From assembly GCA_016213895.1 (NCBI GenBank), contig JACQZJ010000067.1, positions 1 to 42,345 on the forward strand: a stretch of 42,345 bases of DNA, written 5' to 3'. Shown piece by piece: positions 1 through 42,345 of the stretch (positions within the stretch are counted from its first letter, which is position 1; the number at the start of each line of letters is the position of its first letter). This DNA is from Planctomycetota bacterium. Its GTDB lineage: Bacteria > Planctomycetota > B15-G4 > JADJEK01. Below the pieces are notes generated by a model that made no database searches, was not told where the DNA came from, and was given only the letters and a program-made list of their open reading frames with translations. The position numbers were made by a program, and so were the translations under genes.

Positions 1-1539
<1,539 letters not shown>

Positions 1540-1574
1540 GGGCGTCCTTTCCTGGACACGCGGAACCGACGGCT

Positions 1575-1602
1575 ATTCAAGCAGCCGCGGCGGCACGGTC
1601 AA
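1575..1602 (-). promoter_or_regulatory. candidate promoter of hutU
   Basis: On the minus strand a TTGACC box (1597-1602) and a TTGAAT box (1575-1580) are separated by 16 nt, a fair sigma70-like match, about 35 nt upstream of the hutU start. Inferred from sequence only. Confidence 0.35.
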
Positions 1603-1636
1603 CCGCGCCGCGGGCGCGGGATCACACCCGGCGGCC

Positions 1637-2116
1637 CTACTTCCCGTTCGCCTGGCGGCGGAGCCAGTAGTCGCGGAAGGCTCTCAGGCGAGGCAGCGTC
1701 TCACGGTCCTTCTGGCGACCGGACGCCTCCTTGCTGGCGATGATGTCGTTCAGGTGGCACACCGGGAAGCCCTCGACATCGACGCGGCGACCCCAGGCGT
1801 CCTCGAACGCCTCGATCCCGTCCGGAGCGAACACCAGGTCGACGTCGAACGGGCCGCTTCTCAGTTGGACGAAGCCCTTGCCCCGCCGCACCTGCCCGGC
1901 CTGCTCATCCGTGAGCGCGAACCCGAGCTCCCGCAACGCCAGGACCAGCGCACGGCCGTTCTGCTCGGACTTCTCGACGAACAGATCCGTGTCCTGCGTC
2001 GTGTCAGGGAAGCCCAGGAGGATCGCCCCCGACTTGCCGAGGAACAGGTACCGCACGCCGTGTCGGGCAAAGACATCGCGGATCTCCTCGGCCTGCCGAT
2101 ATTCAAACGCGGCCAT
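1637..2116 (-). CDS. MNT/AbiEii-like nucleotidyltransferase of a two-gene module
   Basis: A 159-residue protein with a minimal nucleotidyltransferase core: a glycine/serine loop GKSG at residues 27-30, the acidic pair in QDTDLFV (D42, D44) and a third acidic strand FDVDLVF (about D91/D93), so the metal-binding triad is intact. Such DUF6036/AbiEii-like enzymes transfer NMP groups to proteins or tRNA and often sit in toxin-antitoxin or phage-defence pairs; the substrate here is unknown. A C-terminal helical tail (ASGRQKDRETL) is typical of the family. The ATG lies inside the end of the upstream 80-residue gene (14-nt overlap), which implies translational coupling. A longer reading upstream of this ATG is only the shadow of that gene. 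Confidence 0.8.
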   Translation of the reverse strand: MAAFEYRQAEEIRDVFARHGVRYLFLGKSGAILLGFPDTTQDTDLFVEKSEQNGRALVLALRELGFALTDEQAGQVRRGKGFVQLRSGPFDVDLVFAPDGIEAFEDAWGRRVDVEGFPVCHLNDIIASKEASGRQKDRETLPRLRAFRDYWLRRQANGK

Positions 2117-2345
2117 ACCCCAACCACACCGGGAGCGCCTCCTCGCACCAGCGCCGGTAGTCGGCGGTGGTGTCAAAGGCCCGGAACGGCTCGTCGTCGA
2201 GCACTGGCTTGTAGGTCTTGATGAACGCGTAGCGGAAGCGCGCCCGCAGCGAACGGCGCGCGGCGGCCTCGAACTCGGCCAACCACTCCGCGGGAATCTC
2301 CCCCGAGTCCCCCTCCGCACCGCGCTCCTGTGTCCTCTGCTGCAC
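2103..2345 (-). CDS. small protein paired with the nucleotidyltransferase
   Basis: An 80-residue hydrophilic protein, rich in Arg, Glu and aromatic residues, ending in LPVWLGYGRV. It starts at a GTG with a perfect AAGGAG ribosome site (2354-2359) 8 nt upstream, which fixes the start; the open frame continues upstream but looks non-coding. Its last 14 nt overlap the nucleotidyltransferase start. No transmembrane segment, signal peptide or recognised domain. Position and size suggest the antitoxin or specificity partner of the downstream enzyme; that role is inferred from gene order, not from a motif. Confidence 0.65.
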   Translation of the reverse strand: MQQRTQERGAEGDSGEIPAEWLAEFEAAARRSLRARFRYAFIKTYKPVLDDEPFRAFDTTADYRRWCEEALPVWLGYGRV

Positions 2346-2541
2346 GAGTCCGTCTCCTTGGCAAGTCCGCACGACGCTCGTTCGCGCCTGCCAGTCTATC
2401 AGGGCGTCCGGAGGTCCCCAAACGCCGCGGTCCGGCCACGAAACCCGGCGCGAAATCATTAAAGCCGGGCGGCCGGTATTCCCGAAGAGTGTCCATCGTC
2501 GCGCGCTCCAAGCCGCGCCGTCCGCACTCAGGAGGTGTCGA

Positions 2542-2988
2542 ATGGTGGTGAGTCCTGCTGCCAGGCGGACTAGCAAGCCGAACCGCGGGAGATCAGGCGC
2601 AACGACTTGCGCCAGAGCCAGGACGCGGGGAACGGAAGCAGGGCGCAAGGGAGGCGCAGTGGCCGCGCGGGGCAAGACCGCGGGGAAGGGCGGCAGGGCC
2701 GTGCCGGCGGCGAGACCGCCCGCCGAGAGCAAGCCGCGCGATCCGACCGCGCGCGTGGCCGCGCCCGCCGTGCGCCTGGGCATGACGCCCGCGGAGGTGC
2801 GCGCGGCGGCGGGCCAGCCGGACTGCATCCTGTTCGGCTCGGACGACCACGTCGAGTGGCAGTTCGGCGCGCCCGGCCTGGACCCGGCCGGAGCGCCCGC
2901 GCTCTACGTCACCACGCTCAGCTTCTGCGCCGGGCGGGTGATCCGCATCACCGAGAGGCTTTCCGAGCGGCTCTCCGAGCGGACGTAG
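2542..2988 (+). CDS. small basic protein with SmpA/OmlA-like C-terminal domain
   Basis: 148 residues. The first 70 are a disordered Arg/Ala/Pro/Lys-rich stretch; the rest (about 78-140) reads as a compact alpha/beta domain beginning LGMTPAEVRAAAGQPD, the hallmark opening of SmpA/OmlA (BamE-like) domains, followed by strands VEWQFG and LYVTTLSF. There is no signal peptide or lipobox, unlike true BamE, so it may be cytosolic. The ATG has an AGGAGG ribosome site (2530-2535) 6 nt upstream. It ends 33 nt from the convergent antiporter gene. Function unknown; the domain call is moderately secure. Confidence 0.65.
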   Translation: MVVSPAARRTSKPNRGRSGATTCARARTRGTEAGRKGGAVAARGKTAGKGGRAVPAARPPAESKPRDPTARVAAPAVRLGMTPAEVRAAAGQPDCILFGSDDHVEWQFGAPGLDPAGAPALYVTTLSFCAGRVIRITERLSERLSERT

Positions 2989-3021
2989 GCGAACGCCGCA
3001 AGACGGCGGCCGCGGCGCGGC

Positions 3022-4995
3022 TCACCCCGCGCCGTTCTCGCCGACCTTCTTCCCGAACACGAAGAGGACCGCGGCCAGGACCGCGCTCCCCAGGCCGATG
3101 CTCGTCCACGGGCTCCAGCCGAGGAACGCGACCGGCAGGTAGCCGGCCGAGGCCGCCACCACGAGGCAGAGCACGGCGTAGGGCGCCTGCGTGCGCACGT
3201 GATCGATGTGATCGGAAGCGGCCGCGATCGAGGACAGCACGGTCGTGTCCGAGATCGGCGAGCAGTGGTCGCCGAAGATCGAGCCCTCGAGCACGGCGCC
3301 GATGGAGAGGATCACGAGCTGCGCGCCGCTGATCTGCCCGCTGTTCTCCCCCAGGGCGTAGGCCAGTCCCACCACGATCGGCAGGAGGATGCTCATCGTG
3401 CCCCAGGAGGTCCCGGTGGAGAAGGACACGGCGCTGGAGAGCAGGAAGAGGATGATGGGCAGGAGCAGGGGATTGAGCGCGTCGCCCAGGAGCACGGTCA
3501 GGTACTGCGCCGTTCCCAGGCGCACGCACGCGTCGCCGATCATCCAGGCGAGGTAGAGGATGGCGATGGCGATCCCGGTGGAGCGCAGCGTCCTCCAAGC
3601 CGCGGTGACGATCTCGCGCCGCATGCCGGCAAGAAGCGAGGCGAGCACGGCGAGGGCAAGCCCGGCGCTCGACCCGATCAAGAGGGCGAGGTAGCTGTCG
3701 GCGTTGCCGAGCACCTGCGACAATCCCGCGGTCGTGAACAGCTCGGCCGCGGGAAGGGCGAAGGCCTGGCCGCTGTAGAGGATGACGTAGAGCGTCACGG
3801 CGATGAAGACCGCGAGCGGCAAGAGCGCCCGCCACGCCCGGGGCAAGACGCCCGCGGCCGGCTCCATGGCCGTGGCCACGTCCCCCACCATGGGCTTGCC
3901 CCCGGCGCGCACCAGGAGCCCGGTGCGGCGCGCGCGCCGCTCGGCGCCGAGCATGGGGCCGAGGTCGCGCGAGGCGAAGGTCACCAGCCCGACCAGGATG
4001 AGGGTGAAGATGCAGTAGAAGCGGTAGGGCAAGGTCTCGATGAAGACCGCGTAGCCCTCGTCCGGCGACCTGCCGGCCAGAGGCAGCTGCGCGCTGAAGG
4101 TCGAGACCTCGAAGGCGATCCAGGTGCTGAAAATCGACAGGCCGGCGACCGGGGCCGAGGTGCTGTCGATGATGTAGGAGAGCTTCTCGCGCGAGACGCG
4201 GAAGCGGTCCGCGAGCGGGCGCATCATGCCGCCGACCAGGATCGTGTTGGCGTAGTCGTCGAAGAAGACGACCATGGCGAGCATGGCGATGACGAAGCCG
4301 ATCACCTGGCCGCGGTCCGTGCGCTTCAGCTGTTCCCAGAGGAAGCTGGCGAACACGTCGTAGGGGGCCAGGGCCGTGGAGGAGAGCGGGGCGGCGCCGG
4401 CGGCGAGCCGGACGAGGAAGGCGCCGACCAGCACGCCGGCGAAGAGCGAGGCGATCGGCCGGCGCAGCAAGATGGCGAGCGCGATCGCCACGAGCGGCGG
4501 CAGGATCGCGTCGCGCCGCGCCGGCGACCAGGAGCGGAAGGCGCTCTGTTCCGGTTCGCCGGGAGCGCGCCAGAACAGGCGCAGCCCGCCCTCGGCGCGC
4601 TCCAGGCGCAGGCACAGCCCGCCCGCGACGGGCTCTTCCATGCCGGCGATCTCGAGCGCGAGACCGGCGTCGGCCGAGACCTTCAAGAGCGCGCGCACCA
4701 GCGCGTCGCGCAGGCCGCGCTGCGCAGCGGCCGTGGTCTGCCCCGCGTCCGGCACGTGGTTCACCGTCTCGCCGAGGAGCAGGCGGCCGCGCCCCTCTCC
4801 CGTCCGCTCTAGGGCCGGGCCGGCGAGGAGCGCGCTCCCGAGCACGACCTCGCCCTCCGGCCCCGGCACGGTCTCCTCGGTCAGCATCTCGTAGACGGAC
4901 AGCGCTGCCAGCTCGCCGTGGTCCGCGGCCGGCAGGAAGAAGAAGAGCGCGAATCCGAAGACGAGGGCGAGCGCGAGGCCGAGGATCCGCTTCAT
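3022..4995 (-). CDS. NhaC-family Na+/H+ antiporter with an N-terminal periplasmic extension
   Basis: A 657-residue inner-membrane protein. Residues 1-22 form a membrane anchor, about 25-160 a soluble and probably periplasmic domain, and from about 165 on there are 11-12 hydrophobic segments. The family signatures FFDDYANT, the STSWGTM loop and GDHCSPISDTT identify NhaC-type antiporters, which exchange Na+ for H+ or related organic pairs. NhaC proteins are usually 450-520 residues, so the 140-residue N-terminal domain is extra. A -10-like TACAAT ends 7 nt upstream of the ATG and there is no Shine-Dalgarno, suggesting a leaderless transcript. The transported ion is not readable from the sequence. 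Confidence 0.9.
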   Translation of the reverse strand: MKRILGLALALVFGFALFFFLPAADHGELAALSVYEMLTEETVPGPEGEVVLGSALLAGPALERTGEGRGRLLLGETVNHVPDAGQTTAAAQRGLRDALVRALLKVSADAGLALEIAGMEEPVAGGLCLRLERAEGGLRLFWRAPGEPEQSAFRSWSPARRDAILPPLVAIALAILLRRPIASLFAGVLVGAFLVRLAAGAAPLSSTALAPYDVFASFLWEQLKRTDRGQVIGFVIAMLAMVVFFDDYANTILVGGMMRPLADRFRVSREKLSYIIDSTSAPVAGLSIFSTWIAFEVSTFSAQLPLAGRSPDEGYAVFIETLPYRFYCIFTLILVGLVTFASRDLGPMLGAERRARRTGLLVRAGGKPMVGDVATAMEPAAGVLPRAWRALLPLAVFIAVTLYVILYSGQAFALPAAELFTTAGLSQVLGNADSYLALLIGSSAGLALAVLASLLAGMRREIVTAAWRTLRSTGIAIAILYLAWMIGDACVRLGTAQYLTVLLGDALNPLLLPIILFLLSSAVSFSTGTSWGTMSILLPIVVGLAYALGENSGQISGAQLVILSIGAVLEGSIFGDHCSPISDTTVLSSIAAASDHIDHVRTQAPYAVLCLVVAASAGYLPVAFLGWSPWTSIGLGSAVLAAVLFVFGKKVGENGAG

Positions 4996-5002
4996 TGGCT
5001 GA

Positions 5003-5008
5003 ATTGTA
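5003..5008 (-). promoter_or_regulatory. -10 box (TACAAT) immediately upstream of the NhaC gene
   Basis: TACAAT on the minus strand with only 7 nt between it and the start codon, so transcription should begin at or next to the A of ATG. A poor -35 (TTGCGC, 15-nt spacer) lies upstream. Confidence 0.45.
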
Positions 5009-5188
5009 GCGCCCGCCCCCCGCGCGCAAGACCGCGGTTACGAAGCACTTCTGGCGCGGGCGCCGTTCATCCCCCTTGGCGCGCCTGGCGGCGGGACCGA
5101 TGGCCAATGCGCACCCACGATTCCCCAAGCGTGATTCTCCAGCTCCAGGTTGCTAGCGTCTCGTGGTCTTGTGGGAGTCTTCGTCTAG

Positions 5189-6598
5189 GTGCCACACCGC
5201 ATCGAGTTCCGCGTCCGCCCGCTCTTCATGTTGGCGATTCTCGTGGTTGCGGCGTTGCCGGTCCTCGCGACGATCGAGACCAACAGGGCGGCAAACGCGA
5301 TCGACGACCTCCTCGACGAAGGCGTTTCAGCCCTGGGTGAGCTCGACGACTTGATGCAGTCCCTGCTGGACATCCGCAGCGGCGTGCTCGAGATCGCTCT
5401 GCCGGCGGTCGAGGACCGCCATGACCTCGTTCGCACCGTCGAGCAGACGATCCATCGCCTGAGGCAAGACGCGGCCAGCCTCGAGGAGCTCGATGTCGAG
5501 GTTCTGTCAGGCACACGGCGCGCGGAGGAGGTCGCGACGAGCGTGGCCGCAGCCGCCGACGCGGTCTCCGAGTTCTTCGGGACGGCTTGCGACAGCGAGG
5601 TTGACCCCCAGACTCTCGCCCGCGAGGCGCTCCGGGTCTCAGCTCTTGTCGACGACGCGGCTACCGCCATCCAGTCGCTCTCGCGCAGGATCGGCAACGT
5701 GGCCCGCCTCGTCGACAGGGACGTGCCACGCCACCTGCGCATCGCACACTACGCCGGATTGGCGCTCGCCGCGATCGCCCTGGCCGGATTGGGCCTGGTC
5801 CTGGTCGAACGCCTGAAATCCCCTGCATCCCGCCGCCAACTCAAACGGCTGCTGGCCGCCAGCCTGCGCGCCGGCACCTTGCGTGATCCTACCGGCCACC
5901 CGCTCTGCCCTGCGACGGACGAACAGGGCCGCAGCGTCCACCTGCCGGTGCGCATCACCCGTCTCCTCCATCACCGGCCCCTCCATCAGACGTTCATGGC
6001 GGAAATCCACCTGCCCTCCGGCAAGCTTCCGGTCTGGGGCAAGCGCTACACGTTCTTGGGAGCGCTTCGCAGCCTGGTGATCCCGTTGGTGCCGATGTAC
6101 GCCCGGGGATCGTGGCGAATCCTGTGCGCGTTCGACCAACGCGGCGTGACCTCTCCGTCTCCCGTCGCCCTGTGCACGCAGCGGGTACTCGGGATCCCCG
6201 TCGGTCACGTCGTGCTCGCCCGGCACGCCGGCAGGCTCCTCACGGTGAAACGCCGCCTCTTCGGCGCTAAGGCGTTTCACGTTCTCGACCCTTCGGCTCG
6301 CAGCGAATGCCTCGAGCGATTCCGCACCTTCGTCGACGGCATGCACGAAGCCGGCTGCTACCAGATCAAGCTCAGATACGTACATCTCCGCGCTCACAGC
6401 GACGGGTCGTTCGATCCGGCAAGCCCGACCTTCGTTCTCTGCGACCTGGACAAGGTCCTTCACCTGCCGCGCGCTCCGCAGTACTTCCGGAACTGGCTCG
6501 CTCGACACGACCGCCGGCGAATCGCTCGCTCCATGACTGGCGACCTCGGCCAGTCCGAGACAGCGGCGTTTCGCGCCTGGGCTGGTATCCGTGCGTGA
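5189..6598 (+). CDS. membrane receptor-like protein with a degenerate WaaP/Kdo-kinase-like domain
   Basis: 469 residues. A membrane segment at about 10-28 is followed by a roughly 155-residue all-helical region resembling the four-helix sensor bundle of chemoreceptors and histidine kinases, then a second membrane segment (188-206). The cytoplasmic part (about 245-450) follows the order of lipopolysaccharide-kinase folds: a strand with a candidate ATP-binding Lys (K285 in VWGKRY), an Arg-rich helix, GVTSPSPVAL (Gly-x-x-x-P-x-P-x-A-L), HEAG (386-389), then CDLDKV with the metal-binding Asp (D419). Where kinases have the His-Arg-Asp of the catalytic loop this protein reads Gln-Ile-Lys (392-394), while the later loop His (H399) stays in register. 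The start is GTG directly after an in-frame TAG. Codon use is less GC-extreme than in neighbours. Kinase-fold call moderate, function unknown. Confidence 0.65.
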   Translation: MPHRIEFRVRPLFMLAILVVAALPVLATIETNRAANAIDDLLDEGVSALGELDDLMQSLLDIRSGVLEIALPAVEDRHDLVRTVEQTIHRLRQDAASLEELDVEVLSGTRRAEEVATSVAAAADAVSEFFGTACDSEVDPQTLAREALRVSALVDDAATAIQSLSRRIGNVARLVDRDVPRHLRIAHYAGLALAAIALAGLGLVLVERLKSPASRRQLKRLLAASLRAGTLRDPTGHPLCPATDEQGRSVHLPVRITRLLHHRPLHQTFMAEIHLPSGKLPVWGKRYTFLGALRSLVIPLVPMYARGSWRILCAFDQRGVTSPSPVALCTQRVLGIPVGHVVLARHAGRLLTVKRRLFGAKAFHVLDPSARSECLERFRTFVDGMHEAGCYQIKLRYVHLRAHSDGSFDPASPTFVLCDLDKVLHLPRAPQYFRNWLARHDRRRIARSMTGDLGQSETAAFRAWAGIRA

Positions 6599-6690
6599 GA
6601 TCCGGCTCACGTATCGCACCGCCGCTCCAAGCCGGCGCCCTTCGCTTGACGCAGCTCACCCGCAGTAAGGTCCCGCGAACCGCTTCCGCT

Positions 6691-6742
6691 CACGGCAATG
6701 CAGCCGTGAAGCGCCCGTCTTGTCCGCGCTCCACGGCTGCAT
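6691..6742. terminator. bidirectional hairpin between convergent genes
   Basis: A perfect 11-bp inverted repeat (6698-6708 with 6732-6742), extended inside by AGCG/CGCT, lies between two convergent stop codons. A second CACGGC copy at 6691-6696 can pair with 6703-6708 instead, so two exclusive hairpins are possible. There is no clear T-run. Confidence 0.5.
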
Positions 6743-6765
6743 CGCCACCGAGGTGCACCTGAGTC

Positions 6766-7869
6766 CTAGTCAATACCCTTCTTCTTCGCCTGCTCGCGCA
6801 GGATCGCCAGCACGCGCGCATCGAACGCGTCCTCGGATCCCGCTGCCTTCTTCAGCGCCTCGTCCAGAAAGGCGCGGCGCTCGGCCGAGAGGCGCGTGAT
6901 CTCCTCCAGGAGCTTCGCGCGATCAGCCTCGATCTCGTCGAGCCGCGCGCGGCGCTCTGCCAGCGTCAGGCTCCTGAACTCCTCGGGCAGCTCCTCGTCG
7001 GACAGCTCATCGAGGTCCACGCGCCCGGCGCGCACCGCGGCCAGCAGGTCGTGCTCGCCGGCCGCGCCGGCCGTACGGCCGGCGAACTCGGCCCGGTCCG
7101 CGGCCGCGGCCGCCGGCATGCTCGCCACCTCGCTCACCTTCTCCTTCTCCTCGCTCTGCAGCTCGGCCGAGCCGTAGGGGAGCGAGCTTCGCGCCAGCAG
7201 GCCGTTCAGCTCGGCCAGGCGCGCGTCCAGCGGCGTCTCGATGGCCAGCACGCCGCCCGACTGGTCGATCGTGGTGAACGTGCCCTCGCTCCTCTTGGCG
7301 ATGTCCTGCCAGGCCGCGGCGGTCTCCTCGCTCCCGCCGCAGCGGATCGTGTTGACGATGATCTCGCGGCGCACCGCCTCCGCGCAGATCTCGCGGTAGT
7401 CCTTGCCGTCGTCGTAGTCCATGTGCGGCGGCGCGTCGCCGACCAGGAAGATCACCCTCAGGATGCGCTCCGTTCCGGCGCTCCAGCCCAGTCCGAACAC
7501 GGCCTCATGCAGCGCCGCGTTCACGTGCTCCGGGCCGTCGCCGCCGCCGCCGGCCGAGTAGCACCAAAGCTCCCGGTACACCGCGTCCAGGTCCGCGCTC
7601 AGGTCGAAGGCGCGCGTCACGTACTCGTCGCCCTGGTCACGAAAGGCGACCAGGCCGATCTTCAGGTCGGGCGCCGGCTCGCCCGTGGCGATGCGGTTGG
7701 CGATGGACCAGATCTTGGCCTTCGCGCCCTCGATCAAGCCGGACATGCTGCCGGTCGTGTCCAGGACGAAGGCGACCTCGATCCTCGCAGGCGGAACGGC
7801 CTCCTCGGCCGCGCAGAGGGCGGGAGAGAGAAGGAAGGCGCAGGTCAGGACGGCGTTCAGGGTCTTCAT
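6766..7869 (-). CDS. secreted von Willebrand factor A domain protein
   Basis: 367 residues with a signal peptide (1-20; LLSPALCA then AEEA). The VWA fold starts at about residue 30 with the metal-ion-dependent adhesion site DTTGS (D37, T39, S41), then the conserved RDQGDEYVTRAF strand and FLVGDAPPHMDY. Planctomycete-type VWA proteins of this form are exported and bind ligands through the metal site; no partner is known. The C-terminal 100 residues are charged and helical (a Leu-Glu-Arg coiled-coil-like region, 290-350). The chosen ATG has a GAGGAA site about 9 nt upstream and is the only one in front of a signal peptide. It is divergent from the HD gene; the two start codons are 91 nt apart. 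Confidence 0.88.
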   Translation of the reverse strand: MKTLNAVLTCAFLLSPALCAAEEAVPPARIEVAFVLDTTGSMSGLIEGAKAKIWSIANRIATGEPAPDLKIGLVAFRDQGDEYVTRAFDLSADLDAVYRELWCYSAGGGGDGPEHVNAALHEAVFGLGWSAGTERILRVIFLVGDAPPHMDYDDGKDYREICAEAVRREIIVNTIRCGGSEETAAAWQDIAKRSEGTFTTIDQSGGVLAIETPLDARLAELNGLLARSSLPYGSAELQSEEKEKVSEVASMPAAAAADRAEFAGRTAGAAGEHDLLAAVRAGRVDLDELSDEELPEEFRSLTLAERRARLDEIEADRAKLLEEITRLSAERRAFLDEALKKAAGSEDAFDARVLAILREQAKKKGID

Positions 7870-7947
7870 GGCGGCTGTTCCTCGGGACGTCGGGCACGGC
7901 CGTCTGGACCGGCCGCCGCCGCGCGAGTTCCCGATTTCGCCCCGTGC

Positions 7948-7953
7948 TACACT
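7948..7953 (+). promoter_or_regulatory. -10 box (TACACT) of the HD-domain gene
   Basis: GCTACACTGCG with TACACT ending 7 nt before the ATG. No Shine-Dalgarno is present, so the mRNA is probably leaderless. No good -35 at 17 nt. Confidence 0.45.
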
Positions 7954-7960
7954 GCGCCGC

Positions 7961-9331
7961 ATGCTCCCGGAGAAGCAGTCGGTCATCCGCGATCCGGTCC
8001 ACGGGGACATCCACCTGTCCGGCGAGGAGGTCTACCTGCTCGACACGCCCGAGGTCCAGCGCCTGCGCGGCGTGCGCCAGCTCGGCACGGCCTACCTGGT
8101 CTACCCAGGCGCCAACCACACGCGCTTCGAGCACATGATCGGCACGTGCCACATGGCCGGCCTGATGGTCGAGGCGCTCGAGCGCCGCCGCGCGCGCTCT
8201 CCCACGCAGCTGCTCGGCGTGGCGCCGGAAGAGGCGCGCCTGGTGCGCTTCGCGGCGCTCCTGCACGACGTGGCCCACATCCCCTTCGGCCACAACATCG
8301 AGGACCAGACCGGCCTGTTCGCCCGGCACGACACGCCGGCGCGCGTCGAGGCCGCGCTCTCGCGCGGCGCCCTCGGCGAGCGCCTCGCGCGCCTCGGCGT
8401 GCGGGACGAGGTGCTCGGCATCCTGGACGCCGGCCCGGCGCGCGACCGCGTCCCCGTGTACTGGAAGCAGATCGTGAGCGACACGATCTGCTCCGACATC
8501 TTCGACTACCTGAAGCGCGACGCCTACTACACCGGGCTCAAGCTCTCCTACGATCCGCGCATCATCGAGTCGTTCCGCATCGACCGCATGAGCGGCAACC
8601 TCTTCATCGACGTGGAGAAGCGCGGGCTGGTGCGCGAGGACGTGCTCTCCGAGGTCGTGCGCATGCTCGAGGCGCGCTACTACTTCTCGGAGCGGGTCTA
8701 CTACCACCACGCCAAGATCGCGGCCGGCGCCCTCATCGCCAAGGCGGCCGAGTACGCCATCGAGTCGGGCGCCGCGACCGAGGCCGACTTCCACGACCAG
8801 ACGGACGATTCCCTGCTCTCCTTCCTGGAGAACCTCGAGCGCGGCGACGAAACGACGCGCGCGCGCACGCGCGACCTGGTGCGCCGCCTGCGCGCGCGGC
8901 GCCTGTTCAAGCGCTGCGGGGTCTATCCGCTCTACGCCAACCGCGGCGCGCAGGACGAGCTGGTCGAGCGCTTCTTCGCGCCGGGCCGGCACCGGGCGCG
9001 CTGCGAGGCCGAACAGCGCATCGCGCGCGCCGCGAAGCGGCGGCTGCGACGCGACGTCGAGGTGATGCTCTACTGCCCGGCGCGCAACATGCAGCTCAAG
9101 GAGGCGCGCATCCACGTGCGCTTCCCGGGCGAGGAGCGCGTGCGCCCGCTCTCCGACTTCGCCGATCGGGTCCCGCGCCTGCGCGACTTGGAGGACTCCT
9201 ACCGCGGCTTGTGGAAGTTCTACGTCCTGACGTCGGAGAGCGCTCCGGCCGCGATCGCCGCCATCCAGAAGATCCTGGAACGGGAGCTCGCGGGCGCGGT
9301 GAACGTGTATCAGGCGGAGCCCGCCTCCTGA
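7961..9331 (+). CDS. HD-domain phosphohydrolase (dNTPase-like)
   Basis: 456 residues, cytoplasmic. It opens with the family's IRDPVHGDIHLS motif; H58 (FEHMIG), the HD pair (H102-D103 in LLHDVAHIPFGH) and a later Asp in SDIFDYLKRD form the metal site of HD-superfamily hydrolases related to SAMHD1 and bacterial dGTPases. Family members cleave dNTPs or other nucleotides; the substrate here cannot be told. Length matches the 400-460-residue YdhJ-like group. The ATG was chosen because the conserved domain begins at residue 8; the frame is open upstream but that part is antisense to the VWA gene. It has no obvious operon partner. Confidence 0.9.
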   Translation: MLPEKQSVIRDPVHGDIHLSGEEVYLLDTPEVQRLRGVRQLGTAYLVYPGANHTRFEHMIGTCHMAGLMVEALERRRARSPTQLLGVAPEEARLVRFAALLHDVAHIPFGHNIEDQTGLFARHDTPARVEAALSRGALGERLARLGVRDEVLGILDAGPARDRVPVYWKQIVSDTICSDIFDYLKRDAYYTGLKLSYDPRIIESFRIDRMSGNLFIDVEKRGLVREDVLSEVVRMLEARYYFSERVYYHHAKIAAGALIAKAAEYAIESGAATEADFHDQTDDSLLSFLENLERGDETTRARTRDLVRRLRARRLFKRCGVYPLYANRGAQDELVERFFAPGRHRARCEAEQRIARAAKRRLRRDVEVMLYCPARNMQLKEARIHVRFPGEERVRPLSDFADRVPRLRDLEDSYRGLWKFYVLTSESAPAAIAAIQKILERELAGAVNVYQAEPAS

Positions 9332-9346
9332 CGCCGCCGGACAAGG

Positions 9347-9352
9347 TATACT
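9347..9352 (+). promoter_or_regulatory. -10 box (TATACT) upstream of the disrupted peptidase
   Basis: A five-of-six match to TATAAT in the context GTATACTGCGG, about 120 nt upstream of the start codon. The leader is GC-rich. -35 not recognisable. Confidence 0.35.
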
Positions 9353-9472
9353 GCGGCCCTGCCGCGCGGCGCGGGCCCTCCCGGCACGCCCGCGGGCGGA
9401 TCCCGGCGCTCCGCCACGGGGCGCCCGCACCGTCGAGGCGCAGCCGGGCTCGACTCCACGGAGAAAGGAAGC

Positions 9473-10439
9473 ATGTTCGAGAGAAACGCGGCGCTCCTCG
9501 TGTTGCTGCTCGCAGGCCTTCTCTGGACCACACCCGCGGGCCGGCTCTCTGCCCAGGACGGCGCGGACCCGGCGCCGCCCGCGCCGCCCGCGCCGCCCGC
9601 GAGCGAGGCGGAGGGAGAGGCCGAGGAAGTCGAGGACCCGGGAGTGGACCGCTTCAAGGTCCTCGTCGAGAAGAGGACCGAGGATCGGCCTCAAGCCGTT
9701 CACCGAGCCCGCGGTCGTCCTCATCTTCGACAGCAGGGACTCGTACAAGAAGATGCGCGAGAGCCGCCCCGAGCTGCATCTTCCCAACGAGGAGTTCATG
9801 GGCGGCTTCTACTCGCCCGCCACCGGCGTGCTCACGCAGTGGCGCCAGCCGGACCTGTGGCGCGTGCTCTTCCACGAGGGCACGCACCAGCTCGTGGACG
9901 TCGCCGCGCGGCAGTTCCAGGTCAATCAGTTCGCCGAATCGCCGTGGTTCCAGGAGGGCTTCGCCGACTTCATGGGAGGGCACGACCGCAAGCTGGAGTA
10001 CTCCGAGGAGGAGAAGCGCTTCGTCAAGAAGTTCACTCTCGGGCAGTTCGTGCCCGAGCGCTACTCGGCGGTCCAGCAGTCCTTCCAGGCGAGCGAGGCG
10101 CTCCCCCTCAAGGACCTGGTCTACTACGACTTCTTCCGTTTCAAGGCGGCGCAGAACGACCAGGACGGCAAGCCCGAGAACCAGCGCCTGACCGGGCTCA
10201 TCTACTCCGAGGGCTGGGCGCTGATCATGTTCCTGAACTACTTCCAGGACGGCAAGTACAAGGAGCTGTTCGACGAGTACCTGATGGCCGAGCTCACGGG
10301 CAACGGCGGCGGCGACAGGTTCGCCGAGATCTTCTTCCTCGAGGAGGACGAGGACTGGGCCGACCTCGAGAGCGAGTTCCGCCAGTTCGTTTTCGGCGAC
10401 CTCAGGGCAATGGGGCGCGAGCACAGGAAGAAGAAGTAG
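9473..10439 (+). pseudogene. secreted gluzincin (peptidase MA-like/DUF1570) gene with a frameshift
   Basis: The 5' part (ATG with AGGA site) encodes a signal peptide (1-28), an Ala-Pro repeat linker and the start of the domain (DRFKVLVEKR). At about 9670-9690 the coding frame changes by one base, and the rest continues in another frame as GLKPFTEPAVVLIFDSRDSY, the zinc motif HEGTHQLVD, the third ligand region WFQEGFADFMGG and a C-terminal helical part to 10439. Besides the shift, the helix normally found between the first strand and GLKP (about 25-30 residues) appears absent, so this looks like a deletion rather than a single-base error. The catalytic half is intact and could be translated from an internal ATG at 9753, but without export. 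Assembly error is not excluded. Confidence 0.75.
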
Positions 10440-10494
10440 GAGGCCGCCCGGGCATTCCCGCGCGGCGCAGGACCGAGCGAGAAGCCCGAACGCC

Positions 10495-12150
10495 ATGTCG
10501 GGGCAGAAGCAGGCGCTGTTCGCGATCGCGCTCGCCGTAGTGGCCTGCGGCCTGTGGGTGCGCGGCGAGTGCAGGGCGCGCAGCGGCGTCGACCTCAAGC
10601 CGCGGCCCGACGCCCTGGAGTACGCCCTGGCCGCACGCTCCTTCGCGGAGCACGGCTGCCTCGCCCTGCAAATCGGCGCGGCCAGCTACCCGCCGCGCTA
10701 CCCGCCCGGCTTCCCGCTGCTCGCGGCCCCGATCGTCTGGCTGCAGGGCGGAGACCTCTCCCGGGCGTGGCGCGCCGCGCTCGCCTACGGGCTGCTCGGC
10801 CTGCTGCTCGCCTGTCTCCTCGGCCACCTTCTGGAGGGGCTCACGGGCGCGCTCTGCGCCGGCCTGATCCTCGCCCTCTCGCCCGAGGCAGTGTCCTCGT
10901 CCGTGACGCTCATGAGCGAGACCGCGTCGCTCGCGCTCTGGGCCGCGGTCCTGCTCCTGCTTTGCCTCACGGCGCGCGCGCGCGGCGGCGCGCCGCGGGC
11001 GCCCATCCTCCTCGGCGCCGGCCTGCTGCTCGGCGTCGCCGTCACCGTGCGCTACACCAACCTCGCGCTCCTCCTGCCGGCGCTCCTCTTCCTCGGCACG
11101 CGCCATCGCTTCGCGCCGCCCGCGCCGCTCCGGGCCGCGCTGCTCGTGCTGCTGCCCGCGCTCCTCGGCGCCGGCGCCGTGCTCGCCTACAACCAGGCGG
11201 CCTTCGGCGATCCCTTGCGCGACGGCTATCGCTTCTGGGCGCCGCCCGTCTACGACAACCCGGGCCTGGTCTTCTCCCCGCGCTACCTCCTGCATGGCCT
11301 GCAAGGCTACTGGGAGAGCGGCCACCTCTTCGCCTACGGGCGCGCTCTGCTCGGCCTCGACGCCTCGCTCTGGACGCCGTGGATCGCGGCGCTCGCGGCG
11401 CTCGGCGCCGTGCGCACGCTCGTGCGCAGCCGCTTCTGCCCGGTGGCGCGCCTCTGGGCGCTTGCGGCCTGCACCGCCGCGCCGGCCCTGCTCCTCTTCC
11501 ATCTGGCCTATGTCTGGCAGAGCATCCGCTTCCTGACGCCGCTCCTGCTTCTGGTCGCGGTGCTCGCCGGCGCGGGCGCGAAGGCGCTGGCCGCCGGCGC
11601 CGCGCGTCTCATCCCGGGAAGGGCGCGGACCGCCGCGGCCGCGGCCCTCGTCCTCGCCGTCGCCGCGGCGGCACTCCCGCTCGGCCGCCCGCTGCTCGCG
11701 TCCATCTTCCCCGAGAGCCGCATCCCTCCCCTGCCCGCGCTGCTCGAGTCGCTCCCCGGACTGGACGCGCAGCTCGAGCGGCCGGCCCTGGTGATCGTCA
11801 ACTTCCCGGTCACGCTCGCCGTTCCGGCGCTGGGGCGCGGCCGGGAGATCCTGGTCAACGACGCGGCCGCTGCCGATCCGCACCTGAACTTCATCCACCT
11901 CTACCGCCTGCAGGGGAAGGGCGGCGCCACGCCGGGCATCAAGAGCCTGTCCATCGGCAAGGAGCTGCAGGAGGAAGGGCTGCGGCACGTGCTGCTCTAC
12001 GCCGCCGAGGGGCGGCCGGTCTACTACGTCTACTGCGCCGGCGAGGCGCCGGGCGGCGCCGGCATCGAAGAGCTGGGCCGGCGCGCGCGCCTGATCGAGG
12101 CGATCGCGCGGCCGCCGCTCACGGTGTTCCGCGTGGAGGCGCGGGAGTAG
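10495..12150 (+). CDS. GT-C membrane glycosyltransferase (family 39-like)
   Basis: 551 residues with about 9-10 hydrophobic segments. Near the N-terminus the acidic periplasmic loop DALEYALAARSFAEHG and the following YPPRYPPGFP segment match the Asp-containing loop and Tyr-Pro-Pro motif of PMT/ArnT-like GT-C enzymes, which move sugars from lipid-linked donors onto lipids or proteins at the outer face of the inner membrane. The last 120 residues are soluble and unassigned. The gene begins 55 nt after the disrupted peptidase. Donor and acceptor unknown. Confidence 0.75.
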   Translation: MSGQKQALFAIALAVVACGLWVRGECRARSGVDLKPRPDALEYALAARSFAEHGCLALQIGAASYPPRYPPGFPLLAAPIVWLQGGDLSRAWRAALAYGLLGLLLACLLGHLLEGLTGALCAGLILALSPEAVSSSVTLMSETASLALWAAVLLLLCLTARARGGAPRAPILLGAGLLLGVAVTVRYTNLALLLPALLFLGTRHRFAPPAPLRAALLVLLPALLGAGAVLAYNQAAFGDPLRDGYRFWAPPVYDNPGLVFSPRYLLHGLQGYWESGHLFAYGRALLGLDASLWTPWIAALAALGAVRTLVRSRFCPVARLWALAACTAAPALLLFHLAYVWQSIRFLTPLLLLVAVLAGAGAKALAAGAARLIPGRARTAAAAALVLAVAAAALPLGRPLLASIFPESRIPPLPALLESLPGLDAQLERPALVIVNFPVTLAVPALGRGREILVNDAAAADPHLNFIHLYRLQGKGGATPGIKSLSIGKELQEEGLRHVLLYAAEGRPVYYVYCAGEAPGGAGIEELGRRARLIEAIARPPLTVFRVEARE

Positions 12151-12160
12151 CGCGCGCCGC

Positions 12161-12166
12161 TACACT
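12161..12166 (+). promoter_or_regulatory. -10 box (TACACT) of the S9 peptidase gene
   Basis: GCTACACTGCG, the same octamer context as the HD gene promoter, 36 nt upstream of the ATG and followed by a GAAAGGAG ribosome site. Confidence 0.45.
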
Positions 12167-12202
12167 GCGCGCCAAGGCTCCCGGAACGAGAAAGGAGCGC
12201 CC

Positions 12203-14236
12203 ATGAGCCGCGCCGTCCGCACCTTCGTCTTCCTGCTCTGGGCCGCCGCGTTCGCGCGCGGCCAGAACCTGCTCACGCCCGAGCTGCTCTGGCAGCTCGG
12301 CCGCGTGGGCGCGCCCAAGGTCTCTCCCGACGGCCGCTCCCTGGTCTTCGCCGCCACGCGCTATGACCTGGAAAGGGACGCGGGCAACAGCGATCTCTGG
12401 CTGCTGGACACGCAGGAGCGCAGCCTGCGCCGCCTCACGACCCACGAGAAGTCCGACTCGGCGCCGCGCTTCGCCCCGGACGGGAAGCGCATCGGCTTCA
12501 TCTCCGCGCGCGGCGGCGAGCCCCAGGTCTACGCCATCGCTCTCCGCGGCGGCGAGCCCGTGCGCCTGACCAGCGTGAAAGAGGGCGCCGCCGACTTCGA
12601 CTGGTCCCCGGACGGCGCGCACATCTCGTTCACCGCGCGCGTGCGCCTCGACCCGGAGCTGGCGGAAACCTATCCCGACCTGCCCAAGGCGAAAGCGCGC
12701 ATCATCGACCACCTGCTCTACCGCCACTGGACGGAATGGCAGGACGGTACGTACTCGCACCTGTTCGTGCAGCCCGTGGACGGCGGCGCGCCGCGCGACC
12801 TCATGGAAGGCCAGCGCGTCGACACGCCCTTGAAGCCGCACGGCGGCCGCGAGCAGATCGCCTGGTCGCCGGACGGCCGCGAGCTGTGCTACACGGCGAA
12901 GCAGGTCGATCGTCCCGAGGCGAGCACGGACAGCGACCTCTACCTGGTCCCGGCAGCGGGCGGACCGGCGCGCTCAGTCACCGAGGGAATGGACGGCTTC
13001 GACCGCGACCCGCTCTACTCCCCGGACGGGCGCTGGATCGCGTTCCACAGCATGCGGCGCGCCGGCTTCGAGGCGGATCGCGAGCGCCTGATGCTCTACG
13101 ACCGCGGAAGCGGCGCCCTGCGCGAGCTGACGCAGGACTTCGACCACTGGGCCGGCGACACCTGCTGGGCGCGCGACTCGCGCTCGCTCTTCTTCTGCTC
13201 GCCCTTTGCCGGCACGACGCAGATCTTCCAGGTCGACCTCGAGGGGAGGATCACGCAGGTCACGCAGGGGCGGCACGACCTGAAGAGCGTGGCCGCCGGC
13301 GCGGCTGGAAAGGCGCTCTACGCGCGCCGCTCGACCATCGAGCGGCCCTTCGAGATCGTGGCCGTGTCGCTCGAGGACGGCGGCGTCGCCGCGCTCACCG
13401 GCGTCAACGACGAGGTGTTTTCCGGGTTGAAGCTGCCCGCGGTGAGGGAGCGCTGGGTCAAGGCGCGAGACGGCGCCGGCGTGCACTGCTGGGTCGTCTA
13501 CCCGCCCGACTTCGATCCGGCGGTGAAGTACCCGCTCATCCTCTACTGCCAGGGAGGGCCGCAGACGCCGATCGGCCAGTGGTTCAGCTTCTGCTGGAAC
13601 TTCCACCTCATGGCCGCGCGCGGCTACATCGTGGTTGCGCCCAGCCGGCGCGGCCTGCCCGGGTTCGGGCAGGCCTGGAACGACGCCATCAGCAAAGACT
13701 GGGGCGGCGAGGCCATGCACGACTACCTCGCAGCGACCGACGACCTGTTCGCGGAGCCGTACGTCGACCGCGCCCGCGCTGCGGCCATCGGCGCCAGCTT
13801 CGGCGGCTACTCGGTCTTCTGGCTCATGGGGCACGATCAGGAGGACCGCTTCTGCGCGATGGTCGCCCACGCCGGCATCTTCAACCTGGAGAGCTGGTAC
13901 GGGGCGACCGAGGAGCTGTGGTTCCCCGACTGGGACCTCGGCGGGCCGTATTGGGGCGACCCGCGGGCGCGCGCCGCCTACGAGCGCGACTCGCCCCACC
14001 GCTCCGTGGACCAGTGGAATACTCCGCTGCTCATCATCCACGGCGAGAAGGACTTCCGCGTGCCGGTGAGCGAGGGCCTGCAGGCCTTCACCGCGGCCCA
14101 GGCGCAGGGCGTGCCGAGCCGCCTCCTCTGCTACCCGGACGAGGGACACTGGGTCCTCGGCGCGCAGAACGGCCTGCTCTGGCACCGCGTCTTCTTCGAC
14201 TGGCTCGACCGCTGGTGCGAGCCGGCGGGCAAGTGA
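12203..14236 (+). CDS. S9 family prolyl-oligopeptidase-type serine peptidase (secreted)
   Basis: 677 residues: a signal peptide (1-19, cut near FARG), an N-terminal seven-bladed beta-propeller with WD40-like PD40 repeats (VSPDGRSLVF, FAPDGKRIGF, WSPDGAHISF, YSPDGRWIAF at about 35-330), and an alpha/beta-hydrolase domain from about 415. The catalytic triad is readable: Ser532 in GASFGGY, Asp617 in HGEKDFRVP and His649 in DEGHWV. Such dipeptidyl-peptidase-5-like enzymes trim oligopeptides in the periplasm. Length is normal for the family (about 650-700). An AAAGGAG site precedes the ATG. Its own -10 box suggests a separate transcript from the glycosyltransferase. Confidence 0.93.
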   Translation: MSRAVRTFVFLLWAAAFARGQNLLTPELLWQLGRVGAPKVSPDGRSLVFAATRYDLERDAGNSDLWLLDTQERSLRRLTTHEKSDSAPRFAPDGKRIGFISARGGEPQVYAIALRGGEPVRLTSVKEGAADFDWSPDGAHISFTARVRLDPELAETYPDLPKAKARIIDHLLYRHWTEWQDGTYSHLFVQPVDGGAPRDLMEGQRVDTPLKPHGGREQIAWSPDGRELCYTAKQVDRPEASTDSDLYLVPAAGGPARSVTEGMDGFDRDPLYSPDGRWIAFHSMRRAGFEADRERLMLYDRGSGALRELTQDFDHWAGDTCWARDSRSLFFCSPFAGTTQIFQVDLEGRITQVTQGRHDLKSVAAGAAGKALYARRSTIERPFEIVAVSLEDGGVAALTGVNDEVFSGLKLPAVRERWVKARDGAGVHCWVVYPPDFDPAVKYPLILYCQGGPQTPIGQWFSFCWNFHLMAARGYIVVAPSRRGLPGFGQAWNDAISKDWGGEAMHDYLAATDDLFAEPYVDRARAAAIGASFGGYSVFWLMGHDQEDRFCAMVAHAGIFNLESWYGATEELWFPDWDLGGPYWGDPRARAAYERDSPHRSVDQWNTPLLIIHGEKDFRVPVSEGLQAFTAAQAQGVPSRLLCYPDEGHWVLGAQNGLLWHRVFFDWLDRWCEPAGK

Positions 14237-14368
14237 CCCGTAGTCCCGGGCGAACGTCCCCGGCGCGCTCCGCGAGGCGTGATTCCGCCGGGGAGTTCAG
14301 GATTCTCGCCCGATCTCCCGAAAAGGGGTGCACGACACCAGGGATCGAGCACCTCGTGGGAGATCGCG

Positions 14369-16006
14369 GTGATAGACGCGGTCGACAGCAGCGCGCGCGC
14401 CAGCGGAGCGGCCCCGGCGCCTCAGGGCGGAGGGCCCGCTGCGGCGCTTTCCCCGGGCCTGCCGCGCATCGCGGGCTTCAGGCTGGAGCGCCTCCTCGGC
14501 CAGGGCGGGATGGGGATGGTCTACCTCGCGTGGGAAGAGGCCCTGGAGCGCTGGGTGGCGCTGAAGGTCCTCCCGCCCCGCTTCGTGGACGAGCCTGAGG
14601 CGCTGGAGCGCTTCCGGCGCGAGGCCCGGGCCCTGGCGCAGATCGACCACCCCAACATCGTCCAGATCCACGCCATCGGCGAGCCGGACGGACTGCCCTT
14701 CTTCTCCATGGCCTACGTCGAGGGCGAGCCGCTCGGCGACGCGCTGCGCGCGGCCGCGGCGGGCGCCGAGAGCCGCTTCGCCCACTTCTTCCGCCGGCGT
14801 CACAGCAACGACCGCCGGCCAGACCTCGCGGCCGCGCTCGTCGCCCAGGCGGTGGCCGGAGCTCTGGCGGATCTGCACGCCGTCGGCATCGTGCACCGCG
14901 ACATCAAGCCGGGCAACATCATCATCGATGCCAGGGGCAGACCGATGCTCGTGGACTTCGGCGTGGCCTGCGACCCGAACGCGACGCGGCTCACCACCGA
15001 AGCCGCCTCCCCGGGCACGCTGCGCTTCATGCCGCCGGAGCAGCTCAACGCCGCGGGCGCCGCGGCCGTGGACGTGCGCTCCGACGTGTACTCGCTCGGC
15101 GTCACGCTCTTCGAGACGCTGACGCTCAGGCCGGCCTTTCCCCAGGACGAGATCGGGGCGCTCATCGACGCCATCCGCCAGGGCAGGATGGAGGGGCCGC
15201 GCGCGGTCGATCCAGCCGTGCCGCGGGCGCTCGACGAGATCGTGCGCTGCGCGGCGGCGCGCCGCCCCGATGACCGCTTCCAGAGCGCCGCGGACCTGCT
15301 CGCCGCCCTGCGCGCCGCGACCTGCGCGCTCGCGGACCCGGGCAGCCTCTCCGGCACGGCGCTCACCCAGGAGCTCGACCGGGCGATCGAGAAGCGCGGC
15401 CGCTCCAGCGAGCGCGGCTTCTTCAAGCGCCGCCTCGGCGCGCGTGCGGGCGCGCTCGACCCCGGGCGGCGGCGACGGCGACGGCGCGCGTGCGCCGCGG
15501 CGGCCTGCGTGCTGGGCGCGGGGATCGCGTACGCGGCCTTCCTGGGCCTCGGCCGGTTCGGACCGGAGAGCGGGAGCGTTGCCGCGCGGGATGTGCCGCG
15601 GCCCGATGCCTCCGCGACGCCGGATCCTCCCTCCGCTGCTCTGCCGGCCCCGGCCGGGGATGCCCTGATCCGGCCCGGAGTCCGCGCGCGCATGGCCGCG
15701 GACGCCCTGGCGCGCCTGCGCGAGTTCGCGGCGAGCGGGGAGCGCACGCCGCTGCTCGAGGCGGCCGAAGCCCTCCTCGCCGGGGACCCGGCCCAGGCCC
15801 GCCGGATCCTCTCTTCCGTCCGCGAACCCGGCGAACCGCGCGCCCGCGCGATCTACTGGCAGCTGCTGCTCGAGGTCGGCGATTCCCGCGAGCGGCAGAT
15901 CGCCCTCGAGATGCTCGCCGCCGCGGGAGCGGCGCCGGTCGCGCGCCGCCCGGACCCGAAAAGGACGGCGGGCGACCTCCGTATGGGAAGCCGCCCGCCG
16001 CCTTGA
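14369..16006 (+). CDS. transmembrane Ser/Thr protein kinase (PknB-type)
   Basis: 545 residues. The kinase domain spans about 37-320: GQGGMGMVY glycine loop (44-52), catalytic Lys66 (VALKVL), HRDIKPGN (His176-Asp178), DFG (196-198), an activation segment ending SPGTLRFMPPEQ, and SDVYSLGVTLFE. Between the hinge and helix E there is an Arg/His-rich insert (about 127-152) not usual in these kinases. A basic linker, one membrane segment (about 375-395) and a periplasmic C-terminal helical region follow. GTG was chosen as start because GGGAG lies 6 nt before it. The gene is 132 nt after the S9 gene and has no receptor repeats, so the signal it senses is unknown. Confidence 0.9.
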   Translation: MIDAVDSSARASGAAPAPQGGGPAAALSPGLPRIAGFRLERLLGQGGMGMVYLAWEEALERWVALKVLPPRFVDEPEALERFRREARALAQIDHPNIVQIHAIGEPDGLPFFSMAYVEGEPLGDALRAAAAGAESRFAHFFRRRHSNDRRPDLAAALVAQAVAGALADLHAVGIVHRDIKPGNIIIDARGRPMLVDFGVACDPNATRLTTEAASPGTLRFMPPEQLNAAGAAAVDVRSDVYSLGVTLFETLTLRPAFPQDEIGALIDAIRQGRMEGPRAVDPAVPRALDEIVRCAAARRPDDRFQSAADLLAALRAATCALADPGSLSGTALTQELDRAIEKRGRSSERGFFKRRLGARAGALDPGRRRRRRRACAAAACVLGAGIAYAAFLGLGRFGPESGSVAARDVPRPDASATPDPPSAALPAPAGDALIRPGVRARMAADALARLREFAASGERTPLLEAAEALLAGDPAQARRILSSVREPGEPRARAIYWQLLLEVGDSRERQIALEMLAAAGAAPVARRPDPKRTAGDLRMGSRPPP

Positions 16007-16012
16007 TAAGCA

Positions 16013-16078
16013 CCGGCGTGGACGGCCGCTGCCAACGCCCACGCCGGCGGGGCCCGAACTACCAGGCCCTCATTTTCA
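16013..16078 (+). terminator. possible terminator of the kinase gene
   Basis: A 9-bp perfect inverted repeat (16013-16021 with 16039-16047, 17-nt loop) starts 6 nt after the stop codon. It is followed by a second small stem (GGGCC/GGCCC) and a T-rich stretch (tcatttt). Confidence 0.45.
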
Positions 16079-16345
16079 TCGATCAACCGGACTTCATACG
16101 ACGAGCTTCCGAGGCGGTTCCCGGCGCGACAGCGGGATTCGAAAACGAACCGACTGATGCAGCGAGCCCGGGGCTGGCGCCCCGAGGCGCTGCCAAGGAA
16201 AGCAGCGGACGCATCCTCTGCCGCGGGGAGACGGCGGGCGCCCGAGGGTTCCGATCGAGCGGGTCTGGTTGCGGCGTCGCCGGGACGGGCTATCCAATGC
16301 GTGGACGCTGCTCCTGCCGCTCGCCGAGCACGGGTAATCGCAAGC
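16079..16345. other. non-coding gap with one structured element
   Basis: The interval between the kinase stop (16006) and the Bcp start (16485) has no convincing gene: open frames here have poor codon bias and no ribosome site. It holds a two-part hairpin at 16159-16193 (GCAGCG pairing with CGCTGC around CGGGGC-tggc-GCCCCG). The base composition is less GC-rich than in the flanks. No tRNA or known riboswitch was recognised. Confidence 0.4.
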
Positions 16346-16347
16346 AG

Positions 16348-16376
16348 TTGAAACGAACGCGTCTTTCTGGTAGAAG
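16348..16376 (+). promoter_or_regulatory. sigma70-like promoter of the Bcp gene
   Basis: TTGAAA (16348-16353), a 17-nt spacer and TAGAAG (16371-16376): five and four matches to consensus with ideal spacing, giving a leader of about 100 nt before the ATG. Confidence 0.5.
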
Positions 16377-16484
16377 TTAGGGCTTGGAATCCGTGCGGAC
16401 TCCGGACGCAGAACCGCAGATCCGGGAGTCACGCCGAGTCCTGTGGGGCAACTCCAGGGTCACCTAGCAGAAAAGCCAAGCGCC

Positions 16485-16994
16485 ATGAGCCAGACAGTTC
16501 CGGAGAAGAGCCCGGCGACCATGATCGTCGTCGAAGGGAAGAAGGCGCCCGATTTCACGCTGCTCGATCAGAACGGCGAGAAGGTCAGGCTGTCCAGGAA
16601 CTTCAAGGGCCGGAAAGTCATCCTCTACTTCTACCCAAAGGACCACACGCCGGGCTGCACGACTCAGGCCACCAAGTTCCGCGACGCCCTCCAGGAAGGA
16701 AGGTTCAAGGCCTTCGGCGCGGTGATCGTGGGGATCAGCCCGGACGAGATCGAGTCCCACTCCAAGTTCTCGCTCAAGTTCCTGCTGCCGTATAAGTTGC
16801 TATCCGACCCCGATCATGCGGTGGCCGAGAAGTACGGCGCCTGGGGAGAAAAGGTCCAGTACGGCAAGCGGACCATGGGGATCATCCGCTCCACGTTCAT
16901 CATCGACGAGAAGGGGATCGTCCGGAAGGTCTTCCCCAAGGTGAAGGTGGACGGCCACGCCGAGGAGGTTCTCGCGGCCCTGCAGGAGATCTGA
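16485..16994 (+). CDS. bcp: Bcp/PrxQ-type peroxiredoxin lacking the resolving cysteine
   Basis: 169 residues. AhpC/TSA-type thioredoxin fold with KAPDFTLLDQNG, then the active-site segment YPKDHTPGCTTQATKF: Thr and peroxidatic Cys58 are present. In two-Cys Bcp proteins the resolving Cys lies five residues further on; here that position is Thr63 and no other Cys exists, so this is a 1-Cys form that must be reduced by an external thiol. It removes H2O2 and organic hydroperoxides in the cytoplasm. The first ATG is assumed (weak ribosome site); an ATG at 16521 just before the domain, or a GTG at 16443, are alternatives. Confidence 0.92.
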   Translation: MSQTVPEKSPATMIVVEGKKAPDFTLLDQNGEKVRLSRNFKGRKVILYFYPKDHTPGCTTQATKFRDALQEGRFKAFGAVIVGISPDEIESHSKFSLKFLLPYKLLSDPDHAVAEKYGAWGEKVQYGKRTMGIIRSTFIIDEKGIVRKVFPKVKVDGHAEEVLAALQEI

Positions 16995-17187
16995 TCCTCG
17001 GGCTCGCGAGCGCGCGCCGCGCGCCGCGGTCGAGCAAGGGCCGCACATCGGCCGCGATCTGCTCAATCCACTTCGCCCCGAATCCCGATAAGAGGCCGGC
17101 GAGACGCATCGGACCCGGCAGAGGCGCCGGGCGCCGCAGTGCGTTCTCCCAGCGGATACCACGGATTATCGGATGCTCCGGGGGAAC

Positions 17188-19560
17188 ATGGACCGTCGAC
17201 AGGGAACGGTGGAGCGTGCGGTCACGATCGACTCGCTCCCACTCTCCAACCGGACGCTTTCCCGGCTGCGGGAAGCGGGCATCGTCTCGGCCGAGGAGCT
17301 CGCGGCGCGCACGGATGACGATCTGCTGGCGCTGCGCGGCTTCGGCCACACCTGTCTGCGCGAGGTGCGCGCGGCCCTGCGCGTGCAGCCGCCGAATGCC
17401 GGCGTCCCCGCCGTGCCGTTCGACGACAGCTCGTTCCCGGGCGACCTGGCCGAGACGCTCCTCGCTCTGCCGCTTCGCCACCTGCCGATCTCGAACCGGG
17501 CGCGCGGCGTGTTCGCGCGTGAGGGGATCGAGACGGTCGCGGACTACGTGCACGCCGGCGCGCGCAGGCTGCTCGAGCTGCGCAACCTCGGCGCCACCAC
17601 GCTCGCGGCGGTGAACCGCGTCATCAACGCCGCGCAGCGCATGCTCGCCCAGGGCGGCGGCGCCGGCGCGCAGCCTTTCCCGGCGCCCGAACTCGTCGGC
17701 GTGGACCTGCGCCTCGACCCGCGCCTCTCCCAGGTGCCGGTCGCCGCTCTCGACCTGCCCCGCCGCGCGCGCCGCGCCTGCCAGGACCTGGGACTGCGCA
17801 CGCTGCGCGACCTCACGCGCGTGTCGGCGAACGAGCTGCTCGTGCGCCGCAACTTCGGCCAGGCCACCCTGCGCCGCATCCAGGGCGAGATGGAGCGCTT
17901 CCTGCACGGTCAGACCGGAAACTGGCCCGAGGACTTCGCGGGCACCCTGGAACAGATCCTGGGCCGCCTGCAGCCCAAGGAAAGGCGCCTGGTCGAGCTG
18001 CGCGAGGGACGCGACCGCGACCAGCCGCACACCCTGACCGAAGCGGGCGCGGCCATGGAGATCACCGAGTCGCGCGCCTGCCAGATCGAGCACTCGGCCT
18101 GGGCCAAACTCAGGCGCTTCAGCGCGGGCATCACCGATCCGGCCGCGGACAACGCCGTCGCCGTCCTGATGCGGCACGGCGGCGTGGCCGATCCCGCTGT
18201 CCTGCAGGACTCGCCTTTCTTCGCCCAGGGCGGCCTGCGGCCGGGCTTCGTCGCGCGCATGCTGGCGCGCCTTCTGCCCCACCGGCTGGCGCGCCTCGCC
18301 GACGGCCGCCTGGCCGCGGTGCCCGCGGCCACGCTGTGCACGCTGGCCGCGCGCCTGCGCAAGCGCCTGCGCCGCTCCACGGAATCGCTCTCCCTGCGCG
18401 CGCTCACGAGCGAAGTGCTGCGAGGGCTCGATCTCGGCGAGGAGCGCCTCGCCCTGGTGCGCGCGCTGTGCGAGGCCTTGTTCGGGCGCGAGGTCGCGGC
18501 CGGTCCGGACGGCGAAGTCCTGGTGCGCACGCAGTGCCAGGGCCTCGGCGACGACCTCAGGCAGATCCTCCTCGCCGAGGGCAAGGCGCTGCACTTCAGC
18601 GAGGTGGCGCAGCGCCTCGCCCTTCCTCCTCTCCTGCGTCTCGGCCTGAGCGAGGAGAAGGTGCGCCTGCGGCTGTGCCGCGACCGCCGCTTCGTGCTGG
18701 TGCGGCGCGGCCTCTACGACCTGCGCGAGCGCTTCTCGGTGCAGGCGAGCCTCAAGACCGCGCTCGCCGACGCCGCGCTGCAGCTCCTCAAGGACTCCGG
18801 CCGCCCCACCTCGGTGGCGCTGCTCGGCGCCGCGCTGCGCGCGCGCTCCCAGTTCGCCGGCGTCAGCGAGTTCGTGCTGGCGGCCGTGCTGCGCGAGGAC
18901 GAGCGCTTCGCGCACCTCGGCCGCGGGACGTTCGCGCCGGCCGGCAGCCGCGCCACCGCCGTCCAGCACGTCTCCGAGATCCTGGAGTCGATCCTCTCCG
19001 CGGCCGGAGGCCCGCTCTCCTACTCCGAGCTGAAGCGGCGCGTGCAGGAGCGCCGCCAGGTGAGCGACGGCGCGATCTCGGCCACGCTCGTCGGCCGCGG
19101 CACGTTCCTGCGCGTGGCGCGCGGCATGTTCGACCTGGCGGAGCGCTACCCGTTCGACGGCGCGGCGCGCGAGCGCATCGCGCGCCAGGCCAGGGAACGC
19201 ATCGCCGCGGCGGGCGGCGTCATGCCGCTCGACCTGCTCGCCGAGCACCTCGACGGCTGCGCGCCTGGACTCGCGGCGCCGCCCGCGGCGATCCTGATCG
19301 GCGACCTGCTGCGCCGCACTGGCGGCTTCGAGTTCCTCGGCAGCGGCTACGTCGGCCTGGCGGGAAGCGATCTCTCCGAGTCGCTGGCGCGCCGCGCGCT
19401 CGACGTGCTGCTGCGCGAGGGAGAGCCGCTCAGGCCGACCGCCATCGCGCGCCGCCTCTCCCTGGACCAGGGAGCCGTCGCGTTGCTCAGGAAGATCCTG
19501 CGCAGCGATCGCCGCTTCCTGACCCGCCCGGAGGGCCGCTTCAGCCCCGCGCCGAGCTAG
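17188..19560 (+). CDS. alpha-CTD repeat / sigma-region-4 / multi-winged-helix protein
   Basis: 790 residues from the ATG preceded by GGGGGA; another ATG lies 15 nt upstream (17173), and the residue numbers here count from it. Three helix-hairpin-helix repeats like the RNA polymerase alpha C-terminal domain: 19-70 (LPLSNRTLSRLREAGI...LRGFGHTCLREV), 101-157 (LPISNRARGVFAREGI...LRNLGATTLAAV) and 189-244 (VRRNFGQATLRRI). At 257-317 a sigma70 region-4-like HTH (LQPKERRLVELREG...ITESRACQIEHSAWAKLRRF). From about 455 to the end about five winged-helix units, each closing with a beta-hairpin such as RRGLYDLRE, GRGTFAPAG or ARGMFDLAE, resembling HARE-HTH/RpoE-delta domains. No membrane segment or enzyme motif. 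Likely a DNA- or RNA-polymerase-binding regulator; target unknown. Confidence 0.75.
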   Translation: MDRRQGTVERAVTIDSLPLSNRTLSRLREAGIVSAEELAARTDDDLLALRGFGHTCLREVRAALRVQPPNAGVPAVPFDDSSFPGDLAETLLALPLRHLPISNRARGVFAREGIETVADYVHAGARRLLELRNLGATTLAAVNRVINAAQRMLAQGGGAGAQPFPAPELVGVDLRLDPRLSQVPVAALDLPRRARRACQDLGLRTLRDLTRVSANELLVRRNFGQATLRRIQGEMERFLHGQTGNWPEDFAGTLEQILGRLQPKERRLVELREGRDRDQPHTLTEAGAAMEITESRACQIEHSAWAKLRRFSAGITDPAADNAVAVLMRHGGVADPAVLQDSPFFAQGGLRPGFVARMLARLLPHRLARLADGRLAAVPAATLCTLAARLRKRLRRSTESLSLRALTSEVLRGLDLGEERLALVRALCEALFGREVAAGPDGEVLVRTQCQGLGDDLRQILLAEGKALHFSEVAQRLALPPLLRLGLSEEKVRLRLCRDRRFVLVRRGLYDLRERFSVQASLKTALADAALQLLKDSGRPTSVALLGAALRARSQFAGVSEFVLAAVLREDERFAHLGRGTFAPAGSRATAVQHVSEILESILSAAGGPLSYSELKRRVQERRQVSDGAISATLVGRGTFLRVARGMFDLAERYPFDGAARERIARQARERIAAAGGVMPLDLLAEHLDGCAPGLAAPPAAILIGDLLRRTGGFEFLGSGYVGLAGSDLSESLARRALDVLLREGEPLRPTAIARRLSLDQGAVALLRKILRSDRRFLTRPEGRFSPAPS

Positions 19561-19743
19561 CCCGAACTTCTCATCACCGGTCCGCGCCTGGCCGGCCCTC
19601 GTCGTCGATCTCGTCGTCGCTCGCCGTCAAGGACTCCACCGAGTTGGCATCCTCCGCGCGCCTCGATCTCGGCGGCGATGCCTCGGCCAGGACACCCTGT
19701 CCCGCGGCCGCGTCCCCCTGATCGTCTCAGCCAGTTCTCATCC
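19561..19743. other. 183-nt gap between convergent genes
   Basis: Lies between the stop codons of the multi-winged-helix gene and the exonuclease gene. The minus strand holds a frame of about 50 codons with an acidic, Ser-rich composition (ending near SDDEIDDEG) but no start codon. No strong terminator hairpin was seen. Confidence 0.3.
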
Positions 19744-20358
19744 TCACGCGTTGGGCCGATCCTCGCGCACCGGTGATGAGATGTCCGGGCTGGTTCGCGC
19801 AGCCGCGATCTCGAGCAAACGCGCCAGCATGCGCGCCTGGTGGCGCGCGTCAGCCAGCGCGTTGTGCGCCTCCTCCGCGGCCAGCGGCTCGAGACCGAGG
19901 AGCGGCAGGATCCTCTCCTGGCGCAGCTCCTGCCAGTCGAGATCGAGTACTCCCAGGGCGAGAGAGCGGATGTCCAGGGCCTTGTAGCCGAAGGGGTTCT
20001 CGATCCCGGCCCGATGGAAGAGGTCGTTGACGAACGCCCAGTCGAAGTTGGCGCAGTACCCCACGAAGACGGGTGGATCAGCCGGCGAGGCAACGCCCCG
20101 CAGCCAGCGTTCGACGCGGCGCGCGGCCTCCTCCGGGCCAAGGCCCTCGCGGCGCAGGCGCTCGAGATCAAGGCGGTTCACGGCCATCGCCTGCGGATCG
20201 AGAGCGCCGAGCAGGGGCTGGAGTTCGAGGTACAGCCCGTCGCCGCGCGGCTCATATGTGCCGCCGGCGCGCGCCACTGCCACCGCGCCCAGCGAAAGAA
20301 GGTCGAAGAAGCCCGGCAGGGGACCGCTCGCCTCGACGTCGACCGAGATGTAGACCAC
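19744..20358 (-). CDS. DEDDh 3'-5' exonuclease (RNase T/DnaQ-like)
   Basis: 204 residues. Exonuclease motifs in order: ExoI SVDVEASGP (D7, E9), ExoII GYCANFDWAF (catalytic Asp) and ExoIII AEEAHNALADARHQA (His and Asp), which makes it a DEDDh enzyme with an intact metal site. Family members trim RNA 3' ends or proofread DNA; this lone short form is closest in layout to RNase T-like and oligoribonuclease-like enzymes. GTG start, set by an AGGAAAGG site (20367-20374) 8 nt upstream; a longer open frame upstream crosses the tRNA on the other strand and is not real. The tRNA gene next door is on the opposite strand. Confidence 0.88.
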   Translation of the reverse strand: MVYISVDVEASGPLPGFFDLLSLGAVAVARAGGTYEPRGDGLYLELQPLLGALDPQAMAVNRLDLERLRREGLGPEEAARRVERWLRGVASPADPPVFVGYCANFDWAFVNDLFHRAGIENPFGYKALDIRSLALGVLDLDWQELRQERILPLLGLEPLAAEEAHNALADARHQARMLARLLEIAAARTSPDISSPVREDRPNA

Positions 20359-20390
20359 CTTCGCTGCCTTTCCTGTGCGCGGCCGCGGCC

Positions 20391-20396
20391 AGTGTA
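20391..20396 (-). promoter_or_regulatory. -10 box (TACACT) of the exonuclease gene
   Basis: GCTACACTGG on the minus strand, about 32 nt upstream of the GTG start. A TTGACG lies only 10 nt further upstream, too close to act as a normal -35. Confidence 0.4.
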
Positions 20397-20477
20397 GCAG
20401 CCCGCTCGTCAAGCCAGCCTGGCGCCCGGGCCGGCGTATTTTCCGAGCGGGCAGTGGTCGCCTGCCTCGGCGTCCCG

Positions 20478-20483
20478 TAGACT
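20478..20483 (+). promoter_or_regulatory. -10 box (TAGACT) of the tRNA-Trp gene
   Basis: CGTAGACTTTGG, ending 15 nt before the mature 5' end of the tRNA. -35 not clear. Confidence 0.4.
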
Positions 20484-20498
20484 TTGGTCGTCCGACAC

Positions 20499-20574
20499 GG
20501 GTTGGTAGCTCAACTGGCAGAGCACCTGATTCCAAATCAGGGGGTTGAGGGTTCGATTCCTTCCCGACCCGCCA
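20499..20574 (+). tRNA. tRNA-Trp (anticodon CCA)
   Basis: A complete cloverleaf of 76 nt: acceptor stem GGGTTGG/CCGACCC (one G-T pair), D stem GCTC/GAGC, anticodon stem CCTGA/TCAGG with loop TTCCAAA (anticodon CCA), T stem GAGGG/CCTTC with loop TTCGATT, discriminator G and an encoded CCA tail. It sits between the divergent exonuclease and the M32 peptidase; the peptidase ATG follows 80 nt later and may share the transcript. Confidence 0.95.
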
Positions 20575-20653
20575 GACATGGATCGGGGCGGCGCGCGCCA
20601 GCGGTGCGCGCCGCCCCTTCTTCTTGCGCCAGGGCGCGTCTCCGGGAGGATCC

Positions 20654-22162
20654 ATGGGCATCCGCGAGGACCTGACCTCGCTGTGCGCGGCCTTCGCCGA
20701 GATCCACGACCTGCACGCGGCCTCCAGCCTCCTTTCGTGGGACCAGGAGACGTGCATGCCGCAGAAGGGCCTGGCCGGCCGCGCGCCGGCTCTGGCCGCT
20801 CTCGCCGGCCTGTGCCACGAGAAGCTGTGCGCGCCCCGCGTCGGCGACCTCCTCGAGCGCCTCGCCGAGCGCACCGCCGCGGAAGACCTCTCCGCCGAGG
20901 AGGCCGCGCTCGTGCGCGAAGCACGCCGCGATCACGAGCGCGCGAGCAAGGTGCCGGCGGCGATCGTGCGCGAGGTGGCGGAAGCGAGCAGCAAGGCGCT
21001 CGTCGCCTGGCAGCAGGCGCGCGCCGCGAGCCGCTTTCAAGACTTCGCTCCCCACCTCTCCCGGCTCGTGTCGCTGAAGAAGAGAACCGCCGAGGCGCTG
21101 GGCTACGCCGAGACGCCGTACGACGCCCTGCTGGACGAATTCGAGCCGGGCGTCACGACCTCCTTCCTGCAGCGCCTCTTCCTCGAGCTGCGGGCCGAGC
21201 TCAAGCCCTTCGTCCAGGAAGTCCTCGCCGCGCGCAAGGTGGACGCGGAGCCGGTGCGGCGGCGCTACGAGCCCGCGCGCCAGATCGCCTTCGCGACCGA
21301 GGTGGCGCGCTCCATGGGATTCGACTTCGAAGCGGGCCGCATCGACCGCGCCGCGCACCCCTTCTGCTCGGGCATCCACCGCGGCGACGTGCGCTTGACC
21401 TGGCGCAGCAGCGACGACGACCTGCGGCCGGCGCTCTTCGGCGTCATCCACGAGGCCGGGCACGGCCTCTACGAGCAGGGACTGCCGGAGGCCTGGGCGC
21501 GGACGCCGCTCGGCGAGGCCTCCTCCTACGGCATCCATGAGTCCCAGTCGCGCCTCTGGGAGAACCTGGTGGGCCGCGGCCGGGCCTTCTGGAAGCACTT
21601 CCTGCCGCGCCTGCAGGACTTCTTCCCGGGCGTGGCCGCGGACCTGGACGTGGAGGCGATGTACCGCGCGGTCAACGAGGTCACGCCGTCCTTCATCCGC
21701 ACCGAGGCGGACGAGCTCACCTACAACCTGCACATCGTCTTGCGCTTCGAGATCGAGCGCGATCTGTTCGCGGGGAAGCTCGCGCTCGAGGATCTGCCGG
21801 AGGCCTGGAACAACGGCACGGAGGCCCTGCTCGGCATCCGCCCGGGAAACGACGCGCAGGGGCTGCTCCAGGACATCCACTGGTCGATGGGTTCGTTCGG
21901 CTACTTCCCGAGCTACACGCTCGGCAACCTCTACGCGGCCCAGCTCTTCGACGCAGCGCTCTCCGACATCCCGGACCTGGAGGCGCGTATCGCGCAGGGC
22001 GACCTCCTGCCCCTGCGCGAGTGGCTGCGCGAGAAGGTCCACGCCCGCGGCCGCCTGCTGCAGGCGCGGGACCTCATCCGCGACGTGACCGGCCGGGAGC
22101 CGGGCATGGAGGCGTTCCTCGCCCAAGTCCGGCGGAAGTTCGGGGAGATCTACGGGGTCTGA
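20654..22162 (+). CDS. M32 carboxypeptidase (thermostable carboxypeptidase Taq-like)
   Basis: 502 residues, no signal peptide, cytoplasmic. Zinc site HEAGH (His266, Glu267, His270) followed by the third-ligand segment GIHESQSRLWEN. Other M32 landmarks: an N-terminal LLSWDQETCMP near residue 27, CSGIHRGDVRLT before the zinc site, ELTYNLHIVLRFEIE and IHWSMGSFGYFPSYTLGN near the end. These enzymes remove C-terminal residues from peptides. Length equals the family norm (about 500). A GGGAGG site lies 4 nt before the ATG. Frames starting earlier run through the tRNA and are excluded. Confidence 0.95.
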   Translation: MGIREDLTSLCAAFAEIHDLHAASSLLSWDQETCMPQKGLAGRAPALAALAGLCHEKLCAPRVGDLLERLAERTAAEDLSAEEAALVREARRDHERASKVPAAIVREVAEASSKALVAWQQARAASRFQDFAPHLSRLVSLKKRTAEALGYAETPYDALLDEFEPGVTTSFLQRLFLELRAELKPFVQEVLAARKVDAEPVRRRYEPARQIAFATEVARSMGFDFEAGRIDRAAHPFCSGIHRGDVRLTWRSSDDDLRPALFGVIHEAGHGLYEQGLPEAWARTPLGEASSYGIHESQSRLWENLVGRGRAFWKHFLPRLQDFFPGVAADLDVEAMYRAVNEVTPSFIRTEADELTYNLHIVLRFEIERDLFAGKLALEDLPEAWNNGTEALLGIRPGNDAQGLLQDIHWSMGSFGYFPSYTLGNLYAAQLFDAALSDIPDLEARIAQGDLLPLREWLREKVHARGRLLQARDLIRDVTGREPGMEAFLAQVRRKFGEIYGV

Positions 22163-22191
22163 CCCCGCGCGCGCCGCCAGGCGAGACGCAC

Positions 22192-22239
22192 GAGGCGGGC
22201 GACGCGCCCGGCCCGCGCGGCCGGGAGCGTGCCCGCCTC
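22192..22239. terminator. long bidirectional hairpin between convergent genes
   Basis: A 48-nt near-perfect hairpin: GAGGCGGGC (22192-22200) pairs with GCCCGCCTC (22231-22239), inside it ACGC with GCGT and CCCGGCC (22207-22213) with GGCCGGG (22219-22225), loop CGCGC. It sits between the stops of the M32 and propeller genes. No T-run, but the stem is very stable. Confidence 0.65.
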
Positions 22240-22271
22240 TCCTGGGATGGTGTTCTCGCGTCGCGCCGTCT

Positions 22272-23756
22272 CTACGGCACGAAGGTCACCGCGATCCCGT
22301 TCGACATGTAGTAGCGATACGGCAGCTTGCCCGCGACCTGCGTGAAGTACACGGTGAGCCCGAGCAGGCTGGCCGGCGCCGGCAGCACCCACTGAGCATC
22401 GCCGTTCCCGTCCAGGGTGAACGAGCCCGTGAGCACGATCAGGTCATGGGTGAGGTAGCCGTACGGCGGCAGCGGATGGTTGTAGCCGAGCGGCGTGAGC
22501 CCGATGAGCAGCTGGTAGTTGTCGGAGTCCGCGCCCTTGAAGTCGAGGTTCCACGTGGTGTTGATCGACACCGCGGACGGCGCCGAGAGGAGCGGCGTGG
22601 GCAGCAGGCAGAGCGCGCGCGGCGTAGAGGTCGAGCCGATGGCGACCGAGCTGTCCCAGACGATCTGGCCCTCGCCCGCGTCCTGGGCGTCGAGGTCGCC
22701 GTTCAGGTCCTGGTTCATGATGACCCAGTCGCCCTTCGATGATTCGTTGTAGAAGAGGCGTCCGTTCTCGTCGACCTCCATGCCGTAGCCGATGTACGGA
22801 ACGAGGTGGGTCGCTCCGAAGACACCGGTGTTGTCAGCGTAGATCCACGACTCGCCCGCGTCCTCGAAGTCGCCGTCCGCGTTCGAGTCGCTCAGCCGGA
22901 GGATCTTCCTGAAGGTGCCGGCGCAGTACACGTAGATATCGCCGTCGGGCCCCACGCCCAGACTCGCGGGGAAAGCGAAGCCGGGCTGGCCGGGCTGCGT
23001 GCCGGTGTACGCAACGATCACCTCGCCCGGATCCATGAAGTCGCCGTCGTTGTTGCCGTCCGTCATCCGGTAGAACCCGGGAGTGGAGTAGAAGTCGGAG
23101 ACCCAGAGGCTGGCGGTCAGGCCCGGATCGAGAAGAATGCAGAACGGAACCTGGATGTTGAACGGTCCGGTCGCCGAGTCGTAGGCGATGGTCAACTCGC
23201 CCGCGTCCTGCGCGTCGTTGTCGCCGTTCAGGTCCTCGGCGCGCCACACGAAGTCCGCCGGCGTCGTCCCAGCGCCGGCGTTCGTGCCCCACACGACGCC
23301 GTTGGCGTCGATGGCGAACTCGTTCATCGTGGGCAGGGGAATGCCCGAGGCGTTGGTGGCGTCGAGCCAGACCTGCCACTCGACCGGCGTGGTCGCGTGC
23401 GCGGACCCGTCACCCGTGTAGTCGATCGTGCGCACGATCACGTCTCCCGTGGTGTCCGCGATGAACACGTGGCCGCGCGCGTCCACCGCCACGCAAGACG
23501 GGTTCCCGGTCGCCGGCCCGCCGGCGATCCCGGCGTGGTAGTGGAAGATGGTCTCGCCGGCGCCGTTGAAGTCGAGATCCTGGTTCAGGTTCGCCAGGCG
23601 GTGGATCACGTCGTTGCCGCTGTCGTTCAGGATGATGTCGAAGGTCCGCGCCTGCGGCTTGAGACCGGGAGCGGGACCGGTCTGTGCCGTGCTGTCGTCC
23701 GGCAAGAGAGCAAGAGTCGCCAGGAAGCCGGCCCCCAACAGGAGTGTTCTCTTCAT
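22272..23756 (-). CDS. secreted beta-propeller protein with EF-hand-like loop repeats
   Basis: 494 residues with a signal peptide (1-24; ends STAQ). Four acidic loops of nearly the same form occur at similar spacing: DLNGDNDAQDAGE, DGNNDGDFMDPGE, DSNADGDFEDAGE and DLNGDLDAQDAGE, which resemble the Ca2+-binding loops of EF-hand/dockerin and thrombospondin type 3 repeats. Between them are NHL-like strands (CVAVDARGHVFIADTTGD, FAIDANGVVWG, LGVGPDGDIYVY). The last 100 residues form a beta-rich tail (TWNLDFKGADSDNYQLLIG ... GNGDAQWVLP) like C-terminal domains of other exported planctomycete proteins. Start chosen for its GGAAGG site and the signal peptide. Function unknown; probably extracellular or periplasmic. 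Confidence 0.75.
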   Translation of the reverse strand: MKRTLLLGAGFLATLALLPDDSTAQTGPAPGLKPQARTFDIILNDSGNDVIHRLANLNQDLDFNGAGETIFHYHAGIAGGPATGNPSCVAVDARGHVFIADTTGDVIVRTIDYTGDGSAHATTPVEWQVWLDATNASGIPLPTMNEFAIDANGVVWGTNAGAGTTPADFVWRAEDLNGDNDAQDAGELTIAYDSATGPFNIQVPFCILLDPGLTASLWVSDFYSTPGFYRMTDGNNDGDFMDPGEVIVAYTGTQPGQPGFAFPASLGVGPDGDIYVYCAGTFRKILRLSDSNADGDFEDAGESWIYADNTGVFGATHLVPYIGYGMEVDENGRLFYNESSKGDWVIMNQDLNGDLDAQDAGEGQIVWDSSVAIGSTSTPRALCLLPTPLLSAPSAVSINTTWNLDFKGADSDNYQLLIGLTPLGYNHPLPPYGYLTHDLIVLTGSFTLDGNGDAQWVLPAPASLLGLTVYFTQVAGKLPYRYYMSNGIAVTFVP

Positions 23757-23813
23757 CGCTGCTTTCCTTCCTTGAACCACGTCCGATGGTCGCCGATGCC
23801 GGACCCCGTAAGA

Positions 23814-23838
23814 CTCCGCGCCCGTCTGGCGCGCGGAG
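23814..23838. other. hairpin in the leader of the propeller gene
   Basis: CTCCGCGC (23814-23821) pairs perfectly with GCGCGGAG (23831-23838) across a 9-nt loop. It lies inside the predicted 5' untranslated region of the propeller mRNA. Confidence 0.35.
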
Positions 23839-23892
23839 AGGATTGAAACGCGAGGGTTTGGAAGCCGGCTCGGAGTGAACAACAACAGGTGC

Positions 23893-23921
23893 AGTATACC
23901 ATCCACGAAATGGATCGTCAG
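23893..23921 (-). promoter_or_regulatory. promoter with a spacer palindrome upstream of the propeller gene
   Basis: On the minus strand: -35 CTGACG (23916-23921), exact 17-nt spacer, TGG extension and -10 TATACT (23893-23898). The spacer contains the inverted repeat ATCCA-n5-TGGAT (23901-23915), placed where a repressor could block polymerase. The leader would be about 130 nt. Confidence 0.6.
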
Positions 23922-24008
23922 TCCCCAGACGGCCCTGCCCAGAGGGTTTCCTGCCCTGTTGCTGAGGCGCAACATCCGGGCGCCAGCAGGCCGCGAAGGA
24001 GCCGTCCC

Positions 24009-25396
24009 CTACCTGCCCCAGCGCTCCTCGAACTTGCGCCGCGCCTCTTCGCGGCGCGCTCTCTCCTCGGCGTCCGCGCCGCCGAGCTGCCACGCGTGAT
24101 CCGCGGACTGCATGACTTCCTCGAGCCTCTGCTTCAGCTTCCGCCCCCCCTCGACCTGCTGGCTGTCCCCGGAGGACAGGGCGCGCGCCGCCAGCGCGTC
24201 GAGCGCTGGCGTGAGATCGTTGTAGAACACTCGCGCCACGTCGTAGAGGCCGTGCCAGTGGGTGTAGTCCGGGCCCGCCATGGCCGCGCCGTGGCGCGCC
24301 CGCCGGCCCGCGTGCTGCGCCAGCTCGTACCAGGTCCAGTCGAGGCGCCGCGCGAACGGCGCCCCGTCCGCCAGGAGGGGCTCGGCGAGGTCCATCAGCT
24401 CCTGGCCGGGCCGGGCGAACTTGCCGTTGTACAGCTCGATCACGCCGTCGTACTGCACGAAGAAGTGGTCGGTCAGGCGCTCGCTGTGGCAGGAGCCGCA
24501 CACGTCCTTCATGCTCATGCGGCGCTCCTCCCAGGTGATGTCCATGCTGGCGAGGCCGAGCCGCTCGTCGGCCAGGTCCGCGCGCTCCGCGACGGTCACG
24601 CGGTTGTTCCAGCTGATGCGCAGGCCGGGATCGTGCGTCACGTCCTGGTTCGGCGTGGCCGACAGATGGCACGAGGCGCAGGTCGGGCCGGTGAAGTAGT
24701 CCTCGCCCACGACCCAGCGTGGCGCGTCCAGGCGCACCAGATCCTCGAGCGCGAAGAAGGCGATGCCGTGCTTCGACTCCTCGTAGATCTCCTTCTGCGG
24801 GTGGTCCGGGCCGAGGTGGCACTTGCCGCACGTGTCCGGGTGGCGCGCCTGGGCCACCGAGAACATGTGCGTGGCGTGGCAGGCGTGGCAGGCGCCACGC
24901 GTGCCGTCCGGGTTCCTGCGGCCCACGCCCGTATTCGGCCAGGTCGCCGGGTCGGGCACGGCGCCCTCGAGGAGCTTGATCTGCGAGCCGTGGCACTGCG
25001 CGCAGCCCGCCACGGCCGCGGCGGACACGCCGTCCGGGAAGCCCGCCGTCTTGAAGGCGCGGCTCCCCTCCACCACGTCGGCGAGCACCTGCTGCAGCGA
25101 GTCCTCGACGTCCCCGGCCAGGGCGTGGCGCGAGGCCGAGAACTCGGCCACCTCGCGGTCGTGGCAGCGGGAACAGTCGCGCGGCGTAACGATGTTGGAC
25201 ATCAAGAAGTCGTAGTGCACGTACGCGTCCGGCTCGCCCTCGTTCGCGCTGTGGCACTCGTAGCAGCCGACGTTGGAGCGGAAGTGGCCGCTCGCGCCCC
25301 ACTGGCGGCAGATGCCGGGAGTGTGCCGCTGGTGGCACTCGTAGCAGCCGCGCGTCTCGTCGCTGAGCTCGCGCAGGCCGATGGCCTGCGACTCAT
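24009..25396 (-). CDS. octaheme HAO-like cytochrome c (5' frameshift or unusual start)
   Basis: Eight CxxCH heme sites are read in one frame: two CYECH, then CSRCH, CAQCH, CHACH, CGKCH, CASCH and CGSCH, the arrangement of octaheme hydroxylamine oxidoreductase-like cytochromes, which oxidise hydroxylamine or reduce nitrite/hydroxylamine in the periplasm. The cross-linking Tyr of true HAO cannot be assigned, so direction is unknown. The first ATG (25394-25396), in a perfect ATGA overlap with nrfD, is one frame off; the heme frame has no ATG, GTG or TTG before a GTG at 25220, which would lose two hemes. It carries no recognisable signal peptide. Either a frameshift (real or sequencing) lies between 25396 and about 25370, or the start is non-standard. 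The C-terminal 100 residues are helical and charged. Confidence 0.75.
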
Positions 25397-26610
25397 GACG
25401 GTCCTCCCGTCTTCTCGCAGGAATCGAAAGGCGGCGCGCTGGTCAAGCGGCCCGCGCTCACCGCCGCCGTGATGCGGACCAGGACGCTGTAGGAGAGCAA
25501 ACCAACGGCCAGCACGCCCAGGCATACCAGCGCCTCGTTCAAGGTCGGCGCGTATTCCACCACCTCGCCGAGCGGCGAGGGAACGAACGCGGGCGTGATC
25601 CGACCAACGGCCTCCTCGACGAGGACGCCGGCGAGGCCGGCGCCGCAGGCAAAGGCCAGGACCTTCCGCCGCGACCAGGCGGACAGCCAGAACAGGGACA
25701 CGGCGAGGAGCTTGAGCGCGAGCGCGGTCCAGATCCACGGCGCCAGGACGAAGCGGCCGTCGAGCCCGAAGTAGAGATACGTCATGGACGGACGCGGCGC
25801 CGCGCGGCCGAGGAACTCGAGCAGGAGCGCGACGGCGCACAGCAACAGGTCCGCGCACAGGGCGGCAACCAGGAGCGCGCGCAGCAGGCGCAGCGCACGC
25901 GCGCCCGCCTCGCCCGCGGCGCAGAGCATGCCGCTCGCGAGCAGCGTGAGCAGCAGCACGGCCGGCGCCGCGGCGCAGGCCGCGGCCGCGAAGCGCAACG
26001 CGCCGAGCGGCGTTTCCCAGAAGGCGCGCCCGCCGAGGCCGACGTAGAGGAACGATGCCGCCGACTGGGCGCCGAAGGCCCAGAGGACCGCGAGCAGCGC
26101 AAAGGGCAGGAGGAGCGCGCGGCCGGGGCGCCGGCCCAAGTAGGCGCAGTAGACCAGGCTGCCCCAGACATGCAGATTCAGTAGCAGGAACACGCCGAGG
26201 GCCAGGACGTGCCAGGGCAGCTCCACCAGAATGTGCAGCACGCGGTCCGGACGCCCGGTGTCGGCGATCACGAAGCCAGCGGCCGCGAGTACGCACGCCA
26301 CGGCGAGCGCCGCGCCGAGGAGCGCGAGATCGAGGAGGTCCTGGCCGCGCAGGAAGTAGAGCGGCAGGACGAGCAGCACGGCCGCGCAGGCGGTGCCCAC
26401 GGCCAGGGCGAAGCCCGCGATGTAGATCCCCCAGGTGACGTGGTCGGAGAGGCCGGTGGTCGCCAGGCCCGCGGTCCACTGCCGCGCGCCGGCGTTCACG
26501 CCGACCAGCGCCGCGGCCGTGAGCGCGAACATCCACGCCTGGTAGCGTCCGCCGCCCGCGAAGCTCAGAACGAAGGAGCGGCCGAGGAAACGCAGGTAGC
26601 CGCGCATCAT
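25393..26610 (-). CDS. nrfD: NrfD/PsrC-type quinone-interacting membrane subunit
   Basis: 405 residues with about ten hydrophobic segments, as usual for NrfD/PsrC proteins, which bind quinol at the periplasmic side of the membrane and pass electrons to a ferredoxin subunit. Family features: an N-terminal WGIYIAGFALAVG segment after helix 1-2, paired helices and a VLAFACGAGLAGVLVEEA helix near the end. The ATG overlaps the ferredoxin stop in an ATGA, and its own stop overlaps the next ATG the same way. Gene symbol by family only; its physiological acceptor is inferred from the neighbouring cytochromes. Confidence 0.88.
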   Translation of the reverse strand: MMRGYLRFLGRSFVLSFAGGGRYQAWMFALTAAALVGVNAGARQWTAGLATTGLSDHVTWGIYIAGFALAVGTACAAVLLVLPLYFLRGQDLLDLALLGAALAVACVLAAAGFVIADTGRPDRVLHILVELPWHVLALGVFLLLNLHVWGSLVYCAYLGRRPGRALLLPFALLAVLWAFGAQSAASFLYVGLGGRAFWETPLGALRFAAAACAAAPAVLLLTLLASGMLCAAGEAGARALRLLRALLVAALCADLLLCAVALLLEFLGRAAPRPSMTYLYFGLDGRFVLAPWIWTALALKLLAVSLFWLSAWSRRKVLAFACGAGLAGVLVEEAVGRITPAFVPSPLGEVVEYAPTLNEALVCLGVLAVGLLSYSVLVRITAAVSAGRLTSAPPFDSCEKTGGPS

Positions 26611-27563
26611 TCGCGATCCGGCCCGGGCGCCGCCGGAGAGGCGCGCGCGCTGTCCTCGCCGGCGTAGTAGTAGAAGCGCGGCAGGGTGCCGAGCTCGGGC
26701 TTGAGCACGAACACGCGCTTGTGCGCCAGGATCCAGGCCAGCTCGCCGCCCTCGTCCAGGACGTCGCCGAACTTGCGGGCGCCGTTGGGACAGGCCTCGA
26801 CGCAGGCCGGCTGGAGTCCGGCGCGCGTGCGGTGCAGGCAGAAGTGGCACTTCTCCACCACGCCGGCCGAGCGCGGCCGATTCGCCAGGTAGTCCATGCG
26901 CGCATTGAGCGCGGAGGAGGGTACGGCGGGCGGCGCGAAGTTGAAGCGCCGCGCCCAGTACGGGCACGCGGCCATACAGAGGCGGCAGCCAATGCACCAG
27001 TCGTAGTCGATGACGACCACGCCGTCCGGCTCCTGCCAGGTGGCGCCCACCGGGCAGGCGCTCACGCAGGGCGGGTCCGCGCACTGCTGGCACTGAATCG
27101 GCAGGTAGTAGCGCCCGGCGCGCGGCAGGCGCTCGTGCTCGTAGTGATGGTCGCCCTGAGCGAGGTCGAGGCTGCCCTCGGGCAGCTCCAGCACGCGGAT
27201 GTACTGGATCTCCGGGTCGCGGCTGGCGTTGTTCTCCGCGGCGCAGGCGTGCACGCAGCGCCGGCAGCCCACGCACTTGTCGATATCGAGGGCGAAGGCG
27301 AACTCGACGCCTGGCAGGGCCTTGTGGTCATTGACCTCGGCCCGCACGCCGTGGCGCTCCAGCACCTCCGCCTCGACGCGCGCCAGGACCTGCTTCAGTT
27401 CCTCCGGGGTCATGCGCAGGTAGTGCGGCTGCAGCAGCCTCTCCAGGCTGAAACCCGTCGCCGCGCCCTTGCCGAGGGGAGCGAGGCTGGCCGCGGCGGC
27501 CGCGAGACCGCCCGCGCCGCCGAGGGCGCCGCGCAGGAACGCGCGCCGCGAGGGAGCGCTCAT
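26607..27563 (-). CDS. nrfC: Tat-exported ferredoxin subunit with four [4Fe-4S] sites (NrfC-like)
   Basis: 318 residues. A twin-arginine signal (RRAFLRG at about 6-12, then a hydrophobic Ala/Leu stretch) exports the folded protein. Four cysteine clusters follow: CVGCRRCVHAC, CQQCADPPCVSACP, CIGCRLCMAACPY and CHFCLHRTR...CVEACP, the standard four-cluster electron wire of NrfC/PsrB/HmcB-type subunits, placed between NrfD and a periplasmic partner. The start ATG overlaps the stop of the tetraheme cytochrome (ATGA), so the four genes are translated as a unit. A region of about 60 residues between the signal and the first cluster is unassigned. Confidence 0.92.
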   Translation of the reverse strand: MSAPSRRAFLRGALGGAGGLAAAAASLAPLGKGAATGFSLERLLQPHYLRMTPEELKQVLARVEAEVLERHGVRAEVNDHKALPGVEFAFALDIDKCVGCRRCVHACAAENNASRDPEIQYIRVLELPEGSLDLAQGDHHYEHERLPRAGRYYLPIQCQQCADPPCVSACPVGATWQEPDGVVVIDYDWCIGCRLCMAACPYWARRFNFAPPAVPSSALNARMDYLANRPRSAGVVEKCHFCLHRTRAGLQPACVEACPNGARKFGDVLDEGGELAWILAHKRVFVLKPELGTLPRFYYYAGEDSARASPAAPGPDRE

Positions 27564-28237
27564 CGCCCGCCCTCCGCGCGCGCGGCGCGCGGCTCTCCCA
27601 TGCGCAGCGTGCGCGGGCCGGGGAGGGGCCGCACCTCGTCCATCACGGGCAGGCGCGGGACGTGCGGATCGTGGCACTCCAGGCAGCCGAGGTGGCGCAC
27701 GGCGCCGAAGCGCGCGTCCCAGCCTCCGTCCGCGCGGCCGTGCAGGCCGTGCTCGAAGTCTCCGCGCACTTCCTCGTGGCACTCCAGGCAATGACGGAGC
27801 GACTCGCTGTAGGGCAAGGGCGTGCCGTCCTTCAGCCGCAGGAGGTCGTAGCCCGGCTCGAGGTGGCAGGCGCGGCAGGCCACGATGTCTCCGTGCTCGA
27901 CAACCACGCTCTGGTGCTGCAGCCGCAGCGGCGCGGGATCGGCCGCGCGCGGGCGGAAGAGGCGATGGCAGTCGGAGCAGGATCTGAGGAAGCCGTTGAC
28001 CTTGGCGCCCTGCGGGCCGGCGAGAACGGAGCGCGGCAACGACCCGAGGAGCACGGGCTCGGTCGCCCCGGCGCCCCGCAGATCGGGAATGACGGCGAGA
28101 TTCGGCCCCCAGACGAACCAGGCCGCGAGACCGAGGAAGCCGGCGCCGAAGAGGCATGCGCGCCAATCGCCGGGCAGAGCGGCGCCGCTCGCTCGGCTGT
28201 CGGTCGCTGCCCCAACGTTGCACTTCGCGGTACGCAC
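27560..28237 (-). CDS. membrane-anchored tetraheme cytochrome c
   Basis: 225 residues. An N-terminal membrane segment (about 28-50) anchors a periplasmic domain with four CxxCH sites (CSDCH, CRACH, CLECH, CLECH) and further His residues able to act as distal ligands. It is the first gene of the electron-transfer operon and likely passes electrons between the Fe-S subunit and the octaheme cytochrome. Start uncertain: GTG at 28237 has only a weak site. It is divergent from the M28 peptidase; the two share a 71-nt promoter gap where no clear boxes are visible. Confidence 0.85.
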   Translation of the reverse strand: MRTAKCNVGAATDSRASGAALPGDWRACLFGAGFLGLAAWFVWGPNLAVIPDLRGAGATEPVLLGSLPRSVLAGPQGAKVNGFLRSCSDCHRLFRPRAADPAPLRLQHQSVVVEHGDIVACRACHLEPGYDLLRLKDGTPLPYSESLRHCLECHEEVRGDFEHGLHGRADGGWDARFGAVRHLGCLECHDPHVPRLPVMDEVRPLPGPRTLRMGEPRAARAEGGR

Positions 28238-28308
28238 TTCTGACCTGCAGGCAACGGTACGAGGTCGCAGCGGCGGTTCAAGGAGGTATCCTTCGGAGCG
28301 AGGACCCC

Positions 28309-30486
28309 ATGCGCAGGTTCGAATCCACCCCGATCACCGCGGCGTCCCTTACCCTCTCCTGGGCCCTCCTGTTCGCCGCACCGGCTGGCGCCCAGCCCGT
28401 CACCGTCGACCCGCGCGTCAGCTCCCTCGTGGCCCAGGTGAGCAAGGGCAACATCCAGAACGCGGTCAGCCAGCTCTCGTCCTTCCACACGCGCCGCTCC
28501 GACCAGCCCGAGGCCCTGCTGGCGAAGAACTGGCTCGTGGCGCGCTTCCAGGCCATTCCCGGCGTGACGGTGACGACCGAGACCTTCCAGGCCGGCTACG
28601 CGCCGAACATCATCTGCGAGCTCCCGGGAGCCACCCACCCGGAGAGGATCCTCGTGCTCGGGGCGCACTACGACTCGATCAACGAGGGGGGAGCAGAGAA
28701 GCCCGCGCCCGGCGCCGATGACAACGCCTCGGGAGCGGCCGGCCTCCTCGAGGCCGCGCGCGTGCTCGCCCAGGGCCAGTTCGAAGCCACGATCCGCGTC
28801 GTGCTGTTCGCGGCCGAGGAGTTCAACCTCGACGGATCGAGCGCCGACGCCCAGGGCCTGGTCGACTCGGGCGCGCAGGTTCTCGGCATGTTGAACCTGG
28901 ACATGATCTCGTACCGGCAGGCGGGCGACGCGTACGACGTCGACTTCATCCTGGGCGCCACCGACACGGACCTGACCCAGTTCTGCATGGACGTGACCAG
29001 CGCGTACCTTCCCTGGCTGGGAGTAAAAAGCGGGTTCGACGACGCCGGGGACTCCGATCACCACTCGTACCAGAGCCGCGGCATCCCCTCTGTCTTCTTC
29101 TTCGAGGACTTCAACCACTTCTCGCCCTGGATCCACACCGCCAAGGACGCGACGGGCAAGAGCGCGAACGACTTCGACCTCGCGCATGACATCACGCGGT
29201 CCCTGGTGGCGAGCGCGGCGTCGCTCGCTCAGCCCGTCGACCTCGACATCCTGCACGCGCCGCTCGCCGGCTCGGCCGATTCCGGCGGGCCCTACGCGAC
29301 GAGCGCGACGGTCGCCTCCTTCACCTCCTACGCCGTCGCCTCGGTCGATCTGGTCTACCGCGCCGGCGCCGGAGCGTGGACCACGACCGCGATGGTGAAG
29401 TCTGCGACGACGGGCGCATGGCTCGGGTCGATCCCGGGACTGCCCGGGCACGGCAACGTCGACTACTACATCCACGCCACCGACTCCGCCGGGTACGCCG
29501 AGTGGACGCCCGAGGCGAAGAGGCCGGGGGACGCGTGCTTCAGGTTCAAGGTCGGGACGATCACCCCGATCTTCCAGGACGACTTCGAGGCGCCGGGCGA
29601 GAACGGATGGGTGAGCGTCAAGGAGAAGAAGGAAGACGACTGGCAGAAGGGCAAGCCGCAGGGCGCCTCCGGCTTCGATCCGTCGGCGGCGGCGAGCGGC
29701 CACAGCGCGCGGGGCAACGACCTCGGCCTCGCCGGGCTCAACGGCAAGTACAAGGCCAAGGTCGAGAACTACCTCGAGTCGCCGCCGATCGACTGCACCG
29801 GCCGGACCGGCGTCCTCTTGCGCTACCAGCGCTGGCTCACGGTCGAGGACGGCTTCTACGACCAGGCCCGGATCAAGGTCAACAACCAGACGGTATGGAC
29901 GAACGCCAAGACGCCGGGAGGCGGCGCGCAGCACACCGTCGACAAGGCGTGGACCCTGCACGAGGTCGACGTTTCCGCCCTGGCCGACGACAACCCGTCG
30001 GTGCGCGTGCGCTTCCAGCTCAAGAGCGACGGCGGGCTGCAGTTCGGCGGCTGGACGCTGGACGACTTCCGGCTCGTCACGGTCGGCGACGGCACGGTCG
30101 CTCCTCTCGTCGCCTCGCGCTCGTGCCTCTCCGCCGCGCAGGGCGGCACGGTCCAGTTCTCCATCGACGCCGGAGCGCAGCACGCGCACCGGCCCTACAT
30201 CGTGGGAATCAGCGGAACGGGCTCGGCTCCCGCCACGGTGGTGGACGGGACTCCAATTCCGCTCGTCTTCGACGCGGTGACGCAGGCCGGTCTGCAGTTG
30301 ATGAACTCGCAGATCCTCGCGGACTTCGGCGGCACGCTCTCCGCGACCGGGACCGCCACGGCGACGCTGGCCCTGCCGGGCGGCTCCGTTCCGGCCCTGG
30401 CCGGGCTCCGCTTCCACTTCGCCGCGTTCACCCTGGCGCCCGTCACCTGGGCGTCGAACGCCGTCTCGCTCGAGTTCGGCCTCTGA
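28309..30486 (+). CDS. secreted M28 aminopeptidase with C-terminal beta domains
   Basis: 725 residues: signal peptide (1-27, ends GAQ), then an M28 zinc peptidase domain (about 45-310) with all ligand segments present: GAHYDS, the bridging Asp in PGADDNASG, AAEEFNLDGSS, NLDMISY and SDHHSYQSRGIPS. These bacterial leucine-aminopeptidase-like enzymes release N-terminal residues outside the cell. A fibronectin-like strand region, a jelly-roll/MAM-like part (LLRYQRWLTVEDGFYDQARI...GGWTLDDF, about 430-590) and a final beta domain like the tail of the propeller protein follow. ATG follows a GAGGA site; an AAGGAGG at 28280-28286 has no start codon at useful distance. Confidence 0.92.
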   Translation: MRRFESTPITAASLTLSWALLFAAPAGAQPVTVDPRVSSLVAQVSKGNIQNAVSQLSSFHTRRSDQPEALLAKNWLVARFQAIPGVTVTTETFQAGYAPNIICELPGATHPERILVLGAHYDSINEGGAEKPAPGADDNASGAAGLLEAARVLAQGQFEATIRVVLFAAEEFNLDGSSADAQGLVDSGAQVLGMLNLDMISYRQAGDAYDVDFILGATDTDLTQFCMDVTSAYLPWLGVKSGFDDAGDSDHHSYQSRGIPSVFFFEDFNHFSPWIHTAKDATGKSANDFDLAHDITRSLVASAASLAQPVDLDILHAPLAGSADSGGPYATSATVASFTSYAVASVDLVYRAGAGAWTTTAMVKSATTGAWLGSIPGLPGHGNVDYYIHATDSAGYAEWTPEAKRPGDACFRFKVGTITPIFQDDFEAPGENGWVSVKEKKEDDWQKGKPQGASGFDPSAAASGHSARGNDLGLAGLNGKYKAKVENYLESPPIDCTGRTGVLLRYQRWLTVEDGFYDQARIKVNNQTVWTNAKTPGGGAQHTVDKAWTLHEVDVSALADDNPSVRVRFQLKSDGGLQFGGWTLDDFRLVTVGDGTVAPLVASRSCLSAAQGGTVQFSIDAGAQHAHRPYIVGISGTGSAPATVVDGTPIPLVFDAVTQAGLQLMNSQILADFGGTLSATGTATATLALPGGSVPALAGLRFHFAAFTLAPVTWASNAVSLEFGL

Positions 30487-30538
30487 GCGACCGGGGTTCT
30501 CCGACCGAGAGACGAGACGCCGGCCGGCGTGCTCAGAG
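30481..30538. terminator. inverted repeats across two convergent stop codons
   Basis: CTCTGAGC (30481-30488) and GCTCAGAG (30531-30538) are perfect complements, each containing the stop of one M28 gene. Inside, ACGCCGGCCGGCGT (30517-30530) is a perfect 14-bp palindrome. Likely a shared terminator. Confidence 0.45.
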
Positions 30539-33028
30539 CTGGAAGGTGCGCTTCACGTGCACGCTGTCCGGCACGTTCGGGTAGGGCATGACGTCCTCCG
30601 GGCGCGGCGCCCACTCGGCGCCGGGCAGCTCGGGCAGGCCGTCGCTGGTCACGACCGTGACGGCTTCCACCGGTTCCTTGGTGCGGAAGACGAGCTTCAG
30701 CAGGACGCCCGCGGCGGGCGGCGCGACGAAGCGCAGCGCCACTCCGGCCGCGGTCTCCCGCCGCGGTGCGCCCGCGCCTGCTCCCGCGCGCAGCACCTCC
30801 TTGCCATCCACCTCGAGCAGGCGCGCAGGCACGCCTGCGGCGATCGAGAGAAAGACGCTGCGCGTGCCGGGCGGCGCGAGCAGGCGCAGCACGCAAGAGC
30901 GCTCCTCCGGCGTCTCCACCAGCTCCTCCAGGTCGAACTGCGCCGCGGGCAGCGTCGCGACCGGCGCCGCCGAGACCAGGCACTCGGCGTGCAGGAACGG
31001 CAGCACCTCCTCGAGCGTGCGCAGGCGCGGTTCGGAGGCGTGGAACTGGACCGACCAGTCGTTCAGCTCCTGGTCGAGGGTGGCGAAGAACGCCCGCCCC
31101 GCGTCCGCGTCGAGGCAGTAGAGCGCGCTGTCGCGGCGCGGGTGGCGCGCGTCGACGTCGGTGCGGAGCGCCGCGCCGAGCAGAACCAGGAATCCCGCGA
31201 CCGCGGCTCCTCCGCAGAGGGGCCAGCGCCGCGGCGCGGTCATGAGCGCCAGCAGGGGAGCGAGCAGGCCGAGGAGGAGCACTGCGGCCGCCACGAGCAG
31301 CCAGGCCGCCTCGAGCGTCAGCGCCTGATGCAGCATCCCGAGGAGCGGCGTCACGAGCACGATGCCGGGCAGGATGGCGAGGCAGACGAGCACGCCCTGC
31401 GCCGGCCCGAACGACCGGTTGCGCGGCCGCAGCACCAACAGGCCGAGGCCCGCCGCGGCGAAGAGGAGCGGCCAGGAGAAGACGTACGCTCCCTCGGGCA
31501 GGAATACGCCGCTGGCGAGCGCAAGCGCCGCCCACCAGAGGAGCGCGCCGCACCACAGGCCCTCGACCTTGCACAGCCCGCGCGCGCGGGAGAACACGAG
31601 GGAGCAGAGCGCGACCACGAGCAGCAGCAGCCCGGCGGCCAAGAGGTCCCCGTGGTCGAGGAGGATCCAGCGCGCCCGCGAGGCCGGCGCGCCCGCGCCG
31701 CAGAACAGCTCGCGCACCAGGAAGGCGAGCAGGACCGAGAGCGCCGCCGCGACGAGCACGGCCAGGAAGCCCACGAGAACAGCGCCCCACGCGATCCAGC
31801 GGCGGCGCACGCCGGCGAACAGGGCGAGCAGAAGAGCGAGCGCGCTCAGCGCGCAGAGAGGCCGCGCCAGCGCCGCGGGATAGCGCACCACGAAGGCGCG
31901 CAGCACGCTGAAGTAGACGCTGCGCCCCCGCGGCGCTTGCGCGAGATCCGCGGCGCCGAGGCGGCGCGCCAGGGCGAGAGCCGCTCCGCCCTGGTGCTGC
32001 ACGCTGCCCGGCGCGAGCAGGTCCGGCCGGTCGAGCATGCTGTGGTAGCTGCAAAGCCCGCCGATGAAGGCGAAGTTCAGTCCCGGGATCCCCTGCTCCT
32101 TGAAGACCGTCAAGTCGGTGTCGTTCGGCATGGCGCCGTAGATCGCGCTGGCGAGCGAGCTGGCCAGCGGGTCCGGCGCCACGGCCGCGAGCGCCTCGAT
32201 GAGCGCGGCGTCCTCGCCGCTCGTCTCGAACATGATCGCCGGCCCCCTCTGTCCCCGCGCCTCGAAGTTCAGCACCGCGCCCACCCGCGCCGCGAGCGGG
32301 TGCTCCCGCAGGAACGCGCACGCGCCGAGGAGCCCGACCTCCTCGGCGTCCGTGACCACGAACAGGACGTCGTTCGGGAGGGGCGCGGACGCCCTGAGCG
32401 CACGCGCCGTCTCGAGCAGCACCGCCACGCCCGACGCGTCGTCCGCGGCGCCCGGTCCGGTGGCCGCGGAGTCGTAGTGCGCGACCAGCGCTACGGCCTT
32501 GCCGCCGGGACGCGTCCCGGCGAGACGGGCCACGACGTTCTGCACCGCGGCCGCGAGCACGCTCCGCGCCGAGGCCTGGAGCGCGACGCTCGCCTCCTGG
32601 ACGTCGACCTCGAGGCCCAGCTCCTGGAAGCACTCGACCAGGTAGGCGCGCACTCGGGCGTGCTCCTCGGAGCCCACGGGATGGGGGCGCGCGGCCAGGA
32701 CGCGCACGTGCGCCAGCGCGCGCTCGGCCGAGAAGCACTCGGCGGGGGCGCTGGCCGGGACGGGCGCGGGCGCGCGCAGCTCCCGCGTCGCCACGACCGT
32801 CGCGGCGGCGACCAGGGCGAAGGCAGCCGCGGCGCACAGGCCGGCGCGCCTCAAGACGCCGCGCCTCCCGCGCGCGGATCGCGGCAGCCGCGCCTGGAGA
32901 GCGCGGCGGACCAGGCAAGCAAGGGGGTTCTCACGGCGCGGCAACCTACCAGACGAGGGGCCGGCCGCGGCAGCCGGTTCTGCGCATCGCGACGGACCCG
33001 CAGCCCTGCGCTCCTCCGCCGGCTGCAT
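30533..33028 (-). CDS. membrane M28 peptidase (ERMP1/Fxna-like)
   Basis: 831 residues from the ATG at 33028. An N-terminal membrane segment precedes a periplasmic M28 domain with the ligands VAHYDS, GAADDASG, TDAEEVGLLG, NFEARG and YHSMLDRPD, followed by about 8-9 hydrophobic segments and a final soluble beta-rich domain of about 200 residues. This is the layout of ERMP1/Fxna-like proteins; their substrates are mostly unknown. The start is uncertain: a GGGAGG is only 2 nt from the ATG, and the first membrane segment begins some 50 residues later. It is convergent with the secreted M28 peptidase and divergent from ferrochelatase. Confidence 0.85.
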   Translation of the reverse strand: MQPAEERRAAGPSRCAEPAAAAGPSSGRLPRRENPLACLVRRALQARLPRSARGRRGVLRRAGLCAAAAFALVAAATVVATRELRAPAPVPASAPAECFSAERALAHVRVLAARPHPVGSEEHARVRAYLVECFQELGLEVDVQEASVALQASARSVLAAAVQNVVARLAGTRPGGKAVALVAHYDSAATGPGAADDASGVAVLLETARALRASAPLPNDVLFVVTDAEEVGLLGACAFLREHPLAARVGAVLNFEARGQRGPAIMFETSGEDAALIEALAAVAPDPLASSLASAIYGAMPNDTDLTVFKEQGIPGLNFAFIGGLCSYHSMLDRPDLLAPGSVQHQGGAALALARRLGAADLAQAPRGRSVYFSVLRAFVVRYPAALARPLCALSALALLLALFAGVRRRWIAWGAVLVGFLAVLVAAALSVLLAFLVRELFCGAGAPASRARWILLDHGDLLAAGLLLLVVALCSLVFSRARGLCKVEGLWCGALLWWAALALASGVFLPEGAYVFSWPLLFAAAGLGLLVLRPRNRSFGPAQGVLVCLAILPGIVLVTPLLGMLHQALTLEAAWLLVAAAVLLLGLLAPLLALMTAPRRWPLCGGAAVAGFLVLLGAALRTDVDARHPRRDSALYCLDADAGRAFFATLDQELNDWSVQFHASEPRLRTLEEVLPFLHAECLVSAAPVATLPAAQFDLEELVETPEERSCVLRLLAPPGTRSVFLSIAAGVPARLLEVDGKEVLRAGAGAGAPRRETAAGVALRFVAPPAAGVLLKLVFRTKEPVEAVTVVTSDGLPELPGAEWAPRPEDVMPYPNVPDSVHVKRTFQL

Positions 33029-33095
33029 CGCCTCCCGCCCGCACCGAACCAGTTCGGACTGGACACGCGCTGCCCCGCGCGGCTTGCATCTCGGC

Positions 33096-34136
33096 ATGGC
33101 CGCCGGCCGCACCGGAGCGCTCCTCGTCCACCTCGGCACGCCCGCCGCGCCCACGCGCGCGGCCGTCTGCAGCTACCTGCGCGAGTTCCTCTCCGATCCG
33201 AGGGTGCTCGACATGCACCCGCTGGCCCGCTTCCTGCTGCTGCGGCTCGTCATCCTGCCGTTGCGCTCGCCGCGCTCGGCGGCCGCCTATCGCAGGATCT
33301 GGACGGCGGAGGGCTCGCCGCTCCTGGTGCATGGCCTCGCCCTGCGCGACCGCCTGCGCGAGCGGCTGCCGGACATGCCCTTCGAGCTGGCCATGCGCTA
33401 CGGCGCCCCGCGCCTCGAGCACGGGCTCGCGGCGCTTGCCGCCGCGGGGTGCGAGCGGGTCGTGGTCTTCCCCCTCTACCCGCAGCACGCCGAAAGCACG
33501 TCCGGCTCGGCCGAGGCCGCGGCACGCCGGCATGCCCGCGCCTACTTCGAGGACGAGGCGGTCTCTCTCGTCCCGCCCTTCTTCGCGGACGCGGGCTTCC
33601 TCGCCGCATGCGCCGCGGCCGTCGGGCCAGCGCTCGAGCGCTTCTCGCCCGACCACGTCCTCTTCAGCTGCCACGGCCTGCCGGAGCGCCAGGTGCGCGC
33701 CGCCGACCCCACGCGCGGGCGCTGCCTCGTTGCCCCGGACTGCTGCGCGGAACTCGGCACCGAGAACAGCCGCTGCTATCGCGCTCAGTGCTTGGCGACC
33801 ACGCGCGCCCTGGCCTTGCGCCTGGGACTCGCGCCCGGGAGCCACGGCACGTCCTTCCAGTCGCGCCTGGGCAGGGCGCGCTGGATCGGCCCAGCCACGA
33901 GCGAGGCGCTCGCCGCGCTGGCCGCGCGCGGCCAGAAGAGGGTGCTGGTCTTCTGCCCCTCGTTCACGGCCGACTGCCTGGAGACGCTGGAGGAGATCGG
34001 CGTGCGCGAAGCGGAGCGCTTCCGCGCCCGCGGCGGCGAGGCCCTGGAGCTGGTTCCCGCGCTCAACTCCCGGCCGGAGTGGGTCGAGGCAGCGGCGCAC
34101 CTGCTGCTCCGCGCGCGCGCCGAGCGCTCCCCGTAG
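33096..34136 (+). CDS. hemH: ferrochelatase
   Basis: 346 residues. Inserts Fe2+ into protoporphyrin (or coproporphyrin) at the end of heme synthesis. Seen: the N-terminal ALLVHLGTP, the VFPLYPQHAESTSGS region, the catalytic His193 in FSCHGLPE, the Gln/Ser segment FQSRLGRARWI and the conserved Glu296 in CPSFTADCLETLEEIG. Length fits bacterial ferrochelatases. Two cysteines near CLVAPDCCAELG and two more after it could hold a [2Fe-2S] cluster as in some lineages, but the pattern is not conclusive. ATG chosen just before the first strand. No other heme gene is adjacent; the multiheme operon 5 kb away is a likely consumer. Confidence 0.92.
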   Translation: MAAGRTGALLVHLGTPAAPTRAAVCSYLREFLSDPRVLDMHPLARFLLLRLVILPLRSPRSAAAYRRIWTAEGSPLLVHGLALRDRLRERLPDMPFELAMRYGAPRLEHGLAALAAAGCERVVVFPLYPQHAESTSGSAEAAARRHARAYFEDEAVSLVPPFFADAGFLAACAAAVGPALERFSPDHVLFSCHGLPERQVRAADPTRGRCLVAPDCCAELGTENSRCYRAQCLATTRALALRLGLAPGSHGTSFQSRLGRARWIGPATSEALAALAARGQKRVLVFCPSFTADCLETLEEIGVREAERFRARGGEALELVPALNSRPEWVEAAAHLLLRARAERSP

Positions 34137-34160
34137 AGGCGAGGCCCGGCGCGCTTGCCG

Positions 34161-35030
34161 TCACGAATCGGTGGCGGGCGCCAGCCCGCGCAGGCGCTCC
34201 GCGTAGCGCGCCGCGGCCTCGGGACGCCCCTGCTTCAGGAGCAGCTCGCAGAGCCCGGCGAGCGCGGCCACGGCGCCAGGATCGATGGCGAGAGCGCGCT
34301 TGAACTCCCGCGCCGCCCGCCAGGGACGCACCTGCTGCCGCGCCACGTAGCCCAGCCCCTCGTAGCAGCGGGCGGTGCGGGGAGCGAGGTCCAGGGTCTC
34401 GCGGTAGGCCTGCTCCGCCTCGTCCAGGCGGCCGGCGAGGAGCAGCAGATCCGCCCGGTCGCAGAGCATGTCGAGCACGATTCCCGCGACCGGCTCGGGC
34501 AGGATCTCGGGAGGCATGCGCCCGGCGAGCGCGACGACGGCGGTCTCGTGGTGCCGGATGGAGCGCTCCAGCGCCTCGCCCTCGCGGCCGGCGCCTGCGC
34601 TCACGAGGCGCTTCAGCTCCTCGGCCGCCAGGCGAAAGTGCTCGCGCGAGGCCTCGCTCGTTGCCCCGGCGGCGTGGGCCCTGCGGTAGAAGCTCGCCGC
34701 TTCGTAAGGACGATCGCCGAGCGCAGCGACCAGGCCGCGCACGTCCAGAGCGCGCGCGTGGCTGGGAGAGGCGGCCAGGATCTCGTCCAGCGCCTCCCGG
34801 GCCAGATCGAGCTGCCGCTGTCCCCTGCGGCGCTGCTCCATGCCCTCGGGGAGGGCGCCCGCGGCGGCGATCATGGCCCCGGCCCGGACTGCCCCGATGC
34901 GCGCCTGCTCGACCAGATCGTCCACAGTCTCGACTCGCCTTGCGCTCGTGCAGCCCGGTCCGAGCAACGCGAGGAGCCCCGCCGCCAGGAACCGAATCAG
35001 GAAACCTGGGGCGCGGGCGCGGGACTCCAT
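34161..35030 (-). CDS. TPR-containing lipoprotein
   Basis: 289 residues. Signal of lipoprotein type: hydrophobic stretch 10-25 then a Cys at residue 27 (LLGPGC; Pro in the lipobox is unusual). The mature part is helical with TPR-like repeats, clearest at about 190-275 (LDEAEQAYRETLDLAPRTAR, WRAAREFKRALAIDPGAVA, GRPEAAARYAERLRGLAP). TPR lipoproteins act as scaffolds in envelope assembly. Start chosen for the export signal, with AAGG upstream. Convergent with hemH (24-nt gap) and divergent from the receiver-domain gene. Confidence 0.75.
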   Translation of the reverse strand: MESRARAPGFLIRFLAAGLLALLGPGCTSARRVETVDDLVEQARIGAVRAGAMIAAAGALPEGMEQRRRGQRQLDLAREALDEILAASPSHARALDVRGLVAALGDRPYEAASFYRRAHAAGATSEASREHFRLAAEELKRLVSAGAGREGEALERSIRHHETAVVALAGRMPPEILPEPVAGIVLDMLCDRADLLLLAGRLDEAEQAYRETLDLAPRTARCYEGLGYVARQQVRPWRAAREFKRALAIDPGAVAALAGLCELLLKQGRPEAAARYAERLRGLAPATDS

Positions 35031-35205
35031 GGTCGCCTTGATAACCCATTTCGCCGCCGGGGAGAAGGGCAGCTCGTCGTGCCGCGCGCGGCGCCGCGGA
35101 GCGCTCGACTCGCCGGAGACGGGCATTTTTCCGGCGAAAGGGCTCAAGATCTGCCGATGAGGGCAGGGAAGCGATGACCTCGCCGCAGCGCGCAGGATCC
35201 CGTTC

Positions 35206-35862
35206 ATGAACCGCCCGCCATGTACCCCTTCTTCGCGTCCCGGGACCGGCCACGGCGCCCGTTTCCGGGCTCTCGTGGCGGCGGCGGAGCCGTGCCTGCG
35301 CCGGGTGATCGTGGGCCAGCTGGCGCGCGCGGGCTACTGCGTGGCCGAGGCCGAGGACGGCATGACCGGGCTGGCGCGCGCGCGCGCCACGCATCCCGAC
35401 GTCGTGGTCATCGACTCGGCCTTGCCGGGCGCGCACGGCATCGACCTGTGCCGGCGGCTGCGCGACCTGGAGTCCGGCAGCGAGCCGTACATCGTCCTCA
35501 TCCTCGGCCCCGAGGACGAGAGCCGCCTGATCGAGGCCATCGAGGCGGGAATCGACGACTACGTCAGCCGTCCGTTCCACCCCTGGGCGCTGCTCTCCAG
35601 CATCGCGGCCGGCGAGCGCATCCTCGGCCGCGGCAGGCCGGCGCGCGAGGGCTCGGTCGCGGCAGCGCCGCCGCGCGCCGGGCACGCCTCAGCGCGCGGC
35701 GATGAGGCCGGCAACGGGCGCGCCGATGTCGCGTCGCTCGACGCGGACCTCACCGAAGCCCGCCCGGCGCACCATCTCCTCGACCGCCGGGAGATCCTGC
35801 TCGGTGAACCCCGGGAGGCGCGGGAAGCGGCGGCGCCCCGTGCGCAGGCGCAGCACGAGTAG
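35206..35862 (+). CDS. degenerate CheY-like receiver protein
   Basis: 218 residues. A receiver fold covers about 20-140. The phosphorylatable Asp is present (D70 in VVVIDSALPG), but the two acidic residues that bind Mg2+ near the N-terminus are replaced by Ala-Ala (LVAAAEP), the switch Thr by Gly (LILGPED), and the conserved Lys by Arg (R122 in SRPF). Phosphorylation is therefore doubtful; such pseudo-receivers usually work by binding. After residue 140 the tail is Ala/Arg-rich without domain. The last 174 nt run antisense through the methyltransferase gene, so either a real overlap exists or the true C-terminus is shorter. No output domain and no adjacent histidine kinase. Confidence 0.65.
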   Translation: MNRPPCTPSSRPGTGHGARFRALVAAAEPCLRRVIVGQLARAGYCVAEAEDGMTGLARARATHPDVVVIDSALPGAHGIDLCRRLRDLESGSEPYIVLILGPEDESRLIEAIEAGIDDYVSRPFHPWALLSSIAAGERILGRGRPAREGSVAAAPPRAGHASARGDEAGNGRADVASLDADLTEARPAHHLLDRREILLGEPREAREAAAPRAQAQHE

Positions 35863-36336
35863 CAGCCGGCCCTTCTCGCCGAGCACGCGCCGCACCTCGG
35901 CGAGCCCTCTGGCCTGGTCCGGCCAGAACTGGAAGGAGTCCACCGCCAGCGCCCGCGTGAAGCGCCCGTCAGGGAAGGGCAGAGCGGTGACGCACGCGAG
36001 GCGCAGATCGACCTCGCCAGCGCGGACATAGAGGCGGTTGCGCCGCGCAGCCTGCGCGACCATGACCTCGGACCAGTCCGCGCCGGCCACGAGACCCTCC
36101 CCCACGGCGCGCGCCAGGAAGCGGATGCACTTCCCCGGGCCGAAGCCGATCTCCAGCACGCGGTCGGCCCAGCGCGCCTGGAGCAGCTTCACCGCCAGCC
36201 GATTCAGGCGGCGGTTTCGCCATGCCATGAAAGGGCCGATCATGCTCCCCGCCAGGCCGGCCGGCCGGCCGAACTGCCTGGCGAGGCTTGAGGCCAGGCC
36301 GCACCCGGGCTTCGATCCCTGCGCAGACGCGTCCAT
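35689..36336 (-). CDS. class I SAM-dependent methyltransferase (UbiE-like)
   Basis: 215 residues from the ATG at 36336; an ATG 33 nt upstream is also possible. Rossmann methyltransferase fold: motif I VLEIGFGPG (60-68), the acidic end of strand 2 at VAGADWSEVM, motif GRFTRALAVDSFQFW, and strand LGEKGRLLLVLR. Small-molecule methyltransferases near UbiE/phospholipid N-methyltransferase have this order; the substrate is unknown. The N-terminal 40 residues contain an amphipathic stretch. Divergent from the cardiolipin synthase gene, which might hint at a lipid substrate, but this is weak inference. Confidence 0.82.
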   Translation of the reverse strand: MDASAQGSKPGCGLASSLARQFGRPAGLAGSMIGPFMAWRNRRLNRLAVKLLQARWADRVLEIGFGPGKCIRFLARAVGEGLVAGADWSEVMVAQAARRNRLYVRAGEVDLRLACVTALPFPDGRFTRALAVDSFQFWPDQARGLAEVRRVLGEKGRLLLVLRLRTGRRRFPRLPGFTEQDLPAVEEMVRRAGFGEVRVERRDIGAPVAGLIAAR

Positions 36337-36462
36337 CGCTTGCCGTCCCGCTGCGTCAACCAGCGCCATAACCTAGCGCGCCGGCCGCCGCGGGCGCGGC
36401 GAATCCCGGCGCGCTTTCTGCCCGGGCTGCTAGGCTCGGGAACTCCTGGGAGGCGCGTCCCG

Positions 36463-37914
36463 GTGACGGACTACCTGGTCTTTGCCGCGGCCCTGCTGAT
36501 CGACGTGCTGGCGATCGTCACGCTGCTGCTCGCCGAGCGCCGCCGGCCCACGGCCACGCTCGCCTGGCTGTTCGCGATCATCTTCCTGCCCTTCGTCGGG
36601 CTGTTCTTCTTCATCCTCATCGGCCGGACGCGGGCGGTGCGCATCGCCGGCCGCTCGGCCACGGTGGCGCAGCTCCTCGAGACCTTCGAGGAGCGCCACG
36701 GCGTGCACGCCAAGGCCGGCGAGCCGCGCGCGCAGGCGATCGAGCCGCGCACGCAGAGCCTGCTCGCCCTGGGCCGGCGCTTGACCGGCCTGCCGGCCTG
36801 CGACGGCAACCGCGCCGAGATCCTGCTCAACGCCGCGGCCACCTACCGCTCGATCATCAGCGCGATCGAGGCCGCGACCGACCACATCCACGTCCAGTTC
36901 TACATCATCCAGCCGGACGAGACCGGCCGCGCGCTGCGCGACCGCCTCGCCCGCCGCGCGCGCGAGGGCGTCAAGGTGCGGGTCGTCACCGACGCCATCG
37001 GCAGTGTCGACCTGCCCGCCAACTTCTGGAATCCAGTCGTGGAAGCGGGCGGGGAAGTGGCGACCTTCCGGCCGGTGTGGCGGCTCCTGCGCCGCTTCCG
37101 GCGGCGCGACCGCGTCGATTTCCGCGACCACCGCAAGATCGTGATCGCCGACGGCAAGGTCGGCTTCACCGGCGGCATCAACGTCGGCCGCGAGTACCTC
37201 GGGCTCGACCCGGCGCACGGCAGGTGGCGGGACACCCATATCCGCATCGCCGGACCGGCCGTGCTCATGCTGCAAGTCGCTTTCGCTTCGAGCTGGATGC
37301 GCGCCACCGACGACCTCCTCGACGACGCGCGCTACTTCCCCGACCCGGAAACCGAGCCGGACTCCCCGGCCATCGTCCAGGTGGTCGACTCCGGGCCGGA
37401 CCTCGCCTGGTCGCCGATCTCGCACTTCTTCAGCCAGGCGATCTCTCACGCCCGCGAGCGCGTCTGGATCACCAGCCCCTACTTCATCCCCTCGACCGCG
37501 GTCGAAGAGGCGCTCATCGGCGCCGCCTTGCGCGGCATCGACGTGCGCCTGCTCTTGCCCGCGCGCTCCGATTCCCTGCTCGTTACCCTCGCCTCGCGCA
37601 CCTACTACTCGATGCTGCTCGAGGCCGGCGTGCGCATCTTCCACTACGAACGCGGCTTCCTGCACGCCAAGACCATGGTCGTGGACGACTGGGTTGGGAC
37701 CGTGGGCTCGGCGAACATGGACATGCGCTCCTTCCACCTCAACTTCGAGCTGAACGCCTTCGTCTACGGCGCGCGCTTCGTCGACCAGCTCGCCGGCCAG
37801 ATGCTCGACGACCTGCGCCACGCGGCTGAGGTCCGGCAGAAGGAGCACGAGAGGCGCAACTTCCTCCTGCGCCTCGCCTGCGCCGGCGCGCGCCTCGCCT
37901 CGCCGCTGCTCTGA
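36463..37914 (+). CDS. cls: cardiolipin synthase (two phospholipase-D domains)
   Basis: 483 residues. Two membrane helices (about 4-23 and 35-54) precede two PLD catalytic units: DHRKIVIAD (H223, K225) with FTGGINVG, and LHAKTMVVD (H401, K403) with GSANMD. Condenses two phosphatidylglycerols to cardiolipin on the inner membrane. Length and the FYIIQPDETG and SPYFIPS segments match bacterial Cls. Start is GTG with a GGGAGG site (36448-36453) 9 nt upstream; the longer frame upstream lacks a ribosome site. Confidence 0.93.
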   Translation: MTDYLVFAAALLIDVLAIVTLLLAERRRPTATLAWLFAIIFLPFVGLFFFILIGRTRAVRIAGRSATVAQLLETFEERHGVHAKAGEPRAQAIEPRTQSLLALGRRLTGLPACDGNRAEILLNAAATYRSIISAIEAATDHIHVQFYIIQPDETGRALRDRLARRAREGVKVRVVTDAIGSVDLPANFWNPVVEAGGEVATFRPVWRLLRRFRRRDRVDFRDHRKIVIADGKVGFTGGINVGREYLGLDPAHGRWRDTHIRIAGPAVLMLQVAFASSWMRATDDLLDDARYFPDPETEPDSPAIVQVVDSGPDLAWSPISHFFSQAISHARERVWITSPYFIPSTAVEEALIGAALRGIDVRLLLPARSDSLLVTLASRTYYSMLLEAGVRIFHYERGFLHAKTMVVDDWVGTVGSANMDMRSFHLNFELNAFVYGARFVDQLAGQMLDDLRHAAEVRQKEHERRNFLLRLACAGARLASPLL

Positions 37915-37963
37915 GCGGCACGCGCTTGGCCGGTTGCAGCGCCGCCGCGAGGGAGCCGGGGAG

Positions 37964-37969
37964 TAGACT
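37964..37969 (+). promoter_or_regulatory. -10 box (TAGACT) of the moxR-region operon
   Basis: GAGTAGACTACTCGG, itself a 10-bp palindrome GAGTAGACTACTC with central G-A; the -10 lies about 90 nt upstream of the first ATG. The palindrome may also be an operator. Confidence 0.4.
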
Positions 37970-38059
37970 ACTCGGTTCTGGTCGAGGCGCCGCGGGCGCC
38001 TCGCGCGGCACGGAGGCCGAGCAGGCTTGAACACGGAACAGCACAAGGAGCGATCGCGC

Positions 38060-40381
38060 ATGCGGCGGGCCGCGGCCCGGCTCCTCGGCGTCCTGCTGCT
38101 CTGCGCCCTGCCGGCCGCGTCCGCCCCCGGCCAAGCCTCCGGCGGCGGCCGGCTGCCGGTCCGGGTCGCGGGCGGCCGCCTCGTGCTGCGCTGCGACGTG
38201 TCCGCCGGCCACGCGCGCATCCCGGTGCACCTCCTGGTCGAGATCGACAATCCCGCGCGCCTGCTGCTGCACCCAGATCTCGCCCGGGACCTCGGCCTGG
38301 AGGAAGGCGACGCGGTCACCCTGAACATCCCGGGCTGCGAGCTCGACGCCTTCGTCCCCGGAGAAGGGCCGGCGAAGGTCTACGACGAGCTGACCCGGCG
38401 CTACGCGCTCGAGCTGGAGGAGATCGCCTGCGCCGGCACGCTCGGTCTCGGCGCGCTCGCTCTGCACCACGTGGTCCTCGACCTGTCCGCGGGCGAGATC
38501 CTGCTCGAGCCGCGGCGAGACGCCCTGGCCGAGCCGCCGCTCGACCGGCAGGGACGGCAAGCTCCCCTCGAGGAGAGCGCGGGCCTCCTCTGGTTCCCGG
38601 TCGAGCTTTGCGAGACGCGCGCCTGGATGGCCCTCGCCACCTCCACCTTCGACACGCTGGTCGACGCCGCGGAATGCGCGCGCCAGGGAAGACCCGCCGG
38701 GGACCTCGCTCCCTTCCGCGCGAGCCAGCTCGACCTCGCGCCCTTTGTCGCGCTCCGCCCGGCGCGCCTCGCGGCGCGGCGCGCGGGCGGCGTGGGGCAG
38801 ACCGGCCTCAACCTGCTGCTCTGCCTGCGGGTCGAGATCGACCTCGTGAACCACCTGGTCGCGTTCGCGCCCGTCTCTTCCCCCGACTATCCGGAGGAGG
38901 ACTTCGCCTGCTTCCAGGCCCTGGCCGAGGGGACTCCCGAGGCCCTGGAGCGCTACCTGGAAGGGCACCCGGCCGCGCGCCTGAGCGAGGAGGCGGCGGA
39001 CATCCTGCTCGCGGCGCGCCTGGAGGCGGGCGCAGAGGGCGAGAAGGCGCTCCTCCGCGCGCTCGACTGGGTGCACCGCACGCGGCCCGCAGACCTGAAA
39101 ACCAGCGCCGCGCTCTCCCTGGTCGAGCTTTTCGTGCAGCAGGGCCGCGCCTCCGCCGCGATCCACGCCGGCGAACTCGGGATCAGCACGGCGCGCGACG
39201 ACCGCGATCCGCTGGCGGCGCACCGCATCCACTCCGCGATCGGCCGCCTGCACCTCGACCAGGGGAACCTCAAGGAAGCGCACCGCCACCTGCTCTCGGC
39301 CGCGTTCGGCCTGAAGCACGACGGCGCGGTGCGCGTGGACCTCTGCCGGCTCTACGAGGCGCAGGGCAAGCCGCAGCGCGCCTTCTCGCAGTTCGTGCTC
39401 GGACTGACCTATCCCGAGACGGCCGCGCAGGCGCTCTCCGGCATGAAGCGCACGCAGGGCGCGCTCGCGGACGCGCGCGGGCTCTCGACCGAGGCGATCG
39501 CGGAGCTGCTCGAGGGGCGCGTGCCGGCCTTTCGCACCGCTGACCGCTACCAGCCCGCGGAGGAAGGAGACGAGGAGGAGGAAGAGACGGCGGACGGCGC
39601 GCCTCGGGACACGGTGCGACGCACGGCGCTCATCGAGCTCTTCACCTGCGCCCACGCCGACGCCTGCTACGCCGCGGAGCTCGGCCTCGAGGGGCTGCTC
39701 GACTACTTCCCGCGCGAGCACCTCGCCGCCCTGGCCTACCACCTCCCCTTGCCGCAGCCGGATCCGCTCATGAACCCGCTCTCCCTGCGCGCGGCGGAGC
39801 GCTTCTTCGTGCAGAGCGCGCCCACGGCCGTGATCGACGGCAGCGAGGAGATCGACGCGGGGGGCGGCGAAAGCGAGGTCGAGGAGGTCTACCGCAGGTA
39901 CCGCGCCGCGGTGACCGCCGTGCTCGAGACGTCGGCCCAGCACCGGCTCCAGGCCAAGGCGCGGCTCGAGGACGACGTGCTCCGCGGCTCGGTGGAGGTC
40001 GCGGGGCCGGCCGATCCCGCGCTGCAGCTCGAGATCGTGCTGGCCGAGAAGACGGTCCTCTTCCCCGGAAAAAACAAGATCGTGCTGCCCTGCATGGTGG
40101 CGCGCGCCGCGCTCACCCCGGGCGCGGAGGGCGTGCGCTTCGCACCGGAGGGCGGCCGCCAGGTCGTGGAGTTCTCGCGCTCGCTCAGCGCCGTCGGCGA
40201 CGAGCTGGCCGCGCATCTCGAGGAGTACGAGGCGGGGCATCGGGCCGACTTCACGCTGCGCCCCACGCGCATCGACCCGGAGCAGGTCACGGTGGTCGCG
40301 ATCCTGCGCAACCGCTTCACCCAGGAGGTCAGACAGACGGTCCAGATCGAGCCGGAAGTCCCCGGCGCGGAGCGGGAATGA
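38060..40381 (+). CDS. secreted retropepsin-like/TPR/thioredoxin-like fusion protein
   Basis: 773 residues, signal peptide 1-22. Residues about 30-150 and 160-290 look like two aspartyl-protease-like (retropepsin) domains: both end in the typical strand pair (LGLGALALHHVVLDLSAGE and TGLNLLLCLRVEIDLVNH), but the catalytic Asp-Thr-Gly is not seen, so activity is doubtful. A helical TPR-like region (about 290-490) and a thioredoxin-like DUF1223-type domain from about 525 follow: ALIELFTCAHADACY with C530 and C536 (spaced five rather than two residues), LAYHLPLPQPDPL and a final APTAVIDG. ATG set by AAGGAG (38045-38050), 9 nt upstream; a TTG 33 nt upstream is less likely. Overlaps the next gene by ATGA. 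Role unknown, periplasmic. Confidence 0.65.
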   Translation: MRRAAARLLGVLLLCALPAASAPGQASGGGRLPVRVAGGRLVLRCDVSAGHARIPVHLLVEIDNPARLLLHPDLARDLGLEEGDAVTLNIPGCELDAFVPGEGPAKVYDELTRRYALELEEIACAGTLGLGALALHHVVLDLSAGEILLEPRRDALAEPPLDRQGRQAPLEESAGLLWFPVELCETRAWMALATSTFDTLVDAAECARQGRPAGDLAPFRASQLDLAPFVALRPARLAARRAGGVGQTGLNLLLCLRVEIDLVNHLVAFAPVSSPDYPEEDFACFQALAEGTPEALERYLEGHPAARLSEEAADILLAARLEAGAEGEKALLRALDWVHRTRPADLKTSAALSLVELFVQQGRASAAIHAGELGISTARDDRDPLAAHRIHSAIGRLHLDQGNLKEAHRHLLSAAFGLKHDGAVRVDLCRLYEAQGKPQRAFSQFVLGLTYPETAAQALSGMKRTQGALADARGLSTEAIAELLEGRVPAFRTADRYQPAEEGDEEEEETADGAPRDTVRRTALIELFTCAHADACYAAELGLEGLLDYFPREHLAALAYHLPLPQPDPLMNPLSLRAAERFFVQSAPTAVIDGSEEIDAGGGESEVEEVYRRYRAAVTAVLETSAQHRLQAKARLEDDVLRGSVEVAGPADPALQLEIVLAEKTVLFPGKNKIVLPCMVARAALTPGAEGVRFAPEGGRQVVEFSRSLSAVGDELAAHLEEYEAGHRADFTLRPTRIDPEQVTVVAILRNRFTQEVRQTVQIEPEVPGAERE

Positions 40382-41900
40382 ACGCGGGCTTCGAGGCGCT
40401 CTCGCGCGCGCTCGGCGGCCTGGCCGCCAGGGCGCGTTCCCACCTGCGGCGACGGCGCGCGGCTGCCGCTCTGCCGGCCGCCGCTGCCCGGGCCTTGCCG
40501 CTCCTCCTCGCGCCCGCGGCGCTCTTCCTCGCGGGCCGCCTCGCCGCCGCCGAGAGCGAAAGCGCGGCGACGCTCCACGTCGCGGCGCTCTTCGCCTGCC
40601 TCCTCCATCCCCTCGGCTGCCTCGTCCTGGTCCTCAGGCGGGCGCTCGCGCCTGTCTCGCGCGCGGCGGCGCTCGCGCTCTTCGACCGGCGCCTCGAGCT
40701 CGCGGACCGCCTGGTCGCGGCCGACGAGTTCCTCGCCGCCGCGCACCGCACGCCTTTCATGATCGCGGCCATCGAGGACGCGGCCGCCTGCGCGGAGAGG
40801 GCGCGCGCGGCCACGCTCGACGTGCGGCTGCGCCGCAGGAAGGCGCGGCCTCGAGACCTCGCCTGGCCAGCGGCCGCGGCCGCGCTCATCGCTTGCGGGC
40901 TCTTCTTCCCGGCTCGCGGCACGGACGCCGCGCAGCCGGAAGAAGCGGCGGGAGCACGGGCTCCGCTTGCTCTCCGCCCGCAGGCCGGCCTCGAGCCGGC
41001 CGCGCGCGCGCAAGAGGCGCCTTGGCCGGAGAGGAGCGATCCGGCCGCGGCCGAGGCGCGGGAACAGCGCCTCTCCGGCCCAGGAGCCGCGGCCGCGCCG
41101 CAAGACGCGAGCCGGGCCGAGAGCGCCGTGCCGGGCATGACGCGCTCCGGCAGGGACTCCGCCGCCTCCGCGGCGCGCGGCGCGGCCCGGGCCGGGGGCG
41201 ACGCGGCCGCGGGCGGCGAGCCGGCCGAGTCGCGCGCGCTGGAACAGCCGGCCGAGGCGCCTGGCGCGGAACCGCGCCGGGAAGAAGGCGCCGGCCTGCC
41301 CCTGCCGGAGAAGAAGCCGAGCCAGAGCAGCGGCGCCACCGCCAGCCGCGGCGGCCGCGGCGGCGCGGCACGGAACCCGGTCGCCTCGCACTGGTCGACC
41401 CTCGACCAGATCCCCTCCACGGGCGACGAGGCGCTCGAGGAGGAGCAGGACATCGAGGACGAGAGCGAGATCGACGAGGCGCGCGGCGGCATGCAGCCCA
41501 ACCTGCGCGACCGCCGCCCGCCGGCCTCGCGTGACCTGAGCATCGGCCAGCAGAGCGGCGACCCGGGTTCCGGCCGCGGCGGCCCCTCGCCGCGCAAGAA
41601 GTCGCGCGGCACGGCCTCGCTCGTGCTCGGCGTGCCCATTCCGGACCAGGTCAAGGGCAAGCCGAACCCGGGCACGGTGAAGATCACGCGCGAGCAGGTG
41701 CGGCCCGAGGAGGAAGAGGCGCCGCCGCTCGACGCCGGCGCGCGCGCGCCGCGCGCCGGCGGCTTGAACTTCGTGCCGGAGCGCGCGCTCGACCCCTGGG
41801 TCGGGCGCCTGGTGCGCGACTACTTCCTGGAGCTGCGGCGCGCCGCCGCGGCGCCAGCCGAGAGACACCCCGAGGATTCCCCCAGCACAGAGGACGAGCG

Positions 41901-41904
<4 letters not shown>
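40378..41904 (+). CDS. membrane protein with long disordered tail, DUF4175-like
   Basis: 508 residues. Two membrane segments at about 36-55 and 65-87, then a conserved-looking helix ([21 protein letters not shown]) like the N-terminal part of DUF4175-type proteins found beside MoxR, a third segment at about 161-178, and a long Ala/Glu/Arg/Gly-rich region (180-400) predicted disordered, with an acidic patch near 355-375. The C-terminal end (about 410-490) has more regular composition ([27 protein letters not shown]). Coupled by ATGA overlaps both to the gene before and to moxR, so it probably works with the MoxR ATPase. Function unknown. Confidence 0.65.

Positions 41905-42345
<441 letters not shown>

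Follow-up and report, generated by a model that had tools for sequence, protein, structure and literature searches.

A predicted membrane-anchored pseudokinase related to lipopolysaccharide sugar kinases in the Planctomycetota

The gene and its surroundings

The window analysed here, that is, the whole stretch of DNA under study, comprises 42,345 nucleotides (contig JACQZJ010000067.1) of a 5.5 Mb genome assembly from the phylum Planctomycetota (GCA_016213895.1). At positions 5189-6598 of the forward strand lies an open reading frame of 469 amino acids that begins with GTG at 5189, and these coordinates, taken from a preliminary description of the DNA, are correct. A TAG stop at 5186 stands immediately 5' of the GTG codon, so 5189 is the earliest start possible, and the next plausible start is ATG at 5228. 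The frame has the GC distribution by codon position of coding DNA, and a relative of the same genus, hereafter the sister species, carries an orthologue with 79% identity at the same genomic position, likewise between genes for a Na+/H+ antiporter and a VWA protein. Between these two species dN/dS is about 0.22 over the whole protein, 0.17 in the N-terminal helical bundle and 0.31 in the kinase-like domain, and the protein is consequently considered to be under purifying selection. ORF 5189-6598 is a genuine gene, and its product is a predicted membrane-anchored pseudokinase resembling the Kdo/WaaP kinases.

The neighbouring genes in the window encode the Na+/H+ antiporter, VWA and HD proteins, none of which is a glycan gene, and no conserved gene neighbourhood was found across the clade of homologues described below. 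Among the 14 genomes of its class, two have the full architecture, both of one genus, so that its distribution is patchy. Two other frames of the window may be mentioned: one on the forward strand (17092-19557) combines three RNA polymerase alpha C-terminal domains with sigma-70 region 4, and a short one on the reverse strand (1637-2320; GKSGAILLGFPDTTQDTDLF) was judged by eye to be nucleotidyltransferase-like.

The codon use of the gene differs from that of its neighbours, as had been noticed from the sequence at first reading. With a GC3 of 0.825 (ten neighbours: 0.90-0.96) and a mean log2 relative codon usage of 0.29 (neighbours: 0.66-0.93), it is the most atypical of the eleven genes compared, both halves of the gene being atypical. 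The preliminary description took this as a hint of acquisition, and the odd codon use and the patchy distribution are in keeping with it. A recent transfer into the window species is unlikely, however, because the synteny is kept in the sister species and the orthologue there has a similarly lowered GC3 (0.86 against 0.93-0.97 in its intact neighbours). Any acquisition therefore predates the split of the two species; early entry into the genus is one possibility, weak codon selection on the gene another.

The kinase-like domain and its catalytic loop

The C-terminal part of the protein, about residues 225-469 (5861..6595, forward strand), had been proposed to be a WaaP/KdkA-type domain. In the window protein itself neither PF06293, the Kdo/WaaP lipopolysaccharide (LPS) kinase family, nor any other Pfam family matched this region up to E = 10. 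Six of eight homologues (L047, L048, L011, L013, L019 and L020), in contrast, score above the PF06293 cut-off (21.3 bits), with 31-45 bits and E-values down to 1e-11, while L003 and L049 fall below it. Moreover, a profile built from eight clade sequences matches Pseudomonas aeruginosa WaaP (6dfl) with E = 1.1e-4, the catalytic loops being in register and ungapped. Since most of the kinase N-lobe has a pLDDT below 50 in the full-length model, the domain was modelled alone, which gave a modest model (pLDDT 64, pTM 0.52). Foldseek with this model gave 7wj7 as the best match (E 1.4e-5) and WaaP at E 7e-4; all the top structural matches listed are kinase-fold entries of the PDB. A second aligner superimposed the model on WaaP 6dfl with Z 10.4 over 202 residues at an rmsd of 4.2. 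Being shallow (four sequences), the model speaks for the fold and not for side-chain detail. Taken together, family profiles and model support the view that the cytoplasmic domain is a homologue of the LPS-kinase family with a kinase fold.

The motifs lie where they had first been placed. The beta-3 Lys is K285 in WGKRY (6041..6043), H386 belongs to the HEAG helix, and the metal-site motif equivalent to DFG is D419-L-D421-K422 (6443..6454); H399 and D441 are also present. At the HRD position, however, the protein has Q392-I393-K394 (6362..6370), and K394 aligns with the catalytic Asp163 of WaaP. In the numbering of PMC6147952, H161-R162-D163...H168 of WaaP corresponds to Q392-I393-K394...H399, and D188-L-H-R191 corresponds to D419-L-D421-K422. 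The sister species reads QLK at this position, which rules out a sequencing error or a point mutation as the source of the lost Asp.

The loss extends beyond the genus. In nine clade members from seven genomes the residues at the catalytic Asp position are K, K, S, T, S, R, R, R and R, never Asp in the ungapped alignment, whereas Asp stands there in 12 of 12 related HxD kinase domains, taken from this phylum and genome. No HRD was thus seen in the clade, either in the sister species or in seven further homologues, and the suspicion that the catalytic Asp had been lost was borne out. In a tree calculated without the loop columns a branch with 100/99 support separates the nine Asp-less sequences from the 12 HxD kinases, so a single loss of the Asp is enough to explain them. 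Substitution of this residue is severe in WaaP: the D163A and H161A variants no longer supported growth, although they were made stably at wild-type-like levels (PMC6147952). A pseudokinase is usually defined by the lack of at least one of the beta-3 Lys, the HRD Asp and the DFG Asp (PMC12599244), and by this definition the window protein is a predicted pseudokinase. Absence of the alpha-C Glu was considered as an additional sign of a pseudokinase and dropped, since the apparently active L014 and L006 also seem to be devoid of it.

The alignment of the catalytic loop is not unique, and a working LPS sugar kinase whose Asp has merely been misplaced must be considered. If two residues are deleted in the loop, YDLSPRY of L047 falls in line with the DLHPGN of active kinases, and L047 then keeps an Asp. 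Even so, eight of the nine members are still without it (Gln392 in the window protein; Gln, Arg, Ser or His in the others), and the profile aligns with WaaP without a gap at the loop, so that this explanation appears very unlikely. The loss of the catalytic Asp as a clade-wide trait may be regarded as well supported by the alignments.

D419, D421, K422, D441, R444 and R396, the last being a clade-specific Arg (6374..6376) two residues past the lost Asp, are invariant in all aligned clade members, which come from two planctomycete classes and one further PVC genome. Such constancy argues against a former kinase that drifts without function, as do the preservation of the reading frame and motifs in two species and a dN/dS well under 1. 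The atypical codon use, the patchy distribution and the lower identity between the sister species (79%, where the antiporter reaches 92% and the VWA protein 86%) could be read as decay, which nevertheless seems most improbable.

The same invariant residues could, on the other hand, belong to an enzyme with another active-site arrangement, for example D419, D421, K422 and R396 together with K285, in the manner of SelO, which transfers AMP, or SidJ, which catalyzes glutamylation. SelO shares with the window protein a kinase-like domain that lacks the catalytic Asp and keeps the metal Asp, but belongs to another family and is not known to have a membrane bundle. Both SelO and SidJ act without this Asp (PMC12599244), and the invariance across diverse clade members and the purifying selection in the sister pair are also compatible with catalysis. 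However, ordinary Kdo/WaaP kinases often have equivalents of D419, D421/K422 and D441 too, and these residues may have a structural role; five of the nine clade members carry Arg instead of the beta-3 Lys, and no single conserved residue substitutes for the lost Asp. A different enzymatic activity is thus judged unlikely, and the clade-wide loss of the Asp makes a sensor or scaffold for envelope building likelier than an enzyme.

The membrane helices and the periplasmic bundle

The N-terminal part contains two hydrophobic stretches, as had been proposed, with Kyte-Doolittle maxima in the 19-residue windows beginning at residues 11 and 188. The first transmembrane helix (about residues 11-29; 5219..5275, peak 2.56) and the second (about residues 188-206; 5750..5806, peak 2.32) enclose a predicted periplasmic four-helix bundle of ~155 residues (about residues 30-187; 5276..5749, all on the forward strand). 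Basic residues before the first helix suggest a cytoplasmic N-terminus, and the basic residues flanking the helices on the N-terminal and kinase sides fit a cytoplasmic kinase-like domain. The AlphaFold model has helices at residues 3-70, 77-99, 109-133 and 140-177, and Foldseek with the modelled bundle returned sensory four-helix bundles such as 4k0d and Tsr, with E-values that are not significant and a model that is modest.

The protein had been called chemoreceptor-like, and this holds in part and weakly. It shares with four-helix-bundle sensors (Tsr/Tar and sensor histidine kinases such as 4k0d) the order transmembrane helix, four-helix bundle, transmembrane helix, and a modestly similar predicted bundle. 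It differs from them in having no HAMP, methyl-accepting or histidine-kinase output and no significant sequence match: the Pfam family 4HB_MCP_1 (PF12729) gave E = 0.32 and 11 bits, below the cut-off of 27, and Pfam revealed neither a HAMP nor a methyl-accepting signalling domain in the window protein. In addition, the nearest relative of the bundle is found on a glycosyltransferase. In a search of 392 planctomycete genomes the bundle was detected elsewhere than in its own genus only once, in a sister genus, where a 637-amino acid frame (L024:2128-4038; G003:C533) joins the membrane bundle to a GT4 glycosyltransferase; its bundle is 31% identical to that of the window protein over about 215 residues.

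Eight of the nine clade members have an N-terminal membrane bundle, the exception being L048, a soluble protein of 277 amino acids. The bundles of the six clade members outside the genus have no relation to the window bundle detectable by phmmer or profile comparison, so a single ancestral fusion cannot be claimed. The window protein has in common with the Kdo/WaaP family (PF06293; WaaP and KdkA) the kinase fold, the H..G helix, the D-L-D-K metal motif, the alpha-F Asp and the profile similarity to 6dfl, but differs in lacking the HRD Asp and in its membrane helices and N-terminal periplasmic bundle; five of the nine clade members differ further in the beta-3 Arg. The preliminary description had further contrasted the protein with KdkA as a soluble enzyme, a point that is to be corrected, since KdkA is called membrane bound in the title of the paper by White et al. 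(1999) that PMC1821047 cites.

A possible place in envelope-glycan assembly

LpxC and WaaA-type (Kdo-transferase-type) genes are present in 7 of 7 genomes examined, and lipid A of the LPS type is thus likely to be made. In one genome (G023), an intact kinase of the Kdo/KdkA type (P0001; YHPDLHPGN and LIDFDR) follows an Asp-less membrane homologue at a distance of 85 nt on its downstream side (L023:11192-12181 adjoining 12114-13592, reverse strand), with a PFK gene upstream; this is the one case observed of such a pairing of kinase and pseudokinase. The counterpart of this homologue in G107 is followed downstream by a frame judged by eye to be GT2-like (family 2 glycosyltransferase).

Proteins with two tandem Kdo/WaaP kinase domains appear several times in the phylum (L006, L032, L033 and G000:C22 of the source genome), and a frame on the reverse strand at L047:2190-4325 carries an FGE-sulfatase followed by a histone deacetylase domain and adjoins an MBOAT acyltransferase.

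The protein is probably an inner-membrane pseudokinase that relays signals to, or serves as a scaffold for, the assembly of envelope glycans such as LPS. This reading of a regulator or scaffold is drawn from the loss of the catalytic base beside a preserved metal site, from the membrane bundle and the GT4 fusion, and from the single pairing with an intact kinase. The kinase-like domain would have come from the Kdo/WaaP LPS sugar kinases, and the ancestor shared by the small clade would have lost the catalytic Asp while keeping the metal-binding Asp and the framework of helices. The usual phosphate transfer would be absent, and the domain may still bind a nucleotide or metal, a nascent lipid-linked sugar or glycolipid, or a partner enzyme. 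The periplasmic bundle would pass an envelope signal to, or position, the partner enzymes of LPS or envelope-glycan synthesis, one possible partner being an active member of its kinase family. That the protein reports periplasmic or membrane state, as the preliminary description suggested, is a conjecture within this reading.

In a narrower form of this explanation, whose likelihood overlaps with that of the broader one, the kinase-like domain would be a mere membrane-tethered dock for LPS or glycan enzymes and the bundle an anchor without sensing. The fusion of the nearest bundle relative to a GT4 enzyme and the other clade bundles without detectable shared sequence would suit a dock, and EssB/YukC provides an example of a scaffold among transmembrane pseudokinases (PMC12599244). 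A periplasmic bundle of such a size, however, exceeds the needs of an anchor, and it is better conserved between the sister species than the kinase-like domain (83% against 75% identity), so that a pure dock is regarded as possible and somewhat doubtful. A more specific form of the signalling reading is put forward with greater reserve still: the bundle might sense the state of the envelope and the inactive kinase might control an active LPS kinase or glycosyltransferase, which would constitute an undescribed family of transmembrane pseudokinases. If true, planctomycete outer-membrane glycan assembly would possess a feedback switch contained in one protein, with a sensor module shuffled among glycan enzymes.

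Membrane-bound pseudokinases as such are not new in bacteria. EssB/YukC of type VIIb secretion also sits in the bacterial membrane and has a pseudokinase domain in the cytoplasm, but it belongs to another family and lineage, has one membrane helix and is degraded in all three motifs, whereas the window protein keeps the metal Asp. Mycobacterial MviN (MurJ; ActPs3) is similarly a membrane-tied pseudokinase tied to envelope assembly; its pseudokinase is, however, of the Ser/Thr kinase line and forms part of a large membrane protein that acts in peptidoglycan synthesis. MviN is not known to have a comparable periplasmic four-helix bundle.

In a review on pseudokinases of bacteria, EssB/YukC and MviN are the transmembrane cases named; the bacterial pseudokinases that it covers are of the Ser/Thr kinase line or are the outliers SelO, SidJ and EssB, and it mentions neither lipopolysaccharide nor planctomycetes (PMC12599244). 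A literature search combining pseudokinase, lipopolysaccharide kinase and bacteria gave only a SelO paper, and one combining planctomycetes and pseudokinase gave six papers, none titled on this subject; both covered few subscription papers, so that the absence of a report is weak evidence of novelty. Transmembrane pseudokinases of bacteria are already known, and the variant derived from LPS sugar kinases appears to be new. A clade-wide membrane pseudokinase of this origin would show that small-molecule kinases also become regulators or scaffolds, and the occurrence of the bundle on a glycosyltransferase offers a testable hint that such membrane modules control envelope-glycan synthesis in the Planctomycetota.

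Follow-up and report, generated by a model that had tools for sequence, protein, structure and literature searches.

What is the role of a stand-alone bacterial protein in which three copies of the C-terminal DNA-binding domain of the RNA polymerase alpha subunit (alpha-CTD) are followed by a sigma70 region 4 and an array of winged helices (wHTHs)? The gene encoding it lies in the window analysed here, a stretch of 42,345 nucleotides from a Planctomycetota bacterium (contig JACQZJ010000067.1), and a first-pass annotation of the sequence had proposed that its product imitates three RNA polymerase modules at once. Here we combine profile searches, structure prediction and genome comparison.

A conserved gene with an unusual product

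The gene occupies the following open reading frame:

17173..19560, + strand: whole gene, with three alpha-CTDs, sigma region 4 and six or seven winged helices (ORF, Pfam, orthologues, GC3, dN/dS)

Taking the ATG at 17173 as the start, the product has 795 amino acids. The first-pass annotation had begun the gene at 17188, an in-frame ATG (codon 6) that is equally possible; a clearly spaced Shine-Dalgarno sequence is absent at both candidate starts. The GC3 of the gene, 0.94, is the coding signature of its 72% G+C host genome, in which the gene is single-copy. Orthologues share 86, 61 and 55% identity with the window protein, and comparison with the same-genus copy gave a dN/dS of 0.30 (a pairwise value, with a dS prone to saturation), the domains being conserved and the linkers free, including the two between the alpha-CTDs. 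Between the window protein and that copy, conservation was highest in region 4 and the winged helix W1 (96%).

The proposed order of three alpha-CTDs, region 4 and a wHTH array in one stand-alone protein was borne out by Pfam, AF2 and Foldseek, and the profiles suggested for checking it (PF03118, PF04545 and PF05066) all matched above their gathering scores. The AF2 models, for which four sequences were used, reached a pLDDT of 71 and a pTM of 0.34 for the full chain, and 78 and 0.44 for its C-terminal part; they have the shape of beads on a string, formed by the three alpha-CTDs, region 4, six winged helices and a possible seventh. Pfam matched neither a catalytic domain nor sigma region 2 nor an alpha N-terminal domain in this chain. 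The whole protein has a pI of 10.7, and alpha-CTD 2, alpha-CTD 3 and most winged helices are net positive; the arginine-rich composition is partly a consequence of the 72% G+C. These analyses confirm that the protein is real, conserved and unusual, and they establish its domain order and content.

Alpha-CTD and region-4 domains with replaced contact residues

Three stretches were recognised by PF03118 (RNA_pol_A_CTD; E 5.5e-26, 90.5 bits versus a cut-off of 23.8):

17212..17388, + strand: alpha-CTD 1, residues 14-72, with R27 and G58 equivalent to R265 and G296 (PF03118, RpoA alignment)
17455..17640, + strand: alpha-CTD 2, residues 95-156, with R109 and G140 at these positions (PF03118, RpoA alignment, repeat comparison)
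17719..17910, + strand: alpha-CTD 3, residues 183-246, with R198 and G229 (PF03118, RpoA alignment, repeat comparison)

The three match one another at hhalign probabilities of 94-97% and are therefore true repeats, and the alpha-CTD model lies 0.7 Å from a Streptomyces alpha-CTD (7vpd_S; AF2 and Foldseek). When the orthologues were compared with the genome's own RpoA and that of E. coli, the equivalents of R265 and G296 proved invariant in all three domains, while those of N268 and K298 are replaced, leaving the full DNA-binding determinant R265/N268/G296/K298 (E. coli numbering) incomplete. For DNA binding by the alpha-CTD R265 is critical, and N268 also matters (PMC11434276). A paralogue of RpoA is ruled out, since the N-terminal dimerisation and assembly domain is missing by Pfam, and the genuine RpoA is encoded elsewhere (G000:C166).

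The same genome also encodes a TPR protein of about 460 amino acids with two strong C-terminal alpha-CTDs (G000:C135:2387-2833; L097, L098), which keep the R265/N268-type motif (SVRSRNCL, KNFGETSL). Two-alpha-CTD matches similar to it occur in most sampled Planctomycetota (L006-L031, L040-L065), and this TPR-alpha-CTD protein is possibly a phylum-wide polymerase-linked factor.

Downstream of the repeats, residues 263-314 match PF04545 (Sigma70_r4; 8.6e-10, 38.4 versus 24.1 bits), within these features:

17926..18132, + strand: sigma70 region-4 domain, residues 252-320 (PF04545, PDB sequence matches to SigA/RpoD, Foldseek 7kuf_B)
18064..18090, + strand: recognition-helix motif TESRACQIE, residues 298-306, replacing TRERVRQIE

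The model is 1.2 Å from region 4 of SigA (7kuf_B; AF2 and Foldseek), whereas the helix that reads the -35 box is ITESRACQIEH in the window protein as against VTRERVRQIEA in the RpoD of its own genome. At the positions of R584, E585, R588 and Q589 (E. coli sigma70 numbering), which we take to be the -35-reading residues, E, S, C and Q are found, so that three of the four are lost in the four orthologues. All four are identical over T298-H307, and the canonical helix is kept in the distant relatives L148 and L146 and in plasmid proteins, which makes the change lineage-specific and fixed. The modules named by the first-pass annotation are present, but to say that the protein imitates three polymerase modules at once was too literal, given the replaced -35-reading residues, the loss of N268 and K298 and the fact that nothing in the protein is specific to the delta subunit. 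A sigma factor is ruled out because only region 4 was matched by Pfam, without the region 2 responsible for core binding and -10 recognition. The sigma-factor repertoire of this genome (G000) is otherwise large, with 49 matches to sigma70 region 4.

The winged-helix array

The remainder of the chain divides into the following units:

18136..18321, + strand: possible winged helix, residues 322-383 (helices in AF2, hairpin of low pLDDT; conserved in the four orthologues)
18325..18528, + strand: winged helix W-b, residues 385-452 (AF2 H-H-H-E-E)
18532..18735, + strand: winged helix W1, residues 454-521, HARE-like (hhalign 92% to the HARE set; W1-W3 95.6%)
18742..18948, + strand: winged helix W2, residues 524-592, HARE-like (hhalign 93.5% to the HARE set)
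18958..19152, + strand: winged helix W3, residues 596-660 (PF05066 26.5 bits; hhalign 94.7% to the HARE set)
19156..19365, + strand: winged helix W4, residues 662-731, the least conserved unit (AF2; W2-W4 91.5%)
19366..19557, + strand: winged helix W5, residues 732-795 (AF2 pLDDT about 90; W2-W5 94%)

The earlier reading had recognised that the units are repeated but counted about five, where AF2 gives six clear helix/hairpin patterns, at residues 385-452, 454-517, 525-589, 600-655, 663-729 and 733-792, and the possible seventh at 322-383. PF05066 (HARE-HTH) matches residues 602-653 marginally above its cut-off (8.4e-6, 26.5 versus 25.9 bits), and the score lies above the cut-off in G002 (29.8 bits) and below it in G003 (23.5 bits). 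The HARE-HTH likeness that had been proposed for the array was examined by hhalign against a profile built on 30 such domains of other Planctomycetota; it holds for W1, W2 and W3 (92-95%) and weakly for W5 (79%), but not for W4 or for residues 322-452. Within the array, W1 pairs with W3, while W2 resembles both W4 and W5, which suggests that a pair of winged helices was duplicated.

We found no reason to retain a delta-type reading of the array. The delta subunit (RpoE) consists of one wHTH and an acidic tail; a HARE-type winged helix is common to both proteins, but the window protein has six or seven wHTHs and a basic C-terminus, its last unit having a pI of 11.5. HARE-HTH is moreover a broad wHTH family, and the best structural matches of the array were the generic tandem winged-helix proteins UFL1, SelB and RPC62, at 12-19% identity and with an unconvincing TM-score (Foldseek). 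The many wHTHs and the missing delta-type acidic tail rule out a delta homologue.

The combination of alpha, sigma and HARE is not new as such, since Aravind and Iyer reportedly noted in 2012 some bacterial proteins in which HARE-HTH is joined to features of the RNA polymerase alpha subunit and of sigma factors; all three elements are likewise present in the window protein and in L148. A search of the open-access literature did not find the same architecture.

Genomic context and distribution

Two genes flank the window gene directly:

16443..16994, + strand: peroxiredoxin (AhpC-TSA, Bcp-like; PF00578), upstream neighbour on the same strand
19747..20316, - strand: 3'-5' exonuclease (Rv2179c-like; PF16473), convergent neighbour

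The order bcp / gene / exonuclease extends over several genera: both neighbours adjoin the gene in L033, the peroxiredoxin also in L032 and the exonuclease also in L034. The exonuclease and the window gene stand tail to tail, and in L033 and L034 their 3' ends overlap or nearly touch; within the class this exonuclease occurs only where the window gene does, that is, in this family, while elsewhere in the phylum it occurs without it. The conserved order, together with the dN/dS of 0.30, indicates a maintained chromosomal function. The neighbours scanned in the 42-kb window encode proteases, transporters, cytochromes and a Ser/Thr kinase, with no defence gene among them, and on this ground membership of a local defence island is ruled out. 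The Ser/Thr protein kinase gene lies at 14279-16006, two genes upstream, and the same order is seen in L032. This same-genus MAG is publicly labelled Phycisphaera mikurensis, a label that looks doubtful given four family members in a class of 14 genomes.

The full protein was present, always at this locus, in all four sampled genomes of its Planctomycetota family and in none of the ten others of its class, sampling being uneven and only some candidates per genome being scored, so that absence elsewhere is weak evidence. Outside the class, a winged-helix profile run over 246 genomes of the phylum recovered three further proteins (L146, L147 and L148). Pfam found alpha-CTDs and region 4 in L148 and L146, HARE-HTH also in L148, and none of these in L147. 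The window family aligns with all three proteins at hhalign probabilities of 97.7-98.5% over 500-536 columns, colinear over most of the chain, against at most 0.9% for the controls (shuffled and reversed sequences, and eight unrelated proteins of the window). The genes around these relatives look, as read by eye, like housekeeping genes.

Other searches were less productive. A full-profile search of 392 phylum genomes, with two candidates scored per genome, was dominated by alpha-CTD-only matches and missed the distant relatives, and a query made of alpha-CTD 3, region 4 and the first wHTH gave only single-domain matches outside the family in 149 genomes. The HARE-HTH proteins of 294 genomes were mostly short open frames, none above 546 amino acids. 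No relative was found on the plasmids, phages and viral contigs searched with the window protein, and a viral fold search returned nothing specific.

Partial likeness to defence proteins

The PADLOC model for PglW matches window residues 187-346 at 1.5e-9. A PglW family search returned mostly kinases, from which six near-full-length PglW proteins were taken for comparison; in the alignment with these, residues 171-343 share the order alpha-CTD, HTH and wHTH with a GGV motif, at an hhalign probability of only 56%. PglW has been described as an alpha-CTD followed by three wHTHs (PMC12839542). Unlike the window protein, however, PglW of BREX type 2 is a 1400-residue NERD-kinase-iSTAND protein in a defence operon, and it lacks the Pfam match to sigma region 4 that the window protein has. 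Neither a NERD nuclease nor a kinase was found in the window protein by Pfam, and no BREX neighbours were found among the genes scanned.

Using the L148 protein as query, we matched alpha-CTD and region-4 proteins on alphaproteobacterial plasmids. In L160, L161 and L162 (NZ_CP015441.1, NZ_CP007048.1 and NZ_CP021031.1) the region-4 protein is encoded by an extra gene beside those for PbeA, a CxC small protein and PbeC; an alpha-CTD is recognised by Pfam in that of L160, and in Rhizobium dndDE and a RelA/SpoT-domain gene are also present at the plasmid Pbe locus. The antiviral action of the PbeABCD system is based on phosphorothioation (PMC6459918). Like the window protein, these Dnd/Pbe proteins (annotated "sigma factor-like HTH DNA-binding protein"; WP_063612567.1, WP_025398068.1) have an alpha-CTD-like stretch and then region 4, but their region-4 helix is canonical, their C-terminal half is different and their neighbours are defence genes. 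MzaA, of the MZA anti-phage system, likewise has a region-4 HTH in common with the window protein, but nothing else matches, and at 25 bits the match is far under the NCBIfam cut-off of 800. In all, the likeness to plasmid and defence proteins is limited to the alpha-CTD, region 4 and the residues directly following it. The first-pass annotation had named restriction-type homologues as evidence against its proposal; this applies in part, to the relatives in the Dnd/Pbe loci and to PglW, but the description does not extend to the window gene, which has no defence gene among its scanned neighbours and a conserved housekeeping locus.

Discussion

For the window protein we infer DNA binding, any polymerase contact and a regulatory role. 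The chain has no enzyme, region 2 or alpha N-terminal domain and sits in a stable chromosomal locus, which makes a multivalent transcription or promoter-architecture factor our best guess. In our judgement there is about an even chance that the protein is chromosomal, vertically inherited and non-enzymatic, a multivalent DNA-binding protein that would act in transcription or shape promoter-region DNA. Its single copy, its presence in four of four family genomes, domains scoring above their cut-offs, the kept R265 and G296 and the positive charge all count in favour, as do L146, L147 and L148, which share the chain and lie amid housekeeping-looking genes. On the other side, the loss of N268 and K298 and the replaced -35-reading residues suggest that these polymerase-derived domains may have taken on other functions; for tandem winged helices the ligand can also be RNA, as in SelB, or protein, as in UFL1 and ESCRT-II, alpha-CTD and region-4 relatives occur in defence loci, and the arginine richness is partly owed to G+C.

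The defence-linked relatives raise another reading, in which the chain would survey DNA for invading sequence, or for sequence with the wrong modification, and alert an effector encoded at another locus. It draws on the alpha-CTD and region-4 module beside PbeA, the CxC small protein and PbeC in plasmid Dnd/Pbe loci, on the PglW of BREX-2 with its match in the same order over residues 187-346 and its described alpha-CTD and wHTHs (PMC12839542), on the region 4 shared by MzaA and on the view that HARE-HTH domains read modified bases (PMC10853773). We nevertheless consider such a sensor unlikely, since the scanned genes of the 42-kb window include no defence gene, the same housekeeping locus recurs in several genera, and the gene is in every sampled family genome rather than patchy, with none found on plasmids or phages. 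Bridging or coating of DNA by a nucleoid organiser, with no promoter or polymerase role, would suit the beads-on-a-string build, with its 10-11 potential DNA-binding units, low pTM, free linkers and lack of an effector domain. However, region 4 and the alpha-CTD are specifically polymerase-derived, a passive bridge would not need region 4 and W1 to be the most conserved units (96% in the same-genus copies), and a distribution in one family with scattered distant relatives is unlike that of core nucleoid proteins, so that this role appears rather improbable.

To a role in RNA binding, translation or RNA decay we give very little weight. The array would bind RNA as SelB does, perhaps with the neighbouring exonuclease, and Foldseek matches to the SelB WH domains and UFL1 are consistent with this, as is the convergent neighbour, a conserved exonuclease of the Rv2179c type, which is RNase-like; but the matches are to generic tandem winged helices (12-19% identity, low TM-score), three DNA-type alpha-CTDs point to DNA, and the exonuclease is convergent, not co-directional, and elsewhere in the phylum occurs without the window gene.

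If the protein is a multivalent transcription or promoter-architecture factor, the three alpha-CTDs would most likely grip the minor groove through the kept arginine and, together with several basic winged helices, most likely bind an extended length of DNA, the linkers between them being flexible. The altered region 4 would no longer read the -35 box and would instead either add one more DNA contact or dock on the RNA polymerase beta-flap. A bolder version, which we regard as distinctly unlikely, is a stand-alone polymerase companion whose three alpha-CTDs and winged helices would occupy promoters while the freed region 4 docks on the beta-flap, where it would take the place of sigma region 4 or compete with it at selected promoters of a single Planctomycetota lineage; this would be a new class of transcription factor made from polymerase parts, and a possible source of PglW and the Pbe-linked readers.

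Finally, the pairing of alpha-CTD and region 4 recurs in housekeeping loci of Planctomycetota and in plasmid Dnd/Pbe defence loci, with a similar chain in the PglW of BREX-2. The altered region-4 helix offers a natural experiment on a region 4 without -35 reading. If these pairings are one module, it becomes testable whether such proteins find DNA via the host's transcription machinery, and whether defence borrowed a transcription-linked DNA reader or the reverse.

Follow-up and report, generated by a model that had tools for sequence, protein, structure and literature searches.

A conserved gene set combining a HAO-family octaheme cytochrome with an NrfD-type quinol dehydrogenase, and a divergent copy in a planctomycete genome

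According to the excerpts of the reports cited here, Thermosulfurimonas dismutans carries a set of four parts beside nap and grows by nitrate ammonification without NrfA (PMC5276818), and the four-gene loci TDIS_0606-0609 of T. dismutans and DBT_2326-2329 of D. thermophilus, which lie beside napMADGH, have been hypothesised to reduce nitrite (PMC5276818, PMC4911364). Both the four-part set and the guess at nitrite reduction are already known, in those excerpts, from the T. dismutans locus beside nap. Within the HAO family, excerpts of two further papers describe a reductive HAO of anammox bacteria that converts nitrite to NO and a Hao of Campylobacterota that converts nitrite to ammonium, in vitro (PMC12758564, PMC9213671). 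Bacteria with NapA but without NrfA or NirK need another outlet for nitrite. In Planctomycetota, Verrucomicrobiota and others, this outlet would be a complex in which a HAO-family octaheme is seated on an NrfD-type quinol dehydrogenase, and such a complex could conserve energy via NrfD. It is easily overlooked, as annotation seeks NrfA, NirK or NirS, or applies the label 'hydroxylamine oxidoreductase'. Our literature search, within the text portions it covered, recognised no description of the exact four-gene set in Planctomycetota. For a part of the HAO family that the excerpt of PMC9213671 describes as functionally open, the module would name specific partner proteins.

Parts of the gene set and the octaheme start

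The window, by which we mean the whole 42,345-nt stretch of DNA that was analysed, holds the following features, in the order tetraheme, Fe-S protein, NrfD, octaheme that characterises the conserved four-gene module.

27560..28237, minus strand: tetraheme c-type cytochrome, 225 aa, GTG start, four CXXCH
26607..27563, minus strand: periplasmic Fe-S protein, Tat-type (SRRAFLRG), 318 aa, four [4Fe-4S] motifs with 16 cluster Cys
25393..26610, minus strand: NrfD-type integral membrane quinol-interacting subunit, 405 aa
24009..25391, minus strand: HAO-family octaheme cytochrome c, eight CXXCH, intact coding frame, without start codon or export signal
25391..25396, minus strand: third ATGA (25396-25393), whose ATG reads a frame other than the octaheme's; 67 nt present in the ortholog L026 are deleted here

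Minus-strand ORFs, heme and cluster motifs and family matches confirm the four subunits named in an earlier note on this DNA. The tetraheme has one N-terminal membrane anchor (predicted helix 25–43). Four CXXCH motifs were present in 38/38 extracted homologues, with every heme Cys and His invariant in the alignment, and a role as electron relay from the Fe-S protein to the octaheme is proposed. Its predicted structure (mean pLDDT 69) gave no PDB fold match at E<=0.001. The best NCBIfam model for the Fe-S protein is DsrO (E 2.4e-51; 174.5 bits, below the cut-off of 200), with a further match to Pfam Fer4_11; its sequence is closest to DsrO, within the NrfC/PsrB class. For NrfD the best model is DsrP (E 1.6e-66; 225.1 bits, below the cut-off of 350), and Pfam NrfD is matched at E 8.9e-13. 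An NrfD and a periplasmic subunit with four [4Fe-4S] clusters are both present, as in NrfD-containing quinol complexes, but assignment to DsrMKJOP fails because the DsrO and DsrP models both score below their curated cut-offs.

According to the earlier note, all three junctions are 4-nt ATGA overlaps and the subunits are translated as one unit. The tetraheme/Fe-S (27563-27560) and Fe-S/NrfD (26610-26607) overlaps are indeed in frame on both sides. At the NrfD/octaheme junction the ATGA letters exist (25396-25393), but the ATG reads a frame other than that of the octaheme. Joint translation of the four subunits is consistent with the relative L026 but not with the window as assembled, in which the octaheme lacks an in-frame ATGA start. 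No ATG, GTG or TTG occurs in the heme-bearing frame upstream of the GTG at 25220, which is placed past the first two hemes; a start at this codon (403 aa) was rejected because it loses two hemes and any export signal. Compared with the orthologous L026 (G001:C9), from a same-genus relative with 86% identity to the window, 67 nt are missing directly past ATGAG, in the signal-peptide region. A start and a basic/hydrophobic N-terminus were judged by eye to be present in 24/24 relatives, and no other place in the same genome supplies the missing stretch. With these 67 nt missing and no usable start, the window copy is broken or misassembled. As assembled, its octaheme can be neither started nor exported, through either a recent loss or an assembly error. 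The host assembly is a fragmented draft of 218 contigs. Five indels between the window and L026 that are not multiples of three fall in neighbouring genes: M32 has one, a single M28 gene has three, and the fifth is at the comparison edge. The first four are within about 250 bases of gene starts that are uncertain, and none of the five was scored as a lesion.

Gene order, NapA linkage and active-site residues of the module

A search for the same gene order in other genomes, as the earlier note had advised, found tetraheme, Fe-S protein, NrfD and octaheme in order in 54 of 80 related loci, with Planctomycetota, Verrucomicrobiota and other phyla represented; the 80 were the top matches among 578 confirmed stretches, and 54/80 is a fraction of best matches only. 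The gene order is no accident. Six further loci among these best 80 are cut by contig ends and three are octaheme-first, while nine hold a lone octaheme with at least 3 kb upstream, so other donors may also serve the octaheme.

The earlier note's remark that a molybdopterin subunit is lacking holds for the window, where no NapA lies near the gene set, but not for its relatives: NapA, the periplasmic nitrate reductase, was found in 20 of the 80 related stretches fetched (best 80 of 578) and in 13 of the 39 with full flanks. All three examples tested matched NapA models, two of them above one curated cut-off. In a phylum sample of 392 genomes drawn from a larger group, with two candidates per genome scored for NapA and four for NrfA, octaheme and NapA occurred together in 23 genomes versus 12.6 expected (Fisher p 0.0008, uncorrected for relatedness), and in 18 of the 23 they lay within 8 kb of each other (6 module-type and 12 others). 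No NapA match was obtained in 15 of 22 module genomes (two candidates scored per genome). NirK was found in none of the 22, with a control that gave a match; NrfA was found in 3, compared with 5.7 expected (p 0.22, not significant; four candidates scored per genome). NirS (PF02239) matched in 0/22, its control also being without a match.

The octaheme matches Pfam Multi-haem_cyto (81 bits, cut-off 21.9), and its closest solved structure by sequence is IhOCC of Ignicoccus hospitalis (PDB 4qo5; E 3.6e-48, profile E 3.9e-66), with HAO at E ~1e-14. Eight CXXCH motifs, as in HAO-family octahemes, occur in 25/25 module rows. L167 was omitted from alignment A4, as a stop codon interrupts its stretch. 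The earlier note had suggested looking for the HAO cross-link Tyr in a structural model. Structure prediction was of little use (mean pLDDT 64; VIA-align ranked HAO 4n4n first at Z 9.7, then 4qo5 at Z 9.6, unrelated helical structures scoring slightly lower and MccA not being among those listed), and the residue was therefore examined in the alignment, where the place of its column was checked. This column, which we take to be HAO Tyr467 and kustc1061 Tyr451, holds Trp in 25/25 module rows and 11/11 sister rows, and Tyr only in HAO/HDH rows. GPDH (HAO Asp267-His268) is invariant. Loss of the cross-link Tyr with retention of the distal-pocket Asp-His is the pattern of Tyr-less HAO-like nitrite reductases; HAO/HDH proper does not fit, given the 25 rows without the Tyr and a hydrazine dehydrogenase model score of 58.6 bits versus a cut-off of 900. 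The CXXCK active-site heme motif of NrfA and octaheme ONR is absent from all module octaheme rows, and a PF14589 profile search of the window's own genome found no match, its controls being likewise silent. In a tree of 63 rows that we chose from fetched sequences, the module forms a clade separate from anammox rows L171/L172. In both sister-clade loci that were checked, the octaheme gene follows one for cytochrome b, a different quinol donor to an enzyme of this type. The cultured 'Po. corsica' is named as an octaheme carrier in PMC11266412.

Based on these comparisons, the module family is probably a membrane-bound quinol:nitrite (and/or hydroxylamine) reductase. This was one of two functions offered in the earlier note, and it is supported by the NapA linkage, the Trp at the cross-link Tyr position, and the counts for NirK (0/22) and NrfA (3/22). 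NrfD would oxidise quinol and hand the electrons to the four [4Fe-4S] clusters, from which the anchored tetraheme would relay them to the HAO-fold octaheme. Nitrite produced by NapA would be reduced there at heme 4, yielding ammonium or an intermediate (hydroxylamine or NO). Sequence shows the parts themselves, their conservation as a gene set, the link to NapA, the eight CXXCH, the conserved Asp-His and the Trp; the electron path, its direction, the substrate and the product are what we infer. The module appears to be widespread and often beside nitrate reductase, its octaheme most likely nitrite-reducing.

MccA sulfite reductase has an extended CX15-17CH heme motif. This motif is absent from the module, where all eight motifs are CXXCH in 25/25 octahemes, and together with the NapA linkage its absence makes an MccACD-like reductase of sulfur compounds (sulfite, tetrathionate, polysulfide) improbable, although the octaheme, Fe-S and NrfD layout matches MccACD (PMC8076601), NrfD and the Fe-S protein are nearest DsrP and DsrO, and excerpted sources propose a sulfur role for other HAO-family proteins (PMC9213671) and name one as the alternative for T. 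dismutans (PMC5276818). The earlier note's second function, a route into the quinone pool with hydroxylamine oxidation at the octaheme and quinone reduction at NrfD, is highly unlikely: the octaheme is in the fold family of HAO and HDH, and NrfD complexes are listed as running either way in the excerpt of PMC8076601, but the required cross-link Tyr is absent from all 25 module rows, which have Trp where HAO/HDH rows have Tyr, and the linkage is to NapA, a nitrite source.

The window copy

Judged by its sequence, the window copy is a divergent, fast-evolving paralogue or duplicate of the module. Of 202 near-invariant columns, 29 are changed in both the window octaheme and its L026 ortholog, against 0–7 in other rows, and residues conserved across the module and sister clade are swapped, e.g. 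Arg186->Thr, Trp370->Ala, His371->Gln and Glu373->Ala (P0001 numbering). An ordinary copy of the gene set was found elsewhere in the same genome; beside it napA is gone and collinear scraps of napD and napB remain. Between the window and L026, dN/dS is 0.27 for the octaheme (460 codons) and 0.27–0.38 across all four genes. Taken by itself, the window points against the nitrite-reductase reading, with no NapA nearby, 29 near-invariant positions changed and the start lost.

The present role of this copy is uncertain. It may be a functional, re-specialised paralogue in which the 67-nt gap is an assembly error, a reading consistent with the intact L026 ortholog, the dN/dS values, an octaheme without further frame lesion and the changes common to both species; the missing stretch is nonetheless supplied nowhere else in the genome, and the nap remnants beside the ordinary copy fit real pathway decay. 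It could also be a nitrite-reductase set that has decayed to pseudogenes while its lineage gives up nitrate/nitrite respiration, as suggested by the frame-breaking loss of the signal region and the lost napA; against this possibility stand the fragmentation of the draft and the intactness of the remaining octaheme frame and the other three genes. Rather doubtful, in our view, is the more specific idea that, in this genus, a duplicated nitrite-reductase module was re-specialised as a whole, its four genes diverging jointly and becoming tightly ATGA-coupled and detached from nap, with octaheme residues swapped while purifying selection held between the two species. If true, the result would be a quinol-linked complex of the HAO family that acts on a new substrate or serves in electron transfer only.

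Comparison with known systems

The module resembles TDIS_0606-0609 and DBT_2326-2329 in its HaoA-homologous multiheme c, NrfD, 4Fe-4S protein, second cytochrome c and nap linkage, a likeness drawn from the excerpted descriptions and not from sequence; unlike these loci, the window copy stands apart from nap and its octaheme has no start. The reductive HAO-like protein of anammox (PDB 6h5l, Kustc0457/0458) and epsilon-Hao are, like the module octaheme, HAO-family proteins without the cross-link Tyr, but L171/L172 fall in another clade and the excerpts of the cited papers mention no NrfCD partner for either. The MccACD octaheme sulfite reductase also couples an octaheme to an Fe-S/NrfD quinol dehydrogenase, as excerpted (PMC8076601); the module differs in having no extended heme motif, an extra tetraheme and DsrO/DsrP-like partners. 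This octaheme–NrfCD precedent was overlooked in the earlier note, as was the T. dismutans nap locus. IhOCC has PDVP at the module's GPDHP. Dsr genes run cytochrome, Fe-S protein, NrfD, and DsrJ is a triheme. The module shares this order with DsrJOP of DsrMKJOP, and its nearest NCBIfam models are DsrO and DsrP, but the scores are below cut-off, the cytochrome is a tetraheme, no DsrMK was recognised and an octaheme is added. In contrast to NrfABCD, the module has a HAO-family octaheme for the pentaheme NrfA, a tetraheme for the pentaheme NrfB and no CXXCK; like NrfABCD, it has an NrfC/NrfD-type quinol dehydrogenase and nitrite as its likely acceptor.

Conservation of the four-gene set

The four genes of the module lie on the minus strand of the window.

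28237-27560, minus strand: membrane-anchored tetraheme cytochrome
27563-26607, minus strand: Tat-type protein with four [4Fe-4S] motifs (nearest NCBIfam model DsrO, below its curated cut-off)
26610-25393, minus strand: NrfD-type membrane protein (nearest NCBIfam model DsrP, below its curated cut-off)
Ending at 24009, minus strand: octaheme open frame with eight CXXCH motifs, assigned to the Pfam multiheme family that holds HAO

Among solved structures, the one from Ignicoccus (octaheme 4qo5, E 3.6e-48) is closest to the window's octaheme, followed by a reductive HAO-like protein and HAO. The flanks (window 20499-33154) contain tRNA-Trp, an M32 carboxypeptidase, an NHL-repeat protein and M28 peptidases, with synteny kept on contig C9 of the same-genus genome G001.

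The module is real and conserved. Sought in other genomes as the earlier note had suggested, the order tetraheme-FeS-NrfD-octaheme was found in 54 of the best 80 of 578 loci, all from named genomes. The remaining loci among these 80 comprise 6 that show as much of the set as the contig end leaves room for, 3 with the octaheme first, and 17 lone octahemes, of which 9 have at least 3 kb of upstream sequence. Hosts of these best 80 loci include Planctomycetota, Verrucomicrobiota, Hydrogenedentota, Deltaproteobacteria, Acidobacteria, Bdellovibrionales and a Candidatus Scalindua. Among 24 longer stretches from a phylum sample, some on the same contigs as the 80 loci, 16 hold the full set in this order. 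Of the others, 2 are truncated by contig ends, 1 is without the tetraheme and Fe-S genes, and 5 contain the octaheme only. The same set occurs in the Candidatus Scalindua (L148, 3458-8452) and in two genomes of anammox-looking families (L088, L089). In L126, L165 and L168 the set is rearranged, with the octaheme ahead of the tetraheme and of the Fe-S and NrfD genes where the contig reaches.

Active site, NapA and electron supply

The most likely reading of the module is a quinol-driven nitrite reductase complex, an idea already raised in the earlier note and favored by linkage to NapA and by the residue at the HAO cross-link position. The cross-link Tyr (Tyr467 in N. europaea, Tyr451 in kustc1061) was located in the alignment via solved chains. 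Every one of the 25 module rows has Trp in this column, as do 11/11 rows of the sister group. Tyr occurs there only in the three HAO/HDH-like rows from an anammox-like genome, whose two reductive HAO-like rows have Trp. Together with an invariant distal-pocket Asp-His pair, and with neither CXXCK nor an extended heme motif present in module octahemes, this Trp fits a reductase.

NapA recurs as a neighbor, in 20 of the 80 stretches (best 80 of 578 loci); among the 39 stretches whose flanks are complete, it is present in 13. Three tested examples match NapA models, two of them over one curated cut-off. NapA-bearing stretches often also carry a NapG-like protein or a NapB-like one with four hemes. 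A four-heme protein resembling a doubled NapB, with no NCBIfam match, adjoins NapA on its downstream side in L105 (11605-12360), L122 and L134, and a second kind, with only a weak, unrelated NCBIfam match, lies next to NapA in L090 (3437-4081). Of 392 genomes sampled from the phylum, 90 have octaheme relatives, 55 have NapA and 101 have NrfA. With relatedness ignored, octaheme and NapA coincide in 23 genomes versus 12.6 expected (p 0.0008), and octaheme and NrfA in 13 versus 23.2 expected (p 0.006); octaheme and NapA are adjacent in 18 of the 23. In the 22 module genomes, again ignoring relatedness, NapA occurs in 7 (3.1 expected, p 0.023; adjacent in 6) and NrfA in 3 (5.7 expected, p 0.22). 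A search for NirK gave no hit in any of these 22 genomes.

In the tree, the module clade (support 100/100) has as its nearest large neighbor the sister group L030-L040. In the two sister loci inspected, L031 (8868-11382) and L033 (7655-12661), a gene that by eye resembles cytochrome b precedes the octaheme. NapA directly follows the octaheme in L033 and was not found in the genome of L031. Twelve genomes carry a non-module octaheme with adjacent NapA; six of these are sister-group rows in the tree and six score alike. For Caldithrix abyssi, a published description (PMC5317091) places an epsilon-Hao next to Nap and a Rieske/cytochrome b complex. Based on this locus and the cytochrome b-like genes, two different membrane complexes appear to supply electrons to the same octaheme type.

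A divergent copy lacking a start as assembled

The earlier note had held that three ATGA overlaps couple the four genes into one translated unit. The first two are genuine and in frame, but at the third the ATG (25396) is not in the frame of the octaheme. As assembled, the window octaheme is not translatable; its frame has no ATG, GTG or TTG before 25220, a position already past two hemes. In the syntenic ortholog in G001 (L026; octaheme 86% identical), ATGAG, signal-peptide sequence and octaheme follow one another in frame, and 67 nt of this signal-peptide stretch are skipped in the window. By eye, a basic/hydrophobic N-terminus precedes the first heme in all 24 relatives with called starts, L026 included. 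The missing part has no match elsewhere in the window's genome. Because the rest of the gene is intact and its dN/dS against L026 is 0.27 (Fe-S 0.29, NrfD 0.33, tetraheme 0.38), the loss is either recent or an artefact of the 218-contig draft.

The window set is a divergent paralogue of the module. It shares with L026 one long branch (0.91 changes per column) within the module clade. Of 202 near-invariant columns, 29 set these two apart from the remaining 23 module rows, each of which deviates at 0 to 7. Several of the 29 columns are fixed in the sister group as well, and Arg186 (CXXCH-x-R-H motif) is also Arg in 7 of 8 rows of the anammox-like genome. Both genomes have an ordinary module too. 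In G001 (L027, contig C77) it adjoins napA; next to that of the window's genome (L028, contig C25), napD and napB survive only as collinear remnants (L028 positions 1-500), and napA was not found in this genome. That one pathway carries both lesions points to genuine decay of nitrate/nitrite reduction here, although draft-assembly error may account for them.

Comparison with known systems

An NrfD complex with an octaheme has precedent in MccACD (PMC8076601). Two reports (PMC5276818; PMC4911364) describe the four kinds of part next to nap in Thermosulfurimonas dismutans and Dissulfuribacter thermophilus, where NrfA is stated to be absent and nitrate ammonification supports growth; nitrite reduction is proposed for these parts, with sulfur metabolism as the alternative. 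The likeness of the T. dismutans locus to the module is one of kinds of part. Phycisphaerae octahemes have been proposed as stand-in nitrite reductases (PMC11266412). The nitrite-reductase idea for such octaheme sets is therefore already in print. The present analysis adds to it how widespread the set is and in what order its genes lie, the statistics on NapA, the finding of Trp where HAO has its cross-link Tyr, a sister group paired with cytochrome b, and the copy that is divergent and broken.
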